Positions 1-64,000 of a stretch of 64,000 bases of DNA are shown here, piece by piece (the stretch's first letter is position 1; every line of letters starts with the position of its first letter). The position numbers were made by a program, and so were the translations under genes. Source of the DNA: Bacteroidia bacterium (GTDB taxonomy: Bacteria > Bacteroidota > Bacteroidia > UKL13-3); the NCBI GenBank assembly GCA_025454875.1, contig JALONP010000008.1, positions 102,616 through 166,615 on the forward strand, in the 5' to 3' direction. The notes beneath the pieces were generated by a model. The model was not told the origin of the DNA, made no database searches, and saw only the letters and a program-made list of their open reading frames with translations.

Positions 1-2
1 CA

Positions 3-77
3 GATTATGTAAACGAATTGAAAGAAGACAGTCTTGAATTGATATTGACCGATAGCTTGAACAAAACTTATCGGTAA
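3..77 (+). CDS. C-terminal end of an unidentified protein (partial)
   Basis: An open frame enters from the left edge and ends with TAA at 75-77. The 24 visible residues (beginning DYVNELKEDS and ending NKTYR) look like an ordinary hydrophilic protein C-terminus. It would run convergently into nadD and overlap its stop by about 10 bases. Only the tail is visible, so function cannot be assigned and chance openness over 75 bases is possible. Confidence 0.35.
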   Translation, partial: DYVNELKEDSLELILTDSLNKTYR

Positions 78-643
78 AACTGTTTAGCGATAATTTCAGA
101 TTCAACTTTTTCAGGCACGAGGTATTTAATTGATTTGCCAGCCTGAATCATTTCTCGTATATAAGTTGATGAAATATTTAGTAAGGGAACTTCAAATACT
201 TTAATGTGTGGATGATTTGCCAAGATTGGGTTCTCATGAAACCCTGCTCTGCGGTATACATATACCTGGTGGTTGTTTAAGATTTCGGTATAATTTTTCC
301 AGAGGTGAAATGATTGTAGATTGTCTCCGCCTATAATCGGGCAGAAGGTATAATCAGGATACGCTTTCCGTAAATAAGCTAATGTAGTTACTGTGTAAGA
401 CGGCCGCTCAAGGTTAAACTCAACATCAGAGGCCTCAAAACGCGGATCCCCGTCAATAGCCAAATGCAATAATGCGAGCCTTACTTTTTCGTCTAATAAC
501 TCATCATTGCTTTTAAACGGGTTTTGTGGCGAAACCACAAACCATATTTTATCAAACCCCGCAAACTGAATAAAGTAATTGGCGATTAATAAATGCCCGG
601 TATGAACTGGGTTAAATGAACCAAAAAACAATCCAATCTTCAT
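68..643 (-). CDS. nadD: Nicotinate-nucleotide adenylyltransferase
   Basis: Transfers AMP from ATP to nicotinate mononucleotide, making deamido-NAD in cytoplasmic NAD synthesis. The 191-residue product has the usual family length. It opens with the nucleotidyltransferase motif GSFNPVHTGH (the (T/H)xGH signature, residues 8-17), and near the C-terminus carries ISSTYIRE, the ISSTxxR motif that binds the ATP phosphates. It lies one base downstream of gmk, which follows yicC, so the three genes are probably one transcript (yicC-gmk-nadD), a common order in Bacteroidota. The ATG at 643 gives the conserved MKIGLFFGSF start. Identification is firm from motifs and context. Confidence 0.95.
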   Translation of the reverse strand: MKIGLFFGSFNPVHTGHLLIANYFIQFAGFDKIWFVVSPQNPFKSNDELLDEKVRLALLHLAIDGDPRFEASDVEFNLERPSYTVTTLAYLRKAYPDYTFCPIIGGDNLQSFHLWKNYTEILNNHQVYVYRRAGFHENPILANHPHIKVFEVPLLNISSTYIREMIQAGKSIKYLVPEKVESEIIAKQFYR

Positions 644-644
644 G

Positions 645-1208
645 TTATTGAGCTAAAAATTGGTTAACCAATACCTCCGCTTCGAGCAAAGCCTTATCCA
701 AATCATTGTTGGTAAGTACGTGTTCAAACTTTGATTCATATTGTAACTCATGCACCGCTTTTGAAACACGCATGCGAAGGGTTTCTTCGGTTTCTGTGCT
801 TCTGTACCTAAGTCTTTGTTCCAACGCTTCTACGCTAGGTGGTTTCACAAACACTGCCAAAGCCTGATCACCAAAATACTGTTTAATATTGAGTCCACCT
901 TCCACATCCACATCAAATACAACTGCTTTCCCTTCAGCCCAAATACGATCTATTTCAGATTTAAGGGTGCCATAAAAATTTCCTCCGTACACCTCTTCAT
1001 ATTCTAGAAATTCGCCCGCTTGTATTTTTTGCTGAAACACCTCCTGAGAGAGGAAGTAATAATCCTTCCCATGTATTTCATTTGCACGTTGAGCACGTGT
1101 GCATGCACTAACTGAAAATGATAAACGCTCATCAATAGAAAGCAAATGCTTCACAATGGTAGTTTTACCCGAACCTGAAGGTGCACAAAAAATGATGGCT
1201 TTATTCAT
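645..1208 (-). CDS. gmk: Guanylate kinase
   Basis: Phosphorylates GMP to GDP with ATP in purine nucleotide synthesis and salvage. The 187-residue product has the P-loop APSGSGKTT at residues 9-17. The GMP-binding region follows, with SxCTRAxRxxExxGxDYYF around residues 33-52 and EYEEVYGGNFYGT near residue 70. The DVDVEGGLNIK segment matches the family's DIDxQG region. Length matches bacterial Gmk. It sits between yicC (71-base gap) and nadD (one-base gap), so the three are probably co-transcribed. Confidence 0.96.
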   Translation of the reverse strand: MNKAIIFCAPSGSGKTTIVKHLLSIDERLSFSVSACTRAQRANEIHGKDYYFLSQEVFQQKIQAGEFLEYEEVYGGNFYGTLKSEIDRIWAEGKAVVFDVDVEGGLNIKQYFGDQALAVFVKPPSVEALEQRLRYRSTETEETLRMRVSKAVHELQYESKFEHVLTNNDLDKALLEAEVLVNQFLAQ

Positions 1209-1279
1209 GGGTTGGTTGATTACGTTATTGGTTAATTAAGTTGTTTGTAAACGCACTCTATCAGCAAATCACCAATAAA

Positions 1280-2149
1280 CTACACAATATTGTTAATCTG
1301 TTCTTTAATTTTTTCAAGTTCATCTTTCATTTCCACCACACGTTGTTGAATGGTAAAATGATTTGCTTTAGAACCAATAGTATTGATTTCTCTTCCCATC
1401 TCTTGGGCAATGAATCCTAATTTTTTTCCTGCCGATTTGGTATTTAATGTTTCCAAGAAATAGGAACAATGCTGCTTTAATCTTTTTTTCTCCTCCGTAA
1501 TATCTAACTTCTCAATATAATAAATCAATTCTTGCTCAAACCTGTTCTTATCGATATTCTCTTCTTTGAGTTGATTTATTTCTGTCTCAATTCTTGCTCG
1601 CACAGTTTCAATTCTTTCGGGGTCCAACTTTTCTACTTCTTCAAGCAAATGAGCAATTGCATGGGTAAGTCTTGTTAATTCATTTGCCAACATCTCACCT
1701 TCTTTCATTCTGAATTTTTCAAACTCAATGAATGCTTTATTCAATACATCCATCAATACCTTCATATCCTCTTCGTTGCTTTCATCATCAGGTGTTTGAA
1801 AAAGGTTGGGCATCGAAAACAATCCAGCCGCAAGCATATTGGCATCTACACCACTTTGTGCGCATGCTTCACGTAACTCCGACAAATAATAAGTAGCAAC
1901 GTCCTTATTGATTGGCATTACCTTGTCTTCAGCACGTTTAAACTGAACATTGATATTGACCTGACAACTGCCACGTTCAACTAGTTTATTTAATTCCCTT
2001 CTTACCTCCAAATCTTTGCTTTGCCAAACTTTGGGCATGCGCAGGTTTAATTCCAAAAATTTATTATTAAGCGCTTTAAACTCTACCTTTATTTGATAGC
2101 GGCTGTTTTCTGTTTCGGCCTGACCGTAGCCGGTCATTGATCTTAGCAT
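1280..2149 (-). CDS. yicC: YicC family endoribonuclease
   Basis: The 289-residue product opens with the family signature MLRSMTGYGQAE and ends with the conserved region HFLETLN-like / GKKLGFIAQEMGREINTIGSKAN. The middle is strongly charged and probably coiled coil. YicC/YloC proteins are stress-linked endoribonucleases; this function is known from relatives, not shown here. It is the first gene of a likely yicC-gmk-nadD operon. A good Bacteroidota -7 element lies 16 bases upstream of the ATG. Confidence 0.92.
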   Translation of the reverse strand: MLRSMTGYGQAETENSRYQIKVEFKALNNKFLELNLRMPKVWQSKDLEVRRELNKLVERGSCQVNINVQFKRAEDKVMPINKDVATYYLSELREACAQSGVDANMLAAGLFSMPNLFQTPDDESNEEDMKVLMDVLNKAFIEFEKFRMKEGEMLANELTRLTHAIAHLLEEVEKLDPERIETVRARIETEINQLKEENIDKNRFEQELIYYIEKLDITEEKKRLKQHCSYFLETLNTKSAGKKLGFIAQEMGREINTIGSKANHFTIQQRVVEMKDELEKIKEQINNIV

Positions 2150-2165
2150 ATAGATGTACTTTGGG

Positions 2166-2173
2166 CAAAAGTA
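2166..2173 (-). promoter_or_regulatory. Putative -7 promoter element for yicC-gmk-nadD
   Basis: On the minus strand this reads TACTTTTG, a full match to the Bacteroidota -7 consensus TAnnTTTG, ending 16 bases before the yicC ATG. No good TTTG is found 19 bases upstream for the -33 element. The call rests on the -7 match and position only. Confidence 0.4.
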
Positions 2174-2209
2174 ACCAATTTGTTAATTAGTTAATAAGAA
2201 GCGTTTGAA

Positions 2210-3112
2210 TTATTCGCTGATGATTGAAGCAGGTTGCTTACGCCAGCTTACCAAAAATACACCCGCAAAAATGATGAAGATATAACACGTTTTTTCGATA
2301 GTTAAGATATCCTTACCTGTAAAAATGGCAATCATAGCGGCAAGTACAGGCTGCAAATAAATATAAGACCCAACCAAAGATGAACTCGCTTTTTGCAATG
2401 CATATGCATTTAAAACGTAAGTTAAAAACGTAGAACCAACAGTGATAAAAGCAATAAATACCCAAATTTTAAATGGGAAAGATGCAAAATCAATTTGCGA
2501 AAATTCAACTGCACCAAATGGTAAAACAACAAACCAGCCAAATACAAAACTCCACATGGTAACCGTTAATGGATGGTACTTAACCATTAGCGATTTAGCA
2601 TATACCAAATAAAACGCGTAGATAATTGCATTGGCAGTAACCATAATATCTCCCCAAACGGTATTGCCTGTAAAATGGAATCCTGTACCACCCATAAGCA
2701 GCAGAGCTCCTAAAGCGGCAATCAAAATTCCCAACATTTTTTGAATGGTTACTTTTTCTTTTAAATACAATGCTGCAAATACAACTACAAAAATAGGCGT
2801 GTTCAACATGAGCACTGCTCCATTGATAGGAGTCGTAATGGAGAGTCCTTTAAAAAACAAAAGCATGTTAAACGCAACACCGAACAACGCACTGATACCA
2901 AGCTGTAAAAAATCTTTTTTATCTGTAATGCGCCTTTTAACAAATATGGAATGAAAAATAAAGATGCATACAGCCGCAACCGATACCCTCATTAAAATAA
3001 ATGCAAACGGCTGCACATATTGAGGCATTACCTGTTTGGCTATGGTAAATGTAGCTCCATAAATAAGCGATACCGTAAATAAAGCAAGATGTACTTTAAG
3101 TGGAGATTTCAT
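2210..3112 (-). CDS. EamA/DMT family membrane exporter
   Basis: The 300-residue, very hydrophobic product is predicted to have ten transmembrane segments in two repeated EamA halves; each half has the fold's Gly/Ala/Pro-rich helices (for example NTPIFVVVFAALYLKEKVT at about residues 104-122). Members export small metabolites or amino acids across the inner membrane; the substrate cannot be read from sequence. The start overlaps the MATE gene stop by one base (TAATG), so translation is probably coupled and the two exporters share an operon. Confidence 0.88.
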   Translation of the reverse strand: MKSPLKVHLALFTVSLIYGATFTIAKQVMPQYVQPFAFILMRVSVAAVCIFIFHSIFVKRRITDKKDFLQLGISALFGVAFNMLLFFKGLSITTPINGAVLMLNTPIFVVVFAALYLKEKVTIQKMLGILIAALGALLLMGGTGFHFTGNTVWGDIMVTANAIIYAFYLVYAKSLMVKYHPLTVTMWSFVFGWFVVLPFGAVEFSQIDFASFPFKIWVFIAFITVGSTFLTYVLNAYALQKASSSLVGSYIYLQPVLAAMIAIFTGKDILTIEKTCYIFIIFAGVFLVSWRKQPASIISE

Positions 3113-4494
3113 TAATGCACTAATGTTTCATATTGTTTCTTAGCTTCTTCAACAAAATCAAACTCGCGAGATTCTTTTAGAAATCGTATCGTTAAAAAGA
3201 CAGCCGAAAATGTGAGTCCAATACTTAACCCAAACCAAATACCATATAATGTTAAATCAAAGTACTTAGCCAATATCCAACCTATTGGAATGCCAATAAT
3301 CCAATAAGCTATAATGGTAATTACAGTAGGCATTTTGGTATCGGCAATTCCACGCAATACGCCTAAACTTACACATTGAATACCGTCACTTAACTGGAAC
3401 AGAGCAGCGATTAACAATAAATTAGCAGCCATGCCACCAACATATTCATCGCTTATATACAGCCCTACAAAAAAATGATTCCATACTGCAAACAACAATG
3501 CCGTTACTCCCATAAACACAACACTCATAATCAATGCGGCTCTACCCGATAACATTAAATCGTGTTTATGTTTTCGTCCCCAAGCATCTCCTACAGCAAT
3601 ACTACCCCCAGCCGAAATGCCAGTGGCTACCATATAGGTTACTGAGGCAAGGTTGATGGCAATTTGGTGAGCGGCCAATTGCTCTTTTCCAAACCAACCA
3701 ATCATAATTGCGGCAGAAGCAAAAGCACCCACTTCAAAAAAGTATTGCATACCAGAGGGCAATCCAACAGTAAAAATCTGTTTAAACAATACGAAGCCTT
3801 GTGTTTTATCTTTGACATGAAGCCATTGCTTATACATTGGCCTGCGTAACACATAGGCAATCATAGAAACAGCCATTAAAACGCGCGTTAACGAAGTAGC
3901 ATAACCAGCGCCATCTAACTCTAAGCGAGGAAATCCGAATTTCCCGTAAATCAATACCCAATTCCAAAAAATATTAAATAACAAACCCAATATGGTAATC
4001 ACTGCAGAAGGTTTAGTAATCGATAATCCATCACTAAATTGTTTAGCGGCCAAAAACAACAGCATAAAAATGGTACCACCATTTAAAATATGCAAGTACG
4101 ATTTCGTTAATACAGTTACCTCTTGAGCTTGACCAAACCATTCCAAGTTCCATGTTAAAACAAACACTACAATACCTATAAACAGGCTTAACACCAACGA
4201 TGCCCACAATCCTTGACGAAACAATAAAGCTGCATCATTTACATGACCCGCACCTTTTGCTTTAGCTACTAAAGGAGATACCGCAGTTAAGGTTCCAATA
4301 CCTAAAATGGTAATTAAAAAATATACCGAATTGGCGAGTCCCGCAGCGGCCAAGTTGGTAGCATCTAATTTACCTATCATCACAATATCTGCCACACCCA
4401 TCAGTACAATCCCAATTTGTCCAATAATAATGGGCATGCTTAGTTTTGTGATGGTAAAAAAATAGGGTTTATACTTGTTGTATATATTTTGCAT
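3112..4494 (-). CDS. MATE family multidrug efflux transporter (NorM type)
   Basis: The 460-residue product has about twelve hydrophobic segments in two homologous halves. The first half begins with the typical SMPIIIGQIGIVLMGVADIVMIG region and the second includes GLPSGMQYFFEVGAFASAAIMIGWFG. Length and pattern are those of the Na+- or H+-coupled MATE exporters that remove cationic drugs and metabolites. It is the first gene of a two-gene transporter operon with the EamA protein and is divergent from the DUF2490 gene. Confidence 0.93.
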   Translation of the reverse strand: MQNIYNKYKPYFFTITKLSMPIIIGQIGIVLMGVADIVMIGKLDATNLAAAGLANSVYFLITILGIGTLTAVSPLVAKAKGAGHVNDAALLFRQGLWASLVLSLFIGIVVFVLTWNLEWFGQAQEVTVLTKSYLHILNGGTIFMLLFLAAKQFSDGLSITKPSAVITILGLLFNIFWNWVLIYGKFGFPRLELDGAGYATSLTRVLMAVSMIAYVLRRPMYKQWLHVKDKTQGFVLFKQIFTVGLPSGMQYFFEVGAFASAAIMIGWFGKEQLAAHQIAINLASVTYMVATGISAGGSIAVGDAWGRKHKHDLMLSGRAALIMSVVFMGVTALLFAVWNHFFVGLYISDEYVGGMAANLLLIAALFQLSDGIQCVSLGVLRGIADTKMPTVITIIAYWIIGIPIGWILAKYFDLTLYGIWFGLSIGLTFSAVFLTIRFLKESREFDFVEEAKKQYETLVH

Positions 4495-4517
4495 TGGCTG
4501 AGTGCTTCAAAAGCTGG

Positions 4518-4525
4518 CAAATATA
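4518..4525 (-). promoter_or_regulatory. Putative -7 promoter element for the MATE-EamA operon
   Basis: Reads TATATTTG on the minus strand, a perfect TAnnTTTG match, ending 23 bases before the MATE ATG within the 46-base divergent intergenic region. No convincing -33 TTTG is present at the expected 19-base spacing. Confidence 0.4.
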
Positions 4526-4540
4526 GGCTAATTTGTACTT

Positions 4541-5290
4541 ATGCGACATACGATTTTCTTCTGCTTCATCCTAAACTTTGGCATTTGCGTAGCACAACCT
4601 CGCTTACGCGACAATAATAATATTGGCTGGTACACTACAACTGGAACCATTCAATTTGCATCCAAATGGAGCATTCATTTAGAGTATCAGTGGCGAAGAG
4701 ATGATTATATAACTAACTGGCAACAAAGTTTGTTGCGCACGGGTGTCAATTACAAATTGCATGAAAATGCCATTGTAAGAGTTGGTTATGGCTGGATTGA
4801 AACGTTTCCATATGGTGATTATCCAATAAACTCGTTTGGCAAACAATTTACTGAACACCGATTATACCAAGTGATTACAACCACCCAAAAAATTGGCCGC
4901 TTTGATTTAAGCAATCGTTATATGCTCGAACAACGATGGCTTGCTACTTATACTAAAGCCTCCTCTACCGAACCAGATAAATGGACCTACGTTAACCGCC
5001 TGCGGTATATGGGCAGAGTGCAAACTGCTTTAAAGGGAACAACTATTGCTGACCAAACTCCTTATGCTGCCATTTATGATGAAGTATTTATTGGCTTTGG
5101 CAAAAACCTAAATCAAAACGTGTTCGACCAAAACCGCTTGGGAGTTTTATTGGGTTGGAGATTTAACAAGTACTTTCGCATCGAAGGTGGCTATTTTAAC
5201 CAAATACTTCAACTGCCACGCAGGGTAAATAACCAAAATGTATTTCAATTTAACCAAGGTTTGATACTTAATACTTTTTGGAATTTGTAA
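4541..5290 (+). CDS. DUF2490 domain outer-membrane-like protein
   Basis: The 249-residue product has an N-terminal signal peptide of about 18 residues ending VAQ. It then alternates short amphipathic strands rich in aromatic residues (for example WSIHLEYQWRRDD and VGYGWIETFPYGDYP) with loops, and ends in a strand with a terminal aromatic region (LNTFWNL). This is the pattern of the DUF2490 family, thought to form an outer-membrane beta barrel in Bacteroidota. No function is established. It is monocistronic, between the divergent transporter operon and the nos promoter. Confidence 0.8.
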   Translation: MRHTIFFCFILNFGICVAQPRLRDNNNIGWYTTTGTIQFASKWSIHLEYQWRRDDYITNWQQSLLRTGVNYKLHENAIVRVGYGWIETFPYGDYPINSFGKQFTEHRLYQVITTTQKIGRFDLSNRYMLEQRWLATYTKASSTEPDKWTYVNRLRYMGRVQTALKGTTIADQTPYAAIYDEVFIGFGKNLNQNVFDQNRLGVLLGWRFNKYFRIEGGYFNQILQLPRRVNNQNVFQFNQGLILNTFWNL

Positions 5291-5352
5291 GAAAGTCGGA
5301 TTATGCTAAAAATCGTAATTGGCGAGTAAACCCATTATAAATCAGATATTAT

Positions 5353-5370
5353 TTATGATTGCACTCATAA
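5353..5370 (+). promoter_or_regulatory. CRP/FNR-like operator upstream of the nos operon
   Basis: The sequence TTATGATTGCACTCATAA is a perfect inverted repeat TTATGA-N6-TCATAA with the half-site spacing of CRP sites (TGTGA-N6-TCACA). It ends 49 bases before the ATG of the cytochrome c gene. It covers the place where a -33 element would be, with a -7-like AACCTTTG at 5392-5399, as expected for an activator-dependent promoter. A copy with one difference, in the same orientation and at nearly the same distance, lies before the fasciclin gene at 14086-14103. Confidence 0.65.
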
Positions 5371-5391
5371 ATTTAGGCTAAGATTAGTTAC

Positions 5392-5399
5392 AACCTTTG
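5392..5399 (+). promoter_or_regulatory. Putative -7 element of the nos operon
   Basis: AACCTTTG resembles the Bacteroidota -7 box TAnnTTTG and ends 20 bases before the cytochrome c ATG. The extended stretch TACAACCTTTG matches 9 of 11 bases of the corresponding stretch in the fasciclin promoter, which also ends 20 bases before its ATG. There is no -33 TTTG; the palindromic operator lies there instead. Confidence 0.45.
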
Positions 5400-5419
5400 T
5401 ATAACAATTTTAACCATTT

Positions 5420-5914
5420 ATGAAAAAAGTACTTATTCTTTTGAGTTCAACTGCGCTCATCTACGCATGCGGTGGTTCATCATCAAACAAATCAAATCAA
5501 GGTTCAACAAACCAAGCTACACAAACAGAAAGCACAACACCGGAATCAAAATCGGATGATTATGACGCTACCCGTGGTGAGGGAAAATTTACTTCTGAAA
5601 ATATTACTATTGGCGCAACACTTGATACCAAGTTAGCTAAAGCTGGAGAAGAAATTCAAGGGGTTAAATGCTCCTCATGCCATAGATTAACGGAAGAAAA
5701 ACTTGTTGGCCCCGGATGGAAAGGTGTAACCCAAAGACGCAAACCAGAGTGGATAATGAACTTCATTACCAACCCTGAACCAATGATTGATAAAGACCCT
5801 GCTGTGCAAGCTCAGTTGGAATTATGTTTGGTACGAATGCCCAACCAAAGTTTAACAGAAGATGAAGCACGAAACATTTATGAGTTTATGCGTAAAAATG
5901 ACGGAGTCAAATAA
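5420..5914 (+). CDS. Class I c-type cytochrome lipoprotein of the nos operon
   Basis: The 164-residue product starts with a lipoprotein signal (lipobox ending ALIYAC, Cys17), followed by a Ser/Thr/Gln-rich linker. A single-haem domain follows, with CSSCH at residues 84-88 and a probable Met axial ligand in RMPNQ near residue 140. It lies 11 bases before nosZ and is the first gene of the operon, so it is the likely periplasmic electron donor to NosZ or part of the relay from the quinol/bc1-type system. A monohaem lipoprotein beside nosZ is common in clade II nos clusters. Confidence 0.88.
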   Translation: MKKVLILLSSTALIYACGGSSSNKSNQGSTNQATQTESTTPESKSDDYDATRGEGKFTSENITIGATLDTKLAKAGEEIQGVKCSSCHRLTEEKLVGPGWKGVTQRRKPEWIMNFITNPEPMIDKDPAVQAQLELCLVRMPNQSLTEDEARNIYEFMRKNDGVK

Positions 5915-5925
5915 TATCATTCAAG

Positions 5926-7905
5926 ATGAAAAAAAATATAATAGCGGTTGCTGCAACAGGTATTGTTTTAGCAACAATGGTTTCGTGCAAACCTAAAAAT
6001 GCAGGAAATGCTGTAAGTGGAGATGCAGCGCAAAAATCATTTGTAGCTCCAGGAAAATATGATGAATATTACAATTTTGTTTCCGGTGGATTTAGCGGAC
6101 AGTTAGCTGTGTATGGCCTACCAAGTGGAAGACTTTTTAGAGTGATACCCGTTTTTTCTGTTGATCCTGAAAAAGGTTGGGGATACAGTGAAGAAACAAA
6201 ACCAATGCTAAATACTTCACATGGCTTTGTTCCTTGGGACGATTTGCATCATCCAGAACTTTCGCAAACAAATGGAGAAATTGATGGCAAGTGGGTATTT
6301 GGAAATGCAAACAACACACCAAGGTTGGCACGAATTGATTTAAAAACTTTTAAAACTGCCGAAATTATTGAGTTACCTAATAGCGGAGGAAATCATAGTT
6401 CGCCTTTTGGAACTGAAAATACCGAATACATTGTAGCGGGCACACGCTTTAGTGTACCTGAAGATGGAGCAGGAGATGTTCCAATAAATACTTACAAGAA
6501 AAATTTTAAAGGTCATATAAGTTTTGTAAGTGTAGATAAAGAAAGTGGAAGAATGAAGATTGCATTTCAATTAAAAACTCCAGGTGTAAATTTTGATTTG
6601 GCACGCTGCGGTAGAGCAAAGTCACATGGATGGTTCTTTTTTAGCTGCTACAATACAGAGCAAGCAAATACCTTGTTGGAAGTAAATGCATCCCAAAAAG
6701 ATAAAGACTTTATAATGGCTGTAAATTGGAAAAAAGCAGAGGAATATATTAAACAAGGCAAAGGCGTTAAGAAATCAGTTAAATATGCCCACAATGTTTG
6801 GAACGAGGAGACTCATACTGCCACATCAACAATAGAAAAGGAAGTATTGGTGTTAGATGTAGCTGAACTAAAAGATATTTGTTACTTTATTCCTTGCCCA
6901 AAATCACCTCATGGTTGTGATGTTGACCCAACGGGCGAATTTATAGTAGGCAGTGGTAAGTTAGCTGCAGTAATACCCGTATTTAGTTTTGATAAATTGC
7001 AAAAAGCAATTAGTGAAAAAGCATTTGACGGAGATTATCAAGGAATTCCTGTTGTAAAATATGAAGCTGCTCTCTATGGTGAAGTTAAAAAACCTGGCTT
7101 AGGCCCATTGCATACAGAATTTGATGGAAAAGGAAATGCATATACTTCATTCTTTGTTTCTTCAGAAGTTGTAAAATGGAATATTAAAGATCTTGCAGTA
7201 ATTGATCGCGTACCTACCTTTTATTCTGTTGGTCACCTTTGCATACCAGGTGGTAACACACGCAAACCTTCACCTAAATATTTAATTGCCTACAATAAAA
7301 TCACAAAAGATCGTTACTTACCTACTGGGCCTGAACTAACCCAAAGTGCACAGATATATGATATTAGTGGCGAGAAGATGCAACTCATACTTGATTTTCC
7401 TACCATTGGTGAACCTCACTATGCGCAAGCCGCTCCTGCAGATGTTATTAGAAACAATGGGCAACTCAAAATTTACAAAATAGGTGAAAACAAGCATCCA
7501 TATGTATCAAAAGGAGAAGGTGAAGCTAAAGTGATTCGAAATGGGAAAACAGTGCATGTGAATATGACATCTATTCGTTCACATTTTGCTCCTGATAATA
7601 TTGAAGGAATTAAGTTAGGTGATGAAGTATATTTCCACATCACTAACTTAGAACAAGATTGGGATGTACCACATGGATTTGGAATAAAGGGTGCAAACAA
7701 TGCAGAATTATTAATTATGCCAGGAGAAACTACTACATTAAAATGGGTTCCTGATAGAACAGGAATATTTCCAATGTACTGTACAGATTTTTGCAGCGCA
7801 TTGCATCAAGAAATGCAAGGATATGTTCGCGTATCGCCAGCAAATAGTACTGTTCCACTTACATTCAGCATAGGAACAAACATTCCTAAAGCTGAAAACA
7901 AATAA
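5926..7905 (+). CDS. nosZ: Nitrous oxide reductase, clade II Sec-dependent lipoprotein form
   Basis: Reduces N2O to N2 in the periplasm, the last step of denitrification. The 659-residue product begins with a Sec lipoprotein signal (lipobox MVSC) rather than a twin-arginine signal, typical of clade II. The beta-propeller part shows conserved histidines for the CuZ cluster (DDLHHPELS near residue 108, SPHGCDVDPTGEF, PLHTEFDGKG, VGHLC, EPHY). The C-terminal cupredoxin carries CuA ligands: His in DVPHGF near 583, then C619-TDF-C623, H627 and M630. It follows the cytochrome c gene by 11 bases and precedes the nosL fusion, nosD, nosF and nosY. All key copper ligands visible are intact, so activity is likely. 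Confidence 0.97.
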   Translation: MKKNIIAVAATGIVLATMVSCKPKNAGNAVSGDAAQKSFVAPGKYDEYYNFVSGGFSGQLAVYGLPSGRLFRVIPVFSVDPEKGWGYSEETKPMLNTSHGFVPWDDLHHPELSQTNGEIDGKWVFGNANNTPRLARIDLKTFKTAEIIELPNSGGNHSSPFGTENTEYIVAGTRFSVPEDGAGDVPINTYKKNFKGHISFVSVDKESGRMKIAFQLKTPGVNFDLARCGRAKSHGWFFFSCYNTEQANTLLEVNASQKDKDFIMAVNWKKAEEYIKQGKGVKKSVKYAHNVWNEETHTATSTIEKEVLVLDVAELKDICYFIPCPKSPHGCDVDPTGEFIVGSGKLAAVIPVFSFDKLQKAISEKAFDGDYQGIPVVKYEAALYGEVKKPGLGPLHTEFDGKGNAYTSFFVSSEVVKWNIKDLAVIDRVPTFYSVGHLCIPGGNTRKPSPKYLIAYNKITKDRYLPTGPELTQSAQIYDISGEKMQLILDFPTIGEPHYAQAAPADVIRNNGQLKIYKIGENKHPYVSKGEGEAKVIRNGKTVHVNMTSIRSHFAPDNIEGIKLGDEVYFHITNLEQDWDVPHGFGIKGANNAELLIMPGETTTLKWVPDRTGIFPMYCTDFCSALHQEMQGYVRVSPANSTVPLTFSIGTNIPKAENK

Positions 7906-7917
7906 CAAAATAAATAT

Positions 7918-7943
7918 AAAGGGGATAGGCAACTGTTCCCTTT
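7918..7943 (+). terminator. Intercistronic hairpin after nosZ
   Basis: AAAGGGGA pairs with TTCCCTTT (eight pairs including one G-U) around a 10-base loop, 12 bases after the nosZ stop and followed by TTAATTTC. It could act as a weak terminator or as an RNA-stabilising stem that leaves more nosZ than downstream message. The next gene starts 15 bases beyond it, so read-through must occur. Confidence 0.45.
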
Positions 7944-7958
7944 TAATTTCATAACCAA

Positions 7959-8963
7959 ATGAAAATTTCAAAACTTTCAAAAGTACTTGCTTTTGTATGT
8001 GCATTAGTACTTTTCATTTCTTTATTTGTTCCACTATGGCGTATTGAACTTGATGCACCTCAATATCCTGAAGGACTGGCTTTGCTTATTTATCCAAATG
8101 CGATTAAAGGTGATGTTGACATTATCAATGGATTAAACCATTACATTGGAATGCAAACCTTGCATGCCGAAAAATTTATTGAATTTACGCTCTTGCCATA
8201 TATCATCGGCTTGTATGCTTTGCTCATGCTATTAATTGCCATTTTAGGTAAGAGGAAATTACTAAATGGTGTAACAATTGCTTTTGTACTATTCGGAATA
8301 GTTGCAATGGTTGATTTTTGGCGATGGGAATATAATTATGGGCATAATCTTGACCCTGATGCTGCAATTAAAGTTCCAGGAATGACGTATCAACCTCCGT
8401 TAATCGGTTTTAAACAATTGTTGAATTTTGGAGCATATTCAATTCCTGATATTGGCGGATGGCTTTTTATTGTTTGTGGAATACTACTGATAATCGCAGT
8501 AACAATTGAAAACAATTGGCTTTCAAAAATGAAAAAACAAAACGTAACTGCAATTATTTTTTGCGCCTCAATGCTTATAATATCAAGTTGCGGGCAGAAA
8601 GGACCAGTGCCAATTCAATTAAACAAAGATGAGTGCGCACATTGTAAAATGACCATTACAGATTTAAAATTTGCCACTGAAATTATTACTGATAAAAACA
8701 GGATTTACAAATTCGATGATATAGTTTGCACTTGGACCTATTTGAAAGAGAATGAAACCCAAAGCAAATATTCTGTTTGGATAAGCGACTATTTGAACCC
8801 ACAAACAATGGTGAATTCAATTGATATGCATTTCGTAAAGTCAGATGCGATTAAAAGTCCAATGGGTGGTAAAACAATTGCATTTGAGAATAAAGACTCT
8901 GCATTAAAATATGCAACAAGCTACCAATCTGAATTACTTCGCTGGGAAAACCTGAACTACTAA
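7959..8963 (+). CDS. nosL: Membrane protein fused to NosL copper chaperone
   Basis: The 334-residue product has two parts. Residues 1-190 carry four hydrophobic segments (about 10-27, 76-95, 100-118, 160-184), resembling the small membrane protein (NosB-like) found between nosZ and nosL in many clade II clusters. Residues 191-334 look like a complete NosL lipoprotein: Met191-Lys-Lys, a hydrophobic stretch, lipobox ISSC at Cys211, then the copper-binding CAHCKM motif and a conserved FDDIVC segment. NosL delivers Cu(I) to NosZ in the periplasm. No stop separates the halves. Met191 (ATG at 8529) could serve as an internal start, or the lipobox could be processed within the fusion. The frame and NosL identity are firm; the fusion's biological reality is less certain. 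Confidence 0.85.
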   Translation: MKISKLSKVLAFVCALVLFISLFVPLWRIELDAPQYPEGLALLIYPNAIKGDVDIINGLNHYIGMQTLHAEKFIEFTLLPYIIGLYALLMLLIAILGKRKLLNGVTIAFVLFGIVAMVDFWRWEYNYGHNLDPDAAIKVPGMTYQPPLIGFKQLLNFGAYSIPDIGGWLFIVCGILLIIAVTIENNWLSKMKKQNVTAIIFCASMLIISSCGQKGPVPIQLNKDECAHCKMTITDLKFATEIITDKNRIYKFDDIVCTWTYLKENETQSKYSVWISDYLNPQTMVNSIDMHFVKSDAIKSPMGGKTIAFENKDSALKYATSYQSELLRWENLNY

Positions 8964-8974
8964 TTTATACATTG

Positions 8975-10213
8975 ATGCCTTGCAGAGCTGCATATGTTTG
9001 TATAGTAATATTAACTCCATTGAGTTTATTTGCTACCATTTGGAATGTAGGAACCACTTATAAACTAAAAAAAGTTCATGCTGCTTTAGAATTAGCTCAA
9101 AGTGGAGATACTATAATAGTTCAATCAGGATTGTATACTGAAGGGACTTTAACCATCAATAAAAAACTGGTATTAATTGGAATAAATTATCCCGTTTTAG
9201 ATGGTGAAAAAAAAGCAGAAGTGGTTTCTATTAAACATGATTCTGTAGTGTTTAATGGGTTTAGAGTACAACGGTCAGGATATGCTACGCTTGACGATCC
9301 TGGTGGAATTAAAGTATATAATTCCAATAATGTTGCCATCATTAACAATGATTTATATGATAATTTTTTTGGCATTTATATTCAATATGGAAAACATTGC
9401 CGCATTCAAAATAACAAAATAAAGTCGCTGGGTAAAGATGAGCAAGCCATTGGGAATGGAATACATTGTTGGAAAAGTGATAGCCTACTCATAATAGGAA
9501 ACAAAATTCAAGGTCATCGAGATGGTATTTACTTTGAGTTTGTTACACATTCACTCATATGGCGAAATCAATCTGAAAAGAATATCAGATATGGATTACA
9601 CTTTATGTTCTCAAATAATGATACATACGTTACCAATACCTTTAATAATAATGGTGCTGGAGTGGCAGTAATGTTTAGCCATAAGGTAAATATGTTTAAT
9701 AACACTTTTAGCAATAATTGGGGAGATGCCGCATATGGTATTTTATTGAAAGAAATATCAGATTGCGTAATGCAAGGAAATAGGTTTACTAGCAATACAA
9801 TCGCAGTTTATATGGAGGGTACGAACAGAATAAAAATATATAAATGCGTATTCCAGAACAATGGTTGGGGGCTAAAAATACAGGCAAGTTGCATGGATAA
9901 CTCAATTGAATTAAACAACTTTTTGAGTAATACATTTGATGTGAGCACAAATGGAAGTTTAGTATTAAATACATTTTCGAATAATTATTGGGACAAATAC
10001 AATGGTTATGATTTAAACAAGGATAAAATTGGAGATATACCATTTCACCCGCTCAGTTTATTTGCGGTTTTGGTTGAGCAAAACAATCCGGTAATGCTTC
10101 TATACCAAAGTTTATTTACGGTATTGCTAGATAAATCTGAAAAACTCATTCCCAGTTTAACGCCTGATAATTTCATAGACGAATCGCCACGTATGCTAAA
10201 AATTGTATTATGA
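8975..10213 (+). CDS. nosD: NosD, periplasmic beta-helix protein for NosZ copper site assembly
   Basis: The product (412 residues from the ATG at 8975; a TTG lies just before it at 8972) has a signal peptide of about 22 residues. A long right-handed parallel beta-helix of CASH/NosD repeats follows, visible as recurring N-N and G-I/Y-I/Y patterns (NNDLYDNFFGIYIQYGKHC, NNKI, GNKIQGHRDGIYFEF). NosD works with the NosFY ABC transporter to mature the CuZ centre of NosZ. It overlaps nosF by four bases (ATGA), indicating translational coupling. Length and position in the cluster are typical. Confidence 0.92.
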   Translation: MPCRAAYVCIVILTPLSLFATIWNVGTTYKLKKVHAALELAQSGDTIIVQSGLYTEGTLTINKKLVLIGINYPVLDGEKKAEVVSIKHDSVVFNGFRVQRSGYATLDDPGGIKVYNSNNVAIINNDLYDNFFGIYIQYGKHCRIQNNKIKSLGKDEQAIGNGIHCWKSDSLLIIGNKIQGHRDGIYFEFVTHSLIWRNQSEKNIRYGLHFMFSNNDTYVTNTFNNNGAGVAVMFSHKVNMFNNTFSNNWGDAAYGILLKEISDCVMQGNRFTSNTIAVYMEGTNRIKIYKCVFQNNGWGLKIQASCMDNSIELNNFLSNTFDVSTNGSLVLNTFSNNYWDKYNGYDLNKDKIGDIPFHPLSLFAVLVEQNNPVMLLYQSLFTVLLDKSEKLIPSLTPDNFIDESPRMLKIVL

Positions 10214-10923
10214 TTGAAATACAACAAATCTCAAAATCATTTGGCAAACTTAAGGTACTACAAGATATTAATATTGACTTACCTAAAGGAGCTTGCATTG
10301 CCTTAATTGGACCAAACGGGTGCGGTAAAACTACACTTATCAAAATATTGTTAGGAATGGTGTTCCCAACAAATGGCCTTATTCATATTAATGGAAAATC
10401 AATTAACAAAGACGATATGTATAGAGCTCAAATTGGTTATATGCCACAAATTGGGCGGTATCCAGAGCAGATGAAAATTGAACAAATTTTTGAAATGATA
10501 ACCAAACTGCGAACATCTGGAAATAATATAGATGAAGAGCTTTTTACAGCTTACAAGTTAAATGAAATTGGCGAAAAAAAAATGAGAACCCTCTCTGGAG
10601 GAACAACTCAAAAAGTAAGTGCTTCGCTGGCTTTTTTGTTTAACCCCAATATTCTCATTTTAGATGAACCTACTGCAGGCTTAGATCCTTTAGCATCTGA
10701 GATATTAAAGGATAAAATCCTTAAAGAAAAAAACAATGGGAAACTTATTCTAATTACATCCCATTTATTAAGCGAGTTAGATGATATTGTAACACATGTA
10801 ATTTACATGCAAGAAGGTAAAATACGCTTATATAAATCAATCGAAAATTTAAAAACAGATACACAATCCCAATCATTTTCAAAAGCAATTGCAAACTTGT
10901 TAAAAGCAGATTCACATGATTAA
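10210..10923 (+). CDS. nosF: NosF, ABC transporter ATP-binding protein
   Basis: The 237-residue ATPase has Walker A GPNGCGKTT near residues 34-42, the ABC signature LSGGTTQKVS, Walker B ILILDEPTAGLDP and a switch His in TSHLL. It energises NosY, exporting or handling a sulfur-containing species needed for the CuZ site through NosD. Its start overlaps the nosD stop by four bases and its end overlaps nosY by eight, the classic nosDFY arrangement. Confidence 0.93.
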   Translation: MIEIQQISKSFGKLKVLQDINIDLPKGACIALIGPNGCGKTTLIKILLGMVFPTNGLIHINGKSINKDDMYRAQIGYMPQIGRYPEQMKIEQIFEMITKLRTSGNNIDEELFTAYKLNEIGEKKMRTLSGGTTQKVSASLAFLFNPNILILDEPTAGLDPLASEILKDKILKEKNNGKLILITSHLLSELDDIVTHVIYMQEGKIRLYKSIENLKTDTQSQSFSKAIANLLKADSHD

Positions 10924-11683
10924 AATGATTCAATTAGTCATGCTTGATGTAGTTAAGAACAGAACAGTTCTTGCCTATTTACTGCTACTCTCAACATTAA
11001 GTTGGAGTGTCTTTTTTTTAGAAGACAGCTCAACTAAAGGGACCTTAACCTTATTAAATCTTATGCTCTTGATGATTCCTTTAGTAAGTATTATTTTTTC
11101 ATCAATATATATTTACAATTCTTCAGAGTTTATTTATTTATTGGTTAGCCAACCTGTTTCACGTAAAACTATTTGGATTAGTTTATACTTGGGTTCTGTT
11201 AGTGCATTAATTGTTGCGCTATTTATTGGTCTTGGTATACCTGCGTTACTCTATTTACCGCTTTCCATTGCACTTTACCTCATATCTGTTGGAATAGCCA
11301 TAACTGCAACATTTTCCTCTTTCGGATTTTTAGTAGCATCTGCTTTCAGAGATAAGGCTAAGGGAATTGGGGTTTCAATTTTACTATGGCTATTTTTTGC
11401 AATACTATTTGATGGTATCATTTTGCTTTTGATTTTTCAGTTTTCAGCATATCCTATTGAAAAAGCCATGATTGTGGTTTCAATGTTTAGTCCTTTAGAT
11501 TTAGCCCGAATACTTGTGCTTATTCAACTTGATGTAGCTTCTTTGCTCGGCTACACGGGAGCCATTTTCCAACTTTTTTTTGGCACTAAATTAGGCACAA
11601 TAATATCTGCTATAGTTTTACTCTTATGGGCAGTTATTCCATTTTTACTTTCTCTTAAAATATTTACCAAACGCGATCTATAA
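10916..11683 (+). CDS. nosY: NosY, ABC transporter permease
   Basis: The 255-residue membrane protein has about six transmembrane segments and belongs to the ABC-2 permease group. Its segment SEFIYLLVSQPVSRKTIWISLYLG resembles the cytoplasmic coupling region after the second helix. It partners NosF and NosD in building the copper-sulfur centre of NosZ. It overlaps nosF by eight bases, and the tryptophan dioxygenase gene starts one base after its stop, so transcription almost certainly continues. Confidence 0.9.
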   Translation: MIKMIQLVMLDVVKNRTVLAYLLLLSTLSWSVFFLEDSSTKGTLTLLNLMLLMIPLVSIIFSSIYIYNSSEFIYLLVSQPVSRKTIWISLYLGSVSALIVALFIGLGIPALLYLPLSIALYLISVGIAITATFSSFGFLVASAFRDKAKGIGVSILLWLFFAILFDGIILLLIFQFSAYPIEKAMIVVSMFSPLDLARILVLIQLDVASLLGYTGAIFQLFFGTKLGTIISAIVLLLWAVIPFLLSLKIFTKRDL

Positions 11684-11684
11684 T

Positions 11685-12584
11685 ATGAATACAATTATCA
11701 ACGATATTGAAACGAAATACAAAAAATTGGGTGAAAATCCTGAAACATATTTTAAAGGTTTACTGCAAGCTAAATCTTTAAATTATTGGGATTATGTAGA
11801 AGTTGAAACCTTATTGTCATTGCAAAAGCCAAGAACAAATTTTAAAGATGAAGAGGTGTTTATCATGTACCATCAAATAACCGAGTTGTTTCTGAAACTA
11901 ATTTTACATGAGGTGAAACAAATACAAACTAAACCTGTAACAACTGAACCGTTTTTGCTTAATAAATTTACGCGAATAATTAGGTATACAGAAATGCTAA
12001 TCTCTTCTTTCGATATTATGCGAGATGGAATGGAATATAATGACTATAATACATTTAGAACTGCATTAGCACCTGCTAGTGGATTCCAAAGTGCTCAATT
12101 TAGATACATTGAAATTTATTGTACTCCACTAATTAATTTAATTAATGAGGATGAAAAAAAGAGAATACCTAACAACCCCAGTATTGAAGAATTATTTGAG
12201 CATCTCTATTGGAAAGATGCCGGACATAACCGAAAAACGGGCTCCAAAACTTTAACACTTATTGAGTTTGAAGAAAAATACCTTGAAAGTTTTATTCAAT
12301 TAGCAAACAAGGTAGAAGGCAAAACAATAGCAAACCAAATTAATGACTTAAACAACCCATCTGCTGAACTTATAGATATGTTAAAGAAATTTGACTATTT
12401 GTACAATGTTGCTTGGCCGCTAGTTCATCTTAATACAGCTAAACACTACCTTGAAAGCAAAAACGAAAGTCAACAAGCAACAGGAGGATCTGAATGGAAA
12501 AAGTATTTACATCCCCAATTCCAACAGCGCAAATTTTTTCCTGAGTTATGGTCGGAGGAAGATAAATTGAATTGGGCCAAGTAA
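11685..12584 (+). CDS. Tryptophan 2,3-dioxygenase family haem protein
   Basis: Tryptophan 2,3-dioxygenase opens the indole ring of tryptophan with O2, giving N-formylkynurenine. The 299-residue product keeps the signature segments and key residues: His63 in MYHQITELFLKL (substrate indole contact), Tyr121 and Arg125 in YNTFR followed by APASGFQSAQFR (carboxylate binding), His248 in WPLVH (proximal haem ligand), and Thr266 in ATGGSEW, where most relatives have TGG followed by Ser/Thr-Gly. Length is usual for Bacteroidota members. It starts one base after nosY and is followed ten bases later by a globin gene; no other kynurenine genes are present. It is probably a real dioxygenase, but placement in a nos operon is odd and its substrate here is unproven. 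Confidence 0.88.
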   Translation: MNTIINDIETKYKKLGENPETYFKGLLQAKSLNYWDYVEVETLLSLQKPRTNFKDEEVFIMYHQITELFLKLILHEVKQIQTKPVTTEPFLLNKFTRIIRYTEMLISSFDIMRDGMEYNDYNTFRTALAPASGFQSAQFRYIEIYCTPLINLINEDEKKRIPNNPSIEELFEHLYWKDAGHNRKTGSKTLTLIEFEEKYLESFIQLANKVEGKTIANQINDLNNPSAELIDMLKKFDYLYNVAWPLVHLNTAKHYLESKNESQQATGGSEWKKYLHPQFQQRKFFPELWSEEDKLNWAK

Positions 12585-12594
12585 CAATTGCGCC

Positions 12595-12963
12595 ATGAAA
12601 AAGAAAAAGGATTTAAAAACGAAAAAGGATATCGAACGAATGGTGAATAATTTTTACTTCAAAGTAAAAAAGGATAACCTTTTGAACGTTTACTTTAAAA
12701 ACACCAATTGGGAAAAACACCTTCCTATTATGTATTCTTTTTGGGAAAATATTGCATTCTCATCATCCGAATATTCTGGTAATCCTATGGAAAAACACCA
12801 ACACTTACATCAGATTCATCCAATCTCAACTATGCACTTTGAACGATGGATGGAACTTTATACGCAAAACATGAATGAACTATTTGAAGGCCCAAATGCA
12901 ACTTTGCTCATATTGAGAGCTGCCAACATCTCTAAAATAATGCTATCAAAACTAATCAGCTAA
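12595..12963 (+). CDS. Group III truncated haemoglobin
   Basis: The 122-residue globin has the group III pattern: FYFKVKKD near the N-terminus, SFWENI around residue 48, then Y-SGNPMEKH with His68 as the likely proximal haem ligand, followed by MHFERWMELY and a final helix with NISKIML. Group III globins bind O2 and NO, and several are linked to nitrosative stress. Its place directly after the nos genes and dioxygenase fits a role in NO or O2 handling during N2O respiration; this is inference. It overlaps the next gene by one base (TAATG). Confidence 0.88.
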   Translation: MKKKKDLKTKKDIERMVNNFYFKVKKDNLLNVYFKNTNWEKHLPIMYSFWENIAFSSSEYSGNPMEKHQHLHQIHPISTMHFERWMELYTQNMNELFEGPNATLLILRAANISKIMLSKLIS

Positions 12964-13403
12964 TGCATCAGCTACTTTTAATCATACATCTAGTTGCTGC
13001 AACAATTTGGATTGGAGGTCATCTTATATTATGCCTAGGCATTTTGCCACGTGCAATTAAAACCGACAATCCAAATATTATTCTTCAATTTGAGAAACAA
13101 TTTGAACCTATCGGTATACCCGCATTATTGCTTTTGGTTATTAGTGGCATCCTGCTATCACTACAATATGATATTACCATCTCAAAATGGTTTACATTTA
13201 CACAATCCATAGAAATGGTGATAAGCTACAAACTTATATTACTCCTTATCATTTTTATGCTAGCACTACATGCCAGGTTTATACTAATTCCTAAACTAAC
13301 AATTGAGAATATGTATAAACTTGGATGGCATATTGTTTTGGTTACTTTGTTATCGGTATCAATGCTTGTTCTTGGGAGTTCTATAAGATTTGGTGGCATT
13401 TAA
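12963..13403 (+). CDS. CopD-like small integral membrane protein
   Basis: The 146-residue protein has four predicted transmembrane helices. Histidines at or within helices (H3, H9, H20 and H101 region) are arranged as in the CopD/DUF2269-like family, whose members are linked to copper handling or bind haem b. The HLVAATIWIGGHL start is typical. It is the last gene of the nos operon, one base overlapping the globin gene and followed by a strong hairpin. A copper or haem role matches the operon but is inferred from family and position. Confidence 0.75.
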   Translation: MHQLLLIIHLVAATIWIGGHLILCLGILPRAIKTDNPNIILQFEKQFEPIGIPALLLLVISGILLSLQYDITISKWFTFTQSIEMVISYKLILLLIIFMLALHARFILIPKLTIENMYKLGWHIVLVTLLSVSMLVLGSSIRFGGI

Positions 13404-13412
13404 TAAAAGAAA

Positions 13413-13438
13413 GCCAACAGAAAACTAAAACTGTTGGC
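13413..13438. terminator. Bidirectional terminator between the nos operon and the fasciclin gene
   Basis: GCCAACAG and CTGTTGGC form a perfect eight-base-pair stem with a ten-base A-rich loop, flanked by A-rich and T-rich sequence on both sides. It lies between the convergent ends of the nine-gene nos operon (stop at 13403) and the fasciclin gene (stop at 13474), so it can end transcription from both directions. Confidence 0.75.
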
Positions 13439-13473
13439 ATTTCTTTGAACTCTAACCAATAAAAGAATCCATG

Positions 13474-14037
13474 CTATTTTGGTAATAACACATCGTTTAT
13501 TACGTGAACAACTCCATTAGAAGTTTTGATTGTCCCAACTATTTCTGAGCCATTCACAAAAGTCTTATCGCCTTGTTTTGTTATTTTCGCCTTGCCTCCA
13601 AATACCATATCATATTCTGCGCCATCCATCAACAATACACCGTCTATAACTCCTACATAAGTATGATAGCCTAAAATATCGGTGAGTTTCTCTTTATTTT
13701 CTGGTTTCATCAAATCTTCAACCGTGCCCGTTGGTAATTTATCAAAAGCTGCATTGGTAGGTGCAAATACGGTGAATGGTCCAGCATTACTTAATGCATC
13801 AACCAATGCTGCCGCTTTAACTGCCGCTACTAATGTCGTATGGTCTTTACTACCAACTGCAACTTGAACAATATTAGGTGCTGATGTGGCATCAACTACT
13901 CCAGATTGGCCTGTCATCGGAGTTGCGTCAGCAGAGGATTCAGTGGTTGGTTTTGAAGCTTTTTCGGTTGACGAACCACAGCTAGTAGCTAATACCAATA
14001 ATAAAACCGGAATACAAAATAAGAGTACTTTTTTCAT
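13474..14037 (-). CDS. Fasciclin (FAS1) domain lipoprotein
   Basis: The 187-residue product has a lipoprotein signal (lipobox ATSC near residue 20), a Ser/Thr-rich linker and one FAS1 domain from about residue 55. The domain has the conserved stretches HTTLVAAVKAAALVDAL, GPFTVFAPTNAAFDKLP and the H-box region GVVHVINDVLLPK. FAS1 proteins mediate adhesion or bind ligands at the cell surface; the exact role is unknown. It converges on the nos operon, and its promoter contains nearly the same palindrome as the nos promoter, so it is probably made under the same conditions. Confidence 0.9.
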   Translation of the reverse strand: MKKVLLFCIPVLLLVLATSCGSSTEKASKPTTESSADATPMTGQSGVVDATSAPNIVQVAVGSKDHTTLVAAVKAAALVDALSNAGPFTVFAPTNAAFDKLPTGTVEDLMKPENKEKLTDILGYHTYVGVIDGVLLMDGAEYDMVFGGKAKITKQGDKTFVNGSEIVGTIKTSNGVVHVINDVLLPK

Positions 14038-14057
14038 AATAATTTGTTTTATGTTAA

Positions 14058-14065
14058 CAAAGATT
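14058..14065 (-). promoter_or_regulatory. Putative -7 element of the fasciclin gene
   Basis: Reads AATCTTTG on the minus strand (extended TATAATCTTTG), ending exactly 20 bases before the ATG, as in the nos promoter. It is near the TAnnTTTG consensus and lies 24 bases after the palindromic operator, against 25 for nos. Confidence 0.45.
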
Positions 14066-14085
14066 ATATAGAATACTCATTCATT

Positions 14086-14103
14086 TTATGCGTGCAATCA
14101 TAA
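14086..14103 (-). promoter_or_regulatory. CRP/FNR-like operator upstream of the fasciclin gene
   Basis: On the minus strand this reads TTATGATTGCACGCATAA, identical to the nos operator except for one base (G for T at position 13). It ends 48 bases before the fasciclin ATG, against 49 for the nos site, in the same orientation relative to the gene. Shared sequence, orientation and spacing argue that both are bound by one regulator. Confidence 0.65.
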
Positions 14104-14374
14104 GCAAAGGGTGATTTTTGACTGCTTAGTTAAATAACTACAAGTAAATTTCTTGCGTATAAAGTATAAATTAGGGAACACTATTTATAACAAACAACTT
14201 AGTTAACTGAACTCTATTAAGCAAGAACCAACATATTACAATCGAATTACTTGAAAGCTGAAAACAAATAGCCAGAATGAGTAATAAACTGAATAACGAT
14301 TTCACAATTCGAAATAAGAGCTAAAAAAATCTATTCGTATGAATACACTGGTCATGCGTTGCTAATCCTTATCA

Positions 14375-14968
14375 TTAAAACCAAAGTTTTCGATTAATAA
14401 TTGATACTAATTGTTTTGCCTCCATTTGCTTTAGTGTTCGGATAACCGTTTCTACACGAAGACCTGTAAAGTTTGCTATTTCTTGCCTAGTGTGAGGTAT
14501 TTGAATCGGTTGCTTGGCTGAGGTTATCCTAGTTTTGGTTGACTTCAAAAATCCTAGAATTCTACCTTCGGGGTCGTTATTTATAATTTCTCGAGCAGTA
14601 ATTGCTTTATTATAAACTCGCTGTGCAAGTATTTCAATCATTTTAAATTGTAAATCTTGATTGTCTTGAAGCAATTTGAAGAATTTATCTTTTGCCAATT
14701 TAATAACAATAGTAGACTCCATAGTAACTGCAGTTGCTGGATAAGGTTGGTTGATAAAAAGAGGAGGTTCACCAAAACTTTGACCTGATTCGAAAACACC
14801 TTGAACAAATTCTTTTCCATCATTATTGACATTAACCATGCGAACTTTACCCTCTTGTATTTGGTAATAACAAACAGGTCGTTCATCTTCATTAAAAATA
14901 ATCTCATTCTTTCGATAACGCTTAGTTACCGCACCCCAAGCCAATAATAAATGAATGTCAATCTGCAT
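14375..14968 (-). CDS. Crp/Fnr family transcriptional regulator
   Basis: The 197-residue product has an N-terminal cyclic-nucleotide-binding-like beta roll (EGKVRMVNVNNDGKEF, GQSFGEPPLF), a long dimer helix and a C-terminal winged helix with HTRQEIANFTG followed by recognition helix LRVETVIRTL. I start it at the ATG at 14968, just after the upstream gene's stop at 14973; an ATG at 15016 would overlap that gene. FNR-type N-terminal cysteines are absent (one Cys), and the cAMP phosphate-binding Arg is replaced in QPYPATAV, so it is neither classic FNR nor clear CRP. The helix motif VETxxR suits sites with a TGA core, as in the nos and fasciclin operators. It is likely co-transcribed with the NADH dehydrogenase. 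Confidence 0.88.
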   Translation of the reverse strand: MQIDIHLLLAWGAVTKRYRKNEIIFNEDERPVCYYQIQEGKVRMVNVNNDGKEFVQGVFESGQSFGEPPLFINQPYPATAVTMESTIVIKLAKDKFFKLLQDNQDLQFKMIEILAQRVYNKAITAREIINNDPEGRILGFLKSTKTRITSAKQPIQIPHTRQEIANFTGLRVETVIRTLKQMEAKQLVSIINRKLWF

Positions 14969-14972
14969 AAAG

Positions 14973-16262
14973 TTATTGCTTTTGTACAAATGGTCTTGTA
15001 ATAATTCGAATGGCACGTTGGTAACTCACGTAATTCCATACCCAATTTAAAAACACAACCACCCTATTTCTAAATCCAACCAACAACATCAAATGTAAAA
15101 ACATCCACCCCAACCAAGCAATATAACCTTGCATTTTGATGCCAAAAACTTCAAGCACTGCTTTATGCCTACCTACAGTTGCCATGCTTCCCAAATTAAG
15201 GTAGGTATATGGTTTTAAGGGCTTATTTGAAACCATATTCAAAATGTTTTTCCCAAGCAAGCGCCCCTGTTGTTGCGCTACTGTGGCCACCATTGGGTGC
15301 CCATTTGGAAATGCCCCATCTGTTTCCATATAAGCAATATCTCCAATGGCAAACACATTCGATAAGCCTTCAATTTTATTATAGGCATCCACCTTGTAAC
15401 GGTTGCCACGTGTAATCACATCAGCCGAAATTCCATCAATCGTTTTTCCTTTTACACCTGCGCTCCAAATAACTGTATCTGTTTTCAAAACCGTTCCGTT
15501 ACTTAAAAAAAGTTCCCCTGTAACTGCATCATATTTTTGAACTGAGGTATTCACTTGCACATGCACCCCAAGATCTTCTAAAAACTGCTTTGCCTTGCGT
15601 GACGAAACTTCGCTCATTGCAGCCAATACAAGAGGAGCAGCTTCAACCAAATGTACTTGCATTTTTGATGCATCCAATTCCGTATAGTCTGCTGGCAATA
15701 CATTCTTTTTCATTTCAGCCAATGCGCCCGCAGTTTCCACTCCTGTAGGGCCTCCACCCACTACTACGAAATTAAGTGCCCGCTCAATAGTTTGAGAATT
15801 AGGCTCGTTTAATGCCTTTTCAAACTCTTGCAAAATATCGCTTCGCAAATCCAACGCATCCGGAATTGATTTCAGTTGCATGCTGTATTTCTCCAATTCG
15901 GCATTTCCAAAAAAATTCGTTTGTGCACCCGTAGCAATACATAAATAATCATATGAAAATGTACCAATACTGGTCATCACTTCATTGCGCTCCGTTTGTA
16001 CGCGTTGAACCTCAGCCATCCTAAAAGCAATATTGGGCATACCACTAATAATTTTACGCAACGGATATGCTATTGCATCAGGTCCTAAACCGCCCGAAGC
16101 AACTTGGTACATTAAAGGTTGAAAATTAAAGTAATTGTGTTTGTCGAAAACAGTAACCTTAATGGGCTTGTTGTTGAGTTTTTTGATTAACTCCAATCCT
16201 GCAAAACCTCCACCAATAATGATTAAATGTGGAGCCTGCATTGTTTGATAATGATGTTTCAT
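14973..16262 (-). CDS. ndh: Type II NADH dehydrogenase (NDH-2 family FAD oxidoreductase)
   Basis: Non-proton-pumping oxidation of NADH with transfer of electrons to membrane quinones. The 429-residue product has an FAD-binding GGGFAG near residues 17-22, a second Rossmann motif VVGGGPTGVETAG for NADH, and AIGDIAYME before the C-terminus. The tail has hydrophobic helices (about residues 370-415) for membrane association, typical of Bacteroidota NDH-2. Its stop is five bases before the Crp/Fnr start codon, so the two form an operon. The N2O pathway downstream of quinol could accept its electrons; that link is inferred. Confidence 0.9.
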   Translation of the reverse strand: MKHHYQTMQAPHLIIIGGGFAGLELIKKLNNKPIKVTVFDKHNYFNFQPLMYQVASGGLGPDAIAYPLRKIISGMPNIAFRMAEVQRVQTERNEVMTSIGTFSYDYLCIATGAQTNFFGNAELEKYSMQLKSIPDALDLRSDILQEFEKALNEPNSQTIERALNFVVVGGGPTGVETAGALAEMKKNVLPADYTELDASKMQVHLVEAAPLVLAAMSEVSSRKAKQFLEDLGVHVQVNTSVQKYDAVTGELFLSNGTVLKTDTVIWSAGVKGKTIDGISADVITRGNRYKVDAYNKIEGLSNVFAIGDIAYMETDGAFPNGHPMVATVAQQQGRLLGKNILNMVSNKPLKPYTYLNLGSMATVGRHKAVLEVFGIKMQGYIAWLGWMFLHLMLLVGFRNRVVVFLNWVWNYVSYQRAIRIITRPFVQKQ

Positions 16263-16337
16263 TACACACGCAATTAATGCGCTGCAAAGGTTAACAATCT
16301 GTACTCAATAACCAAGTATTGTTTCGAATTTGGGCTT

Positions 16338-16380
16338 CAGCAGTTGACACTGCTGCGCGCTTTTCGCGGTGCACGGCACC
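16338..16380. repeat. GC-rich cluster of three adjacent hairpins
   Basis: Three perfect inverted repeats lie end to end: CAGCAGT-tgac-ACTGCTG (16338-16355), CGCG-ctttt-CGCG (16356-16368) and GGTGC-acg-GCACC (16368-16380). The local GC content is far above the surroundings. The cluster sits between pth and ndh on the minus strand and could end pth transcription, but lacks a T-run. It has the look of a dispersed palindromic repeat; no second copy is in this window. Confidence 0.5.
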
Positions 16381-16403
16381 TTGCTGCAATCGCTAAGCCG
16401 GTT

Positions 16404-16964
16404 CTACTTGTTAAAAAAATTCATCGTCCTCTCTAAGCCTATTGTTGCAAATGCTTCAATGGCTTGTACGCTGTGGTCAATTAATTCGGGCAGTTGCTTT
16501 TGTTCTTCAGCAGTAAACTGACCAAGAACATATTCTACTTGTCGCCCTTTAGGAAAGTTGTTTCCAATACCAAAACGCAAACGTGGATACTGTTGTGATC
16601 CCAAAGTCTCGTTGATGTTTTTTAAACCATTATGTCCTGCATCACTTCCATTTGCGCGGATACGTATTTTACCTAAATCAATAGCCAACTCATCTACTAC
16701 AATAAAAATATTCGTTGCCTCAATCTTTAGTTGTTGCATCCAGTAACGTACCGCTTTGCCACTTAAATTCATGTAAGTAGTTGGCTTAATGATATGCAAT
16801 TGTTTCCCTTTAACCGAAAGTTGTGCATAATCTGCATAACGCTCCGATACAAAACTTCCCTTGTGCTTTTGCACCAAAGCATCCACTACATCAAATCCAA
16901 TATTATGACGCGTATGTGCATACTCGCTTCCTATATTTCCTAAACCAACAATCAAAAATTTCAT
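16404..16964 (-). CDS. pth: Peptidyl-tRNA hydrolase
   Basis: Releases tRNA from peptidyl-tRNAs that drop off ribosomes. The 186-residue product has the family signature: GLGNIGSEYAHTRHNIGFDVVDAL with catalytic His20 and Asn10, the segment PTTYMNLSGKAV, VVDELAIDLGKIRIR with the conserved Asp, and GSDAGHNGLKNI. Length is standard. It is flanked by the GC-rich hairpin cluster downstream and a 92-base gap to the threonine dehydrogenase gene upstream. Confidence 0.96.
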   Translation of the reverse strand: MKFLIVGLGNIGSEYAHTRHNIGFDVVDALVQKHKGSFVSERYADYAQLSVKGKQLHIIKPTTYMNLSGKAVRYWMQQLKIEATNIFIVVDELAIDLGKIRIRANGSDAGHNGLKNINETLGSQQYPRLRFGIGNNFPKGRQVEYVLGQFTAEEQKQLPELIDHSVQAIEAFATIGLERTMNFFNK

Positions 16965-17056
16965 GCAACTATTTGCGTTTTACCTTGCTTCGATAAACTC
17001 AACAGAACTCCTTTGAGAAAGTATACTTCGAAGTCTCAAACTCCCAATTCTGAATT

Positions 17057-17989
17057 CTATTTAATATTCTCCAACATATCTTTGGTCATGCTTGCCAAAT
17101 CATAGGTAGGACTCCAGCCCCAATCCTGCATTGCTCTGGCGTCATCAATACTTCGAGGCCAACTATCAGCAATGGCTTGCCTAAAATCAGGCTTATAGGT
17201 TATGGTGAATTCAGGAATATGCTTTTTAATCTCAGCTGCAATTTGCTCAGGAGTAAAACTAATACCACCTAAATTATAACTGCTTCTAATTTTAACCTTA
17301 TCGGCTGGAGCATCCATCAATTCTAATGTAGCGCGTATCGCATCGGGCATGTACATCATTGGTAAAGCAGTATGCTCGCTCAAAAAGCATTCGTAGGTTT
17401 TATTCTTTAATGCTTCATGGTAAATGTGTACAGCATAATCTGTGGTTCCTCCGCCTGGTGCCGATTTGTAACCAATCAAACCTGGGTAGCGAATGCTGCG
17501 CACATCAACTCCATATTTTTGATGGTAGTATTCACAAAAACGTTCACCTGCTTGTTTGCTAATTCCATAAATGGTATTGGGTTCCATCACCGTGTATTGA
17601 GGTGTGTTGTCTCGGGGTGTTGTTGGGCCAAAAACTGCAATTGAACTTGGCCAGTATACTTTTTTAATCAAGCCTTCCTTAGCGGCATCAAGCACGTTAA
17701 ACAAGCCTTCCATATTTAGGTTCCATGCCGATTTAGGCTTTTGTTCGGCCGTAGCAGAAAGCAATGCCGCCAAAAGATACACTTGTGTTACATTGTACTT
17801 TTTAATCACTTCATACATGCGATCTTTATCCATCACATCCAATTGCTCATAAATACCTATTGGATTCTTAAGGTCTTTGATATCTGCTGAAATCACATTG
17901 TTTTCACCATAAATATTCCTAAGGTTTTCGGCAAGCTCAAGACCAATTTGGCCATTGGCACCCATAATTAAAATCGTTTCTGTCGACAT
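17057..17989 (-). CDS. L-threonine 3-dehydrogenase of the short-chain (epimerase-like) type
   Basis: The 310-residue product has an NAD-binding Rossmann fold (GANGQIG near residues 9-15), a catalytic Ser in WPSSIAVFG and Tyr-x-x-x-Lys in YGISKQAGE. The segment GGGTTDYAVHIYHEAL and LPMMYMPDAIRATLELM are typical of the SDR-type L-threonine dehydrogenases found in Bacteroidota. These oxidise threonine to 2-amino-3-ketobutyrate. A general NAD-dependent epimerase is the alternative, but the GGGTTDY and LPMMYMPDA segments favour threonine dehydrogenase. Confidence 0.85.
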   Translation of the reverse strand: MSTETILIMGANGQIGLELAENLRNIYGENNVISADIKDLKNPIGIYEQLDVMDKDRMYEVIKKYNVTQVYLLAALLSATAEQKPKSAWNLNMEGLFNVLDAAKEGLIKKVYWPSSIAVFGPTTPRDNTPQYTVMEPNTIYGISKQAGERFCEYYHQKYGVDVRSIRYPGLIGYKSAPGGGTTDYAVHIYHEALKNKTYECFLSEHTALPMMYMPDAIRATLELMDAPADKVKIRSSYNLGGISFTPEQIAAEIKKHIPEFTITYKPDFRQAIADSWPRSIDDARAMQDWGWSPTYDLASMTKDMLENIK

Positions 17990-18049
17990 ATTAAAATTAT
18001 AAAAAAGTGCGTCAAATGTAGGAGAATTTGCTCATAATTGAAGAGCCTC

Positions 18050-18484
18050 TTAAAATACCTTTTTCCCGCTGTTAATTACGTTTGCCGAAGCCTTTACCAA
18101 TAACTTGTTGCGCTTATGCATTGTTGCTTCTACATGAATTACATTAACTCCCTTTCGTATTACCTTAGCCTCTACTATTACCTCATCACCTGCCAAGGCA
18201 AATGACAAATAATCGAGATGTAAATTGATGGTTGTAAAAAAAGTTTCGTTACCCAAACTATAAATAGTCATGCCCATTACATCATCTATTAATGTTGCAA
18301 TCATGCCTCCATGAAAGGTTCTTGCAGGATTAAGCCATGCCTCTTCAATTGTAAACTTCACTTGCAAATGACCTTCTTCAGCAAATAGGAGTGTACCATT
18401 AATCCAACGGCTTACTGCGCCTAAACCGTGCTGGTTGGTGCTTTGTCCAATGCATTGTTTAAGGTATTCGATATTTTTATTCAT
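18050..18484 (-). CDS. PaaI-type hotdog-fold thioesterase
   Basis: The 144-residue product has the hotdog signature FHGGMIATLIDDVMG, in which an acidic residue at the helix start serves catalysis, and a C-terminal strand set typical of the PaaI/YbgC-like family. It probably hydrolyses an acyl-CoA; the substrate is not identifiable. It sits just upstream of threonine dehydrogenase on the same strand (60-base gap) and is divergent from a hypothetical gene. Confidence 0.8.
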   Translation of the reverse strand: MNKNIEYLKQCIGQSTNQHGLGAVSRWINGTLLFAEEGHLQVKFTIEEAWLNPARTFHGGMIATLIDDVMGMTIYSLGNETFFTTINLHLDYLSFALAGDEVIVEAKVIRKGVNVIHVEATMHKRNKLLVKASANVINSGKKVF

Positions 18485-18570
18485 GTAAGTAAACTAAGTA
18501 TTATCAAAAAAAATAGCATATTTCGTGAAAATATTGATTAAAACGCCTATTAATTCAGCCACTAAATTAC

Positions 18571-19023
18571 ATGAACATCTATTTACTTAATACTCAAATA
18601 GACCAAAAAGAAACTTTATTGCTTTCAATTGTAAATCCAGAATTAGATAAGTCAGCCAAGTTAACATCAAAAGCAATCATCGGATTTATTATTGACTCAA
18701 ATAAACCAATTGATGAAACAAATGTTCGCATCAACCCTCAATTCTTAGATCACTTTCACAAAACAATTGTTTTTTTCGCAAGGTATAATGATGGAATTGT
18801 TTTGCTAGCCGAACGTGAACAAAACGGACTCATTTACATCCGAGACAAGCGTAACAAAAATAAAGAACAAGCAGAAGATATTATTGGCTCCTTTGAAATT
18901 AAAAATGGTGAACTGCTTCACGAAAGTTACGTGCCCAATCCTCAATATAAACTAATTACGGCAGATGGCGGTTTTGAATTACAACCTGAACTCGAAGCAC
19001 TGCTTTATTCAACCGCTACTTAG
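18571..19023 (+). CDS. Hypothetical protein, unrecognised
   Basis: A 150-residue soluble-looking protein without signal peptide, membrane segment or recognised motif. It has alternating beta-strand-like segments (AIIGFIIDS, TIVFFARYNDGIVLLAERE, GLIYIRDKR) and an acidic C-terminus. The frame has normal composition, and its ATG lies in a promoter-sized gap (86 bases) divergent from the thioesterase. Its last four bases overlap the end of the convergent E1 gene. It is likely a real gene on length and composition; no function is suggested. Confidence 0.65.
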   Translation: MNIYLLNTQIDQKETLLLSIVNPELDKSAKLTSKAIIGFIIDSNKPIDETNVRINPQFLDHFHKTIVFFARYNDGIVLLAEREQNGLIYIRDKRNKNKEQAEDIIGSFEIKNGELLHESYVPNPQYKLITADGGFELQPELEALLYSTAT

Positions 19024-21035
19024 TAATCAAGTAATGATTGCAACTCCTGTTTAAATCGTTCTTTGGGCAAAAAGTTTTGTTCCAAATCAATATTAAATGG
19101 AACAGGAGAATCTAAACTAGCACTACGTTTTACAGGAGCATCCAAATACGTAAAACAATGCTCGGCAATATGTGCTGCTATTTCAGCACCAATACCTCCT
19201 GTTAAGGTGTCTTCATGCAAAATAAATGCCTTACCTGTTTTACGCACGCTTGCTTCCACAGCTTCTTTATCCCAGGGCAGTAACGAACGCAAATCAATAA
19301 TATCTGCATCAATACCTGCTTGCTTGCAATATTGACTTGCCCAATGCACTCCTGCACCATACGTGATAATGCTTACTTCATCACCTGCTCTTACAATGCG
19401 CGCCTTTCCTAATTCCAGTTCATAGTAATCGTCATAAACATCTTCCTCTATATCAACTGCGCGGTACAATGCTTTGTGTTCAAAAAATAGTACCGGATTT
19501 GGATCACTAAAAGATGCTGCTAACAATCCTTTAGCATCTCCTGGTGTACTTGGATACACAATCTTTAAACCTGGTACATGAAAAAACCAAGCCTCATTGC
19601 TTTGTGAGTGAAATGGTCCGGCTCCAACACCTGCACCTGTTGGCATGCGAATCACCACATCTGCTTGTTGCCCCCAACGGTAATATGATTTAGCTAAATT
19701 GTTTACTATTTGATTAAATCCTACACTCACAAAATCGGCAAATTGCATTTCCACCATGGCTTTCATTCCTTTAATGGATAAGCCATAACCAGCACCAATT
19801 ATGGCACTCTCACAAAGTGGTGTATTGCGAACGCGTTCCTTACCAAATTGATCTATAAAACCTTGTGTAATTTTAAACACCCCGCCATATTCGCCAATAT
19901 CTTGGCCCATTAATACCAAGTTATCATGCTTCTCCATGCTTTGGCGAAGCCCATCGCTAATGGCATCAACCAAACGCTTACGCGACATGTTGGGTAATGA
20001 AGGAGAAACCGTTACATGTTGAAGCGCTCCATAATTTATAGCTTGTTGCTGAATGGCTGGAGCATACACATCCACTAATTCTTGATGCGTATTAGGCGCT
20101 ATCTCTGGCTCCGCCAATACTGCTTCAACACCCGCATCAATCTCTTGTTTAAACAAGTCACGGTATTGTTTAATGAGTTCGTCTGTTAAAATTTGCTGCT
20201 CCTTTAAATAAGCTTCATAATTAGCAATAGGATCTTTCTTTCCCCATTCTTCAAAGAGCTCTTGTGGTACATACTTTGTTCCCGAAGCCTCCTCATGTCC
20301 GCGCATTCTAAAGGTAATACACTCTAACAATACTGGCCTTGGGTTGGTGCGCATGCTAATAGCCAAGTTGCGAACTGTATCGTATACCTCCAAAATATTA
20401 TTCCCATCTACCTTAATGGCTTGCATGCCGTATCCAATGCCTTTATCAATAAATTGCTTGCACCTAAATTGTTCGTTACTTGGTGTAGATAACCCGTATC
20501 CATTATTTTCAATTACAAATATCACAGGTAAATCCCATACGGCTGCTGTGTTCAATGCTTCGTGAAAATCGCCTTCACTGGCTCCTCCATCTCCACTGAA
20601 TACAACTGAAATTTTTTCTTCCTTTTTGAGTTTGTGTGCTAACGCAATTCCATCAGCAACACCAAGCATGGCTCCCAAATGCGAAATCATGCCAACAATA
20701 TGGTGCTCATTTGTTCCAAAATGAAACGAACGTTCTCTCCCTTTTGAATAACCATTCAATTTACCCTGCCATTGTGAAAACAAACGCGCAAATGGCATCT
20801 CGCGCGTTGTCCAAACCCCCAAATTACGGTGTAAGGGTAAAATGTATTCATCGGTATCCAATGCCTTGGTAACGCCAACGCTTATAGCCTCTTGACCTAT
20901 TCCTGAAAACCACTTGCTTACCTGCCCTTGACGAAGTAAAATCAACATTTTTTCTTCAATCATACGAGGCTTAAGCATTGCCTTGTATAAATCAAGTAAT
21001 TGTTCGTTGCTATAAAATTTTTTATTGAATTGCAT
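19020..21035 (-). CDS. Fused alpha-beta E1 subunit of a 2-oxoacid dehydrogenase (branched-chain or pyruvate type)
   Basis: The product (671 residues from the ATG at 21035; an upstream TTG frame extension is unlikely) joins two normally separate E1 subunits. Residues up to about 330 form the alpha part with the thiamine diphosphate motif SGDGGASEGD ending in IENN. From about 350 the beta part begins (SRKRLVDAISDGLRQSM, MGQDIGEYGGVFKITQG). The complex decarboxylates 2-oxoacids and passes the acyl group to an E2 lipoyl protein, which is not in this window. Such fusions are widespread in Bacteroidota, and annotation usually assigns branched-chain 2-oxoacids. Its 3' end overlaps the convergent hypothetical gene by four bases. 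Confidence 0.9.
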   Translation of the reverse strand: MQFNKKFYSNEQLLDLYKAMLKPRMIEEKMLILLRQGQVSKWFSGIGQEAISVGVTKALDTDEYILPLHRNLGVWTTREMPFARLFSQWQGKLNGYSKGRERSFHFGTNEHHIVGMISHLGAMLGVADGIALAHKLKKEEKISVVFSGDGGASEGDFHEALNTAAVWDLPVIFVIENNGYGLSTPSNEQFRCKQFIDKGIGYGMQAIKVDGNNILEVYDTVRNLAISMRTNPRPVLLECITFRMRGHEEASGTKYVPQELFEEWGKKDPIANYEAYLKEQQILTDELIKQYRDLFKQEIDAGVEAVLAEPEIAPNTHQELVDVYAPAIQQQAINYGALQHVTVSPSLPNMSRKRLVDAISDGLRQSMEKHDNLVLMGQDIGEYGGVFKITQGFIDQFGKERVRNTPLCESAIIGAGYGLSIKGMKAMVEMQFADFVSVGFNQIVNNLAKSYYRWGQQADVVIRMPTGAGVGAGPFHSQSNEAWFFHVPGLKIVYPSTPGDAKGLLAASFSDPNPVLFFEHKALYRAVDIEEDVYDDYYELELGKARIVRAGDEVSIITYGAGVHWASQYCKQAGIDADIIDLRSLLPWDKEAVEASVRKTGKAFILHEDTLTGGIGAEIAAHIAEHCFTYLDAPVKRSASLDSPVPFNIDLEQNFLPKERFKQELQSLLDY

Positions 21036-21112
21036 AAAGTCAGATTCCAAAATAGTGCTGCAATGATAGCGAAAATGGGCGAAAGGGTATTAGCAATAAA
21101 TGATATCCATTG

Positions 21113-21751
21113 CTAATCAATAAGCTTTAATTGTATCGCCAGTTTAATAAGTTCTGCGATACTGTTTACCTCAAGTTTCCGCATTAAATTGGTTCGATGT
21201 GTATCGACCGTGCGAGGACTGATACATAACACTTCACCAATTTCTGTATGCGACATCCCCTTAGCAATGTATTTAACAATCTCTCGCTCACGCACGGTTA
21301 ATACAAACCTACGGTCTATCGTATCATCTACCCTATTTAATTCGGCATCTACTGCCTCGCTAAAGTATGTGCCTCCTGAGGCAATTTTTTGCAGTGCTGT
21401 AATTAACTCTTGCTTACCTGTATTTTTTAGGATATACCCTTTTACACCAGCATCAACCATATCGTGTATGGTACTCTTCTCACCAAACATTGATAACGCA
21501 AGAATTTTCAAATCAGGTTTTATTAACCTTATTTTTCGTGCAAAATCAATCCCGTTCATATCAGGCATATTGATATCAGAAATCACAATGTCTACCTGCT
21601 TTCTCTTCAAATGCTCCAAGGCATCATTCGCATTTAATGCAGTACCTACTATTTGGTATTCGCTTTCGTGTTCCAAAAGAGCTTTGATACCATCAATCAG
21701 CATTTGATGGTCGTCAATTAAAAACAAAGAAATGATTGGCCGAGTGCTCAT
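21113..21751 (-). CDS. NarL/LuxR-type response regulator
   Basis: The product (212 residues from the ATG at 21751) has a receiver domain with acidic pair DDH near residues 13-15, phosphoacceptor Asp59 in VISDINMPDMNG and the Lys of LKNTGKQEL. A C-terminal LuxR helix-turn-helix follows (LTVREREIVKYIAKG, then SPRTVDTHRTNLMRKLEV). It should regulate transcription after phosphorylation by a histidine kinase; none is adjacent, so the signal is unknown. A TTG lying inside the upstream terminator could add six residues but is a poor start. Confidence 0.92.
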   Translation of the reverse strand: MSTRPIISLFLIDDHQMLIDGIKALLEHESEYQIVGTALNANDALEHLKRKQVDIVISDINMPDMNGIDFARKIRLIKPDLKILALSMFGEKSTIHDMVDAGVKGYILKNTGKQELITALQKIASGGTYFSEAVDAELNRVDDTIDRRFVLTVREREIVKYIAKGMSHTEIGEVLCISPRTVDTHRTNLMRKLEVNSIAELIKLAIQLKLID

Positions 21752-21769
21752 CGCATTATATTTCAACAA

Positions 21770-21797
21770 AAAAGCCGATGCAACTTCACCGGCTTTT
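21770..21797 (-). terminator. Intrinsic terminator after fsa
   Basis: AAAAGCCG and CGGCTTTT pair perfectly (eight base pairs) around a 12-base loop, five bases past the fsa stop, with a T-rich tail on the minus strand. It ends fsa transcription before the response regulator gene and can also work in the plus direction. Confidence 0.75.
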
Positions 21798-21802
21798 ATA
21801 TT

Positions 21803-22459
21803 TTATCCATTCGCTTTTTTATGATCAGCCAAAAACTTCTCCAATCCAATATCAGTAAGCGGATGTTTAAGCAATGCTAAAATTGTATCCAAGCCGCAAG
21901 TAGCTACTTGAGCACCCATTTGTGCCGACTTAATAATATGCAATGGATTGCGAATTGATGCTGCCAAAATTTGTGTTTGAAAACCTTGTACACCGTAAAT
22001 CTGAGCAATTTCTGCTATCAATACCATTCCATCATGCGAAATATCATCCAAGCGGCCAATAAACGGGGAAACATAAGTTGCACCAGCTTTTGCCGCTAGC
22101 AGCGCTTGACCAGCTGAAAACACCAACGTGCAATTCGTTTTTATTCCCATTGATGTTAAATGTTTAATCGCTTTAACACCGTCTTTAATCATTGGAATTT
22201 TCACAACAATATTCTCATCAAGAGCGGCTAGGTTTTCACCTTCTCTAATCATTCCATCAAAATCAGTCGAAATAACCTCGGCACTTACATCACCTTTCAC
22301 AATATCACAAATGGTTTTGTAATGTTTCATTACATTATCCTGACCTTTAATACCTTCTTTGGCCATTAAAGATGGGTTGGTTGTTACCCCGTCTAAAATT
22401 CCCAAATCATTTGCTTCTTTAATTTGGGCGAGGTTTGCTGTATCTAAAAAGAATTTCAT
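21803..22459 (-). CDS. fsa: Fructose-6-phosphate aldolase / small transaldolase
   Basis: The 218-residue product from the ATG at 22459 has MKFFLDTAN at the start, the segment GVTTNPSL, the Schiff-base lysine (about Lys87) in [18 protein letters not shown] and the FIGRLDD motif. This is the FSA/TalC small transaldolase family, which moves a dihydroxyacetone unit or cleaves fructose 6-phosphate in central carbon metabolism. Aldolase and transaldolase activities cannot be told apart safely by eye. It is divergent from the methyltransferase gene (62 bases between starts). Confidence 0.9.
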
Positions 22460-22521
22460 GTTGCTGTTTATTTGCCGCAAGTTTACTTTATTTTCACCAA
22501 AGCATTCCACATTCAATCAAC

Positions 22522-23118
22522 ATGGAAAAAAGTTTAGATCAATCTTATTGGAACCAAAGATATGCAGAAGCCCAAACTGGCTGGGACATCGGCTATCCAT
22601 CACCCGCCTTAACCAAGTTTGTTGATGGGTTGCGTGACAAAAATCAACGAATACTCATTCCGGGCTGTGGAAATGCTTACGAAGCCGAATATTTATTGCA
22701 ACATGGCTTTAACCAAGTTACCCTTATTGACATTGCTCCATTGGTTGTAAATGAATTAAAACAAAAATTAAAGCAATACATCAATGAAGGGCGATTACGG
22801 GTATTATTAGGAGATTTCTTTGAGTTAAATGAAACATTTGATACCATTTTGGAACAAACTTTTTTTTGCGCTCTGCCTCCAACCATGCGACAGAACTACG
22901 CAAGTCACATGTATTCACTTTTAGCACCAAAAGGAACTCTAGCTGGTTTACTTTTCTGCTTTCCGTTAACAGATGAAGGGCCACCGTTTGGCGGTAGTGT
23001 TGAAGAGTATGAACGTTATTTCGGTCCTTATTTTGAAATCCAAAAATTAGAAGCATGTTATAATTCGATTAAACCAAGAGAAGGACGGGAGTTATTTGTT
23101 AAGCTAATGAAGATTTGA
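22522..23118 (+). CDS. SAM-dependent methyltransferase, thiopurine methyltransferase family
   Basis: The 198-residue product from the ATG at 22522 begins with SYWNQRYAEAQTGWD, has the SAM-binding loop ILIPGCGNAYEAEYLL, an acidic residue in TLIDIAP, and the family segment EQTFFCALPP with PPFGGSVEEY near the C-terminus. This is the TPMT/DUF938-like family of small-molecule thiol or halide methyltransferases. The substrate is unknown; detoxification of thiols or iodide has been reported for relatives. An upstream in-frame start at 22435 would overlap fsa and is unlikely. Confidence 0.85.
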   Translation: MEKSLDQSYWNQRYAEAQTGWDIGYPSPALTKFVDGLRDKNQRILIPGCGNAYEAEYLLQHGFNQVTLIDIAPLVVNELKQKLKQYINEGRLRVLLGDFFELNETFDTILEQTFFCALPPTMRQNYASHMYSLLAPKGTLAGLLFCFPLTDEGPPFGGSVEEYERYFGPYFEIQKLEACYNSIKPREGRELFVKLMKI

Positions 23119-23148
23119 TGCGAGAGATGATGCGACTCCGCTGGATTG

Positions 23149-23198
23149 GGTTGCTCTCATTTATGCTACTATTGTAAATGAGCAACCTCTACGAGGTT
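23149..23198. repeat. Overlapping hairpin pair downstream of the methyltransferase gene
   Basis: GGTTGCTCTCATTTA (23149-23163) pairs with TAAATGAGCAACC (23175-23187), leaving a two-base bulge. The end of this stem is also part of a second perfect stem AACCTC-tac-GAGGTT (23184-23198), so two alternative folds compete for the same AACC. It lies between the convergent methyltransferase and TonB-receptor genes. There is no T-run, so it may be a dispersed palindromic repeat or a structure that stabilises transcripts. Confidence 0.5.
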
Positions 23199-23249
23199 GG
23201 AGAATTGGACCTACATTGACACCGAAGGAGCCAAACCTTTTTTAAAATC

Positions 23250-25631
23250 CTACAACTTCACACCAATTCCTACATACCAAGTTCTACCATCTGCAGGCAA
23301 TAAACCCGGGCCTGGATACCCATTCGCTCTGCGTGTAAAATAAGATGCATTGAATACATTGTTAATACCTGCATTAATATTGTATCGTTTGTAAAATGTA
23401 TAACTAGCACTCCAATCCGCAACTTCATATGATGGAATTAAACCAACAGTTGCTGCCGCATTTGATGTACGCGTATTAAGTGCATCGCTGTATACTTGAT
23501 CCACCATACTGTATTGAAAAGTTGTAGCAAAAGATTTGTAACGATAAGTGAGACCAAATCGGTGAACATAACCGGGAGCATTCTCCACCTTTTTCCCTTT
23601 TTGGCTTTTTGTCACATCAGGATTATTCCATTCTGTATACGTTGCATTCACAAACGCCATGGATGCAAATAAACTAATTTGACCTCCCTTAAATTGTTTG
23701 AACAACGCTGTAGGCGTGCATTCTATATAACTTTCAATCCCCCTACTTTGTGATGCCCCAATATTGGTACGGAAGTTTTTACCATTTACTAAATACGTTC
23801 CTACTCTATTGCCGTAATGCAAGTAAAATGCACTTACATCAAAACTTATCAAGTTGCCTACAGAGCCTCTGTATCCTAAATCTATATTGTATCCTTTTGC
23901 ATCTCTTAGATTTTCATCAATCGAATCATTGGTAGCTGGAGTAATATCTGTAAACTGAACTGGCCGGTACGCTTGGGTGTAGTTTGCATAAACATTGGTA
24001 TTGCCTGTAACAGCATACTGTGTACCAACTCCGAACAATGCAAAATTTCTCGCACTGGTTTGATTTGACGTGCGGCCATCAAAAGTTCCTGCCGAAGCAT
24101 TTTGCAAATACTCTAAACGCATGCCTGGAGTGATGCTCCAACGTGAACCAATAGCAAACATGTTTTCTGCAAACAATGCAATATTTCGTGCACCAAAATC
24201 CAAATCACGCTTTAAAACGGTCGACTCAGCACTCATGTCAAATTCAGTTCCCCTGTTTCCGTTGATGTTTTGAATACGATCTGTATTGCCTTTGTAGGCA
24301 CGAAACCCGATGGCCAAATGGCTTTTTTGTTGCCCCAATGAATAGGTAAATAAATGCCTTGCTTCCACACCAAAATTGGTGTATAAATCACGATCAATTG
24401 TTCTTTTGTTGTATTGTCCTGTAACTGCACTAATCAAATCAGGTGTGTTGATTGCACTCATATAACCAATACTGGAACGGTTACCTGTTAATGCAAACGC
24501 TTTTACCTGCAACTGATGGCGAAGGTTGAATTGATAAACGATTGTTGCTGCAGCAATATTCCATTTCAAATCAAACCAATTGCGACCGCGAACAGATTGA
24601 CGTGCACTGATTGCAAACATCGAATCAGTAAGTCCGCCAGGTTGTTGTACCAATTGATCCATGCGTGTGTATTCGAAATTGATGTTTAACTTTTTGGTAA
24701 ATTGGTACCCAACATTTACAAAACCGTTCCAAGTATCATAGCCATTGTTTTGGCGCCATCCATCACTTCTGCGGTAGTTGATATTGGCATAATATGAAAA
24801 CTTGCCTAAGGTGCCACCCACTGCATTAAATGTGCTGAACATTCCATACGCGCCAACGGTTTGCATCGACTCAACACCCACTTTTTTGCCACTTACCGAG
24901 CGCTTTTTAACATAATTAACAACTCCGCCAAACTGAGGTCCATACTGCAATGATGCTGCTCCACGGATCACTTCAATTCGATCAAGCGATTCCACCGATG
25001 GAGTGTAATATGCTTCTGGATAACCAAACGGATCGGCCGCAATATCATAGCCGTTTTGACGCGTATTAAATTCCCACATTCTATTCGGACTCAAACCGCG
25101 CGAGGCAATACCCATTTGTACTCCACTACCATCGTTTTCCCAAACATGAATTCCGGGAACCTTTGCAAAAACCTGCCTGGTATTGTTTTGGGCAAGATTG
25201 GCTGTGGCAGTTGAAAGACGTACGACTTCATTTTTTTTACCCGCGTAAATAACATTGTCTTTTACATCGGGCATGCGTTCAATACCTCTGTTAATTTGAG
25301 CGGTAACAGAAGCCTCTTGCAATTGAATGGTTTTGGCAACAATTAGTTTTGGCAATACCAATTGTTCATCTTCTTGTTGAATGGTAAATGTGGTTAGCCA
25401 AACGTTTTGGCCATTTACAACCGTTGTTAATTCATAACTGCCTTTTAGCAATCCAGCAAACACAAACTCACCGAGTTGGTCGGTGGTTGCAGTTAACCCA
25501 TTCGATAAATAAACTTCCTTGAGTAACAGCGGTTGGCCCGACTCTGCATATAAAACACCTTTTAATTGAGCGGCTGAAACCCCAACTGAAGTAAGCCATA
25601 ACGCCATCCATAATACATATTTTGAGTGCAT
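23250..25631 (-). CDS. TonB-dependent outer-membrane receptor, FecA-like
   Basis: The product (793 residues from the ATG at 25631) has a signal peptide, an N-terminal carboxypeptidase-regulatory-like beta domain (about residues 20-90), a plug with the conserved RGLSPNRMWEFN and IEVIRGAASLQYGPQFGGVVNY segments, and a 22-stranded barrel ending in the terminal strand WYVGIGVKL. The plug and barrel resemble ferric-citrate and siderophore receptors. It imports an iron complex or similar ligand with TonB energy. No SusD partner is adjacent, so polysaccharide uptake is unlikely. It is a single gene, tandem to the AlkB gene. Confidence 0.92.
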   Translation of the reverse strand: MHSKYVLWMALWLTSVGVSAAQLKGVLYAESGQPLLLKEVYLSNGLTATTDQLGEFVFAGLLKGSYELTTVVNGQNVWLTTFTIQQEDEQLVLPKLIVAKTIQLQEASVTAQINRGIERMPDVKDNVIYAGKKNEVVRLSTATANLAQNNTRQVFAKVPGIHVWENDGSGVQMGIASRGLSPNRMWEFNTRQNGYDIAADPFGYPEAYYTPSVESLDRIEVIRGAASLQYGPQFGGVVNYVKKRSVSGKKVGVESMQTVGAYGMFSTFNAVGGTLGKFSYYANINYRRSDGWRQNNGYDTWNGFVNVGYQFTKKLNINFEYTRMDQLVQQPGGLTDSMFAISARQSVRGRNWFDLKWNIAAATIVYQFNLRHQLQVKAFALTGNRSSIGYMSAINTPDLISAVTGQYNKRTIDRDLYTNFGVEARHLFTYSLGQQKSHLAIGFRAYKGNTDRIQNINGNRGTEFDMSAESTVLKRDLDFGARNIALFAENMFAIGSRWSITPGMRLEYLQNASAGTFDGRTSNQTSARNFALFGVGTQYAVTGNTNVYANYTQAYRPVQFTDITPATNDSIDENLRDAKGYNIDLGYRGSVGNLISFDVSAFYLHYGNRVGTYLVNGKNFRTNIGASQSRGIESYIECTPTALFKQFKGGQISLFASMAFVNATYTEWNNPDVTKSQKGKKVENAPGYVHRFGLTYRYKSFATTFQYSMVDQVYSDALNTRTSNAAATVGLIPSYEVADWSASYTFYKRYNINAGINNVFNASYFTRRANGYPGPGLLPADGRTWYVGIGVKL

Positions 25632-25693
25632 CTCTTTGCGGAATTGATGCGGCAAAAATATATTATTTATAATTAGTCTAAATTAAATTAATG

Positions 25694-25705
25694 TGATATT
25701 TATCA
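25694..25705. promoter_or_regulatory. Possible CRP/FNR-like palindrome upstream of the TonB receptor
   Basis: TGATATTTATCA is a perfect TGATA-N2-TATCA inverted repeat. Extended, TTGATAAATATCAC on the minus strand differs by one base from the FNR consensus TTGAT-N4-ATCAA. It lies 62 bases before the receptor ATG. Short AT-rich palindromes are frequent by chance here, so support is weak. Confidence 0.25.
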
Positions 25706-25712
25706 AACACAT

Positions 25713-26729
25713 TTACCTCCGATCCAAAATCGGATGAATGATTTTGCGCCACAATGGTGGAATAAGTGCCGGAAGAATTAAGCTTGGATAACCAGCAGGC
25801 AATACCGGGCTTTTTGGATAAGATTGCAATGTGTGAAACGGTTTGGAGGCATAATAATGGTGATCTGCATGTCGGCTTAAATCCACCAAAAAAAACCGGC
25901 TCACAAACAAATCGCTTTGCCAACTGTGCAATTCGGTCACACGCTCATTTTCACTTCTGCTTAATCCATAATGCTCAATATAATTTACATACTCCAATAA
26001 AAAATTAGCGAGTATGCATTGCACAAACCAAGCGGCTAAAGCAATCCAACCTGCCAGCAAAACCATGCAGGTATCAAATAGAAAGTGGTATACAAATTGG
26101 CGCACCATGTAATTATTCCAACTAAATACTGATTTACCAATCTTTTCTAATCGTTCTTTTTCCAATTTCCATGCACTTTGTATTTGCCCCAAGCCACTGC
26201 TTACAAAAAAACCATACAATGATTGCCCACGTTTTGCCGATGCCGAATCTTTTTCGGTACCAACCCATTTGTGATGCACACGCAAATGCTCAATAAAAAA
26301 GTAAAAGTTACCAGCGGTAAATAATAAAAACTTTCCCGCCCATTGTGCTGCTTTTGCTTTTCGATGAATGAACTCATGCGCAACAACAATGGCTCCACTC
26401 CCGCTGTACACGCCCATACTTAGCGCACATAAAAACAAATCACCATCCGCATGAATATGGTTACGTGCAGCAAATACAAACGAAGCAATACATGCTATTT
26501 GCAATGGAACATGTAATCCTAATATAAGATTGGGAGTTGTGTCATGCTCACCGCTATGCTGATCGCTCAAAAGCGGTTTACTCATCCAATCAATCATTCC
26601 CAATACAATAAGCGAAAAAATAAGGTTTGCTGCCGCATACCAAGTGCCACTATGCAGGTTTCCGTATACAACCAATATCCCTGGCAATAGACTTAAACTG
26701 TATAAAAGATTTCTTGTAGTTGGATTCAT
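25713..26729 (-). CDS. AlkB-type membrane hydroxylase (alkane 1-monooxygenase family)
   Basis: The 338-residue membrane protein has the eight-histidine di-iron signature: HEFIH near residue 118, HLRVHH, and LSRHADHHYYASKPFHTL near residue 287, plus NYIEHYGL, the diagnostic HYG segment of AlkB. About six transmembrane segments surround these motifs. AlkB enzymes hydroxylate terminal methyl groups of medium-chain alkanes or related fatty chains, with rubredoxin as electron donor; no rubredoxin gene is next to it. Substrate use is therefore uncertain. Confidence 0.9.
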   Translation of the reverse strand: MNPTTRNLLYSLSLLPGILVVYGNLHSGTWYAAANLIFSLIVLGMIDWMSKPLLSDQHSGEHDTTPNLILGLHVPLQIACIASFVFAARNHIHADGDLFLCALSMGVYSGSGAIVVAHEFIHRKAKAAQWAGKFLLFTAGNFYFFIEHLRVHHKWVGTEKDSASAKRGQSLYGFFVSSGLGQIQSAWKLEKERLEKIGKSVFSWNNYMVRQFVYHFLFDTCMVLLAGWIALAAWFVQCILANFLLEYVNYIEHYGLSRSENERVTELHSWQSDLFVSRFFLVDLSRHADHHYYASKPFHTLQSYPKSPVLPAGYPSLILPALIPPLWRKIIHPILDRR

Positions 26730-26813
26730 ACTGCCAACTTACAAAAGAAAGATGAATCAAAAAATAGAGGTTACTTTTCTTAACAATTGACTTACCAGAT
26801 AAAACCAATAAAA

Positions 26814-27656
26814 TTATTGTTCATAAACATAATCTTGGCTTGTATAAGTCATTGCTGAAACAACAATTACTTTACCATTGGCATCTGTAACTTGCTCTTG
26901 ATTTGCCCGCCCAACATGAATGGTAATGATGGCACCATAAGGAATACCAACTAACATAGAAGCTGTAATATCATGTTGACCGTTATCCGTTACATAAACT
27001 GGATCATTAAAAAAAGACGCTAGTGGATACGTAGGATTTTTGAGGTTTGATCGGAGGCCATTGTACTCTACCATTATTACTACATCTTCTTGATTGTTTA
27101 TGTCTTGATTCCAATAAATGGTTTTAGGTAGGCTTGTTGACCGAATGATGGGCGTAGAGGCAGACCAAGGTTCTGGTACCATATAAATCTCTTCAGGAAC
27201 ATACATGGTCAGTGAACTAGGCGCATAACCAGAACCACCGCCAACTTCAAATATTACATTGCTGCCAAACTGACCTGCATTAACAGGGTCGTTTGCTTGC
27301 GATCTTTCAAAATAATATGTCCACCTACCAAGTTTTGTAGAATCTGGTGGCAAAGAAATGCTACCCCAACTCACATTGCCCACATTTAACCCTCGGGTTA
27401 AAGGATTATCGTAAAAAGTGGCATCACCTAAATAATAGGCTGTTTGATGCAAAGTGCCCGATGTATCTTTCCAACTTTGACAAGCTGCATTGTATTGAAT
27501 ACTTCCATCGCAGGGTGTATTGCCAAAACCGAATAACCCGGTTGCTCTAAAAGGAAAAGTAGGAACCTCATCAACACTTCTAGGAAGTGGGTCTTTTTGG
27601 CAAGAAAAAAACATCATTGTTCCAAAAATGTACAAGAACAGCCGATGTGAGTGCAT
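26814..27656 (-). CDS. Hypothetical lipoprotein
   Basis: The product (280 residues from the ATG at 27656; a TTG further upstream is a poorer start) has a lipoprotein signal with lipobox MFFSC near residue 20. A mature domain of likely beta structure follows, rich in Gly, Tyr, Trp and Pro (SQANDPVNAGQFGSNVIFEVGGGSGYAP, LGRWTYYFERS). I do not recognise a family. It follows histidine ammonia-lyase by 23 bases on the same strand, so the two may be co-transcribed, though a functional link is not obvious. Confidence 0.7.
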   Translation of the reverse strand: MHSHRLFLYIFGTMMFFSCQKDPLPRSVDEVPTFPFRATGLFGFGNTPCDGSIQYNAACQSWKDTSGTLHQTAYYLGDATFYDNPLTRGLNVGNVSWGSISLPPDSTKLGRWTYYFERSQANDPVNAGQFGSNVIFEVGGGSGYAPSSLTMYVPEEIYMVPEPWSASTPIIRSTSLPKTIYWNQDINNQEDVVIMVEYNGLRSNLKNPTYPLASFFNDPVYVTDNGQHDITASMLVGIPYGAIITIHVGRANQEQVTDANGKVIVVSAMTYTSQDYVYEQ

Positions 27657-27679
27657 AAGGTAATACTTACTCAATTATA

Positions 27680-29173
27680 CTATAACCCCTTTAAAAAAGC
27701 AACCGCCTTCTCCATGTCTACATGAATAATGCGGTCGGCATCCATAAACGGAACTTGTTTTCTAAATTCACCCGCGAATTGTTCTACTGATATGGAACTT
27801 TTTAATGGCCGCCTATACTCCAACGCTTGCGCTGCATTGAGCAATTCAATGGCCAATACCCGCTCAGTATTATTTACTACTCGCAAACATTTTGTTGCTG
27901 CATTTGCCCCCATACTCACATGGTCTTCTTGCCCGTTGCTGCTTACAATGCTATCTACTGAGGCTGGTGTACATAATTGTTTACTCTGACTAACAATAGA
28001 CGCTGCAGTATATTGTGGAATCATCATGCCTGAATGCAAGCCAGGATTAGTGGCAAGAAATGGTGGCAACCCTCTTTGTCCGGAAATTAACTGATAGGTT
28101 CTACGCTCCGATATGCTTCCCAACTCTGCCAATGCAATAGCCAAAAAATCCAATACCAAGGCAAGTGGTTGTCCATGAAAATTTCCCCCTGATACAATTA
28201 AATCATCTTCAACAAATACATTCGGATTATCGGTTACAGAATTGATTTCGGTTTCAATTACAGATGCCACATACGCAAACGTGTCTTTGCTTGCTCCATG
28301 CACTTGCGGAATACACCTGAATGCATATGGATCTTGCACTTGCTCTTTGGCACGATTGGCAATCGCACTGCCTTCCAGTAATTGCCTAATGGTAGCCGCT
28401 GTTTCAACTTGACCTTTATGCGCTCGTACAGCGTGTAACTGCTTTGTAAATGGTTCTAACTTGGCATCAAAAGCATCAATGGAAAGTGCTGCAATATGAT
28501 CTGCCTGTTTTGACAAACGTTGTGAGGTTAAGATGCAATGAACCGCGTAAGCCAGCATGAATTGTGTTCCATTGATTAATGCCAATCCTTCCTTTGATTG
28601 CAATGCAATAGGTGGTAAATTATACTCCGCTTGTAGTACTTTGGCTTCATGCTGCTGATACCCGTTTGGGGTATGCATCCAAAATAGACCCTCGCCAAAA
28701 AGTGGTAAACACAAATGTGCCAATGGCGCCAAATCGCCTGAGGCGCCTAGTGATCCTTGTTCGTAAACAACAGGCAAAATATTGTGGTTAAAAAAATACA
28801 CCAAACGTTCAACTGTTTCAACCTGCACCCCACTGTGTCCATAACTCAACGATTGAATTTTAAGCAACAACATCAACTTCACAATTTCTTGCGGCACGGT
28901 ATCGCCAAAACCGCAAGCATGCGAACGTAGTAAATTGTATTGCAGTTGCTCCAATTCATCGTTTGAAATTTGTGTATTGCACAAAGAACCAAAACCTGTA
29001 TTAATACCATAAAAAACAGCATTCGGGTCCTGCATTTTTTTATTCAAATACTCGCGGCAACTCACGATACGTTGTTTTGCATCTGATGAAAGCACAAGCT
29101 GCTTTTGCTCCTGTATAATAGAGGCAATATCTTTTAACGTAAGTGTTGAGTTTATTTCAAATAGGTGATTCAT
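27680..29173 (-). CDS. hutH: Histidine ammonia-lyase (aromatic amino acid lyase family)
   Basis: Removes ammonia from histidine to give urocanate. The 497-residue product has the MIO-forming triad Ala144-Ser145-Gly146 in GSLGASGDLAPLAH, the Tyr-loop segment FYGINTGFGSL (residues 54-64) and NLLRSHACG. The Ser-His pair there (residues 84-85) is the selectivity position that favours histidine over tyrosine or phenylalanine. Length fits HutH. No urocanase or other hut gene is adjacent, so it may act alone or serve a different pathway; a lipoprotein gene follows it. Confidence 0.85.
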   Translation of the reverse strand: MNHLFEINSTLTLKDIASIIQEQKQLVLSSDAKQRIVSCREYLNKKMQDPNAVFYGINTGFGSLCNTQISNDELEQLQYNLLRSHACGFGDTVPQEIVKLMLLLKIQSLSYGHSGVQVETVERLVYFFNHNILPVVYEQGSLGASGDLAPLAHLCLPLFGEGLFWMHTPNGYQQHEAKVLQAEYNLPPIALQSKEGLALINGTQFMLAYAVHCILTSQRLSKQADHIAALSIDAFDAKLEPFTKQLHAVRAHKGQVETAATIRQLLEGSAIANRAKEQVQDPYAFRCIPQVHGASKDTFAYVASVIETEINSVTDNPNVFVEDDLIVSGGNFHGQPLALVLDFLAIALAELGSISERRTYQLISGQRGLPPFLATNPGLHSGMMIPQYTAASIVSQSKQLCTPASVDSIVSSNGQEDHVSMGANAATKCLRVVNNTERVLAIELLNAAQALEYRRPLKSSISVEQFAGEFRKQVPFMDADRIIHVDMEKAVAFLKGL

Positions 29174-29235
29174 GTTTTACAATGATATTATTTTTTGCCA
29201 CTGATTAGCGCAGATTAAATTGACAAGGCAATCAA

Positions 29236-29326
29236 GCCGCAGATTACGCAAATTTATTTTAGCTAATTATGTGCAAATATTATCTGCGTTAAATTGAGTT
29301 TTAACCTAATCTGTGTAATCTGAGGC
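29236..29326. repeat. Imperfect inverted repeat with recurring CAGATTA motif
   Basis: Arms 29236-29254 and 29308-29326 match in 16 of 19 positions as inverted repeats built on GC(C)NCAGATTAC(G/A)CA. The CAGATTA core also occurs at about 29211, and a complementary ATCTGCG at 29282, allowing nested stems. It fills the gap between hisS and hutH. Such GCAGATTACGCA-type palindromes resemble dispersed repeats of Bacteroidota. It may also end hisS transcription. Confidence 0.5.
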
Positions 29327-29333
29327 TGCTTTT

Positions 29334-30989
29334 TTATTTCAGATTATCTACTATTTCGTTTATACTTAATTCTTGCTGTGTACCTTTGGTTAAATCTTTC
29401 AGCACCAGTTTTCCCGATTGCATTTCAGTATCTCCAATAATCATTGCATATGGAATATGCAAGGCATTGGCATAATCCAATTGTTTGCCCAACTTTTTTA
29501 AATCGGGATACAACTCAGCGGCAATACCCGCATCACGCAATTGGCGAAGTGGCGCAAGTGCATATGCTTGGGTTGCTTGATCAAAGGTACAAATCAATAC
29601 CCTGGTACTTGTAGTATTTAAACCATTTGGAAACAATTTGAGTTCTTCCATCACATCATAAATGCGATCCAATCCAAAACTAATTCCAACGCCACTTACA
29701 TTGGGTAATCCAAAAATACCCGTAAGGTTATCGTATCGACCTCCACCGCCAATGCTTGATTTAAGTGAACCTTCGGTTGATACCACTTCAAAAATAGCTC
29801 CTGTATAATAACTTAAACCGCGGGCGAGACTAAAGTCTAATTTTAAATTGATTTGTTGACTGGTTGTTTGAGTGATTGGTTGAATAGCCGCTATGATAAA
29901 CTCCAATTCATTAATTCCTTTTATCCCTTCTGCTGAATGCTGTAATTTAGTTTTGAGTGTATTTAAAACAACTTCATTTTCTCCTTTGATGGAGATTATT
30001 TCAAACAACTTATCGAGTTCTGATTCCGAAAACTTTTGTTCGCTTAATTCTTTGCGAACCCCTTCTTCACCAATTTTATCCAACTTATCAATTGCAACTG
30101 CGATGGTGTTCATGTATTCAACAGACTTTACCACTTCCGCAATTCCAGCTAATACCTTTCGGTTATTCATTCGCAATTCGTAGTGCGTTATTCCCAATTT
30201 GGTAAATGCTTCATCGTATATCTGAATCAAATCTACCTCGTTTAACAAACTATCGCTTCCTACCACATCAGCATCACATTGCCAAAACTCGCGGTAACGT
30301 CCTTTTTGCGGCCTATCGGCACGCCATACCGGTTGCATTTGGTAGCGCTTAAACGGAAACGTAATTTCATTGCGGTTCATTACCACATAACGTGCAAAAG
30401 GAACAGTTAAATCGTAGCGAAGGCCTTTTTCAGTATTTGTAGGATTAACATTTCCAACAAGATTAAAATAACTCTCAATAGTTGGTTTAACAATAGATAT
30501 TAACTTATCTATCACATGATCCGAGTTAGATTTAATATCATTCAGGTTTGAAAACAACTCATTCGAAACTTCAAGAATTATTTGTGCTATTGTCTTTTTA
30601 TCAGAAGGTGTAATTTGTTGATTATAGCTAATAAAATGCCCATCAATTCCCCTAATATTAGCATTAAAAGCATTTTTGTAATCACTACTAACATCTTTTA
30701 ACGTATCACTAATTATTTTTCTAATAATTTCGACAGTATAGCTAATCAGTAAGTTCCTTCTATGATCAAAACTACCAGAATCTAATATCCTAAACAACAA
30801 TTTATCCCCTTCATCGCCATACTTTCCTTCGAGTGTGGTAAGGTTTTCCATGGTTGGTGTTTCAATGGGCATAAAGCCATACTTTTTAAACACACCTTCA
30901 ATGGTATTTAAAATATACTTGCGCTTTTGCACTTCGGCTGGGCCAAAATCGCGGGTACCTTTGGGAATTGTTGGTTTGTTTGCTGCCAT
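29334..30989 (-). CDS. hisS: Histidyl-tRNA synthetase with an insertion in the catalytic core
   Basis: Charges tRNA-His with histidine. The 551-residue product is roughly 100 residues longer than most bacterial HisRS. It has class II motif 1 in its N-terminal part (KGTRDFGPAEVQKRKYI), motif 2 around RYREFWQCDADVVG, the histidine-binding loops LARGLSYYTGAIFE and SIGGGGRYDN, and an anticodon-binding domain at the end. Between LFRILDSGSF and GLRYDLTVPFARY, where relatives have a short linker, about 90 residues (75-167) rich in Ile, Asn, Ser and Lys are inserted. The frame is intact and all catalytic motifs are present, so the enzyme is probably active. Confidence 0.95.
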   Translation of the reverse strand: MAANKPTIPKGTRDFGPAEVQKRKYILNTIEGVFKKYGFMPIETPTMENLTTLEGKYGDEGDKLLFRILDSGSFDHRRNLLISYTVEIIRKIISDTLKDVSSDYKNAFNANIRGIDGHFISYNQQITPSDKKTIAQIILEVSNELFSNLNDIKSNSDHVIDKLISIVKPTIESYFNLVGNVNPTNTEKGLRYDLTVPFARYVVMNRNEITFPFKRYQMQPVWRADRPQKGRYREFWQCDADVVGSDSLLNEVDLIQIYDEAFTKLGITHYELRMNNRKVLAGIAEVVKSVEYMNTIAVAIDKLDKIGEEGVRKELSEQKFSESELDKLFEIISIKGENEVVLNTLKTKLQHSAEGIKGINELEFIIAAIQPITQTTSQQINLKLDFSLARGLSYYTGAIFEVVSTEGSLKSSIGGGGRYDNLTGIFGLPNVSGVGISFGLDRIYDVMEELKLFPNGLNTTSTRVLICTFDQATQAYALAPLRQLRDAGIAAELYPDLKKLGKQLDYANALHIPYAMIIGDTEMQSGKLVLKDLTKGTQQELSINEIVDNLK

Positions 30990-31118
30990 TCGTTATTGAT
31001 TGTTGGTTATTGGGCAATGGTAATTGGACATTAGTCATCGGGCATTGGTCATTCCGCAATGAATCTAATTGAACAAGACGTTGCCAAAGCAGCGAAAATA
31101 CACAAAGGAAAATGAAAT
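30990..31118. other. Degenerate ATTGG-type repeat region between hisS and the toxin gene
   Basis: From about 31000 to 31060 the sequence repeats variants of ATTGGNCATT (GTTGGTTATTGGGCAATGG, then TTGGACATTAGTCATCGG). It is low-complexity intergenic DNA without a coding frame. Similar short tracts occur after gmk's start (1209-1240) and after purH (34554-34600). Confidence 0.35.
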
Positions 31119-31419
31119 CTATGGATTGAGTTTGGAAGGGTTTTGGCGAGAGTCGAAGATACGAATGATAACGAGGTTACTTCCTTCAACTCTATAAAAA
31201 AGTTTGTAATTTACTGAAACGGAAACCAGATAATCGTTTCGATTCAAAGAATAAATCCTTATGTCCAATTGTTGGATTAGTGCTTAATAATTCAATATGA
31301 GCGAGAATACCTTGTTCGATATTTTCAGCAATGGTATAGGCATAAGAACTTAGATAGTATGAAAGTATTGCTTCAAAGTCCGTTAATGCTTCATTTGAGT
31401 AAACAATGGTAAGTTTCAT
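31119..31419 (-). pseudogene. ParE/RelE-family toxin, frameshifted
   Basis: The first 60 residues from the ATG at 31419 (MKLTIVYSNEALTDFEAIL onward) fit the ParE/RelE ribosome- or gyrase-targeting toxin fold, but this frame stops early at 31192 after FSKLQTFL. Reading one base over from about 31236 restores a normal ParE C-terminus: DYLVSVSVNYKLFYRVEG, then NLVIIRIFDSRQNP, ending with TAG at 31119. The joined product of about 99 residues has the family length. One base too many near 31230-31240 explains it, by mutation or sequencing error. The antitoxin gene is immediately upstream and intact. Confidence 0.75.
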
Positions 31420-31668
31420 TTACCTACCCATGATGATATTCAATCTTTTATTAACTTCTTCTTGTGTATGTACTCTTCCCTGTGCAACACTATCTAAACC
31501 TGCTTGTATTCTTGCCTCATATTCCTCAACACTCAAAGGTTTCATCGTATCTTTATACAACTCTGCCTTAAGCTCATCCAATAAATGTTGAACATGTTGC
31601 ATGGCTTCAATATCATTTGCTTGTTGAAGCGACTCGATAATTTGTTGCTTAAGTTCTGTGGTTGACAT
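31420..31668 (-). CDS. Antitoxin of the ParE-type toxin
   Basis: The 82-residue acidic protein from the ATG at 31668 is helical, with ELKQQIIESLQQANDIEAMQHVQ in the N-terminal half and a C-terminal segment PLSVEEYEARIQAGLDSV. This resembles the small antitoxins paired with ParE toxins in Bacteroidota, whose C-terminal part wraps the toxin. Its stop is directly next to the toxin ATG, so translation is coupled. It should neutralise the toxin and repress the operon, by analogy. Confidence 0.75.
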   Translation of the reverse strand: MSTTELKQQIIESLQQANDIEAMQHVQHLLDELKAELYKDTMKPLSVEEYEARIQAGLDSVAQGRVHTQEEVNKRLNIIMGR

Positions 31669-31701
31669 ACACTTTAAATTGACACTCAAATATACAGTTT
31701 T

Positions 31702-32865
31702 TTAGTTTTTCGCCATCTCAATTCCAGCATCCAAATAGGTAAACATATCCTCTGGCAAATCATCTGCATTTTTGGGTCCACGTTTATGCCCAACACGCAC
31801 TATAATCATATCCAAATCAGGGATAGCAAAAACATACTGTCCGCGTATGCCTCGCATGTAAAAAATATCATGGTTTTGATAGTTCATTAACCACCATTGG
31901 TAACCATATTGATCAATTTGTTCTCCATCGGCAATATCAACCAAATGAGCAGCAGTGAGTGATGCGCGCACATAACTTGTGTCAACCAACTGTTTGCCTT
32001 GCCAATTGCCAGAATCCATGTATAACCGTGCCAACCGCGCAAAATCTTTTGCTGTTGAATAAAAACAGCAACTCACCTTTTCCATTCCTTGTTCATCGGT
32101 GCTCCAAAAGGCCTTGGTCTCTGCACCAATAGGTTGCCACAATTTTTCGGATGCATATTCGGCAACAGTTTTTCCGGTTACCTTTTTCAATATTATCCCC
32201 AACAATTGCGAATCACCTCCCTTGTAGTTCCATGTTTTTCCAGGAGCCTCTTTCACGTCAGCAGATAACGTTAGCTTGTTCACATCTTTACCATAATAAG
32301 CTTCGGCAGGCCAATCAAACGGACTTCCATACCCTTCCACAAAATCAATTCCACTGCCCATGGTAAGCAGATGCGCAATGGTAATTTTTGCTTTTTCACC
32401 TCTGGTAAATTCAGGGATATAATTTCCTACGGGTTCATTTACGTGCTTGATAAGCCCCTCCTTTAAAGCAATCCCAATTAAGATTGCATTAATCGATTTG
32501 GCCATTGAAAAAGAATTGGTAACTGATTGCTCATCATATCCTTCCCAATACTGCTCATGCAATACACTATCGTGTTGCATGACCACATACCCTACGGTTT
32601 GGTATTTTACGAAATCGGCCAACAAGTTAGAATCCAATTGCTGGCGGTTGTAGTTTATGCTTTTGGGCCAAGGCTGGGGCGCAGCAGCTGCCACTTGGTG
32701 GTAAGGAAACAAGTTTAACTCGTCAATATCAGGACCTGATTTGCCACTAAAGATGGTCATTGCCAAAACTTTGTTTACAAATAAATTATCCGTGATAAGC
32801 AAGCCCAATTCAAATGCCACAACCACAAGTACAACCCAAGTTGCTATTCGTTTTATGTATTTCAT
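31702..32865 (-). CDS. Serine hydrolase of the beta-lactamase/PBP-like family
   Basis: The product (387 residues from the ATG at 32865) has an N-terminal membrane anchor of about 25 residues followed by a class C beta-lactamase-related domain. The active-site Ser-x-x-Lys is SMAK (Ser120 and Lys123), the second motif is WNYKGGD (Tyr-x-Gly instead of the usual Tyr-x-Asn), and a late segment MIIVRVGHKRG fits the third motif region. It is probably periplasmic and hydrolyses esters or peptides; antibiotic resistance cannot be inferred. It is divergent from purH. Confidence 0.85.
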   Translation of the reverse strand: MKYIKRIATWVVLVVVAFELGLLITDNLFVNKVLAMTIFSGKSGPDIDELNLFPYHQVAAAAPQPWPKSINYNRQQLDSNLLADFVKYQTVGYVVMQHDSVLHEQYWEGYDEQSVTNSFSMAKSINAILIGIALKEGLIKHVNEPVGNYIPEFTRGEKAKITIAHLLTMGSGIDFVEGYGSPFDWPAEAYYGKDVNKLTLSADVKEAPGKTWNYKGGDSQLLGIILKKVTGKTVAEYASEKLWQPIGAETKAFWSTDEQGMEKVSCCFYSTAKDFARLARLYMDSGNWQGKQLVDTSYVRASLTAAHLVDIADGEQIDQYGYQWWLMNYQNHDIFYMRGIRGQYVFAIPDLDMIIVRVGHKRGPKNADDLPEDMFTYLDAGIEMAKN

Positions 32866-33029
32866 ACTTTCATTAATTATCCAAGCACAAAGCAACTTAC
32901 ATCTTTTTATTCAGCTAAGCAATTGCATGAATATCAATGAGCTATTTATCATATAAAAATCTATTAAACAGATTACATAATCCCATTTCGTTGGTTTATT
33001 TTCGCGCCACTTTTAACATTTACATTCTC

Positions 33030-34553
33030 ATGCAGCAACCACGTACCATTTCAAATGCCTTAATTTCTGTATTTTACAAAGATGGCTTAGAGCCACTTGC
33101 CAAAGCCCTAAATCAGTTAGGGGTGAACATTTACTCAACAGGAGGAACCCAAGAATTTATTGAAAAATTAGGAATTAAGGTACACGCGGTTGAAGACTTA
33201 ACAGGCTATCCAAGCATTTTGGGTGGCAGGGTAAAAACGCTGCACCCAAAAGTATTTGGAGGCATCTTAGCCAGACGTAGCAACGAACAAGACCAGCAAG
33301 AGGTGAAAGAATTTGCCATTCCCTTTTTTGATTTAGTGGTGGTTGACTTGTATCCTTTTGAAGAAACCGTAAAAAGCACAAGCGAAGAAGCCAAAATCAT
33401 AGAAAAGATTGATATTGGAGGGGTTTCGTTGATTAGAGCTGCTGCTAAAAATTATAACGATACGGTAATTGTTTGTGATAAAAATGATTGCCCACAATTG
33501 GCAGAGACCTTGTTGGCTCAAAATGGCGCAACATCCATTGAACAACGAAGGGTATTTGCAACCAAGGCCTTTCACGTAACGTCAGATTACGATGGCAAAA
33601 TTTTTCAATATTTTGACGCGCAAACCACTACTGCCTTTAAAGCCAGCGTGAGCCCAGCAAAGGCTTTACGTTATGGCGAAAATCCTCACCAACAAGGTGT
33701 TTTTTATGGCAAATTGGATGAGTTGTTCACTCAAAAACATGGCAAAGAATTATCATACAACAACCTGCTCGATATTGATGCAGCGCTGAATTTAATAGGT
33801 GATTTTGATGCCCCAACTGTTGCTATTATCAAACACAACAATCCGTGTGGAGTTGCTTCGAGATCAACTTTGCTCGAAGCCTGGAAAGATGCATTAGCAG
33901 GTGATCCAGTTTCGGCTTTTGGCGGGGTAATTGTGGCCAACAGAACAATTGATGAAGCTACTGCAACTGAAATCGATAAAATATTCATGGAAGTATTAAT
34001 TGCTCCTGGCTATGAAGGTAACGCGCTTGGTATTTTGCAATCCAAAAAGAACCGTGTTTTGCTTCAACTTAATGGGCAATTGCCTACTGGTAAACAATAC
34101 CGCAGCATCTTGAATGGTGTTGTTGAACAAGATAAAGATGCAGTTGTGTTAACCAAAGAGAACCTTACTTTAGTTACCCAAACAAGCGCTCCAGACGCTA
34201 TGATTCATGATTTGTTATTTGCTGATAAAATTGTAAAACACACCAAATCAAACACAATTGTATTGGCAAAAAATGGGCAATTATTGGGCATTGGATGCGG
34301 ACAAACATCGCGTGTGGATGCGTTAAAACAAGCCATTGCCAAAGCGCAAAGTTTTGAATTTGATTTGAATGGTGCAGTGATGAGCAGTGATGCGTTTTTC
34401 CCATTTCCTGATTGTGTAGAAATTGCAGATAAAGCAGGAATCAAATACGTGATTCAACCGGGTGGTTCCATTAAGGATGATGCAAGCATCACTTATTGTA
34501 ACGCCAATGGAATAGCCATGTACTTTACAGGTACAAGACATTTTAAGCATTAA
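33030..34553 (+). CDS. purH: Bifunctional AICAR formyltransferase / IMP cyclohydrolase
   Basis: Catalyses the last two steps of IMP synthesis. The 507-residue product from the ATG at 33030 has an N-terminal cyclohydrolase domain (ISVFYKDGLEPLAKAL, STGGTQEFIE, GGRVKTLHPKVFGGIL) and a C-terminal formyltransferase domain. The latter has LRYGENPHQQG, IKHNNPCGVA, DPVSAFGGVI and the end SDAFFPFPDCVE. Length and motifs are complete. An in-frame start at 32937 would add 31 residues without similarity and is less likely. Confidence 0.96.
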   Translation: MQQPRTISNALISVFYKDGLEPLAKALNQLGVNIYSTGGTQEFIEKLGIKVHAVEDLTGYPSILGGRVKTLHPKVFGGILARRSNEQDQQEVKEFAIPFFDLVVVDLYPFEETVKSTSEEAKIIEKIDIGGVSLIRAAAKNYNDTVIVCDKNDCPQLAETLLAQNGATSIEQRRVFATKAFHVTSDYDGKIFQYFDAQTTTAFKASVSPAKALRYGENPHQQGVFYGKLDELFTQKHGKELSYNNLLDIDAALNLIGDFDAPTVAIIKHNNPCGVASRSTLLEAWKDALAGDPVSAFGGVIVANRTIDEATATEIDKIFMEVLIAPGYEGNALGILQSKKNRVLLQLNGQLPTGKQYRSILNGVVEQDKDAVVLTKENLTLVTQTSAPDAMIHDLLFADKIVKHTKSNTIVLAKNGQLLGIGCGQTSRVDALKQAIAKAQSFEFDLNGAVMSSDAFFPFPDCVEIADKAGIKYVIQPGGSIKDDASITYCNANGIAMYFTGTRHFKH

Positions 34554-34816
34554 TTGTTAGGATATTGGTTGATAAGGGGATTGGTTAATAAGGTATTTGT
34601 AAATCCGTATCTAATCCTATACAAGTTTTTATTAAGCATATATTCAAAATCTAGTAAATTGTATCTAGTATCCTAAAGCCTATATCTTGAAAAATTACTT
34701 TGCAAAACATCTCTTCACCTTACCCACATCCTGCGAAAAAAAGCACAACGAATATTTAAATATTTATGCTATAATTTGCAGGTAGTAAAAACACTTAAAA
34801 AAAGAGAGCCAAAAAA

Positions 34817-35839
34817 ATGGGAATGTTTAGCTTCCTTACACAGGATTTAGCCATCGATTTAGGAACAGCCAATACGCTGATTATACATAAAGACCAAGTG
34901 GTGGTGGACGAGCCATCCATTATTGCCATTAACCGAAGAACCGGGAATGTAATTGCAGTTGGTAGCCAAGCGCAGCAAATGCATGGCAAGGCGCACGAGG
35001 ATATTAAAACCATTCGACCGTTGAAAGATGGGGTAATTGCCGATTTTAATGCCGCTGAACACATGATTCGGGGTATGATTCAAATGATTCAGCAAGGCAG
35101 CAAGCTAATTAAGCCACAACAACGCATGGTGATTTGTATTCCTTCTGGAATCACTGAAGTAGAAAAACGTGCGGTGAAAGACAGTGCTGAACGTGCTGGA
35201 GCCAAGGAAGTTTACCTGATACACGAACCTATGGCTGCTGCAATTGGTATCGGTATTGATGTGTTCGAACCAATGGGCAATATGATCATTGATATTGGTG
35301 GTGGAACTACAGAAATTGCAGTAATCGCCCTTGCGGGTATTGTTTGCGATCAATCGATTCGTGTAGCAGGTGATGAATTTACAGAAGATATTTTAGACTA
35401 TATGCGCAGGCAACACAACTTGCTTGTTGGAGAGCGTACTGCTGAACGTATTAAAATTGAAGTTGGATCAGCCCTTACTGAACTTGAAAACGCGCCTCCA
35501 GATTTTGCTGTGAATGGCCGCGACTTAATGACTGGTATTCCGAAACAAATAACCGTATCGTACAGCGAAATTGCCGCTGCCTTGGATAAATCCATTTCTA
35601 AAATAGAAGAAGCCGTTTTGCGCGCCTTGGAGTTAACACCACCTGAACTTTCGGCCGATATTTACTCAACTGGTTTATACTTAACGGGAGGAGGGGCATT
35701 GCTTCGCGGGCTTGACAAACGGATTTCGCAAAAAACCAAGTTGCCTGTTCATGTTGCAGATGACCCGCTACGTGCGGTAGTAAGGGGAACAGGTATGGCT
35801 CTTAAAAACCTTAAGAATTTTAAATTCTTAATGACGTAA
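34817..35839 (+). CDS. mreB: MreB rod-shape actin homologue
   Basis: The 340-residue actin-like ATPase has phosphate-1 motif IDLGTANTLI near residues 13-22, the connect and phosphate-2 region MIIDIGGGTTEIAVIALAGIV, and adenosine motif LTGGGALLRGLDK. It polymerises beneath the inner membrane and guides lateral wall synthesis with MreC, MreD, PBP2 and RodA, all encoded directly downstream. It starts the cell-shape cluster after a 263-base AT-rich gap; a 132-base AT-rich gap separates it from mreC. Confidence 0.97.
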   Translation: MGMFSFLTQDLAIDLGTANTLIIHKDQVVVDEPSIIAINRRTGNVIAVGSQAQQMHGKAHEDIKTIRPLKDGVIADFNAAEHMIRGMIQMIQQGSKLIKPQQRMVICIPSGITEVEKRAVKDSAERAGAKEVYLIHEPMAAAIGIGIDVFEPMGNMIIDIGGGTTEIAVIALAGIVCDQSIRVAGDEFTEDILDYMRRQHNLLVGERTAERIKIEVGSALTELENAPPDFAVNGRDLMTGIPKQITVSYSEIAAALDKSISKIEEAVLRALELTPPELSADIYSTGLYLTGGGALLRGLDKRISQKTKLPVHVADDPLRAVVRGTGMALKNLKNFKFLMT

Positions 35840-35971
35840 GGGTAAATTAATAATCAGTAATTGAAAGTTAATCATTAACAACTATAAATTAATAGTTGGC
35901 CAAAGAAAATAATAAGGGTTACTTAAACCGTAATTGCTAATTATTAATTACCAATTATTAATTGCTACAAA

Positions 35972-36802
35972 ATGCGTAACCTGATATTTTTTATTTATAA
36001 GTACTATGTATTCTTCCTGTTTTTAATACTGGAGATTGTATCGTTCGTATTTATTTACCGCTTCAACCATTACCAAAAAGCTAGTTTCGTCAATTACACT
36101 GTGGGGGTTACAAGTGCATTTTACACCGCAGTGAGCAATACACAAGAATATTTTTACTTACGTAGCATCAACGACAGCTTGCAAATGGAAAATGCCCGAT
36201 TACGCACAGAACTTTTTTCTTCATACTACAACAACAAGTTTAACCTTACTCAAGTAAACGATACCCTTTATAGGCAGCAATACGAATACATTGCAGCACA
36301 GGTAGTAAACAATTCTGTTACCAAACGCAACAATTACATCACCCTAAACAAAGGGCGCTTACACGGTATCGAACCCGAAATGGGCGTAATAAGTGAAAAT
36401 GGTATCGTAGGTATTGTGATGAATGCTTCCAATCATTATTGTACAGTATTATCGTTGTTAAACAACAACTGTAAAATCAGTGCCAAAATTCTTAAAAATG
36501 GAGCCTTTGGATCGTTGGTTTGGGATGGGATGGATCCCAAATTTGCCTACCTACGTGATGTAAACAAGCATGTTCCGTTGATGACTAACGATGTAATTGT
36601 AACAAGTAATTTTTCAACGATTTTTCCGGAAGGAATTCCAATTGGAAAAATATACGCGCATAGCCTTGATGCAGGTGATAACTTTCACAAAATTAAAGTG
36701 GAGTTGAATACAAACTTTTCAACTGTATCAACTGTGTATGTGATTCGGAATTTATTTAAACAAGAGCAACAAGGCATTGAAGCAACCATTAATCAAAAAT
36801 GA
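35972..36802 (+). CDS. mreC: MreC rod-shape protein
   Basis: The 276-residue product has an N-terminal membrane segment (about residues 12-32), a coiled-coil stretch (residues 60-85, SINDSLQMENARLRTEL) and two small beta-barrel domains with segments GRLHGIEPEMGVISENGIVGIV and VIVTSNFSTIFPEGIPIGKI, typical of MreC. It links MreB to the periplasmic wall enzymes. It overlaps mreD by four bases (ATGA). Confidence 0.94.
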   Translation: MRNLIFFIYKYYVFFLFLILEIVSFVFIYRFNHYQKASFVNYTVGVTSAFYTAVSNTQEYFYLRSINDSLQMENARLRTELFSSYYNNKFNLTQVNDTLYRQQYEYIAAQVVNNSVTKRNNYITLNKGRLHGIEPEMGVISENGIVGIVMNASNHYCTVLSLLNNNCKISAKILKNGAFGSLVWDGMDPKFAYLRDVNKHVPLMTNDVIVTSNFSTIFPEGIPIGKIYAHSLDAGDNFHKIKVELNTNFSTVSTVYVIRNLFKQEQQGIEATINQK

Positions 36803-37320
36803 TACTTGATTTTTTAACATACTTGCTTAAGCTTATTGGCTTGCTATTGGTACAACTGCTAGTAGTGAACAATATTGAACTCAGCGGTTATATTAATCCG
36901 TTTGTGTATGTTGCTTTTTTGCTTTCACTACCCGTATCGGTAAAGCCATGGCAAATGGTTCTGATTTCGTTTTTAACTGGCGCCATCATGGACTCGTTTT
37001 CAAGTACACCTGGGTTGCATATGGCCGCTTGTAATGCCATGGGCTTTTTGCGCATCTATTACCTCAGAGCCACAACCAATAAAGAAGACCAAGAAGGCCG
37101 AATGATTCCATCCATCTCCCAAAAAGGAATTGTATGGTTCACCGTTTATGGCTTTTCGATGATTTTCATACACCACTTGGTTTTGTTTTTTTTGGAAATT
37201 TATGGCTTTCACGAGTTTTTCACCACCTTACTTAGGGTATTGTTAAGCACATTGGTTTCATTGCTGCTTATCGTTATAGGTCAGTTATTGTTTTTCCGCA
37301 GCGCCAAAACAAATGGATAA
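36799..37320 (+). CDS. mreD: MreD rod-shape protein
   Basis: The 173-residue hydrophobic product has five to six membrane segments. It is recognised mainly by size, hydropathy and its position between mreC (four-base overlap) and the PBP2 gene (eight-base overlap). The NPFVYVAFLLSLP and GLHMAACNAMGFLRIYYLR segments fit Bacteroidota MreD. It is part of the elongasome. Confidence 0.88.
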   Translation: MILDFLTYLLKLIGLLLVQLLVVNNIELSGYINPFVYVAFLLSLPVSVKPWQMVLISFLTGAIMDSFSSTPGLHMAACNAMGFLRIYYLRATTNKEDQEGRMIPSISQKGIVWFTVYGFSMIFIHHLVLFFLEIYGFHEFFTTLLRVLLSTLVSLLLIVIGQLLFFRSAKTNG

Positions 37321-39160
37321 TTCAGCCAAACGAAACATATTAATTGCAATCTTCTTCTCGTTTGCACTGGTGTATATTGTACGGTTGGCTTTTTTACAAT
37401 TGTTTGATGATTCCTATTTACGATATGCCCAGCAAAATGTATTACAAGAACAAACCATTTACCCAGCGAGAGGCTTGGTATATGACCGCAATGGTGAGTT
37501 GCTTGTGTACAATGACGCGATTTACGATTTATTTGTAACACCTGATCAGGTAAAAGATTTAGACACAGCCGAATTTTGCAGAGTGCTTGGTATCACTTTG
37601 GAAGGTTTTGTACAGCGCTTTGAAAAAATGAAAAAGAGCAAAGGCTATGCCCCCTACCGAGAGCAGCTTTTCGAAAAACAACTCAGCATCCAGACCTATG
37701 CAGCCTTTCAAGAAAAAATGTTCGACTTTTTAGGATTTAATACAGTGGTGCGAACAGACCGAAAGTACAAATTCAGCGATGCAGCGCATGTGATGGGATA
37801 TATTGGTGAGGTTACTGAAAAAGATATAGAAAAAAGCGAAGGGTACTACAGAATGGGTGATTTTATTGGAATTAGTGGAGTAGAAAAATCATATGAAGAA
37901 GTATTGAGAGGAAAAAAAGGAGTACAGTTTGTGCTTGTAGATTCTAAAAACAGAACACAAGGACGTTACAAAGAAGGCCAATTTGATACCCCTGCAGTAG
38001 CAGGCTACAATATCGAATTAAGCATTGACCATCAATTACAGCAACTAGGCGAACAATTACTTCAAAACAAAGTTGGGAGTGTTGTGGCCATCGAACCATC
38101 AACTGGCGAAATTTTGGCATTGGTTGCGAGCCCTACGTATGACCCTAACTTATTTGTTGGACGTGAGCGCGGCAATAATTACATGAAACTGTTGCGCGAC
38201 CCTAGCAAACCTTTGTTTAACCGCCCACTTGCCGCTCCTTACCCCCCAGGCTCAATCTTTAAAGTTCTGATGGCACTTACAGGTCAGCAAGAAGGCGTGC
38301 TTAATGCCAATACCACTTATGGTTGCAGAAATGGCTATATGTTTGTTGGATGCCATCCACATAGTTCACCACTTGCATTGAGAGGAGCAATTGCAGTTTC
38401 GTGTAATGCTTACTTTTGCCAAGTATACCGAAGCGTAGTAAATAACCTTGCATACCCCAAAGCTGAAAAAGCTTACCAAAGTTTTCATAAACACATGGCT
38501 AGTTTTGGATTGGGTAAACGATTGGGTGTTGATTTGTTTGGAGAAGGTGGAGGTCTTTTACCAACATCAGAATATTATGATAAGATTTACGGTAGGTATA
38601 GATGGCAAGCAACTACTACTATTTCACTTGGAATTGGCCAAGGTGAATTGGGTATTACGCCTCTGCAAATGGCGAATGCTACTGCAGCAGTTGCGAACAG
38701 AGGTTATTGGATTACACCACATGTGGTTAAAAAAATTGATGGCAAACCAAACCCTAATCCAGAATACCAAAACAAACATTGGACAACAATTGATACTACT
38801 TATTTCCCAGTTGTTATTGATGGGATGCAAGATGTGGTAACGGCTGGAACGGCCCGCATTGCACAAATTCCTGGCATTGAAATTTGTGGTAAAACTGGAA
38901 CGGCTCAAAACCCGCATGGCAAAGATCACTCTGTTTTTTTCGCATTTGCGCCCAAACACAATCCAAAAATTGCCATTGCTGTTATTGTTGAAAACGCAGG
39001 CTTTGGTGCTACTTGGGCTGCCCCAATTGCAAGTCTTATGATGGAGCAGTACTTAACAGGAAAACATGATACACGCAAAGCCTTGCTTGAACGCATGCTG
39101 AAAGGAAATTTAATTCACAAAAATGATACAACAATCACAACCCAAACCATCAAACATTGA
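37313..39160 (+). CDS. mrdA: Penicillin-binding protein 2 (peptidoglycan transpeptidase)
   Basis: The 615-residue class B PBP cross-links new peptidoglycan in the lateral wall. It has one N-terminal membrane segment, a dimerisation domain, then the transpeptidase with catalytic Ser-x-x-Lys in PPGSIFK (Ser about 314), SCN in VSCNAYF (about 363) and KTGTA (about 527). All three motifs are intact. It overlaps mreD by eight bases and rodA by 38 bases, showing tight coupling with its glycosyltransferase partner RodA. Confidence 0.95.
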   Translation: MDNSAKRNILIAIFFSFALVYIVRLAFLQLFDDSYLRYAQQNVLQEQTIYPARGLVYDRNGELLVYNDAIYDLFVTPDQVKDLDTAEFCRVLGITLEGFVQRFEKMKKSKGYAPYREQLFEKQLSIQTYAAFQEKMFDFLGFNTVVRTDRKYKFSDAAHVMGYIGEVTEKDIEKSEGYYRMGDFIGISGVEKSYEEVLRGKKGVQFVLVDSKNRTQGRYKEGQFDTPAVAGYNIELSIDHQLQQLGEQLLQNKVGSVVAIEPSTGEILALVASPTYDPNLFVGRERGNNYMKLLRDPSKPLFNRPLAAPYPPGSIFKVLMALTGQQEGVLNANTTYGCRNGYMFVGCHPHSSPLALRGAIAVSCNAYFCQVYRSVVNNLAYPKAEKAYQSFHKHMASFGLGKRLGVDLFGEGGGLLPTSEYYDKIYGRYRWQATTTISLGIGQGELGITPLQMANATAAVANRGYWITPHVVKKIDGKPNPNPEYQNKHWTTIDTTYFPVVIDGMQDVVTAGTARIAQIPGIEICGKTGTAQNPHGKDHSVFFAFAPKHNPKIAIAVIVENAGFGATWAAPIASLMMEQYLTGKHDTRKALLERMLKGNLIHKNDTTITTQTIKH

Positions 39161-40400
39161 TTGGCTCACGCTTGTGTTGTATTACACATTTGTGATTGCT
39201 GGATTGTTATGCATTTATGCCTCGGTGTACCGCGAAAGCAACCCGATGATTTATGATGCAACTCAAAATTATGGCAAGCAATTAATTTGGATTGGCGCAT
39301 CATCATTCATTGGCCTTTTAATTTTACTGGTTGATGAAAAGTTCTTTTACGCATTTGCGTATCCTATTTACATTATTACCATTGTGCTTTTATTGGCAGT
39401 ACTTGCTTTTGCAACCACAGTAAAAGGATCGAGTTCATGGATAGAGATTGGTGGATTTAGAATGCAACCGGCAGAGTTTGCCAAATTTGGTACTGCACTC
39501 GCTTTAGCTCGCTACATGAGTGGATTTAACATTAAGTACAGTGACCGTAAGGTACAATTGGTTACCGCGGGAATGATTTTGTTGCCCATGCTCATTATCT
39601 TATTGCAAAATGAAACAGGAAGTGCTTTAGTATTTGCTTCGTTTGTATTGATGTTTTACCGCGAAGGGTTACCTGGTTACTTTTTATTTATTGGTTTAAT
39701 GATGGCCGTGTTGGCCGTGCTTGCACTTGTTATCCCATCACTTTATCTAATCATTGCTATTGGTGTATTTGCAGGATTATTCACATTGGTAATCCGAAGA
39801 AACAGGCAAAATTTGTTGATTGTGTTGGCGGTAACATTGTTTGCCATGGCTTATGTAAGTTCAATCGGGTATGCATTTGAAAATGTATTGCAACCTCATC
39901 AAAAAACCCGTATCAATGTGTTGTTGGGAAAAGAAGTGGATTTAAAAGGCGCTGGCTACAATGTGCAGCAATCCAAAATTGCAATTGGTTCAGGTGGTTT
40001 ATTAGGTAAAGGATTTTTAGAGGGAACTCAGAATAAGTTTCGGTTTGTTCCAGAGCAGAGCACCGACTTCATTTTTTGCACCATTGGGGAAGAATATGGG
40101 TTTGTAGGATCCGTTGTCTTTATTGGATTATACATGCTGTTGTTATGGCGCATACTGGTAATGGCCGAGCGGCAGCGGCAAAAGTTTAACCGTATTTATG
40201 GGTATTGTGTTGCTGCAATTTTGTTTTTCCATTTCGCCATCAATATTGGAATGACCATTGGCCTTGTTCCTGTTATCGGAATTCCGCTTCCGTTTTTTAG
40301 TTATGGAGGTTCTGCGTTACTTAGTTTTACCATACTGCTGTTCATTTTTATTCGCTTGGATGCCAATAGACAAAATGAACTCAGAGGCGCGTTTGATTAA
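39123..40400 (+). CDS. rodA: RodA peptidoglycan glycosyltransferase
   Basis: The 425-residue SEDS-family membrane protein has about ten transmembrane segments with the conserved signatures: WIEIGGFRMQPAEFAKFGTALALARY, LLGKGFLEGTQNKFRFVPEQSTDFIF and the C-terminal PVIGIPLPFFSYGGSALLS. It polymerises lipid II for lateral wall growth together with PBP2. Its start lies 38 bases inside the PBP2 gene. It closes the mreBCD-mrdA-rodA cluster. Confidence 0.95.
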   Translation: MIQQSQPKPSNIDWLTLVLYYTFVIAGLLCIYASVYRESNPMIYDATQNYGKQLIWIGASSFIGLLILLVDEKFFYAFAYPIYIITIVLLLAVLAFATTVKGSSSWIEIGGFRMQPAEFAKFGTALALARYMSGFNIKYSDRKVQLVTAGMILLPMLIILLQNETGSALVFASFVLMFYREGLPGYFLFIGLMMAVLAVLALVIPSLYLIIAIGVFAGLFTLVIRRNRQNLLIVLAVTLFAMAYVSSIGYAFENVLQPHQKTRINVLLGKEVDLKGAGYNVQQSKIAIGSGGLLGKGFLEGTQNKFRFVPEQSTDFIFCTIGEEYGFVGSVVFIGLYMLLLWRILVMAERQRQKFNRIYGYCVAAILFFHFAINIGMTIGLVPVIGIPLPFFSYGGSALLSFTILLFIFIRLDANRQNELRGAFD

Positions 40401-40457
40401 CAAAACCCCACTCTTTTTTAATCAAATTGTCACAATACCAAAAACAGGTTTCGCTTG

Positions 40458-40488
40458 TTTGGAAATGAATGATATTTAATTAGTTTTA
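40458..40488 (+). promoter_or_regulatory. Bacteroidota-type promoter of the first giant surface protein
   Basis: TTTG (40458-40461), exactly 19 bases, then TAGTTTTA (40481-40488; one mismatch to TAnnTTTG). This matches the phylum's -33/-7 arrangement and ends 31 bases before the ATG. It lies in the 119-base gap after rodA, so the giant gene has its own promoter. Confidence 0.6.
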
Positions 40489-40519
40489 CAGTGCTAATCA
40501 ACTTTAAACTAAACTAAAT

Positions 40520-43500
40520 ATGAATAAATCATTACCAAAAGTAATGTTAACCCAGTTTTACAAAACCCTCCTAACCCTCAGTTTCCTTTTCGTTATTGCA
40601 AAAACAGCGCAAGCACAAAATGTGAATGTGACCGCAACTGCTGGTACCTTAACCGGTTCGTATGCTACATTAAAAGATGCGTTTGATGCCATTAACAATG
40701 GTAGTCACCAAGGAGTTATAACTGCTACCGTAATCGCGAATACAGTTGAAATTGCCTCCGCTCAATTAAACGCCAGTGGCTCAGGACTTACGAGTTATAC
40801 ATCAATCAGCATTCAGCCATCAGGTGGAGCCATTCGAACAATTAGCGGAAACATCGCTGGACCTTTACTAGATTTTAATGGGGCCGATAATGTATCCATT
40901 AATGGATTAAATTCGGGTGGTAATGGGTTAACAATTACCAATACCAATAATAGCACAACAGCCGCTACCATTCGCTTTATAAATGATGCGTCTGACAACA
41001 CAGTTACCAATTGTAGAATATTCGGATCAACAACAGGACCTACTTCGGGTATAATCTTACTCTCTTCAGGAAGCGCAACAGGTAATGATCGCAATACCAT
41101 ATCGAACAACACCTTGGACTCTGCTTCTGCAACCTTACCTACTAACGGTATTTTAATTTCCGGGTCTGTAGGTTTCGAAAATGATACCAATATTATTTCG
41201 AATAATAATATTGGAAATTATTTTAGTGCAACTGCAGCCTCCAATGGTATTTTTGTGTCAGCAGGAGCCAATGCCATTCAAATTATTGGCAATCGATTTT
41301 ACCAATCTTTTCCTCGCGCATATACGAATGCCAATGCTCATAGAGGAATTGCTGTTGTTACTGGAACCAATCATCTGATTAATAATAATACTATTGGTTT
41401 TGCCAATAACTCAGGCACTGGGAAATATATTATGACCGGTGCTGTTGCAACAACTTTTGTCGGCATTTTAGGAACATTTGCCACCACTGGTGACAATACG
41501 ATATCAAATAATTCAGTCACCGAAATCACCTTATCAACAACTGCAACTGTTGCAACAGGTGCTGGAGTATTCGCAGGTATTTCAGTCACCTCTGGAAATG
41601 TAAATATTCTCAGTAATCTTATTGGTGCCTTGAGCGACACAAGTTCAATTAATGTTACAACAGGTGCTGCTGGAGCTTTAATTGGCATCCACTCTTCAAG
41701 CAATTCCGCGGTATTAATGCAAGGCAACCAACTTGGAGCCTTAAGGATTGTAGGATCTGGCGCTACAATAGCCAGTGCGTTGCATGGAATAAATATTTCT
41801 GGAGTTGCTACGTCATTGCTTATTCGTCAAAATACGATTGGTAATGGAACTGCCGATAATATGCGGGCTGGAATACTAGGTAATACCACAGGGAATACCT
41901 TGGTAAATGGCATCCAAACCCCTTCAACTTCAACTTCGGTCGTAATTGCGAGCAATACTATCCAAAACCTTGCATCTTTTTCAAACAGCACCGGAACGTA
42001 TGTGCGTGGAATTTTCACCAATACTAGTGCAAGCACCACTTCAACTTCTCGGATTGACAGCAATACCATTTTTAACTTAACAGGTTATGGTGCCTTAACT
42101 GGCCTTGCAAGCGGATTGGCTGCCGTTCAAGGGATTCATTTTTCACCAGGAATCAATTCAATCATTTCAAACAATACCATTTACAACTTATTTGGAATGA
42201 ATACCGGAACGACACATATTATTGTGACTGGTATTGGCCATGCAAATGCTACCAATACATCCATCTTCAATAACCGCATTTACAACCTATCGAATGCTGC
42301 TACTGGAACCTCTGCAACCTCACCAGGAATTGCTGCTGGTATTGCTTTGAGAAGTGCCGCTTCAGACCTGAATGTGTTTAACAATATGATTGCGCTTGGA
42401 AGTGGACAAACAACCAATACCTCTTTTGTTGGCATCTATTGCCAAAATGGATCGAGCCCAAATCCAAATTTTAATGTATTAAACAATACAGTTCATATTA
42501 CAGGCGCAGCGACAAGTGGTTCACAGCCGACCTTTGCATTTTTGAGAGGCGATTTATCGGTAACTACGGCAAGAACAACCACTGTTTTGTTGCGAAACAA
42601 TATTTTCTCAAACCAACGAACAGGAGGAAGTAATCGTCACTATGCAATAGCAAATAATTTTTTGGCAACGGGCCCTGCCTCACGCACTGGATGGCCTGCA
42701 AATGCAAGTAACAACAATATTTTACTTGCTTCGAACCCTGACAGTGTAGGATACTGGACGCGTGGAGGCAATTTACAACGTTGGAGAGATTCTTCGTTGT
42801 GTGATGCAAACAGTTTTGCAAGCGGTCCTGTAACATTTGTTGACCCTACTTCTGATTTACATTTAACGATGGGTACAACCCCAACTTATGCAGAGTCAAA
42901 TGGCGCAACACTAACACAACTCAATAACGATTTTGATGCTCAATCTAGACCTGGACCTACAGGTTCTGTAAATGGTGGCGGTTATTTATATGATATCGGG
43001 GCAGATGAATTTGATGGCGTTTCGCTCGATGCAAGCCCCCCAGTAATTAGCTATAGTCCAATACAGAACTCTGCTTCATTAACAAATTTAACCCTTCCAA
43101 ACTTTGCATCTGTGCTCGATTTTAAGGTAGATACAAATTTAGTGAACCGCCCTCGGTTGTATTTTAAAAAACGATCGGATAAGGATACCATTATTGGAAA
43201 CACAATAGCCGATACTGGATGGAAATATGTTGAAGCAACCAATACCAGTTCTCCATTTTCATTTACCATTAATTATGGCATTTTATTTGGTGGATCTGGA
43301 GTAAGTATTAACGATACCATTCAATACTTTGTGGTAGCTCAAGATACCATTCCACTTGTTTCAGCCAATCCAAGCACTGGTTTTGTAGGCACCACGGTAT
43401 CTGCTATTACCAAAGCGCCAACAAATCCAAACTCATATATTATTGTAGATTTACCGCTCTCTGGAAATTATGATATTGGAACAGGACTCATTAGTCCGAA

Positions 43501-46500
43501 TTTTACCAACCTTACTCAAGCATTTAGAAACTTAAACTTAAGAGGTGTGAGCGGACCTGTGACCTTTACGCTTAAAGATGCAGCATATGATTCTATTGTA
43601 ACCAATGAAGTATTTCCAATAACGGTAAATGCATTTACAGGCGGTTCGCCAACCAATACGGTAACACTTAGGCCAGACATTGGTGTCAATGCACAAATTT
43701 TATCCCTTTCACTTGTAGCTACTTTTGATATCAATGGTGCTAAATATTTTACAATAGATGGAAGCCAAGGTTCTTTAGGTGGTTTTACTCCTGGAACCAA
43801 CTTAGTAGTTAGCAACTTGGCGAGTGCACCAGCAATTCGATTTATCAATGATGCAATTGCGAACAGGGTTATTAATACCGAGATAAGGGGGATTAATCCA
43901 TTGGCACCTGGTAGTGCAAATGCCGGACTGATTAGTTTTGGAACAACCACCGGAACACAAGGAAATGATTCAAATATTATTCGCAATTGTTTTATACGAG
44001 ATACGACAGGAATTGGAACACCAACCGTTGCAATTTCGTCAATTGGCTCTGGTACAACCAATCAAACAAACAATGACTTTAACATTATTGATAGTTGCAA
44101 TATCTTTAATTATTTCAACGCTGGTGCTGCGTCAGTTGGTTTGTACGTAGGAAACAACAACAGCAATTGGCAAATAACCAATAATAAATTCTACCAAACA
44201 GGATTAAGAACGTTTACAAGCGCAGTTGCACATAGAGCGTTGTGGATTACACCCAATACTGCCTCATTAACCTATCCAAGTGGATTTTCAATTACGAATA
44301 ATTATATCGGTGGTTCTGCCGCGGATGGAAGTGGTTACTACAGCTTAAACGGAAGTGTTGCTCATACGTTCAACGGAATGGATATTTCTGTTGGTATTGG
44401 AACCGTATCTACCGTTTCAAACAATACCATAACCAATATTACTGATACGAGTGCAAGTGTAGCATCGAACACGTGGGTGGGAATTAACTTAACAAATGGA
44501 AATGTTTCTACAACCAATAATATTATAGGATCAACAACAAATATTAATAGTATTACATACTTTACCACTGGAACATCAGGAGGAGGCTTAATCGGTATTA
44601 GAACTGGCGGTGGACTTGCCCATTCCATTCGGAAAAATACCATTTCAGGAATTACCGTAAATGGTAACGCAACAACGGCTTTCGCTGAATTTTTTGGAAT
44701 TAATTTAGTTGGGGGAACAACTTTAACTGTTGATAGTAATACAATTGGTGGTAGCACTCTTTCACCAGCAATTTTGCATGGGAGCACAAGTAGCACCGCA
44801 ACAGGTGCCTCACGCATGAGTGGTATTTTTGGCACCATAACATCTGGAACGCCATTTACAGTAAATATTACCAACAATACAATCGATAATTTAACTACCC
44901 TTTACGAAGCAACTGGCACACAAGCAACGGCCTTAAGAGGCATTCACTTCTCAACATCGATTGCAGGAAATTACGCAATCGTAAACAACAAGGTTACTAA
45001 TTTATACAGCTACACTCGAACAACAGGATCTGGTATTAACTCTGCAATAGTTGGTATTGGTGTTTCATCTTCTGCTGGAACTTATAATATTTCGCAAAAC
45101 ACTATACACTCTCTTGTTTTAAAAGGCAGTTCAACCACAACAGCCGTTCAAGTGGAAGGTATCTTCTCTTCGGTTCCTGCATCTGGTGAACAGTTAATTA
45201 CCCGAAACTTAATACATAGCTTATCGCTTGATGCAACAAATCCATTTGCAATTATCTCAGGCATTGAAGCATCTGCTGGCAACAATAGGTTAATCAATAA
45301 TATCATCCGTCTTGGTATTGATTCTGCAGGAAATGCGATTACAACACCATGTTCATTTCAAGGTATTGTAAAAAGTGCTGGGAATACCAATGTGTTCTTC
45401 AATACAAGTTTGGTTGGTGGAAGCGGAGTTGGTGCTGACTTTAACCGAACATTCGCATTTATGCGAACTGGAGCTGGTGCTGATAATGTATCAAACAACG
45501 TTTTTTACAATATTAGATCCAACGCAAGTTCTGGAGCAGGCCATTTTGCGAGCTCAATCAATAACAATACCAACTTAACTATGAACTTTAACTTGCTCAG
45601 AGGTGATTCTATTGGCGTATTGGCAGGGGCTCCAATATTAAGTATTAACGCATGGAAAGGTACTACTGCTGTTGATGCAAACTCTGTTTCATCAACATTA
45701 GATTTCATCAACCCATTTGGCAATAAAGACTCGATTAACTTGCGCATAAATCCAACAATTCCAACTCCTGTTGAAGCTTACGGTTCAGTTGTTGGTGGTA
45801 CCGGAACAGATATTGATTTTGATGGTCAAATTCGCTCCTCACTTACTCCTGTTGATTTAGGAGCTAATGCTGGTAATTTTACACCTAGTGATTTAGCTCC
45901 ACCCGTTATTTCGTATACGGCATTGCAAACTGATACAATTGTGCTTGCAAGAAGTATCACGGCTAATATAACAGACGCTACGGGTATTTATTTGGCAGGC
46001 CCACTAAGACCAAGAATCTATTATAAAAAAGGAATCAATGGAGCATTTGTGAATACACAAGGCACCTTTAGCAACGGGTCAAACATCAATAGCAACTGGA
46101 TATTCACCATTGATCCCACATTGTTATCCGGTATAGTTGGAGAAGATACCATTTATTACTTTATTACCGCACAAGACTCTACTTCAAGTAATAACCTAGG
46201 TTCTACTCCAGGTGGAATAGAAGGTACAGACGTAAACACCATTTCTACTTTCCCAGTAACATTTAACTACAGGGTAATCCCATTTTTATCAGGCACCTTC
46301 TTAATAGGATCAGGCCAACCATTTACAACGTTAACTGGAGCTAATGGAATTTTTAATTACCTCAATAGCTCATTTGTTTCTAGTGATATTGAACTGCAAA
46401 TTACTTCAGACATAGAAGAACCCGGAACGGTTGCATTAAACGAGTTGAATGAAACAAGCGCGGGCTCTTTTAAAGTGAGAATTGTACCTGGTTCAGCTAC

Positions 46501-49405
46501 CTTATTTAACATTACCGGAAGTGTATCTACAGCTGGATCTGGTCTTATTCGCTTAAATGGTGCAGATAGGGTGAACATTGATGGCCGCTTTGCCGGTAGT
46601 GGCCGGTTCTTGCGATTTATGAATCGTCCGCAAGCAGGTGTTACGATTTTGCTTCAGAATGATGCAATGAGAGATACCATTACCAATTGCATTATTGAAG
46701 GAACCAACAATACAACAGGAACTATTTTAATTGGTACCTCAACTAAAATTGGAGGATTGGGTAATGACTCAAACGCAATTATTGGATGTATCATCAGAGA
46801 TACTCTAGGTTCATTGCCCGCATCAAATGTTCAAAACACAGGTATTAATTCATCAGGTACTGCTGGATTGGAGAATGATTTAAATACCATCAGCAACAAT
46901 GAGATTTATAACTTTGGATTTAACGCTATCAACTTAACAGGAACAGGAACGGGAAACAATTGGAATATTCTAAACAATAAAATTTACCAAGTAACCACCC
47001 GTAACAATGCATTGGTGATTATCAATGTTCAAGGTGGAGGTGGACATCTGATAAAAGGAAACAGCATTGGTGGGCAAACCATTAACCGGGCAGATACGGC
47101 TTTTAGAACATCAAGCACCCTTATTGCAATTCAAATTGCTGGTGCCTCAGTAAATACGGCACTATTAAATACTATCGACAGCAATATTATTTCCAACCTT
47201 GCTGCTACAGGAACAGGTGCGTTAAATGCTATTTTAGTATCTGCAGGAACAAGTCTTATTAAAAACAATACGATTGGTGGAGGCGCTGCGCCTTACGATA
47301 CGCTCCTGAATGGTGGCTCTAACGGCTTTATTACCATTTCAGGTGGTGTATCCCATATTATTGAAAACAACACAATTAGTCATGGTAATTTTTATAGAAA
47401 TGCTGCAATAAGACATGTAGGAATTGCGCTTATCTCTACTGCACCAACTTTACTAACTGTACGCAACAATACCATATTTAGAATTTGGGGCAATAGCACC
47501 AGTTTAATCACTTCTACTACTTCAATTGCTGGTATTATGTCTACTTCTGTGCCAACGAATGGCAGCGCTTTAATTGAAAACAACCTTATATACAATATCA
47601 GGCAAACCAATACTGGAACTGCCGCATACGGAGTTGCAGGAATATTTTTCAATGTTGCAGCGAACAGTGGAACTGTTAAACGTAACCGCATTTATGATAT
47701 TACCGCAGTTGGAACAGGAACAGGAACAAGTGCGCCAACCGTTACAGGTATCAATGTGATTGCGACTACAACTTCTTCAAGAATTATTCAAAACAACCAA
47801 ATTACACTTGGTGACTCTGTGACAAACGAATCAGTTATTATTGGTATCAGAGAAGGCGGTACTGCTACGACAGCTGGTTTTTATGATCATAACTCCATCT
47901 TCATAAACGGGAATACAAGTGCAGGTGCTAACCACTCATATGGAATTTTGAGAACAAGTACTGCAAATACAACCCTTCGAAACAACTTAATATTTAACAA
48001 GCGCACGACATCCGGCTCTGGAAGATCTTATGCCATCGGTTCAAGTTCAACTACAGGTATAACAGGCGCGAATATTCTGTACAACGCTTTGTTTGTAAAT
48101 GACACAGCCTTTATTGCTGAGTTGCCAACAGGTGTTCCAAACGGATGGGCTGCATTAACCAGTTTATACACTACAACATACAATACCAATTGGGCTCCAA
48201 TTACTGGAAATGTTTTACCTTCTGCGTTATTCCAAGACACCCTTGTTGGAAATCTAAATATTGTGAATACTTCGGATGCCTCTTGGTATGTGAATGGGAA
48301 GGGCTTGCCATTAGCTTCAGTTTCAGAAGATTTTGCAAGCTCAACTGCGGTTCGATCAAGCAGTATTGCAACGGGCAGTACTGATATTGGCTCTGATGAA
48401 TTCAGCACAACTACTTTACCTATTCCTGCATCAACTTTAGGTAACATCGCAGGTAACGATAGTACCTCGTATTTCTTTGCTTCACGTTTAATCGCAAAAA
48501 TAAATTGGAGTGCTTTAGGCATCCTACCAAGTGCGGTGCAAGTCCTCTACCATAGCGGATCGAATCCAACAAATACATTAGGTGGATCAACTTTTACCAA
48601 TGCGTTTTGGGATATTCAAGCCACTGGTGGTTCAGGTTATGAATACAAATTAACCCTTGCATATGATTCAGCTATTTTAGGGACAGTTACTAATGTTTCG
48701 AATTTGGGAATAACAAGGTATCAAGGTTCTGGCACAAACTGGAATTTATTAACTACCAATGTAAACAACTTATTAGGGTTAATGGATGCCGATACAACTG
48801 AAACATTTGGCATTTTTGCAGGTACCGATCGAGTGAATAATCCATTACCCGTAGCGTTGCTTAACTTCACCGCAAAACCACTTGGAAACGATGCAATGCT
48901 TCAATGGAATACTGCTTCTGAATTAAACAATAAAGGATTTGACGTTGAACGTTCTTTGGATGGCAAACGTTTTGAAACCATTCAATTTATAAAAGGTGTA
49001 GGAAATAGCAACCGTTTACAATCATATACCTTTAAAGATCAAAATGCGTTGAAACAACAACCTGTTTTGTATTACCGTTTGCGCCAAGTAGATTTTGACG
49101 GTACCTTCACTTACTCGGAGGTAAAACAAGTACGTACGCAACAAACCACACTACAAGGCATAACTGCTGCTCCAAATCCTTTTTCGAATAACCTCAGCAT
49201 TTTAATGAATAGCGAAAACAGCAGTGATGTTATGGTAACCCTTTATGACCTTTACGGCCGTAAAGTAATGGCTCAAAAATACACAACCAACATTGGTAAT
49301 AATATTCTTGAACTTGATGGTGTAGATAACTTAGCAGCTGGCGTGTACACTGCAACGGTTATTGTTGAGGGCGAACAAACAGCAATCAAACTCATAAAAA
49401 AATAA
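40520..49405 (+). CDS. Giant secreted beta-helix protein with T9SS type A sorting domain
   Basis: A 2961-residue protein with an N-terminal signal peptide (cleavage after about residue 33, TAQAQ). It consists of long right-handed beta-helix regions with repeated N-N-T-I, N-R-I-Y and I-x-N-N rungs. Three module starts recur near residues 34, 980 (SGNYDIGTGL) and 1923 (SGTFLIGSGQ), each followed by a DFN/IDG rung. A segment PPVISYSPIQN/APPVISYTALQ with YKK precedes the second and third modules. The C-terminus has the FTAKP...WNTASELNNKGFDVERS region, then APNPF near residue 2884 and a final Lys-Lys, a typical T9SS type A sorting domain, so it should be surface-attached or released. Function (adhesion, matrix or polysaccharide binding) is unknown. 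It is a paralogue of the next gene. Confidence 0.9.
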   Translation: MNKSLPKVMLTQFYKTLLTLSFLFVIAKTAQAQNVNVTATAGTLTGSYATLKDAFDAINNGSHQGVITATVIANTVEIASAQLNASGSGLTSYTSISIQPSGGAIRTISGNIAGPLLDFNGADNVSINGLNSGGNGLTITNTNNSTTAATIRFINDASDNTVTNCRIFGSTTGPTSGIILLSSGSATGNDRNTISNNTLDSASATLPTNGILISGSVGFENDTNIISNNNIGNYFSATAASNGIFVSAGANAIQIIGNRFYQSFPRAYTNANAHRGIAVVTGTNHLINNNTIGFANNSGTGKYIMTGAVATTFVGILGTFATTGDNTISNNSVTEITLSTTATVATGAGVFAGISVTSGNVNILSNLIGALSDTSSINVTTGAAGALIGIHSSSNSAVLMQGNQLGALRIVGSGATIASALHGINISGVATSLLIRQNTIGNGTADNMRAGILGNTTGNTLVNGIQTPSTSTSVVIASNTIQNLASFSNSTGTYVRGIFTNTSASTTSTSRIDSNTIFNLTGYGALTGLASGLAAVQGIHFSPGINSIISNNTIYNLFGMNTGTTHIIVTGIGHANATNTSIFNNRIYNLSNAATGTSATSPGIAAGIALRSAASDLNVFNNMIALGSGQTTNTSFVGIYCQNGSSPNPNFNVLNNTVHITGAATSGSQPTFAFLRGDLSVTTARTTTVLLRNNIFSNQRTGGSNRHYAIANNFLATGPASRTGWPANASNNNILLASNPDSVGYWTRGGNLQRWRDSSLCDANSFASGPVTFVDPTSDLHLTMGTTPTYAESNGATLTQLNNDFDAQSRPGPTGSVNGGGYLYDIGADEFDGVSLDASPPVISYSPIQNSASLTNLTLPNFASVLDFKVDTNLVNRPRLYFKKRSDKDTIIGNTIADTGWKYVEATNTSSPFSFTINYGILFGGSGVSINDTIQYFVVAQDTIPLVSANPSTGFVGTTVSAITKAPTNPNSYIIVDLPLSGNYDIGTGLISPNFTNLTQAFRNLNLRGVSGPVTFTLKDAAYDSIVTNEVFPITVNAFTGGSPTNTVTLRPDIGVNAQILSLSLVATFDINGAKYFTIDGSQGSLGGFTPGTNLVVSNLASAPAIRFINDAIANRVINTEIRGINPLAPGSANAGLISFGTTTGTQGNDSNIIRNCFIRDTTGIGTPTVAISSIGSGTTNQTNNDFNIIDSCNIFNYFNAGAASVGLYVGNNNSNWQITNNKFYQTGLRTFTSAVAHRALWITPNTASLTYPSGFSITNNYIGGSAADGSGYYSLNGSVAHTFNGMDISVGIGTVSTVSNNTITNITDTSASVASNTWVGINLTNGNVSTTNNIIGSTTNINSITYFTTGTSGGGLIGIRTGGGLAHSIRKNTISGITVNGNATTAFAEFFGINLVGGTTLTVDSNTIGGSTLSPAILHGSTSSTATGASRMSGIFGTITSGTPFTVNITNNTIDNLTTLYEATGTQATALRGIHFSTSIAGNYAIVNNKVTNLYSYTRTTGSGINSAIVGIGVSSSAGTYNISQNTIHSLVLKGSSTTTAVQVEGIFSSVPASGEQLITRNLIHSLSLDATNPFAIISGIEASAGNNRLINNIIRLGIDSAGNAITTPCSFQGIVKSAGNTNVFFNTSLVGGSGVGADFNRTFAFMRTGAGADNVSNNVFYNIRSNASSGAGHFASSINNNTNLTMNFNLLRGDSIGVLAGAPILSINAWKGTTAVDANSVSSTLDFINPFGNKDSINLRINPTIPTPVEAYGSVVGGTGTDIDFDGQIRSSLTPVDLGANAGNFTPSDLAPPVISYTALQTDTIVLARSITANITDATGIYLAGPLRPRIYYKKGINGAFVNTQGTFSNGSNINSNWIFTIDPTLLSGIVGEDTIYYFITAQDSTSSNNLGSTPGGIEGTDVNTISTFPVTFNYRVIPFLSGTFLIGSGQPFTTLTGANGIFNYLNSSFVSSDIELQITSDIEEPGTVALNELNETSAGSFKVRIVPGSATLFNITGSVSTAGSGLIRLNGADRVNIDGRFAGSGRFLRFMNRPQAGVTILLQNDAMRDTITNCIIEGTNNTTGTILIGTSTKIGGLGNDSNAIIGCIIRDTLGSLPASNVQNTGINSSGTAGLENDLNTISNNEIYNFGFNAINLTGTGTGNNWNILNNKIYQVTTRNNALVIINVQGGGGHLIKGNSIGGQTINRADTAFRTSSTLIAIQIAGASVNTALLNTIDSNIISNLAATGTGALNAILVSAGTSLIKNNTIGGGAAPYDTLLNGGSNGFITISGGVSHIIENNTISHGNFYRNAAIRHVGIALISTAPTLLTVRNNTIFRIWGNSTSLITSTTSIAGIMSTSVPTNGSALIENNLIYNIRQTNTGTAAYGVAGIFFNVAANSGTVKRNRIYDITAVGTGTGTSAPTVTGINVIATTTSSRIIQNNQITLGDSVTNESVIIGIREGGTATTAGFYDHNSIFINGNTSAGANHSYGILRTSTANTTLRNNLIFNKRTTSGSGRSYAIGSSSTTGITGANILYNALFVNDTAFIAELPTGVPNGWAALTSLYTTTYNTNWAPITGNVLPSALFQDTLVGNLNIVNTSDASWYVNGKGLPLASVSEDFASSTAVRSSSIATGSTDIGSDEFSTTTLPIPASTLGNIAGNDSTSYFFASRLIAKINWSALGILPSAVQVLYHSGSNPTNTLGGSTFTNAFWDIQATGGSGYEYKLTLAYDSAILGTVTNVSNLGITRYQGSGTNWNLLTTNVNNLLGLMDADTTETFGIFAGTDRVNNPLPVALLNFTAKPLGNDAMLQWNTASELNNKGFDVERSLDGKRFETIQFIKGVGNSNRLQSYTFKDQNALKQQPVLYYRLRQVDFDGTFTYSEVKQVRTQQTTLQGITAAPNPFSNNLSILMNSENSSDVMVTLYDLYGRKVMAQKYTTNIGNNILELDGVDNLAAGVYTATVIVEGEQTAIKLIKK

Positions 49406-49428
49406 CCTAATTTGCCAATTGAATTTTT

Positions 49429-49461
49429 AAAAAGCCATCATTTATTACGATGGCTTTTTTT
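49429..49461 (+). terminator. Intrinsic terminator after the first giant gene
   Basis: AAAAAGCCATC and GATGGCTTTTT form a perfect 11-base-pair stem with a nine-base loop followed by further T residues, 24 bases after the stop codon. It separates the first and second giant genes into different transcripts. Confidence 0.9.
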
Positions 49462-49557
49462 GTTGGCTTAAACCAATATGTGTAGAATATCTACTACAAG
49501 CAAAGTTTAGCTATTACCCTACATTGCGCGGCTCAAAGAAACTTAAATTCAAACAGC

Positions 49558-50640
49558 ATGTATCAATCTGTACTTTTATCAACCCGCAACAAGGCATTGG
49601 CCTTCATGTTCACTGTGGTTTTGTTTGTTATTGGAAATGCATTGCATGGCCAAGCACTTACCGGAACCAAAAACGTTCCAGGAGATTTTGCTACACTTAA
49701 AATGGCAATTGACACCCTTAATACAAACGGGGTGGGCACCGGAGGTGTAACCATTACTATCAATGCTGGTTATACCGAAACCATTACAAGTACCTTGGTA
49801 CTAACGGCAACGGGTACCGCAACCAATCCTATTGTTTTTCAAAAAACAGGGGTTGGCACCAATCCAACCATTACTGCGTATACAGGTGGAACAGCCACCC
49901 CAGCAAGCGCAGTACCTGATGGAATTTTAGCCTTATCAGGTTCTGATTGGGTAACAATTGATGGAATCAATTTCCAAGATAATGCCGCTAATACAACAGC
50001 CGCTACTACTATGGAATACGGCATTGGCTTGTTTAAAGCATCTGCCACCAATGGCTGCCAAAACAACACCATACAAAATTGTGCCGTTACCTTAAATAGA
50101 GTAAACTGGGCAGCTTGGGCTTTCGGTCACAACGGTTCTATTTGTATCACCGTATTTAACAGCATATACAATGCAGCTAATACAAGCTTAACCGTAACAG
50201 CTGCATCAGGTTCTAACTCATACAATAAGTTTTATAGTAATACCCTTCAAAATTGCAACGCAGGTATTGCATTTAATGGATTTGCAGCGCCATCTCCTTA
50301 CACACTTGGTGATACCTTAAACGATGTAGGTGGTACAAGCGCCCTTACTGGAAATACAGTAATTAACTTTGGTGGAGGAACACTCGCTACACAACCAGCC
50401 ACTGGTATTTTTGCCAAAGACCAATGGGGATTAAACATTTCATACAATACAATAAACTCGAACAATGGGGCAGGCGTAAACCACCCGTCTACTTTGCGTG
50501 GAATTTTTCACAATGCATCTTCAGTAGGTGCGAGTACAACTATTCGCTACAATACCGTAACTGTTAAAGGTGGAGGTACCACCAGTCAAGTAACAGGTAT
50601 CGAAAATGGTTCTGGTAATTCTGGTGTTGGGAACTGTTGA
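49558..50640 (+). CDS. Giant secreted beta-helix protein 2, 5' fragment before a frameshift
   Basis: The first 360 residues of a second giant protein: signal peptide ending NALHGQ, then beta-helix repeats with module start GDFATLKMAIDTLNTNG and many N-N rungs. This frame ends at a TGA at 50638-50640 inside the beta-helix. Removing one G from the GGG at 50629-50631 would turn the last residues (SGVGNC) into SGVGTVDISYNTITG and continue smoothly into the next frame. The fragment is best read with the next entry as one broken gene. Confidence 0.75.
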   Translation: MYQSVLLSTRNKALAFMFTVVLFVIGNALHGQALTGTKNVPGDFATLKMAIDTLNTNGVGTGGVTITINAGYTETITSTLVLTATGTATNPIVFQKTGVGTNPTITAYTGGTATPASAVPDGILALSGSDWVTIDGINFQDNAANTTAATTMEYGIGLFKASATNGCQNNTIQNCAVTLNRVNWAAWAFGHNGSICITVFNSIYNAANTSLTVTAASGSNSYNKFYSNTLQNCNAGIAFNGFAAPSPYTLGDTLNDVGGTSALTGNTVINFGGGTLATQPATGIFAKDQWGLNISYNTINSNNGAGVNHPSTLRGIFHNASSVGASTTIRYNTVTVKGGGTTSQVTGIENGSGNSGVGNC

Positions 50641-53600
50641 TATCAGTTACAATACCATCACAGGATGCAGTTACCCAACAGCTACGAGTGGTGTTTTTTA
50701 TGGAATTTGGCACAACGCTGCCACTCCTCAGTTTACCAGAATATCGGGGAATACCATTTCTAATGATACAACAAATGCAACAAGTGGAACCTATGCCTGT
50801 ATATACACAACGGGTGCTACTTTAAGTGGAAGTGTGCAAATAGACAGTAACGTGATAGATGGTATCCGTTCCAACAGTACAAGTTCAATGACATGGTATG
50901 GAATTTGGGGCACTCCAGCAGCAAATGGAAGCACGGTTTCTATCCGCAACAATACGTTTCAAAACATCACTTTTGGGAATACCATTTCTGGTACAACTGG
51001 CTTGATACAATGGACAGGCAGTTTAACCGCTGGCACTTTAAACATTACAGGTAATAACTTTAACAACCTTACTTTAAATACTACTGGAACAACTTGCTTA
51101 ATTTGGCACAACAATGCCACACAGAATGTAAATGTTACAGGCAATTTTATTACAACCCAATTTACACGCTCTGGATCTTCAGGCACTTTTTACTGTACCT
51201 ATAATTTTGGTTCCCCTTCAACTGGAAGTGCTTTAGTTGCTAATAACAACTTTCAAAACATTACTCTTGCAGGTTCGAGCACAGGATATGGAATTTTTCA
51301 TGGTACATTGGTAGCTCAGTTCTTAGGAATACGAAACAACATTATTAATAACTTCTCTGGTGGCACAGGTACTACCTGGGGTATCTTTTTTAATTACGGT
51401 GCTGCAGGAAGTTATGCCGATAGCAATACCGTTTCAAATATTACTGGAGGTGGGATTGTTTATGGAATTCAACAGGGTACAAACTCTACTTTATCTTACC
51501 GATTCAATAACAACTTAATACATTCATTAACTGGTACAGGAACGGGTGCTGTATTTGGTATGCACTTTAATCCTGCAGCGGCAGGTGTGAATCAAGTGTT
51601 TAACAACCGCATTTACAACCTAAATAGCACCAATGCATCAGGGGTCGTTACAGGTATTGCTATTGTTGCTGGAACAACATATACGTTATATAACAACCTC
51701 ATTGCCGATGTGAAAGCAACAATTTCAAGTGGTACAAACCAAGTAATTGGATTAAGCAGCGCCATTGCAACTGGTACCATCAATGCTTGGAACAATACAA
51801 TCCATTTAAACACAAGTAGCACAGGAACCAATTTTGGTTCATCAGCCATTTCCATTAATACGGGTGCTACTTTTAATGCATTGAATAACATTTTCATTAA
51901 CAATTCGACACCCGCTGGAACTGGACGTACTGTTGCCTACAGAAGATCATCTACCACACTCACAACTTACGGCAATACATCAAACAATAATATTTGGTAT
52001 GCGGGCGACTCCACCCTTTCAGGTAGGCATATTTACAATGATGGTACCAATGTGGATTCACTTTTCTCAGCCTATCAAACCCGTGTTGGAACAGCACGTG
52101 ATTCATTATCTGCAACAGAAAATATAACGTTCCTGAATACAACGGGTGGCGCAAACTTCCTTGTTCCAGATTCAACTATTACCACAGCCATTGAAGCTGG
52201 TGCAGTGCGCATTGCTACTGTAAGCCAAGATGCCAATGGCAGGATTCGTGCGGGCTTTAACGGATATACAGGTAATTCAGGTATAGCCGATATAGGTGCG
52301 ATTGAAGGAAATTTCACAGGCTTACCTGCACGCCAGATGGTATTTAACAACAGCAATACAGCTCAAAATAGCAGCAAAGTTGCCATCGGTACAAATGATG
52401 CAAGAATCTTGCGCATATCTGTAAATACAGCTCTTGGACTAAATGCACTAGAGGCTACTTCCTTTAAGTTATCAACTTCGGGAAGCACAAGTGCAACCGA
52501 TATTGTAGCAGCCAAAATATATTATACTTATGCTGATTCAACATTTACCAACCCTGTTTTAGTTGGAACAACAGCAACCCCTGCAGGAACATTTTATGTG
52601 AATGGTTCAATTAGAGTGGCTACAGGTACAAGTTATTTCTGGTTGGCTTACGATATTAGTCCTTCAGCAGTTCCGGGTAATGTTGTTGATGCTACTTTGG
52701 ATAGTATTGTGATTGGAGGAATAAACCAAGCGCCTATTGATGGCAATCCTGCCGGGAGCCGATTAATCCAAGGCCCGTTAAATGGATTGTATACTGTAGG
52801 TGCGAGCCAAACATACCCAACTATTGCTTCTGCATTAACTGAACTTGCATTGTTGGGTGTAAATGCACCGGTAATATTCTCATTAACCGATACGGTTTAC
52901 AGCACTACTTATGGTGAAACGTTTCCGTTGGTTTTAACCAATGCACCAGGTATGTCTGCTACCAATACTGTTTCTATTGTTCCTACTATTGCTAATATTG
53001 CACGCATTGAAGCAAACAGCGCTGTTGCTGTAATTGACATAAACAATGCTGCCAATTTTATCATTGATGGAAGCCAAGGTGGTGCAGGTAATTTTGTTTT
53101 AGGGAACAATTTAAGTATTGTTAACACCAACACAACTGCTCCTGCAATTCGTTTTATCAATGAAGCTTCAAACAATATTGTAAGGTATTGTGAAATCAGA
53201 TCAAACAATTCAACAGCAACCGGTGCTGCAGGTGCGGGAGTTGTAAATTTTGGAACAACAACGGGTGCTAATGGTAATGATAACAACCTCATCCGTGGTT
53301 GTTATATTCATGAGGTAACAGGTGGCTTACCTGTTATCGGAGTTTCATCTTTAGGAACACTTTCACCAATCAGTGCACAAAACGATAACAATACAATCGA
53401 CAGCTGTCATATCTACAATTATGGTTCTGCTTCAATTGCTTCTGCTGGTATTTATATTGGCTTAAACAACAATACATGGAAAATTAATGCGAACCGTTTT
53501 TACCAAACCACACCATTAAGTATTACTACAGCAGGTATAACCCACCGTGCTCTCTGGGTAACTCCAAACACTTCCTCTTTAACCAACGCAAGTGGGTTTG

Positions 53601-56600
53601 AAATTCACAATAACTATATTGGTGGCAACAATGCAAGTGGTACTGGGTTCTACACCATGACAGGTGCTGCTACTTATTTATTTAATGGCATGGACTTGTC
53701 AATGGGATTAGGTACTCCTACATCTGTGCAAGGCAATACCGTTACACAAATAGACATGACCACTGCAAGTACCTCGTTGGTTGCATTTGTTGGAATCAAC
53801 TTTGCAAATGGAAACATCAATTGCGGAACTACCTCCCCTAATATCATTGGTTCAACTACAACCAATGGTGCCATTAACTTTACCACTACAGCTGCCTTAG
53901 GCGGTGTAACGGGTATCAGAGCAAATGCAGGTTTAACTTATATTATCCGCAACAATATCATTTCGGGTATCAACCTTAATGCTTCAACAGCATCTATTCA
54001 GACTCAATTTGCAGGTATAAACGTATTAGGATCAACTCGATTTGCAAATGTTGACTCGAATACTATTGGAAGCAACACCTTAACCAACAGCATCAATATT
54101 GTTTCTACTAGTGCATCATCAACCGGTGCTTCTACCATGTCGGGTATATTGATGAATATATCAACTGGCAACGTTGCAAACAACTATACCGTAAACAACA
54201 ATACGATTGCCAATATCAACACAAATTATGCAGCTACCGGAACGCAAGGAACAAGTTTAAGAGGTATCTTTATCAATACTTCAGTTGCGGGTTCATATGC
54301 TGTGAACAACAACCTTATCTATAACTTATCTTCTGCAACACAAACAACTGCTGGTGGATCAACTGGGGCAATTGTTGGTTTATGTATTTCAAATACTGCA
54401 GGTATCATTACGAGTGCTTCAAATAATACCATTTACGGTTTAACCTTAACAGGTTCTTCAACATCTGCAGCTGTAAATGCAGCAGGTATTTTCTTTTCGA
54501 CACCTACCGCTGACGAGCATCTGTTATCAAGAAACTTGGTTCACAGTATTTCATTAACAACTCCTAACCGCAATGCTATTATTTCGGGTATTGATGTTGC
54601 CGCGGGTACAACACGTATCATTAACAATATGATTCGTTTAGGAATAGACCAAACAGGAGCAAGTATTACTGCAGCAGTTACTTTTAGGGGAATAACCAAA
54701 AACAGTAACAACAGCTCTATTTACTTCAACTCAGTGTATATTGGTGGTACCGGTGTAGACACCAATTTGGTGCGTACTTTTGCTTTCCAACGTTCAGGCA
54801 CAGGAGTAGATGATGTTCGAAACAACTTGTTCATTAACCAACGTGCAAATGCCACAACAGGTGCAGCGCATGTAGCGGTAAACTTACTTAACAATACAAC
54901 TTTAACCATGAACAACAATATGCTTCGTGGTGATAGTATTGGAATCTTTAATGGTGTATTGCAATTTAGTTTATCTAATTGGAAAAGCGCTTCTGGTGTA
55001 GATGCCAATTCAATAGCATCATTGCCAGGGTTCGTTAACCCAACAGGTACTACTGCAACACTTAACTTGCGCATTGATACTTCAATCGCTACAGCATTAG
55101 AAGCCTATGGATCAGCAGTAACTGGAACTGGAGTGGATATTGATTTTGACGGGCAAACACGTTCGGCTTTAACCCCTGTTGACTTAGGAGCTGACGCTGG
55201 TAACTTTATTCCAAGTGATATTGCAGGTCCTGTAATTAGTTATACTGCGCTCGTAAATACAATTTCAACTGCCGACCGTACCATTACTGCAACCATTTCA
55301 GATGCAACAGGTGTGTACATTTCAGGAGCACTGCAACCGCGCATCTATTTTAAAAAGTTTGCAGCCGGTTCATGGAATTCAGCAGCAGGTACCTTAACTT
55401 CAGGAACCAACACGAATGGTACATGGACATTCACAATTAGTGCAACCACGCTTGGTGGATTAATTGCTGATGATTCGGTTTATTATTTTGTGATTGCCCA
55501 AGACTCTACTGGATTCAACAATATTGGATCATTACCTGGTGGTGCAGAAGGTACAGATGTAAATACGGTAACGTTATTCCCGAATCCATTTACCTACAAA
55601 GTACTTCCTATTTTAAGTGGAAACTTTAATGTTGGGGTAGGCCAACCATTTACCACCTTAACCGGAACAAATGGGATGTTCAGTTACTTAAATGCTGCTG
55701 TAATTGGAGGTAATGTAACTGTTACCATTACGAGTGATATTGAGGAGCCTGGAACAAACGCACTCAATCCAATGGTTGAGACAGGGGCAGGAAACTACAC
55801 GGTAACAATTGTGCCAGATAGCGCAGTTGTAAGAAGCATTACAGGTTCAATTGCAACAGCCAATTCAGCGGTAATTAGAATAAATGGCGCAGACCGCGTT
55901 AATATTGATGGAAGCCATGGAGGATCAGGCCGTTATTTGCGTTTTATGAACAGAACAAATGGTGCTGCAACAATTAACTATTTAAACGATGCTGACTTTA
56001 ATACCTTAGCCAATTGTATTATTGAAGGGGTTAACAATACCGTGGGCACCGTAAACTTTTTCACCGCTGCCGTTGGTGGTACAGGTAACGACTCTAATAC
56101 GGTAATCAATTGTTTGTTTAGAGATACGTTAGGCTCTGCAATGACAGTAGCTTCAGGACTCAACAAACCAAATACAGGTATCTTCTCTCAGGGTACTGCA
56201 GGCGCTCCAAACGATAATATCTCGGTAATTGGGTGTGAGTTTGACAACTTCAGGTTTAATATTATAAACCTGGCTCCTGTAGGTAGTGGAGATTTTTGGA
56301 CCATGTATGATAATAAAATTTACCACTCAAATGATAGCAACTTCCAAAACATTACTTGGTTCCAAATACAAGGCGGAGGAGGTCATTTGATTCGCAAAAA
56401 CAGCATTGGTGGTGCATCGGCAAATAGAAGCGGTACACCTCAAACTTTAAGAGGTACAGGCCAACAAAACCTAATCTTCCTCAACTCAACATCTACCATT
56501 CCTTCTACCATTGATAGCAATATCATTGGAAACGTAATCACGACATCAACCATTTCTGCATTTTATGGCATACGTACAAGCGGTCCTTGTACCATCAATG

Positions 56601-58684
56601 CCAATACCATTGGTGGAGTTACCAACCCATGGGATACGTTAAGGTTAGCGAACGTATGTTATGGAATTTTAAGTGGAGCCAATGGTGTAATCATCACAAA
56701 CAACACCGTTGCAAATATTACTGGAACCAGTGCTTCAGCTGCAGTAGGTGGTATCTGGGGGAGCTCAGGTTCTTACACCATTCGCAACAATACTGTTCGT
56801 GATATTTCATCACCATTCAATGGTACGTTCACATTAGCATCGGGTCCTATTGGTATTTATGCTTTGCCTGCCGCAGGTGAACAAGATACCATTGATGCCA
56901 ATACGGTATACAATATCAGCGCAACAGGAGCAGGTTTATTTGCCAAAGGCATTCAATTCGGAACATCAGCAAGCAATGTATTATATTGCACACGTAACCG
57001 CGTGTATAATATTACTGCACCAACCAATCCAAATGCTGCTGTTGCGGGTATTATGTATACCTTAAGTGGTAACAATACCATTGCGCATAACCAAATTAGC
57101 TTGGGAATGAATACAAATGAACGTGTGTTTGGAATATTTAACAATGGTACCACTCCCGGAGTATTAAGTGTATTCCATAATACCATTAACATAACGGGTG
57201 TTGGAGACACCACAAGTTTTGGCGTGTACAATGCAAACACAGGATCTGTTACTGCAACCAATAACTTAATCTACAATAACCGCTCTGATACTACCTTGGT
57301 TCCTGACCCTCAATTCGCAATTGGGGCTGCAACGGTTACGCCAACTTCAGCTAATTTAAACTACAACTTGTTTGCGGTAAATGATACTGCAGCAATTGCC
57401 CAATTAGGTGTGGCAAGCCAAGGATGGTCGGCAATTGGCTCATTGTTTACCACCATTTACAATACCAATTGGGCAGAACGTACATCTGTTGTTTTACCAA
57501 ATCAATTGTTTACAGACGCTTCGGTTGCAAACTTATCGCCTATTGTATCAGACCCTGCTTCATGGTACCTCAATGGTAAAGCAGAACGTATTGTTGGATT
57601 TAACAATGGAGATTTTACTGCTATTAGAGGAGTGCGCTCTTCAACCATTGCTGGTGGTGCAGTTGATATTGGATCAGTTGAGTTTACACCTACTGCTACA
57701 CCTCCTTCTGCTAGCCAAATCGGAACCATTGCTGCTGGAGATAGCACTTCGTACTTTGTAGCTTCGCGTTTGGTTGCAAAGGTTAAATGGGGATTGTTAG
57801 GAACATTGCCTTCTGCGCTTGATGTAAAATATTACTCAGGAACAAACCCTCCAAATACGTTTGTGGGAGCCACCTTTATGAATGCATATTGGGATATTCA
57901 ACCTACTGGAGGAAGTGCGTATGACTACAACCTTACCTTAATGCAAGATTCAGCAGTATTGGGTACCGTTGGTTCTTTAAACAACCTGTCAATTGCCCGT
58001 TACGAAGGTTTTGCGTCTAATTGGTCAAGACCTGCAACAGTAGTAAATAACGTAACCGGCTTTATGACAGCAGATGCGGCAAATACAATGGGAATATTTA
58101 CCGGAACCGATACAACAAACAATCCGTTACCTGTTGTATTAACCAGATTCACTGCAACTGCACAACAACAAGATGTGGTGCTCAATTGGAATACTGCATC
58201 TGAATTAAACAACCAAGGTTTTGATGTAGAACGTTCAGCCGATGGGCAGCGTTTTGAAGCCATCCAATTTGTAAAAGGAAATGGCAACAGCAATATACCT
58301 AAAGCTTACCAAACCATCGACCGCAATGCATTTGCTACACAAACTGTTTGGTTCTACCGTTTACGTCAAGTAGACATGGATGGACGCTTCTCGTATTCAA
58401 ACAAAGTGCGCGTAAGCAAAAACAACCAACAAGCCCAGTTAACGGTATATCCTAATCCTTTTGAAACCGTATTCACCATTTCTGTTGAAGCCAGCAATAA
58501 TGATATTGCCTTAATTGAATTGGTAGATGTACAAGGCAAAGTAGTAAGCACATGGAACAAGCGACTTACACAAGGCATTAACCAAGTGGAATTGGAAACA
58601 GAATCGACACTTCCAAGCGGATTGTATATTGCACGGATTGTGGTTAACGGATTAAGCCAACAAGTGAAAATAAGCAAGCAATAA
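50606..58684 (+). CDS. Giant secreted beta-helix protein 2, 3' part with T9SS sorting domain
   Basis: The frame from an ATG at 50606 gives 2692 residues but has no signal peptide; its first 10 residues are an artefact of the shifted frame, and real homology starts at about GTVDISYNT. With the upstream fragment the gene would encode about 3041 residues (49558-58684 is 3042 codons plus one base). Beta-helix repeats run to about 52300. A domain like the BNR-associated N-terminal family follows (about 52330-52760), then two modules shared with giant protein 1 (NGLYTVGASQ at 52782 and SGNFNVGVGQ near 55616), and a C-terminal T9SS type A domain (YPNPF near 58450, ending VKISKQ). Likely surface-exposed; function unknown. 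Confidence 0.8.
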   Translation: MVLVILVLGTVDISYNTITGCSYPTATSGVFYGIWHNAATPQFTRISGNTISNDTTNATSGTYACIYTTGATLSGSVQIDSNVIDGIRSNSTSSMTWYGIWGTPAANGSTVSIRNNTFQNITFGNTISGTTGLIQWTGSLTAGTLNITGNNFNNLTLNTTGTTCLIWHNNATQNVNVTGNFITTQFTRSGSSGTFYCTYNFGSPSTGSALVANNNFQNITLAGSSTGYGIFHGTLVAQFLGIRNNIINNFSGGTGTTWGIFFNYGAAGSYADSNTVSNITGGGIVYGIQQGTNSTLSYRFNNNLIHSLTGTGTGAVFGMHFNPAAAGVNQVFNNRIYNLNSTNASGVVTGIAIVAGTTYTLYNNLIADVKATISSGTNQVIGLSSAIATGTINAWNNTIHLNTSSTGTNFGSSAISINTGATFNALNNIFINNSTPAGTGRTVAYRRSSTTLTTYGNTSNNNIWYAGDSTLSGRHIYNDGTNVDSLFSAYQTRVGTARDSLSATENITFLNTTGGANFLVPDSTITTAIEAGAVRIATVSQDANGRIRAGFNGYTGNSGIADIGAIEGNFTGLPARQMVFNNSNTAQNSSKVAIGTNDARILRISVNTALGLNALEATSFKLSTSGSTSATDIVAAKIYYTYADSTFTNPVLVGTTATPAGTFYVNGSIRVATGTSYFWLAYDISPSAVPGNVVDATLDSIVIGGINQAPIDGNPAGSRLIQGPLNGLYTVGASQTYPTIASALTELALLGVNAPVIFSLTDTVYSTTYGETFPLVLTNAPGMSATNTVSIVPTIANIARIEANSAVAVIDINNAANFIIDGSQGGAGNFVLGNNLSIVNTNTTAPAIRFINEASNNIVRYCEIRSNNSTATGAAGAGVVNFGTTTGANGNDNNLIRGCYIHEVTGGLPVIGVSSLGTLSPISAQNDNNTIDSCHIYNYGSASIASAGIYIGLNNNTWKINANRFYQTTPLSITTAGITHRALWVTPNTSSLTNASGFEIHNNYIGGNNASGTGFYTMTGAATYLFNGMDLSMGLGTPTSVQGNTVTQIDMTTASTSLVAFVGINFANGNINCGTTSPNIIGSTTTNGAINFTTTAALGGVTGIRANAGLTYIIRNNIISGINLNASTASIQTQFAGINVLGSTRFANVDSNTIGSNTLTNSINIVSTSASSTGASTMSGILMNISTGNVANNYTVNNNTIANINTNYAATGTQGTSLRGIFINTSVAGSYAVNNNLIYNLSSATQTTAGGSTGAIVGLCISNTAGIITSASNNTIYGLTLTGSSTSAAVNAAGIFFSTPTADEHLLSRNLVHSISLTTPNRNAIISGIDVAAGTTRIINNMIRLGIDQTGASITAAVTFRGITKNSNNSSIYFNSVYIGGTGVDTNLVRTFAFQRSGTGVDDVRNNLFINQRANATTGAAHVAVNLLNNTTLTMNNNMLRGDSIGIFNGVLQFSLSNWKSASGVDANSIASLPGFVNPTGTTATLNLRIDTSIATALEAYGSAVTGTGVDIDFDGQTRSALTPVDLGADAGNFIPSDIAGPVISYTALVNTISTADRTITATISDATGVYISGALQPRIYFKKFAAGSWNSAAGTLTSGTNTNGTWTFTISATTLGGLIADDSVYYFVIAQDSTGFNNIGSLPGGAEGTDVNTVTLFPNPFTYKVLPILSGNFNVGVGQPFTTLTGTNGMFSYLNAAVIGGNVTVTITSDIEEPGTNALNPMVETGAGNYTVTIVPDSAVVRSITGSIATANSAVIRINGADRVNIDGSHGGSGRYLRFMNRTNGAATINYLNDADFNTLANCIIEGVNNTVGTVNFFTAAVGGTGNDSNTVINCLFRDTLGSAMTVASGLNKPNTGIFSQGTAGAPNDNISVIGCEFDNFRFNIINLAPVGSGDFWTMYDNKIYHSNDSNFQNITWFQIQGGGGHLIRKNSIGGASANRSGTPQTLRGTGQQNLIFLNSTSTIPSTIDSNIIGNVITTSTISAFYGIRTSGPCTINANTIGGVTNPWDTLRLANVCYGILSGANGVIITNNTVANITGTSASAAVGGIWGSSGSYTIRNNTVRDISSPFNGTFTLASGPIGIYALPAAGEQDTIDANTVYNISATGAGLFAKGIQFGTSASNVLYCTRNRVYNITAPTNPNAAVAGIMYTLSGNNTIAHNQISLGMNTNERVFGIFNNGTTPGVLSVFHNTINITGVGDTTSFGVYNANTGSVTATNNLIYNNRSDTTLVPDPQFAIGAATVTPTSANLNYNLFAVNDTAAIAQLGVASQGWSAIGSLFTTIYNTNWAERTSVVLPNQLFTDASVANLSPIVSDPASWYLNGKAERIVGFNNGDFTAIRGVRSSTIAGGAVDIGSVEFTPTATPPSASQIGTIAAGDSTSYFVASRLVAKVKWGLLGTLPSALDVKYYSGTNPPNTFVGATFMNAYWDIQPTGGSAYDYNLTLMQDSAVLGTVGSLNNLSIARYEGFASNWSRPATVVNNVTGFMTADAANTMGIFTGTDTTNNPLPVVLTRFTATAQQQDVVLNWNTASELNNQGFDVERSADGQRFEAIQFVKGNGNSNIPKAYQTIDRNAFATQTVWFYRLRQVDMDGRFSYSNKVRVSKNNQQAQLTVYPNPFETVFTISVEASNNDIALIELVDVQGKVVSTWNKRLTQGINQVELETESTLPSGLYIARIVVNGLSQQVKISKQ

Positions 58685-58707
58685 GGGTACGTATTTCACC
58701 CTACTTT

Positions 58708-58746
58708 AAAGCGGCTTCAAACTTAGGTTTGAAGCCGCTTTTTTTC
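58708..58746 (+). terminator. Strong intrinsic terminator after giant gene 2
   Basis: AAAGCGGCTTCAAAC (58708-58722) and GTTTGAAGCCGCTTT (58727-58741) pair perfectly over 15 base pairs with a four-base loop, followed by more T. It lies 23 bases after the stop codon. Confidence 0.95.
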
Positions 58747-58989
58747 ATGTACATTAATTATTATATGAAGCTAATTATCAGCGCAATTAAGCCCCTCGTA
58801 AAAAAAATTACAGTGCATGGGTTGTATATACAAAAATTTACATAATTTAGATTTTCTAAATCTTACTAAAATCTTAATAAAAATATGAATAAAACAACTA
58901 CTTTGTTAAGGCGATGTTATCGCAACCAAATACCTGTAACCCCTTATGCATGTAGTATTCACAAAAACATAACAAACAATTAAACACAT
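58747..58989. other. Leader and promoter region of the third giant gene
   Basis: This AT-rich non-coding stretch follows the terminator and precedes the ATG at 58990. It contains small perfect inverted repeats: TTTAGA-ttt-TCTAAA (near 58846-58862), GCGAT-gtt-ATCGC (near 58911-58923) and TTGTATATACAA (near 58818). A -7-like TAATTTAG lies in the first repeat without a good TTTG upstream. A long untranslated leader is possible; no gene is seen. Confidence 0.4.
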
Positions 58990-61900
58990 ATGAGAAAACA
59001 ACTACAAACAATCAAAAAACTCCTTGGCCGAGGTTTGGCTCTTGGGGTATTTGGGTTGGGATTAATTGCATTTGTCAATAACGATGCATTAGCCCAAGGA
59101 ATCACAGCTACAACCTATCCAATTTCTTACACTACAGGGGTGACTTTATTTACAGTTCCTGGAGTAAACACCCAACATGTTGGAAATAGTAATGACGACA
59201 CACCCGGACCACTTACTTCTTTTGGATCTGGGTTTACATTTACTTACGGTGGGGTGCAGTACAGCCACCTCTCTGTTAGCCCAGACGGTTTCTTTAGACT
59301 TGGAACAGCGGCTTCGGCTCAATTTACCAATGATTTGTCCTCGACTACCAATACACCAATCATTGCTCCTTATTGGGACGATGTGGCAACTGGTACAACA
59401 GGACAGGTGCGTGGATTTATTACAGGTACTGCACCAAACCGAATTTATGTAATAGATTGGTTTGTGACCATACCACGCAATATAACTGGTGCTCCAAATG
59501 CGAACTTCCAATGCTGGCTTTATGAAAATGGTGGAAAAATTCAGTTTGTTTATGGTACAGGAATCATTTCTGCCGCTATGAGTTACTCTGTTGGACATGC
59601 AATAACAACAGGCACTCCAACTCGTATCTCAACAGTAACCATTGATGGTACTTCATTTATTGCAAGTACAAATGCATATGTATCAGCTACCCCAAATAAT
59701 GCTAATGCCGCAGCAATACCTAGTGGAAGTTCTATTACTTATACCCCTTCAACACCTTCTGCATCTCCTAACAATCTAACATTTTCTTCAATCACTGCGA
59801 ATGGAATCACATTAAATTGGGGAGATAGCACTACTAATGAGTCTTTCTACGTGGTTCAAAGATCAACAGATGGTGGTATAAACTATACTACCTTAGCGAA
59901 TATTGCTGCCAACTCTACTACGTATAATGCAACAGGTTTGCTACCTGGCCAAACTTACACATTTAAGGTAATTGCAGCAACAGAGGGTAATTTTGATAGC
60001 TCAGTTGTGGGTTCTCAAGCTACATTGCCTCCTGTAGCGATAATCTCAACATCAATTGGTGGTAATTGGAAAGACCCAGCCACTTGGGTTGGAGGTATTG
60101 TTCCAACAGCAACTGACTCAGTAATTATTGCCGATGGAGCAACCGTAACAATTGATACAACAGCAGGAGCTTGTTATGCATTGGTTGTAGGCCAAGGTAT
60201 TTCTGGTATTCTTGAATACCGTGCTGCTTCGGCTGCAACATTAAATGTGTCTCACTCTGTTTACATTAATACAGGGGCTATTTTTAACGCAGGTACGGGC
60301 ACGCTCACAACGCATACGCTAACTATTGGTGGTACTGCCACCGCCCCTTCTCCAGGTAATTTAATTAACAATGGAACTTTAGACTTTTTTGGAACAGCAG
60401 GAGCCAATATTACCTTTTTTGGTAGTTTGGACGGTTCAATTACGGGTGCCGGTACTTTTGATTTCAGACGCATTACGTTAAGCAAAGGAGCTGTTTTAAT
60501 CAATAGACCAATGTTAACTTTTAATGCCGCATTTACGGTAGAAGATGGCACAACAGTGGGTGTTATTGCTACTCATACTGCAGGTATATTGCAAATAGCA
60601 GGTACATTTACCCAAAATAGCCCACTATACAATGCAGCTGCGCACACCATTCCATTAAATGGAGGTGTCTGGCTAAATAACCCAAACTTTACGGTAACTG
60701 CCCAAAATGGTAACATGACCAACAATGGTTTGTTGCGTATTACACAAGGTACTTATAATATAAGCACTGTTAATACAGCTGTGTTAAATTTTGGCGCTGG
60801 TGCACACTTATGGGTTGAGGGTGGAGTATTAAACCACTCGGCCCGCATCCTTACAGCGTCTGTTATCACATTCACACAAAGTGGAGGTATTATTAACGTG
60901 GCTACCGTTGGAAATTCTACATCGGGCTCAGCATCATTTGGTCTAACCTCTATAGCTACTGCAATTAACTGGACCGGAGGTAGGGTTGTATTAAACCAAC
61001 GCAACACAGGTGCTACAATTGTGGATTACAATGTTGCTCCTCTTTCAGGATACAATGGAGGCACCTTGCAAGTAGGATCTTCTGCTACTGCCACCAATTT
61101 TGATTTCCGTATCAATGGCAATACGCCAAACCTCACAATTGATACTGTTACAAATAACAAATCTGCCCTATTACGCTTGCAAACGAACGTTAGGGGTAAA
61201 GTATATATCCCAGTTGGCGCTACATTAAATTTGAATGGACAAAACTTATTGTTTTTGGCAGACTCATTTACCAATAATGGCTTTGTTGATGGTAGAACAG
61301 CAGCGAGTAATTTTGTATTCTTTGGCAATACAGCGCAATTTTACCAAGGACTTGGTGCCGATACCATTCAAGCAATTTCAAACCAAAATACAGCAGGTGG
61401 CGTATCCTTTTTGGATACGGTAGTAGCTTACAGAGTTAACTTCTTTAGTGTTACACCTATTAATAATAGTGGTAGAATTGTACTTGGAAACGGTATAGCT
61501 CAAGCTGTAACTGTACAAATTGGAGTGGCTAACTTCACTTCAACGGCAGGTATTTTTGACGTTGCTCCTACTTTTAATTTAGGGACAGGTACCTACTCAT
61601 TGATATACCAACAAGAAGGCGCATTAAGAACTACAGGGGTTGAAATTCCAGTTTCGCGTTCAATAACGAACCTAACAATTTCAGATACCAATAATGTGAC
61701 ATTGGCTGGTGGAAATTTAACACTAACTGGCACCCTTGCTATGACTGCTGGTAGGCTAAATACCTCAGATACTACTCTGTTGATTATTAACAACACGGCT
61801 GCTGCTGCTTCAAATATTGGTAGCGCGACAAGTTATGTAAATGGTCCAATGCAACGCAGAATTGCAGATTCGTTAACAACTGCTTCTACTTATTCATTCC

Positions 61901-64000
61901 CAATAGGAAGAGGTGCCGTATACGCGCCTATTGAATTAGTGAATCCAAAAACAAGTTTAAGTGGCGAAGTAGATGTATTGGTTCGTTATGTTGATTCAGC
62001 AACAACAGGTACTCCTGATGGTGTATTAATTAGCACACTTCCTAATCCGTACTATTGGCAAATTTCAATTCCGAATGGCGCTGCAAACCTTGACTCTGCT
62101 ACCAGAGTGAGAGTTACACGCGCTGGCCTAACGGGTGTCAATCGTTTGGCTTACTCTTCAACAATTAATGGAATTTATGCTGGCCGCTCAGGTGGACCAG
62201 TAGTGAATGTTATCACTTCTGATACTATTGTTGGTGCTGCTGCAACAGAAGGTTTTTACACTGCTGGTGAAGTGATTATACCAATCTCTGGTTCGTTTTT
62301 AGTTGGTGCTACCAAAACAGCACCTGATTACACGACAATAACTGCTTTCTTAGCGGATATCTCTGGTAAACAAGTTCAAGGAAACATTACATTAAACCTA
62401 GACTCTGATTATGATCCCTCTTTAGAAACATTCCCGATTACGTTCAATGCATTTGCAACAAACAATGCTGCACACACCATTACCATTAAACCAAATGCAG
62501 GTGTTCAAGAAGTAATCAGTGGTAACAATGCAAACGCAATCTTATTGTTTAACAATAATGCTCGCAATTGGATTGTTGATGGTTCAAACAATGGAACTTC
62601 AAGTCGCGATTTGATTATACGTAATGACAATACAGGTACAGCTGCAGTAGTAAGATATATTGGATCCGTTGCCAACCAAGGTGTTCAAAACAGTACTTTA
62701 AGAAACACCATCATCCGTGGCGGTTCCAACTTAAGCAGTATCGGTGTATTGGTTGGTGGAACTACTTTAAGTGTATTTTCGAATGGTATTGGACATGATA
62801 ATATTACAATACAAAACAACCAAGTATACAATACCAACCATGCAATCGCTGTAAGTGGAACAAGTGCTGCAGTTCGTGTGAAAAAAGTAAATATCCTACA
62901 AAACGCATTGGGTATCGATACAGCCTCTTTATCTAACAGACAAGTAAGCATTCATTTCACCCATGCAGATACTTGTTTGGTTGAAGGTAATACGATTTTC
63001 AATATGATTGGTAGTATCTCCTTTGGTACTATTACTGGTATCCACCTGAATACAAATACCTCAAATATTACCATTCGCAAAAACACTATTCGCAATATTG
63101 TTAACGAAAATACATCAGCTGGTGGTGCTGCCGGTATTTGGGTGAGCGCTGCTGTTGTTGGTGTAAATAACCAAATTGTAAACAACTCAATCAGCCGGGT
63201 AAGAGGAACTAACTACAATTGGGGTAATCCTTACTCTCAATACACTCCACATGGTATTTTCATCCAGAGCGGTACCGACCTTAAAGTGTACTTTAACAGT
63301 GTACATTTATCAGGAGCATACACCTCAGGAACTGCCCAAACCAATAGCAGTGCGCTTACCATCGCAACTAGTACAATTTCCAACTTAGATATTAGAAACA
63401 ATACTTTCTCTAACTCATCTACAAGTACAGCTGCCGCAAGTAAGTTTTATGCAGTAACGCATTGGAGAAGCACCTCAGGACAAAATATTAATAACAATAA
63501 TTATTTTGTAAGTGGTACGCAAGGTGTTCTTGGATATGATTACAATCCAACAACTTTTACAGGTGTTGATAATACCACCTTGAGCCAAGTACAATCTACA
63601 CTAGGTGCCAATGTGAACTCGGTAAATTCGGATCCACAATTTGTAAACGATTCTACCTTAATTATTGGATTGGGTACTTTAGCTGGATTGGGTACACCAC
63701 TTGCTGGTATCACAACTGATATTTTAGACTCTACACGTAACAACCCTCCTTCTATTGGAGCTTACGAAAACGGAGTAGATTTATCTGGTCCAACCATTAC
63801 ATATACCAATCTTACCAATACATTCCTGGTAACGAATAGGGTATTGACTGATTTTGCTACCATAACTGATTTTAATGGTGTAGATACTACAGCTAATAAG
63901 CCAAGAATCTACTACAAAAAAACACTAGAGTCTAATGTGTTCGGATCATATCCAACTGACAACAACAGTACGTTCAATGGATGGAAATATGCAGAAGCAG
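58990..64000 (+). CDS. Giant secreted multi-domain protein 3, cut by the window end
   Basis: An open frame from the ATG at 58990 runs to the window end without a stop (1670 residues visible). It has a signal peptide ending NDALAQ, an N-terminal domain with SVSPDGFFRLGTAAS and APYWDD, and a fibronectin type III domain at about residues 258-345 (ITLNWGDSTT, YVVQRSTDGG, GLLPGQTYTFKV). A segment GGNWKDPATWVGGIVPTATD follows, common in T9SS cargo, then long beta-structured repeats. From about residue 1100 comes the beta-helix module seen in the other two giants (SGSFLVGATK, IDGSNNG-like rung). Near the edge the PTITYTNL / YYKK module appears. A T9SS sorting domain is expected beyond the window. 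Confidence 0.88.
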   Translation, partial: MRKQLQTIKKLLGRGLALGVFGLGLIAFVNNDALAQGITATTYPISYTTGVTLFTVPGVNTQHVGNSNDDTPGPLTSFGSGFTFTYGGVQYSHLSVSPDGFFRLGTAASAQFTNDLSSTTNTPIIAPYWDDVATGTTGQVRGFITGTAPNRIYVIDWFVTIPRNITGAPNANFQCWLYENGGKIQFVYGTGIISAAMSYSVGHAITTGTPTRISTVTIDGTSFIASTNAYVSATPNNANAAAIPSGSSITYTPSTPSASPNNLTFSSITANGITLNWGDSTTNESFYVVQRSTDGGINYTTLANIAANSTTYNATGLLPGQTYTFKVIAATEGNFDSSVVGSQATLPPVAIISTSIGGNWKDPATWVGGIVPTATDSVIIADGATVTIDTTAGACYALVVGQGISGILEYRAASAATLNVSHSVYINTGAIFNAGTGTLTTHTLTIGGTATAPSPGNLINNGTLDFFGTAGANITFFGSLDGSITGAGTFDFRRITLSKGAVLINRPMLTFNAAFTVEDGTTVGVIATHTAGILQIAGTFTQNSPLYNAAAHTIPLNGGVWLNNPNFTVTAQNGNMTNNGLLRITQGTYNISTVNTAVLNFGAGAHLWVEGGVLNHSARILTASVITFTQSGGIINVATVGNSTSGSASFGLTSIATAINWTGGRVVLNQRNTGATIVDYNVAPLSGYNGGTLQVGSSATATNFDFRINGNTPNLTIDTVTNNKSALLRLQTNVRGKVYIPVGATLNLNGQNLLFLADSFTNNGFVDGRTAASNFVFFGNTAQFYQGLGADTIQAISNQNTAGGVSFLDTVVAYRVNFFSVTPINNSGRIVLGNGIAQAVTVQIGVANFTSTAGIFDVAPTFNLGTGTYSLIYQQEGALRTTGVEIPVSRSITNLTISDTNNVTLAGGNLTLTGTLAMTAGRLNTSDTTLLIINNTAAAASNIGSATSYVNGPMQRRIADSLTTASTYSFPIGRGAVYAPIELVNPKTSLSGEVDVLVRYVDSATTGTPDGVLISTLPNPYYWQISIPNGAANLDSATRVRVTRAGLTGVNRLAYSSTINGIYAGRSGGPVVNVITSDTIVGAAATEGFYTAGEVIIPISGSFLVGATKTAPDYTTITAFLADISGKQVQGNITLNLDSDYDPSLETFPITFNAFATNNAAHTITIKPNAGVQEVISGNNANAILLFNNNARNWIVDGSNNGTSSRDLIIRNDNTGTAAVVRYIGSVANQGVQNSTLRNTIIRGGSNLSSIGVLVGGTTLSVFSNGIGHDNITIQNNQVYNTNHAIAVSGTSAAVRVKKVNILQNALGIDTASLSNRQVSIHFTHADTCLVEGNTIFNMIGSISFGTITGIHLNTNTSNITIRKNTIRNIVNENTSAGGAAGIWVSAAVVGVNNQIVNNSISRVRGTNYNWGNPYSQYTPHGIFIQSGTDLKVYFNSVHLSGAYTSGTAQTNSSALTIATSTISNLDIRNNTFSNSSTSTAAASKFYAVTHWRSTSGQNINNNNYFVSGTQGVLGYDYNPTTFTGVDNTTLSQVQSTLGANVNSVNSDPQFVNDSTLIIGLGTLAGLGTPLAGITTDILDSTRNNPPSIGAYENGVDLSGPTITYTNLTNTFLVTNRVLTDFATITDFNGVDTTANKPRIYYKKTLESNVFGSYPTDNNSTFNGWKYAEA

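Follow-up and report, generated by a model that had tools for sequence, protein, structure and literature searches.

Two closely similar palindromes lie in the 64,000-nucleotide stretch of Bacteroidia DNA analysed here (the window), one before a nitrous oxide reductase (nos) operon and the other before a gene for a fasciclin-domain lipoprotein, and they raise the question of which protein binds them. The initial annotation had proposed the Crp/Fnr regulator encoded near the second site, from the fit between its recognition helix and the half-site TATGA. We propose, with a probability of roughly four in five, that this regulator is a dedicated Crp/Fnr activator of nitrogen-oxide genes in Bacteroidota, which would act via the 18-bp palindrome on both the nos and the fasciclin genes. 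The genes and sites are:

5353–5370, forward strand: operator TTATGATTGCACTCATAA, upstream of nosC; an exact match to TTATGAN6TCATAA, conserved before nosC in relatives
5420–5914, forward strand: nosC, the nos cytochrome c gene, first in the nos operon; its order before nosZ is conserved
5926–7905, forward strand: nosZ, nitrous oxide reductase, with gene order of the clade II type; orthologues 69-85% identical in 28 of 64 family genomes
7959–8963, forward strand: NosL domain (Pfam NosL) fused to an N-terminal membrane part
8972–10213, forward strand: nosD (NCBIfam TIGR04247, over cut-off)
10210–10923, forward strand: nosF, ABC ATPase (ABC families; conserved order)
10916–11683, forward strand: nosY, ABC permease (conserved order in relatives; no NCBIfam match)
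11685–12584, forward strand: tryptophan 2,3-dioxygenase-like gene (Pfam Trp_dioxygenase), within the nos operon
12595–12963, forward strand: truncated haemoglobin gene (Pfam Bac_globin)
12963–13403, forward strand: CopD-like membrane protein gene (Pfam CopD)
13474–14037, reverse strand: fasciclin-domain lipoprotein gene, the putative second target (Pfam Fasciclin, E 1.6e-28); nos-linked in nearly all relatives
14086–14103, reverse strand: operator TTATGATTGCACGCATAA, upstream of the fasciclin gene; one mismatch, conserved before fasciclin genes in relatives (counts below)
14375–14968, reverse strand: Crp/Fnr regulator gene, 197 aa (PF00027 cNMP_binding and PF13545 HTH_Crp, both over cut-off)

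In some relatives NosL and the membrane part are encoded by separate adjoining genes, and the tryptophan 2,3-dioxygenase-like gene is found within the nos operon in several relatives too.

The limits of the regulator gene given in the initial annotation were correct. The longer open reading frame from a GTG at 15016 was rejected, since the relatives begin with MQID, corresponding to the ATG at 14968. An NDH-2 NADH dehydrogenase gene (14973–16262, reverse strand) ends 4 bases ahead of this start, and a copy of it, 82% identical, lies near the regulator in another genome (G054, locus L069). The regulator has the cNMP-binding beta-roll and C-terminal helix-turn-helix of the Crp/Fnr superfamily. 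Its model has a predicted CRP fold (mean pLDDT 84), for which Foldseek gave GlxR and CRP as the best matches (E 1e-15 to 1e-16), and the NCBIfam CRP equivalog scores it at 67.8 bits against a cut-off of 266. The FNR cysteines are absent, as had been noted: the only cysteine, C33, is unconserved and the N-terminal extension is missing, which leaves no FNR-type cluster. The cAMP-contact arginine is likewise lacking, as Arg82-Ser83 of CRP is replaced by Tyr76-Pro77, with Tyr76 invariant in 97 of 97 relatives; Glu72 of CRP is retained as E67. Among the relatives the sensor domain contains no conserved Cys, His or Met.

Both operators match TTATGATTGCAC[T/G]CATAA. When the whole genome was scanned for TATGATTGCACNCATA with at most one mismatch in 16 bases, only these two places were found (reversed control 0), so the pair of matching TATGA-type operators that had been noticed is real and unique at this stringency. 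The exact TTATGAN6TCATAA occurs once in the 2.98 Mb genome, at nosC (control 0), where the operator lies 67 bases upstream of the nosC start and 9 kb from the regulator gene. The distance of about 400 bases given earlier for the nearer site needs correction, since that site and the 3' end of the regulator gene are 272 bases apart, and the start of the gene is 865 bases away.

The recognition helix was located as follows:

14432–14461, reverse strand: recognition helix LRVETVIRTL, residues 170–179, from alignment with E. coli CRP and FNR

Alignment with the MG1655 proteins places V172 of the helix (context G-L-R-V-E-T-V-I-R-T-L) at R180 of CRP and V208 of FNR, E173 at E181 and E209, I176 at G184 and S212, and R177 at R185 and R213, respectively. 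The reading of this helix as having Val for Arg180, with Glu and Arg kept, therefore holds, and LRVETVIR is identical in all 16 family genomes that have the regulator. That reading omitted position 184, which also sets specificity and is Ile in the regulator, Ser in FNR and Gly in CRP. The exchange of specificity between CRP and FNR involves changing positions 180 and 184 together. Rodionov and co-workers found that R180 correlates with G3 of the half-site and E181 with A6 (PMC1274295), so that the absence of both Arg180 and that G is what one would expect. The combination of a residue other than Arg at 180 with the retained Glu and Arg is, nevertheless, also found in a paralog encoded on contig C14 of the same genome (TATETIIR; C14 below), in the type C regulators described below (LATETIIR) and in response-regulator fusions (TATETVIR). 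Since these paralogs also lack Arg180, the half-site read by FNR, which has the same Val, is TTGAT, and position 184 is Ile, the helix is compatible with the operator but not discriminating. As a test of the binder the helix argument alone was rejected, several paralogs passing it, and it is comparative genomics rather than the helix that decides the pairing of regulator and operator.

The comparison covered 64 family genomes; an order-level search returned the same 64, adding no lineages. Orthologues of the regulator at 40% identity or more (type A) were present in 16 of the 64, all with nosZ, and in 0 of the 36 nosZ-free genomes (Fisher p 6e-8, with no correction for common ancestry), and they form one clade with a support of 98. 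The order nosC-Z-L-D-F-Y-(TDO)-trHb-(copD)-fasciclin-regulator recurs among these genomes. G043 and G046 have only two exact operators each, located precisely at nosC and the fasciclin gene. Twelve nosZ-bearing genomes lack type A and mostly have type C, with FNR-like cysteines; in type C genomes the sites have a TGAT-N4-ATCA core without the TTA/TAA flanks. Since relatives without type A retain a related TATGAT-N4-ATCAT before nosC and fasciclin, the core is not exclusive to the type A regulator. The six bases flanking any TGA-N6-TCA were scored, and 5-6 of the 6 matched in 21/26 regions with type A compared with 3/23 without (p 2e-6). As to whether another nos-linked Crp/Fnr protein would be the better candidate, type A is the linked one in its clade, although half of the nosZ-bearing relatives use type C. 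One operon has thus been subject to a regulator swap, some half of the nosZ-bearing members of the family using the cysteine-bearing FNR-like type with a different operator. In two genomes the type C gene is divergent from nosC (L100:12603–13307 and L101:3841–4545).

A scan of GTDB genomes added 80 further loci from Flavobacterium, Chitinophaga, Pedobacter, Saprospiraceae and others; these were partly picked via the helix peptide, and the invariance of their helix is therefore not independent. The order regulator-(membrane ORF)-fasciclin-trHb-nosYFDLZC is conserved in Flavobacterium, Chitinophaga, Pedobacter and Saprospiraceae, and in most of the 80 loci. With 0-1 mismatch, TTATGAYTnnARTCATAA was found before 30 of 38 nosC and 47 of 53 fasciclin genes and never in shuffled regions; this is also the consensus over 64 distinct sites, with a variable centre. 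The site is retained even in F. enshiense, F. solisilvae and F. davisii, in which nosC and the regulator are unlinked. In 18 of the 80 relatives the gene of the regulator itself has the site upstream, whereas in the present genome no operator was found upstream of that gene (best 4 mismatches). Autoregulation is accordingly not supported here, but it is supported in Flavobacterium.

Downstream of the operators a promoter element is found at a set distance:

5396–5399, forward strand: TTTG of the -7 box at nosC, 26 nt past the operator
14058–14061, reverse strand: TTTG of the -7 box at the fasciclin gene, 25 nt past the operator; operator centre at -41.5

A TTTG beginning 25-26 nt past the operator is present in 30/34 promoters of nosC and 42/53 of the fasciclin gene, while shuffles average about 1. 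Since the Flavobacterium element TAnnTTTG spans -12 to -5 (PMC9723704), this spacing would centre the operator at about -41.5, the position of a class II activator, and from this geometry we infer activation rather than repression. The pairing of protein and operator and their linkage are conserved, as is shown by these comparisons together with the promoter geometry. Synteny, co-occurrence, conserved operators and promoter geometry hence give strong support to the proposal that the regulator acts on both sites, the original basis of which, the Val at position 180, is weak alone. We propose that a dimer of the regulator binds the palindrome and, from about -41.5, would recruit RNA polymerase to the nosCZLDFY promoter by class II activation, and that it may activate the fasciclin lipoprotein promoter in the same way. 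It would do so on sensing nitric oxide (NO) or a closely linked nitrogen oxide, presumably with neither an Fe-S cluster nor cAMP.

It could be argued that the palindromes arose by chance or as structural repeats, since a shorter pattern with two mismatches matches the window no more often than expected by chance (36 times, with 47 expected). However, the full pattern is genome-unique and is found at a constant distance ahead of orthologous genes although the spacers have diverged, a conservation that refutes this explanation and leaves it with a negligible probability. The loose 18-mer pattern with two mismatches was uninformative, matching all 64 genomes with equally many control hits. Two matches that fall within genes, one for a RodA/FtsW-like protein (at 39251) and the other for a TonB receptor (at 24447), were taken as chance. 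It is improbable, if less so, that another Crp/Fnr protein of this genome, above all the C14 paralog, binds both operators with the regulator a linked bystander. C14, too, has no Arg180 and retains Glu181, Ile184 and Arg185, so that the helix logic fits it equally, and the relatives without type A do retain a similar ATGAT core. On the other hand, the C14 type is near universal, nosZ-free genomes included, and C14 is unlinked to nos in this genome whereas the type A regulator is linked. Furthermore, the C14 type has no match in five g3 genomes (G020-G024) with intact operators; since these genomes gave no match to type B or C at E 1e-30, neither type is a likely binder in them. The outer TTA/TAA flanks go together with the type A regulator, and the operators before the regulator's own gene also speak against C14 as the binder.

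If the type A regulator binds as we propose, there remains the nature of its signal, for which the initial annotation had named NO, haem or another ligand. The regulon narrows the choice to a nitrogen oxide, either nitric oxide or a related one. In relatives, from which these targets come rather than from this genome, sites are also found before norC-norB, RIC/ytfE (Fe-S repair), flavohaemoglobin (hmp) and an azurin/truncated-haemoglobin pair. Since norCB, RIC/ytfE and flavohaemoglobin are classic nitric oxide genes, the regulon in relatives would be a nitric oxide regulon and NO the likeliest signal. No hcp, the core target of HcpR, was found at the operator sites examined. Because the sensor domain is without conserved His, Cys or Met, NO sensing via haem is not evident from the protein sequence; if haem is used, its ligand may be of an unusual kind or not conserved. 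It is possible, though we consider it the less likely case, that the regulator responds instead to the oxygen or redox state, to N2O itself or to some other small ligand. This would suit a sensor domain with no such conserved residues and no Fe-S motif, and the Crp/Fnr-type Nss proteins of Wolinella do respond separately to nitrate, NO and N2O (PMC6682613), but the targets in relatives are NO-consuming or repair genes (norCB, flavohaemoglobin, RIC/ytfE and truncated haemoglobin). More doubtful still is the possibility that the clade serves N2O reduction specifically, senses NO or N2O via the invariant Tyr76-Pro77 pocket, using no Fe-S cluster, cyclic nucleotide or conserved His/Cys/Met haem ligand, and couples nos expression to the fasciclin surface lipoprotein.

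Several known regulators resemble the type A regulator in part. E. coli FNR has Val at 180, Glu181, Arg185 and a non-CRP half-site, and it acts with class II -41.5 geometry. The regulator differs from it in having no Fe-S cysteines, a short N terminus, Ile rather than Ser at 184 and ATGA rather than TTGA in the half-site; the first position of TTGAT in the FNR site TTGAT-N4-ATCAA is A in 90-100% of the sites. In the tree FNR groups with the cysteine-bearing, nos-linked type C and not with type A. Among the solved relatives E. coli CRP is the closest in both sequence (26% identity) and fold, but Arg180 is Val172 in the regulator and the half-site is TATGA instead of TGTGA. The type C regulators of the same family are also nos-linked, adjoining nosC in G047 and G048, but form a separate clade with an N-terminal Cys motif, a different helix and an operator of their own. 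DNR and NnrR of Proteobacteria share with the regulator the Crp/Fnr fold, the lack of FNR cysteines and regulons of nor and nos genes (PMC1274295). The DNR structure 3dkw matches the regulator family profile (E 1e-19), and the sites at nos, norCB, RIC and flavohaemoglobin in relatives make up a regulon of the DNR/NnrR type. Their half-site is, however, TTGAT/TTGAC (PMC1274295) and not TTATGAY, and the relation shown is no closer than that among Crp/Fnr proteins in general. In Campylobacterota the Nss proteins (NssA/B/C, NssR) also provide Crp/Fnr control of clade II nos and truncated haemoglobin genes in response to nitrogen oxides (PMC6682613, PMC11539149), but their consensus, TTGA-N6-TCAA (PMC11539149), is not the TTATGA-N6-TCATAA found here, and the phylum, gene order and targets (fasciclin here) are different. 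The regulator thus represents a separate clade within Crp/Fnr, with an operator of its own, which would work like DNR, NnrR and Nss while being a member of none.

In the open-access literature searched, no regulator or operator was described for the nos genes of Bacteroidota with clade II nosZ, Flavobacterium included. Since these bacteria are a major biological N2O sink, a defined regulator, operator and promoter geometry would open the regulation of N2O consumption in Flavobacterium to direct tests. The analysis also points to unexpected partners in the nitrogen-oxide response, namely the fasciclin lipoprotein and membrane proteins of 410 and about 95 aa. The putative fasciclin target is strongly conserved; the same literature yielded nothing on fasciclin together with nosZ or on a role in nitrogen-oxide metabolism. 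In most relatives the fasciclin gene is nos-linked and operator-bearing, even with another regulator or without nos nearby. In many relatives the gene for the 410-aa multi-spanning membrane protein is the next one downstream of the regulator (e.g. L208:10594–11826); it is absent from the window, and the protein had no match in Pfam or NCBIfam. In several Flavobacterium genomes an exact operator lies 50-60 bases upstream of a gene for a conserved 95-97-aa membrane protein (L307:2089–2382, L303:1681–1968, L314:1673–1960 and L282:10682–10969). An operator-like site is also found 51 bases upstream of an Rrf2-family regulator gene adjoining nadA (L254:1248–1682, and L260), which suggests a regulatory cascade.
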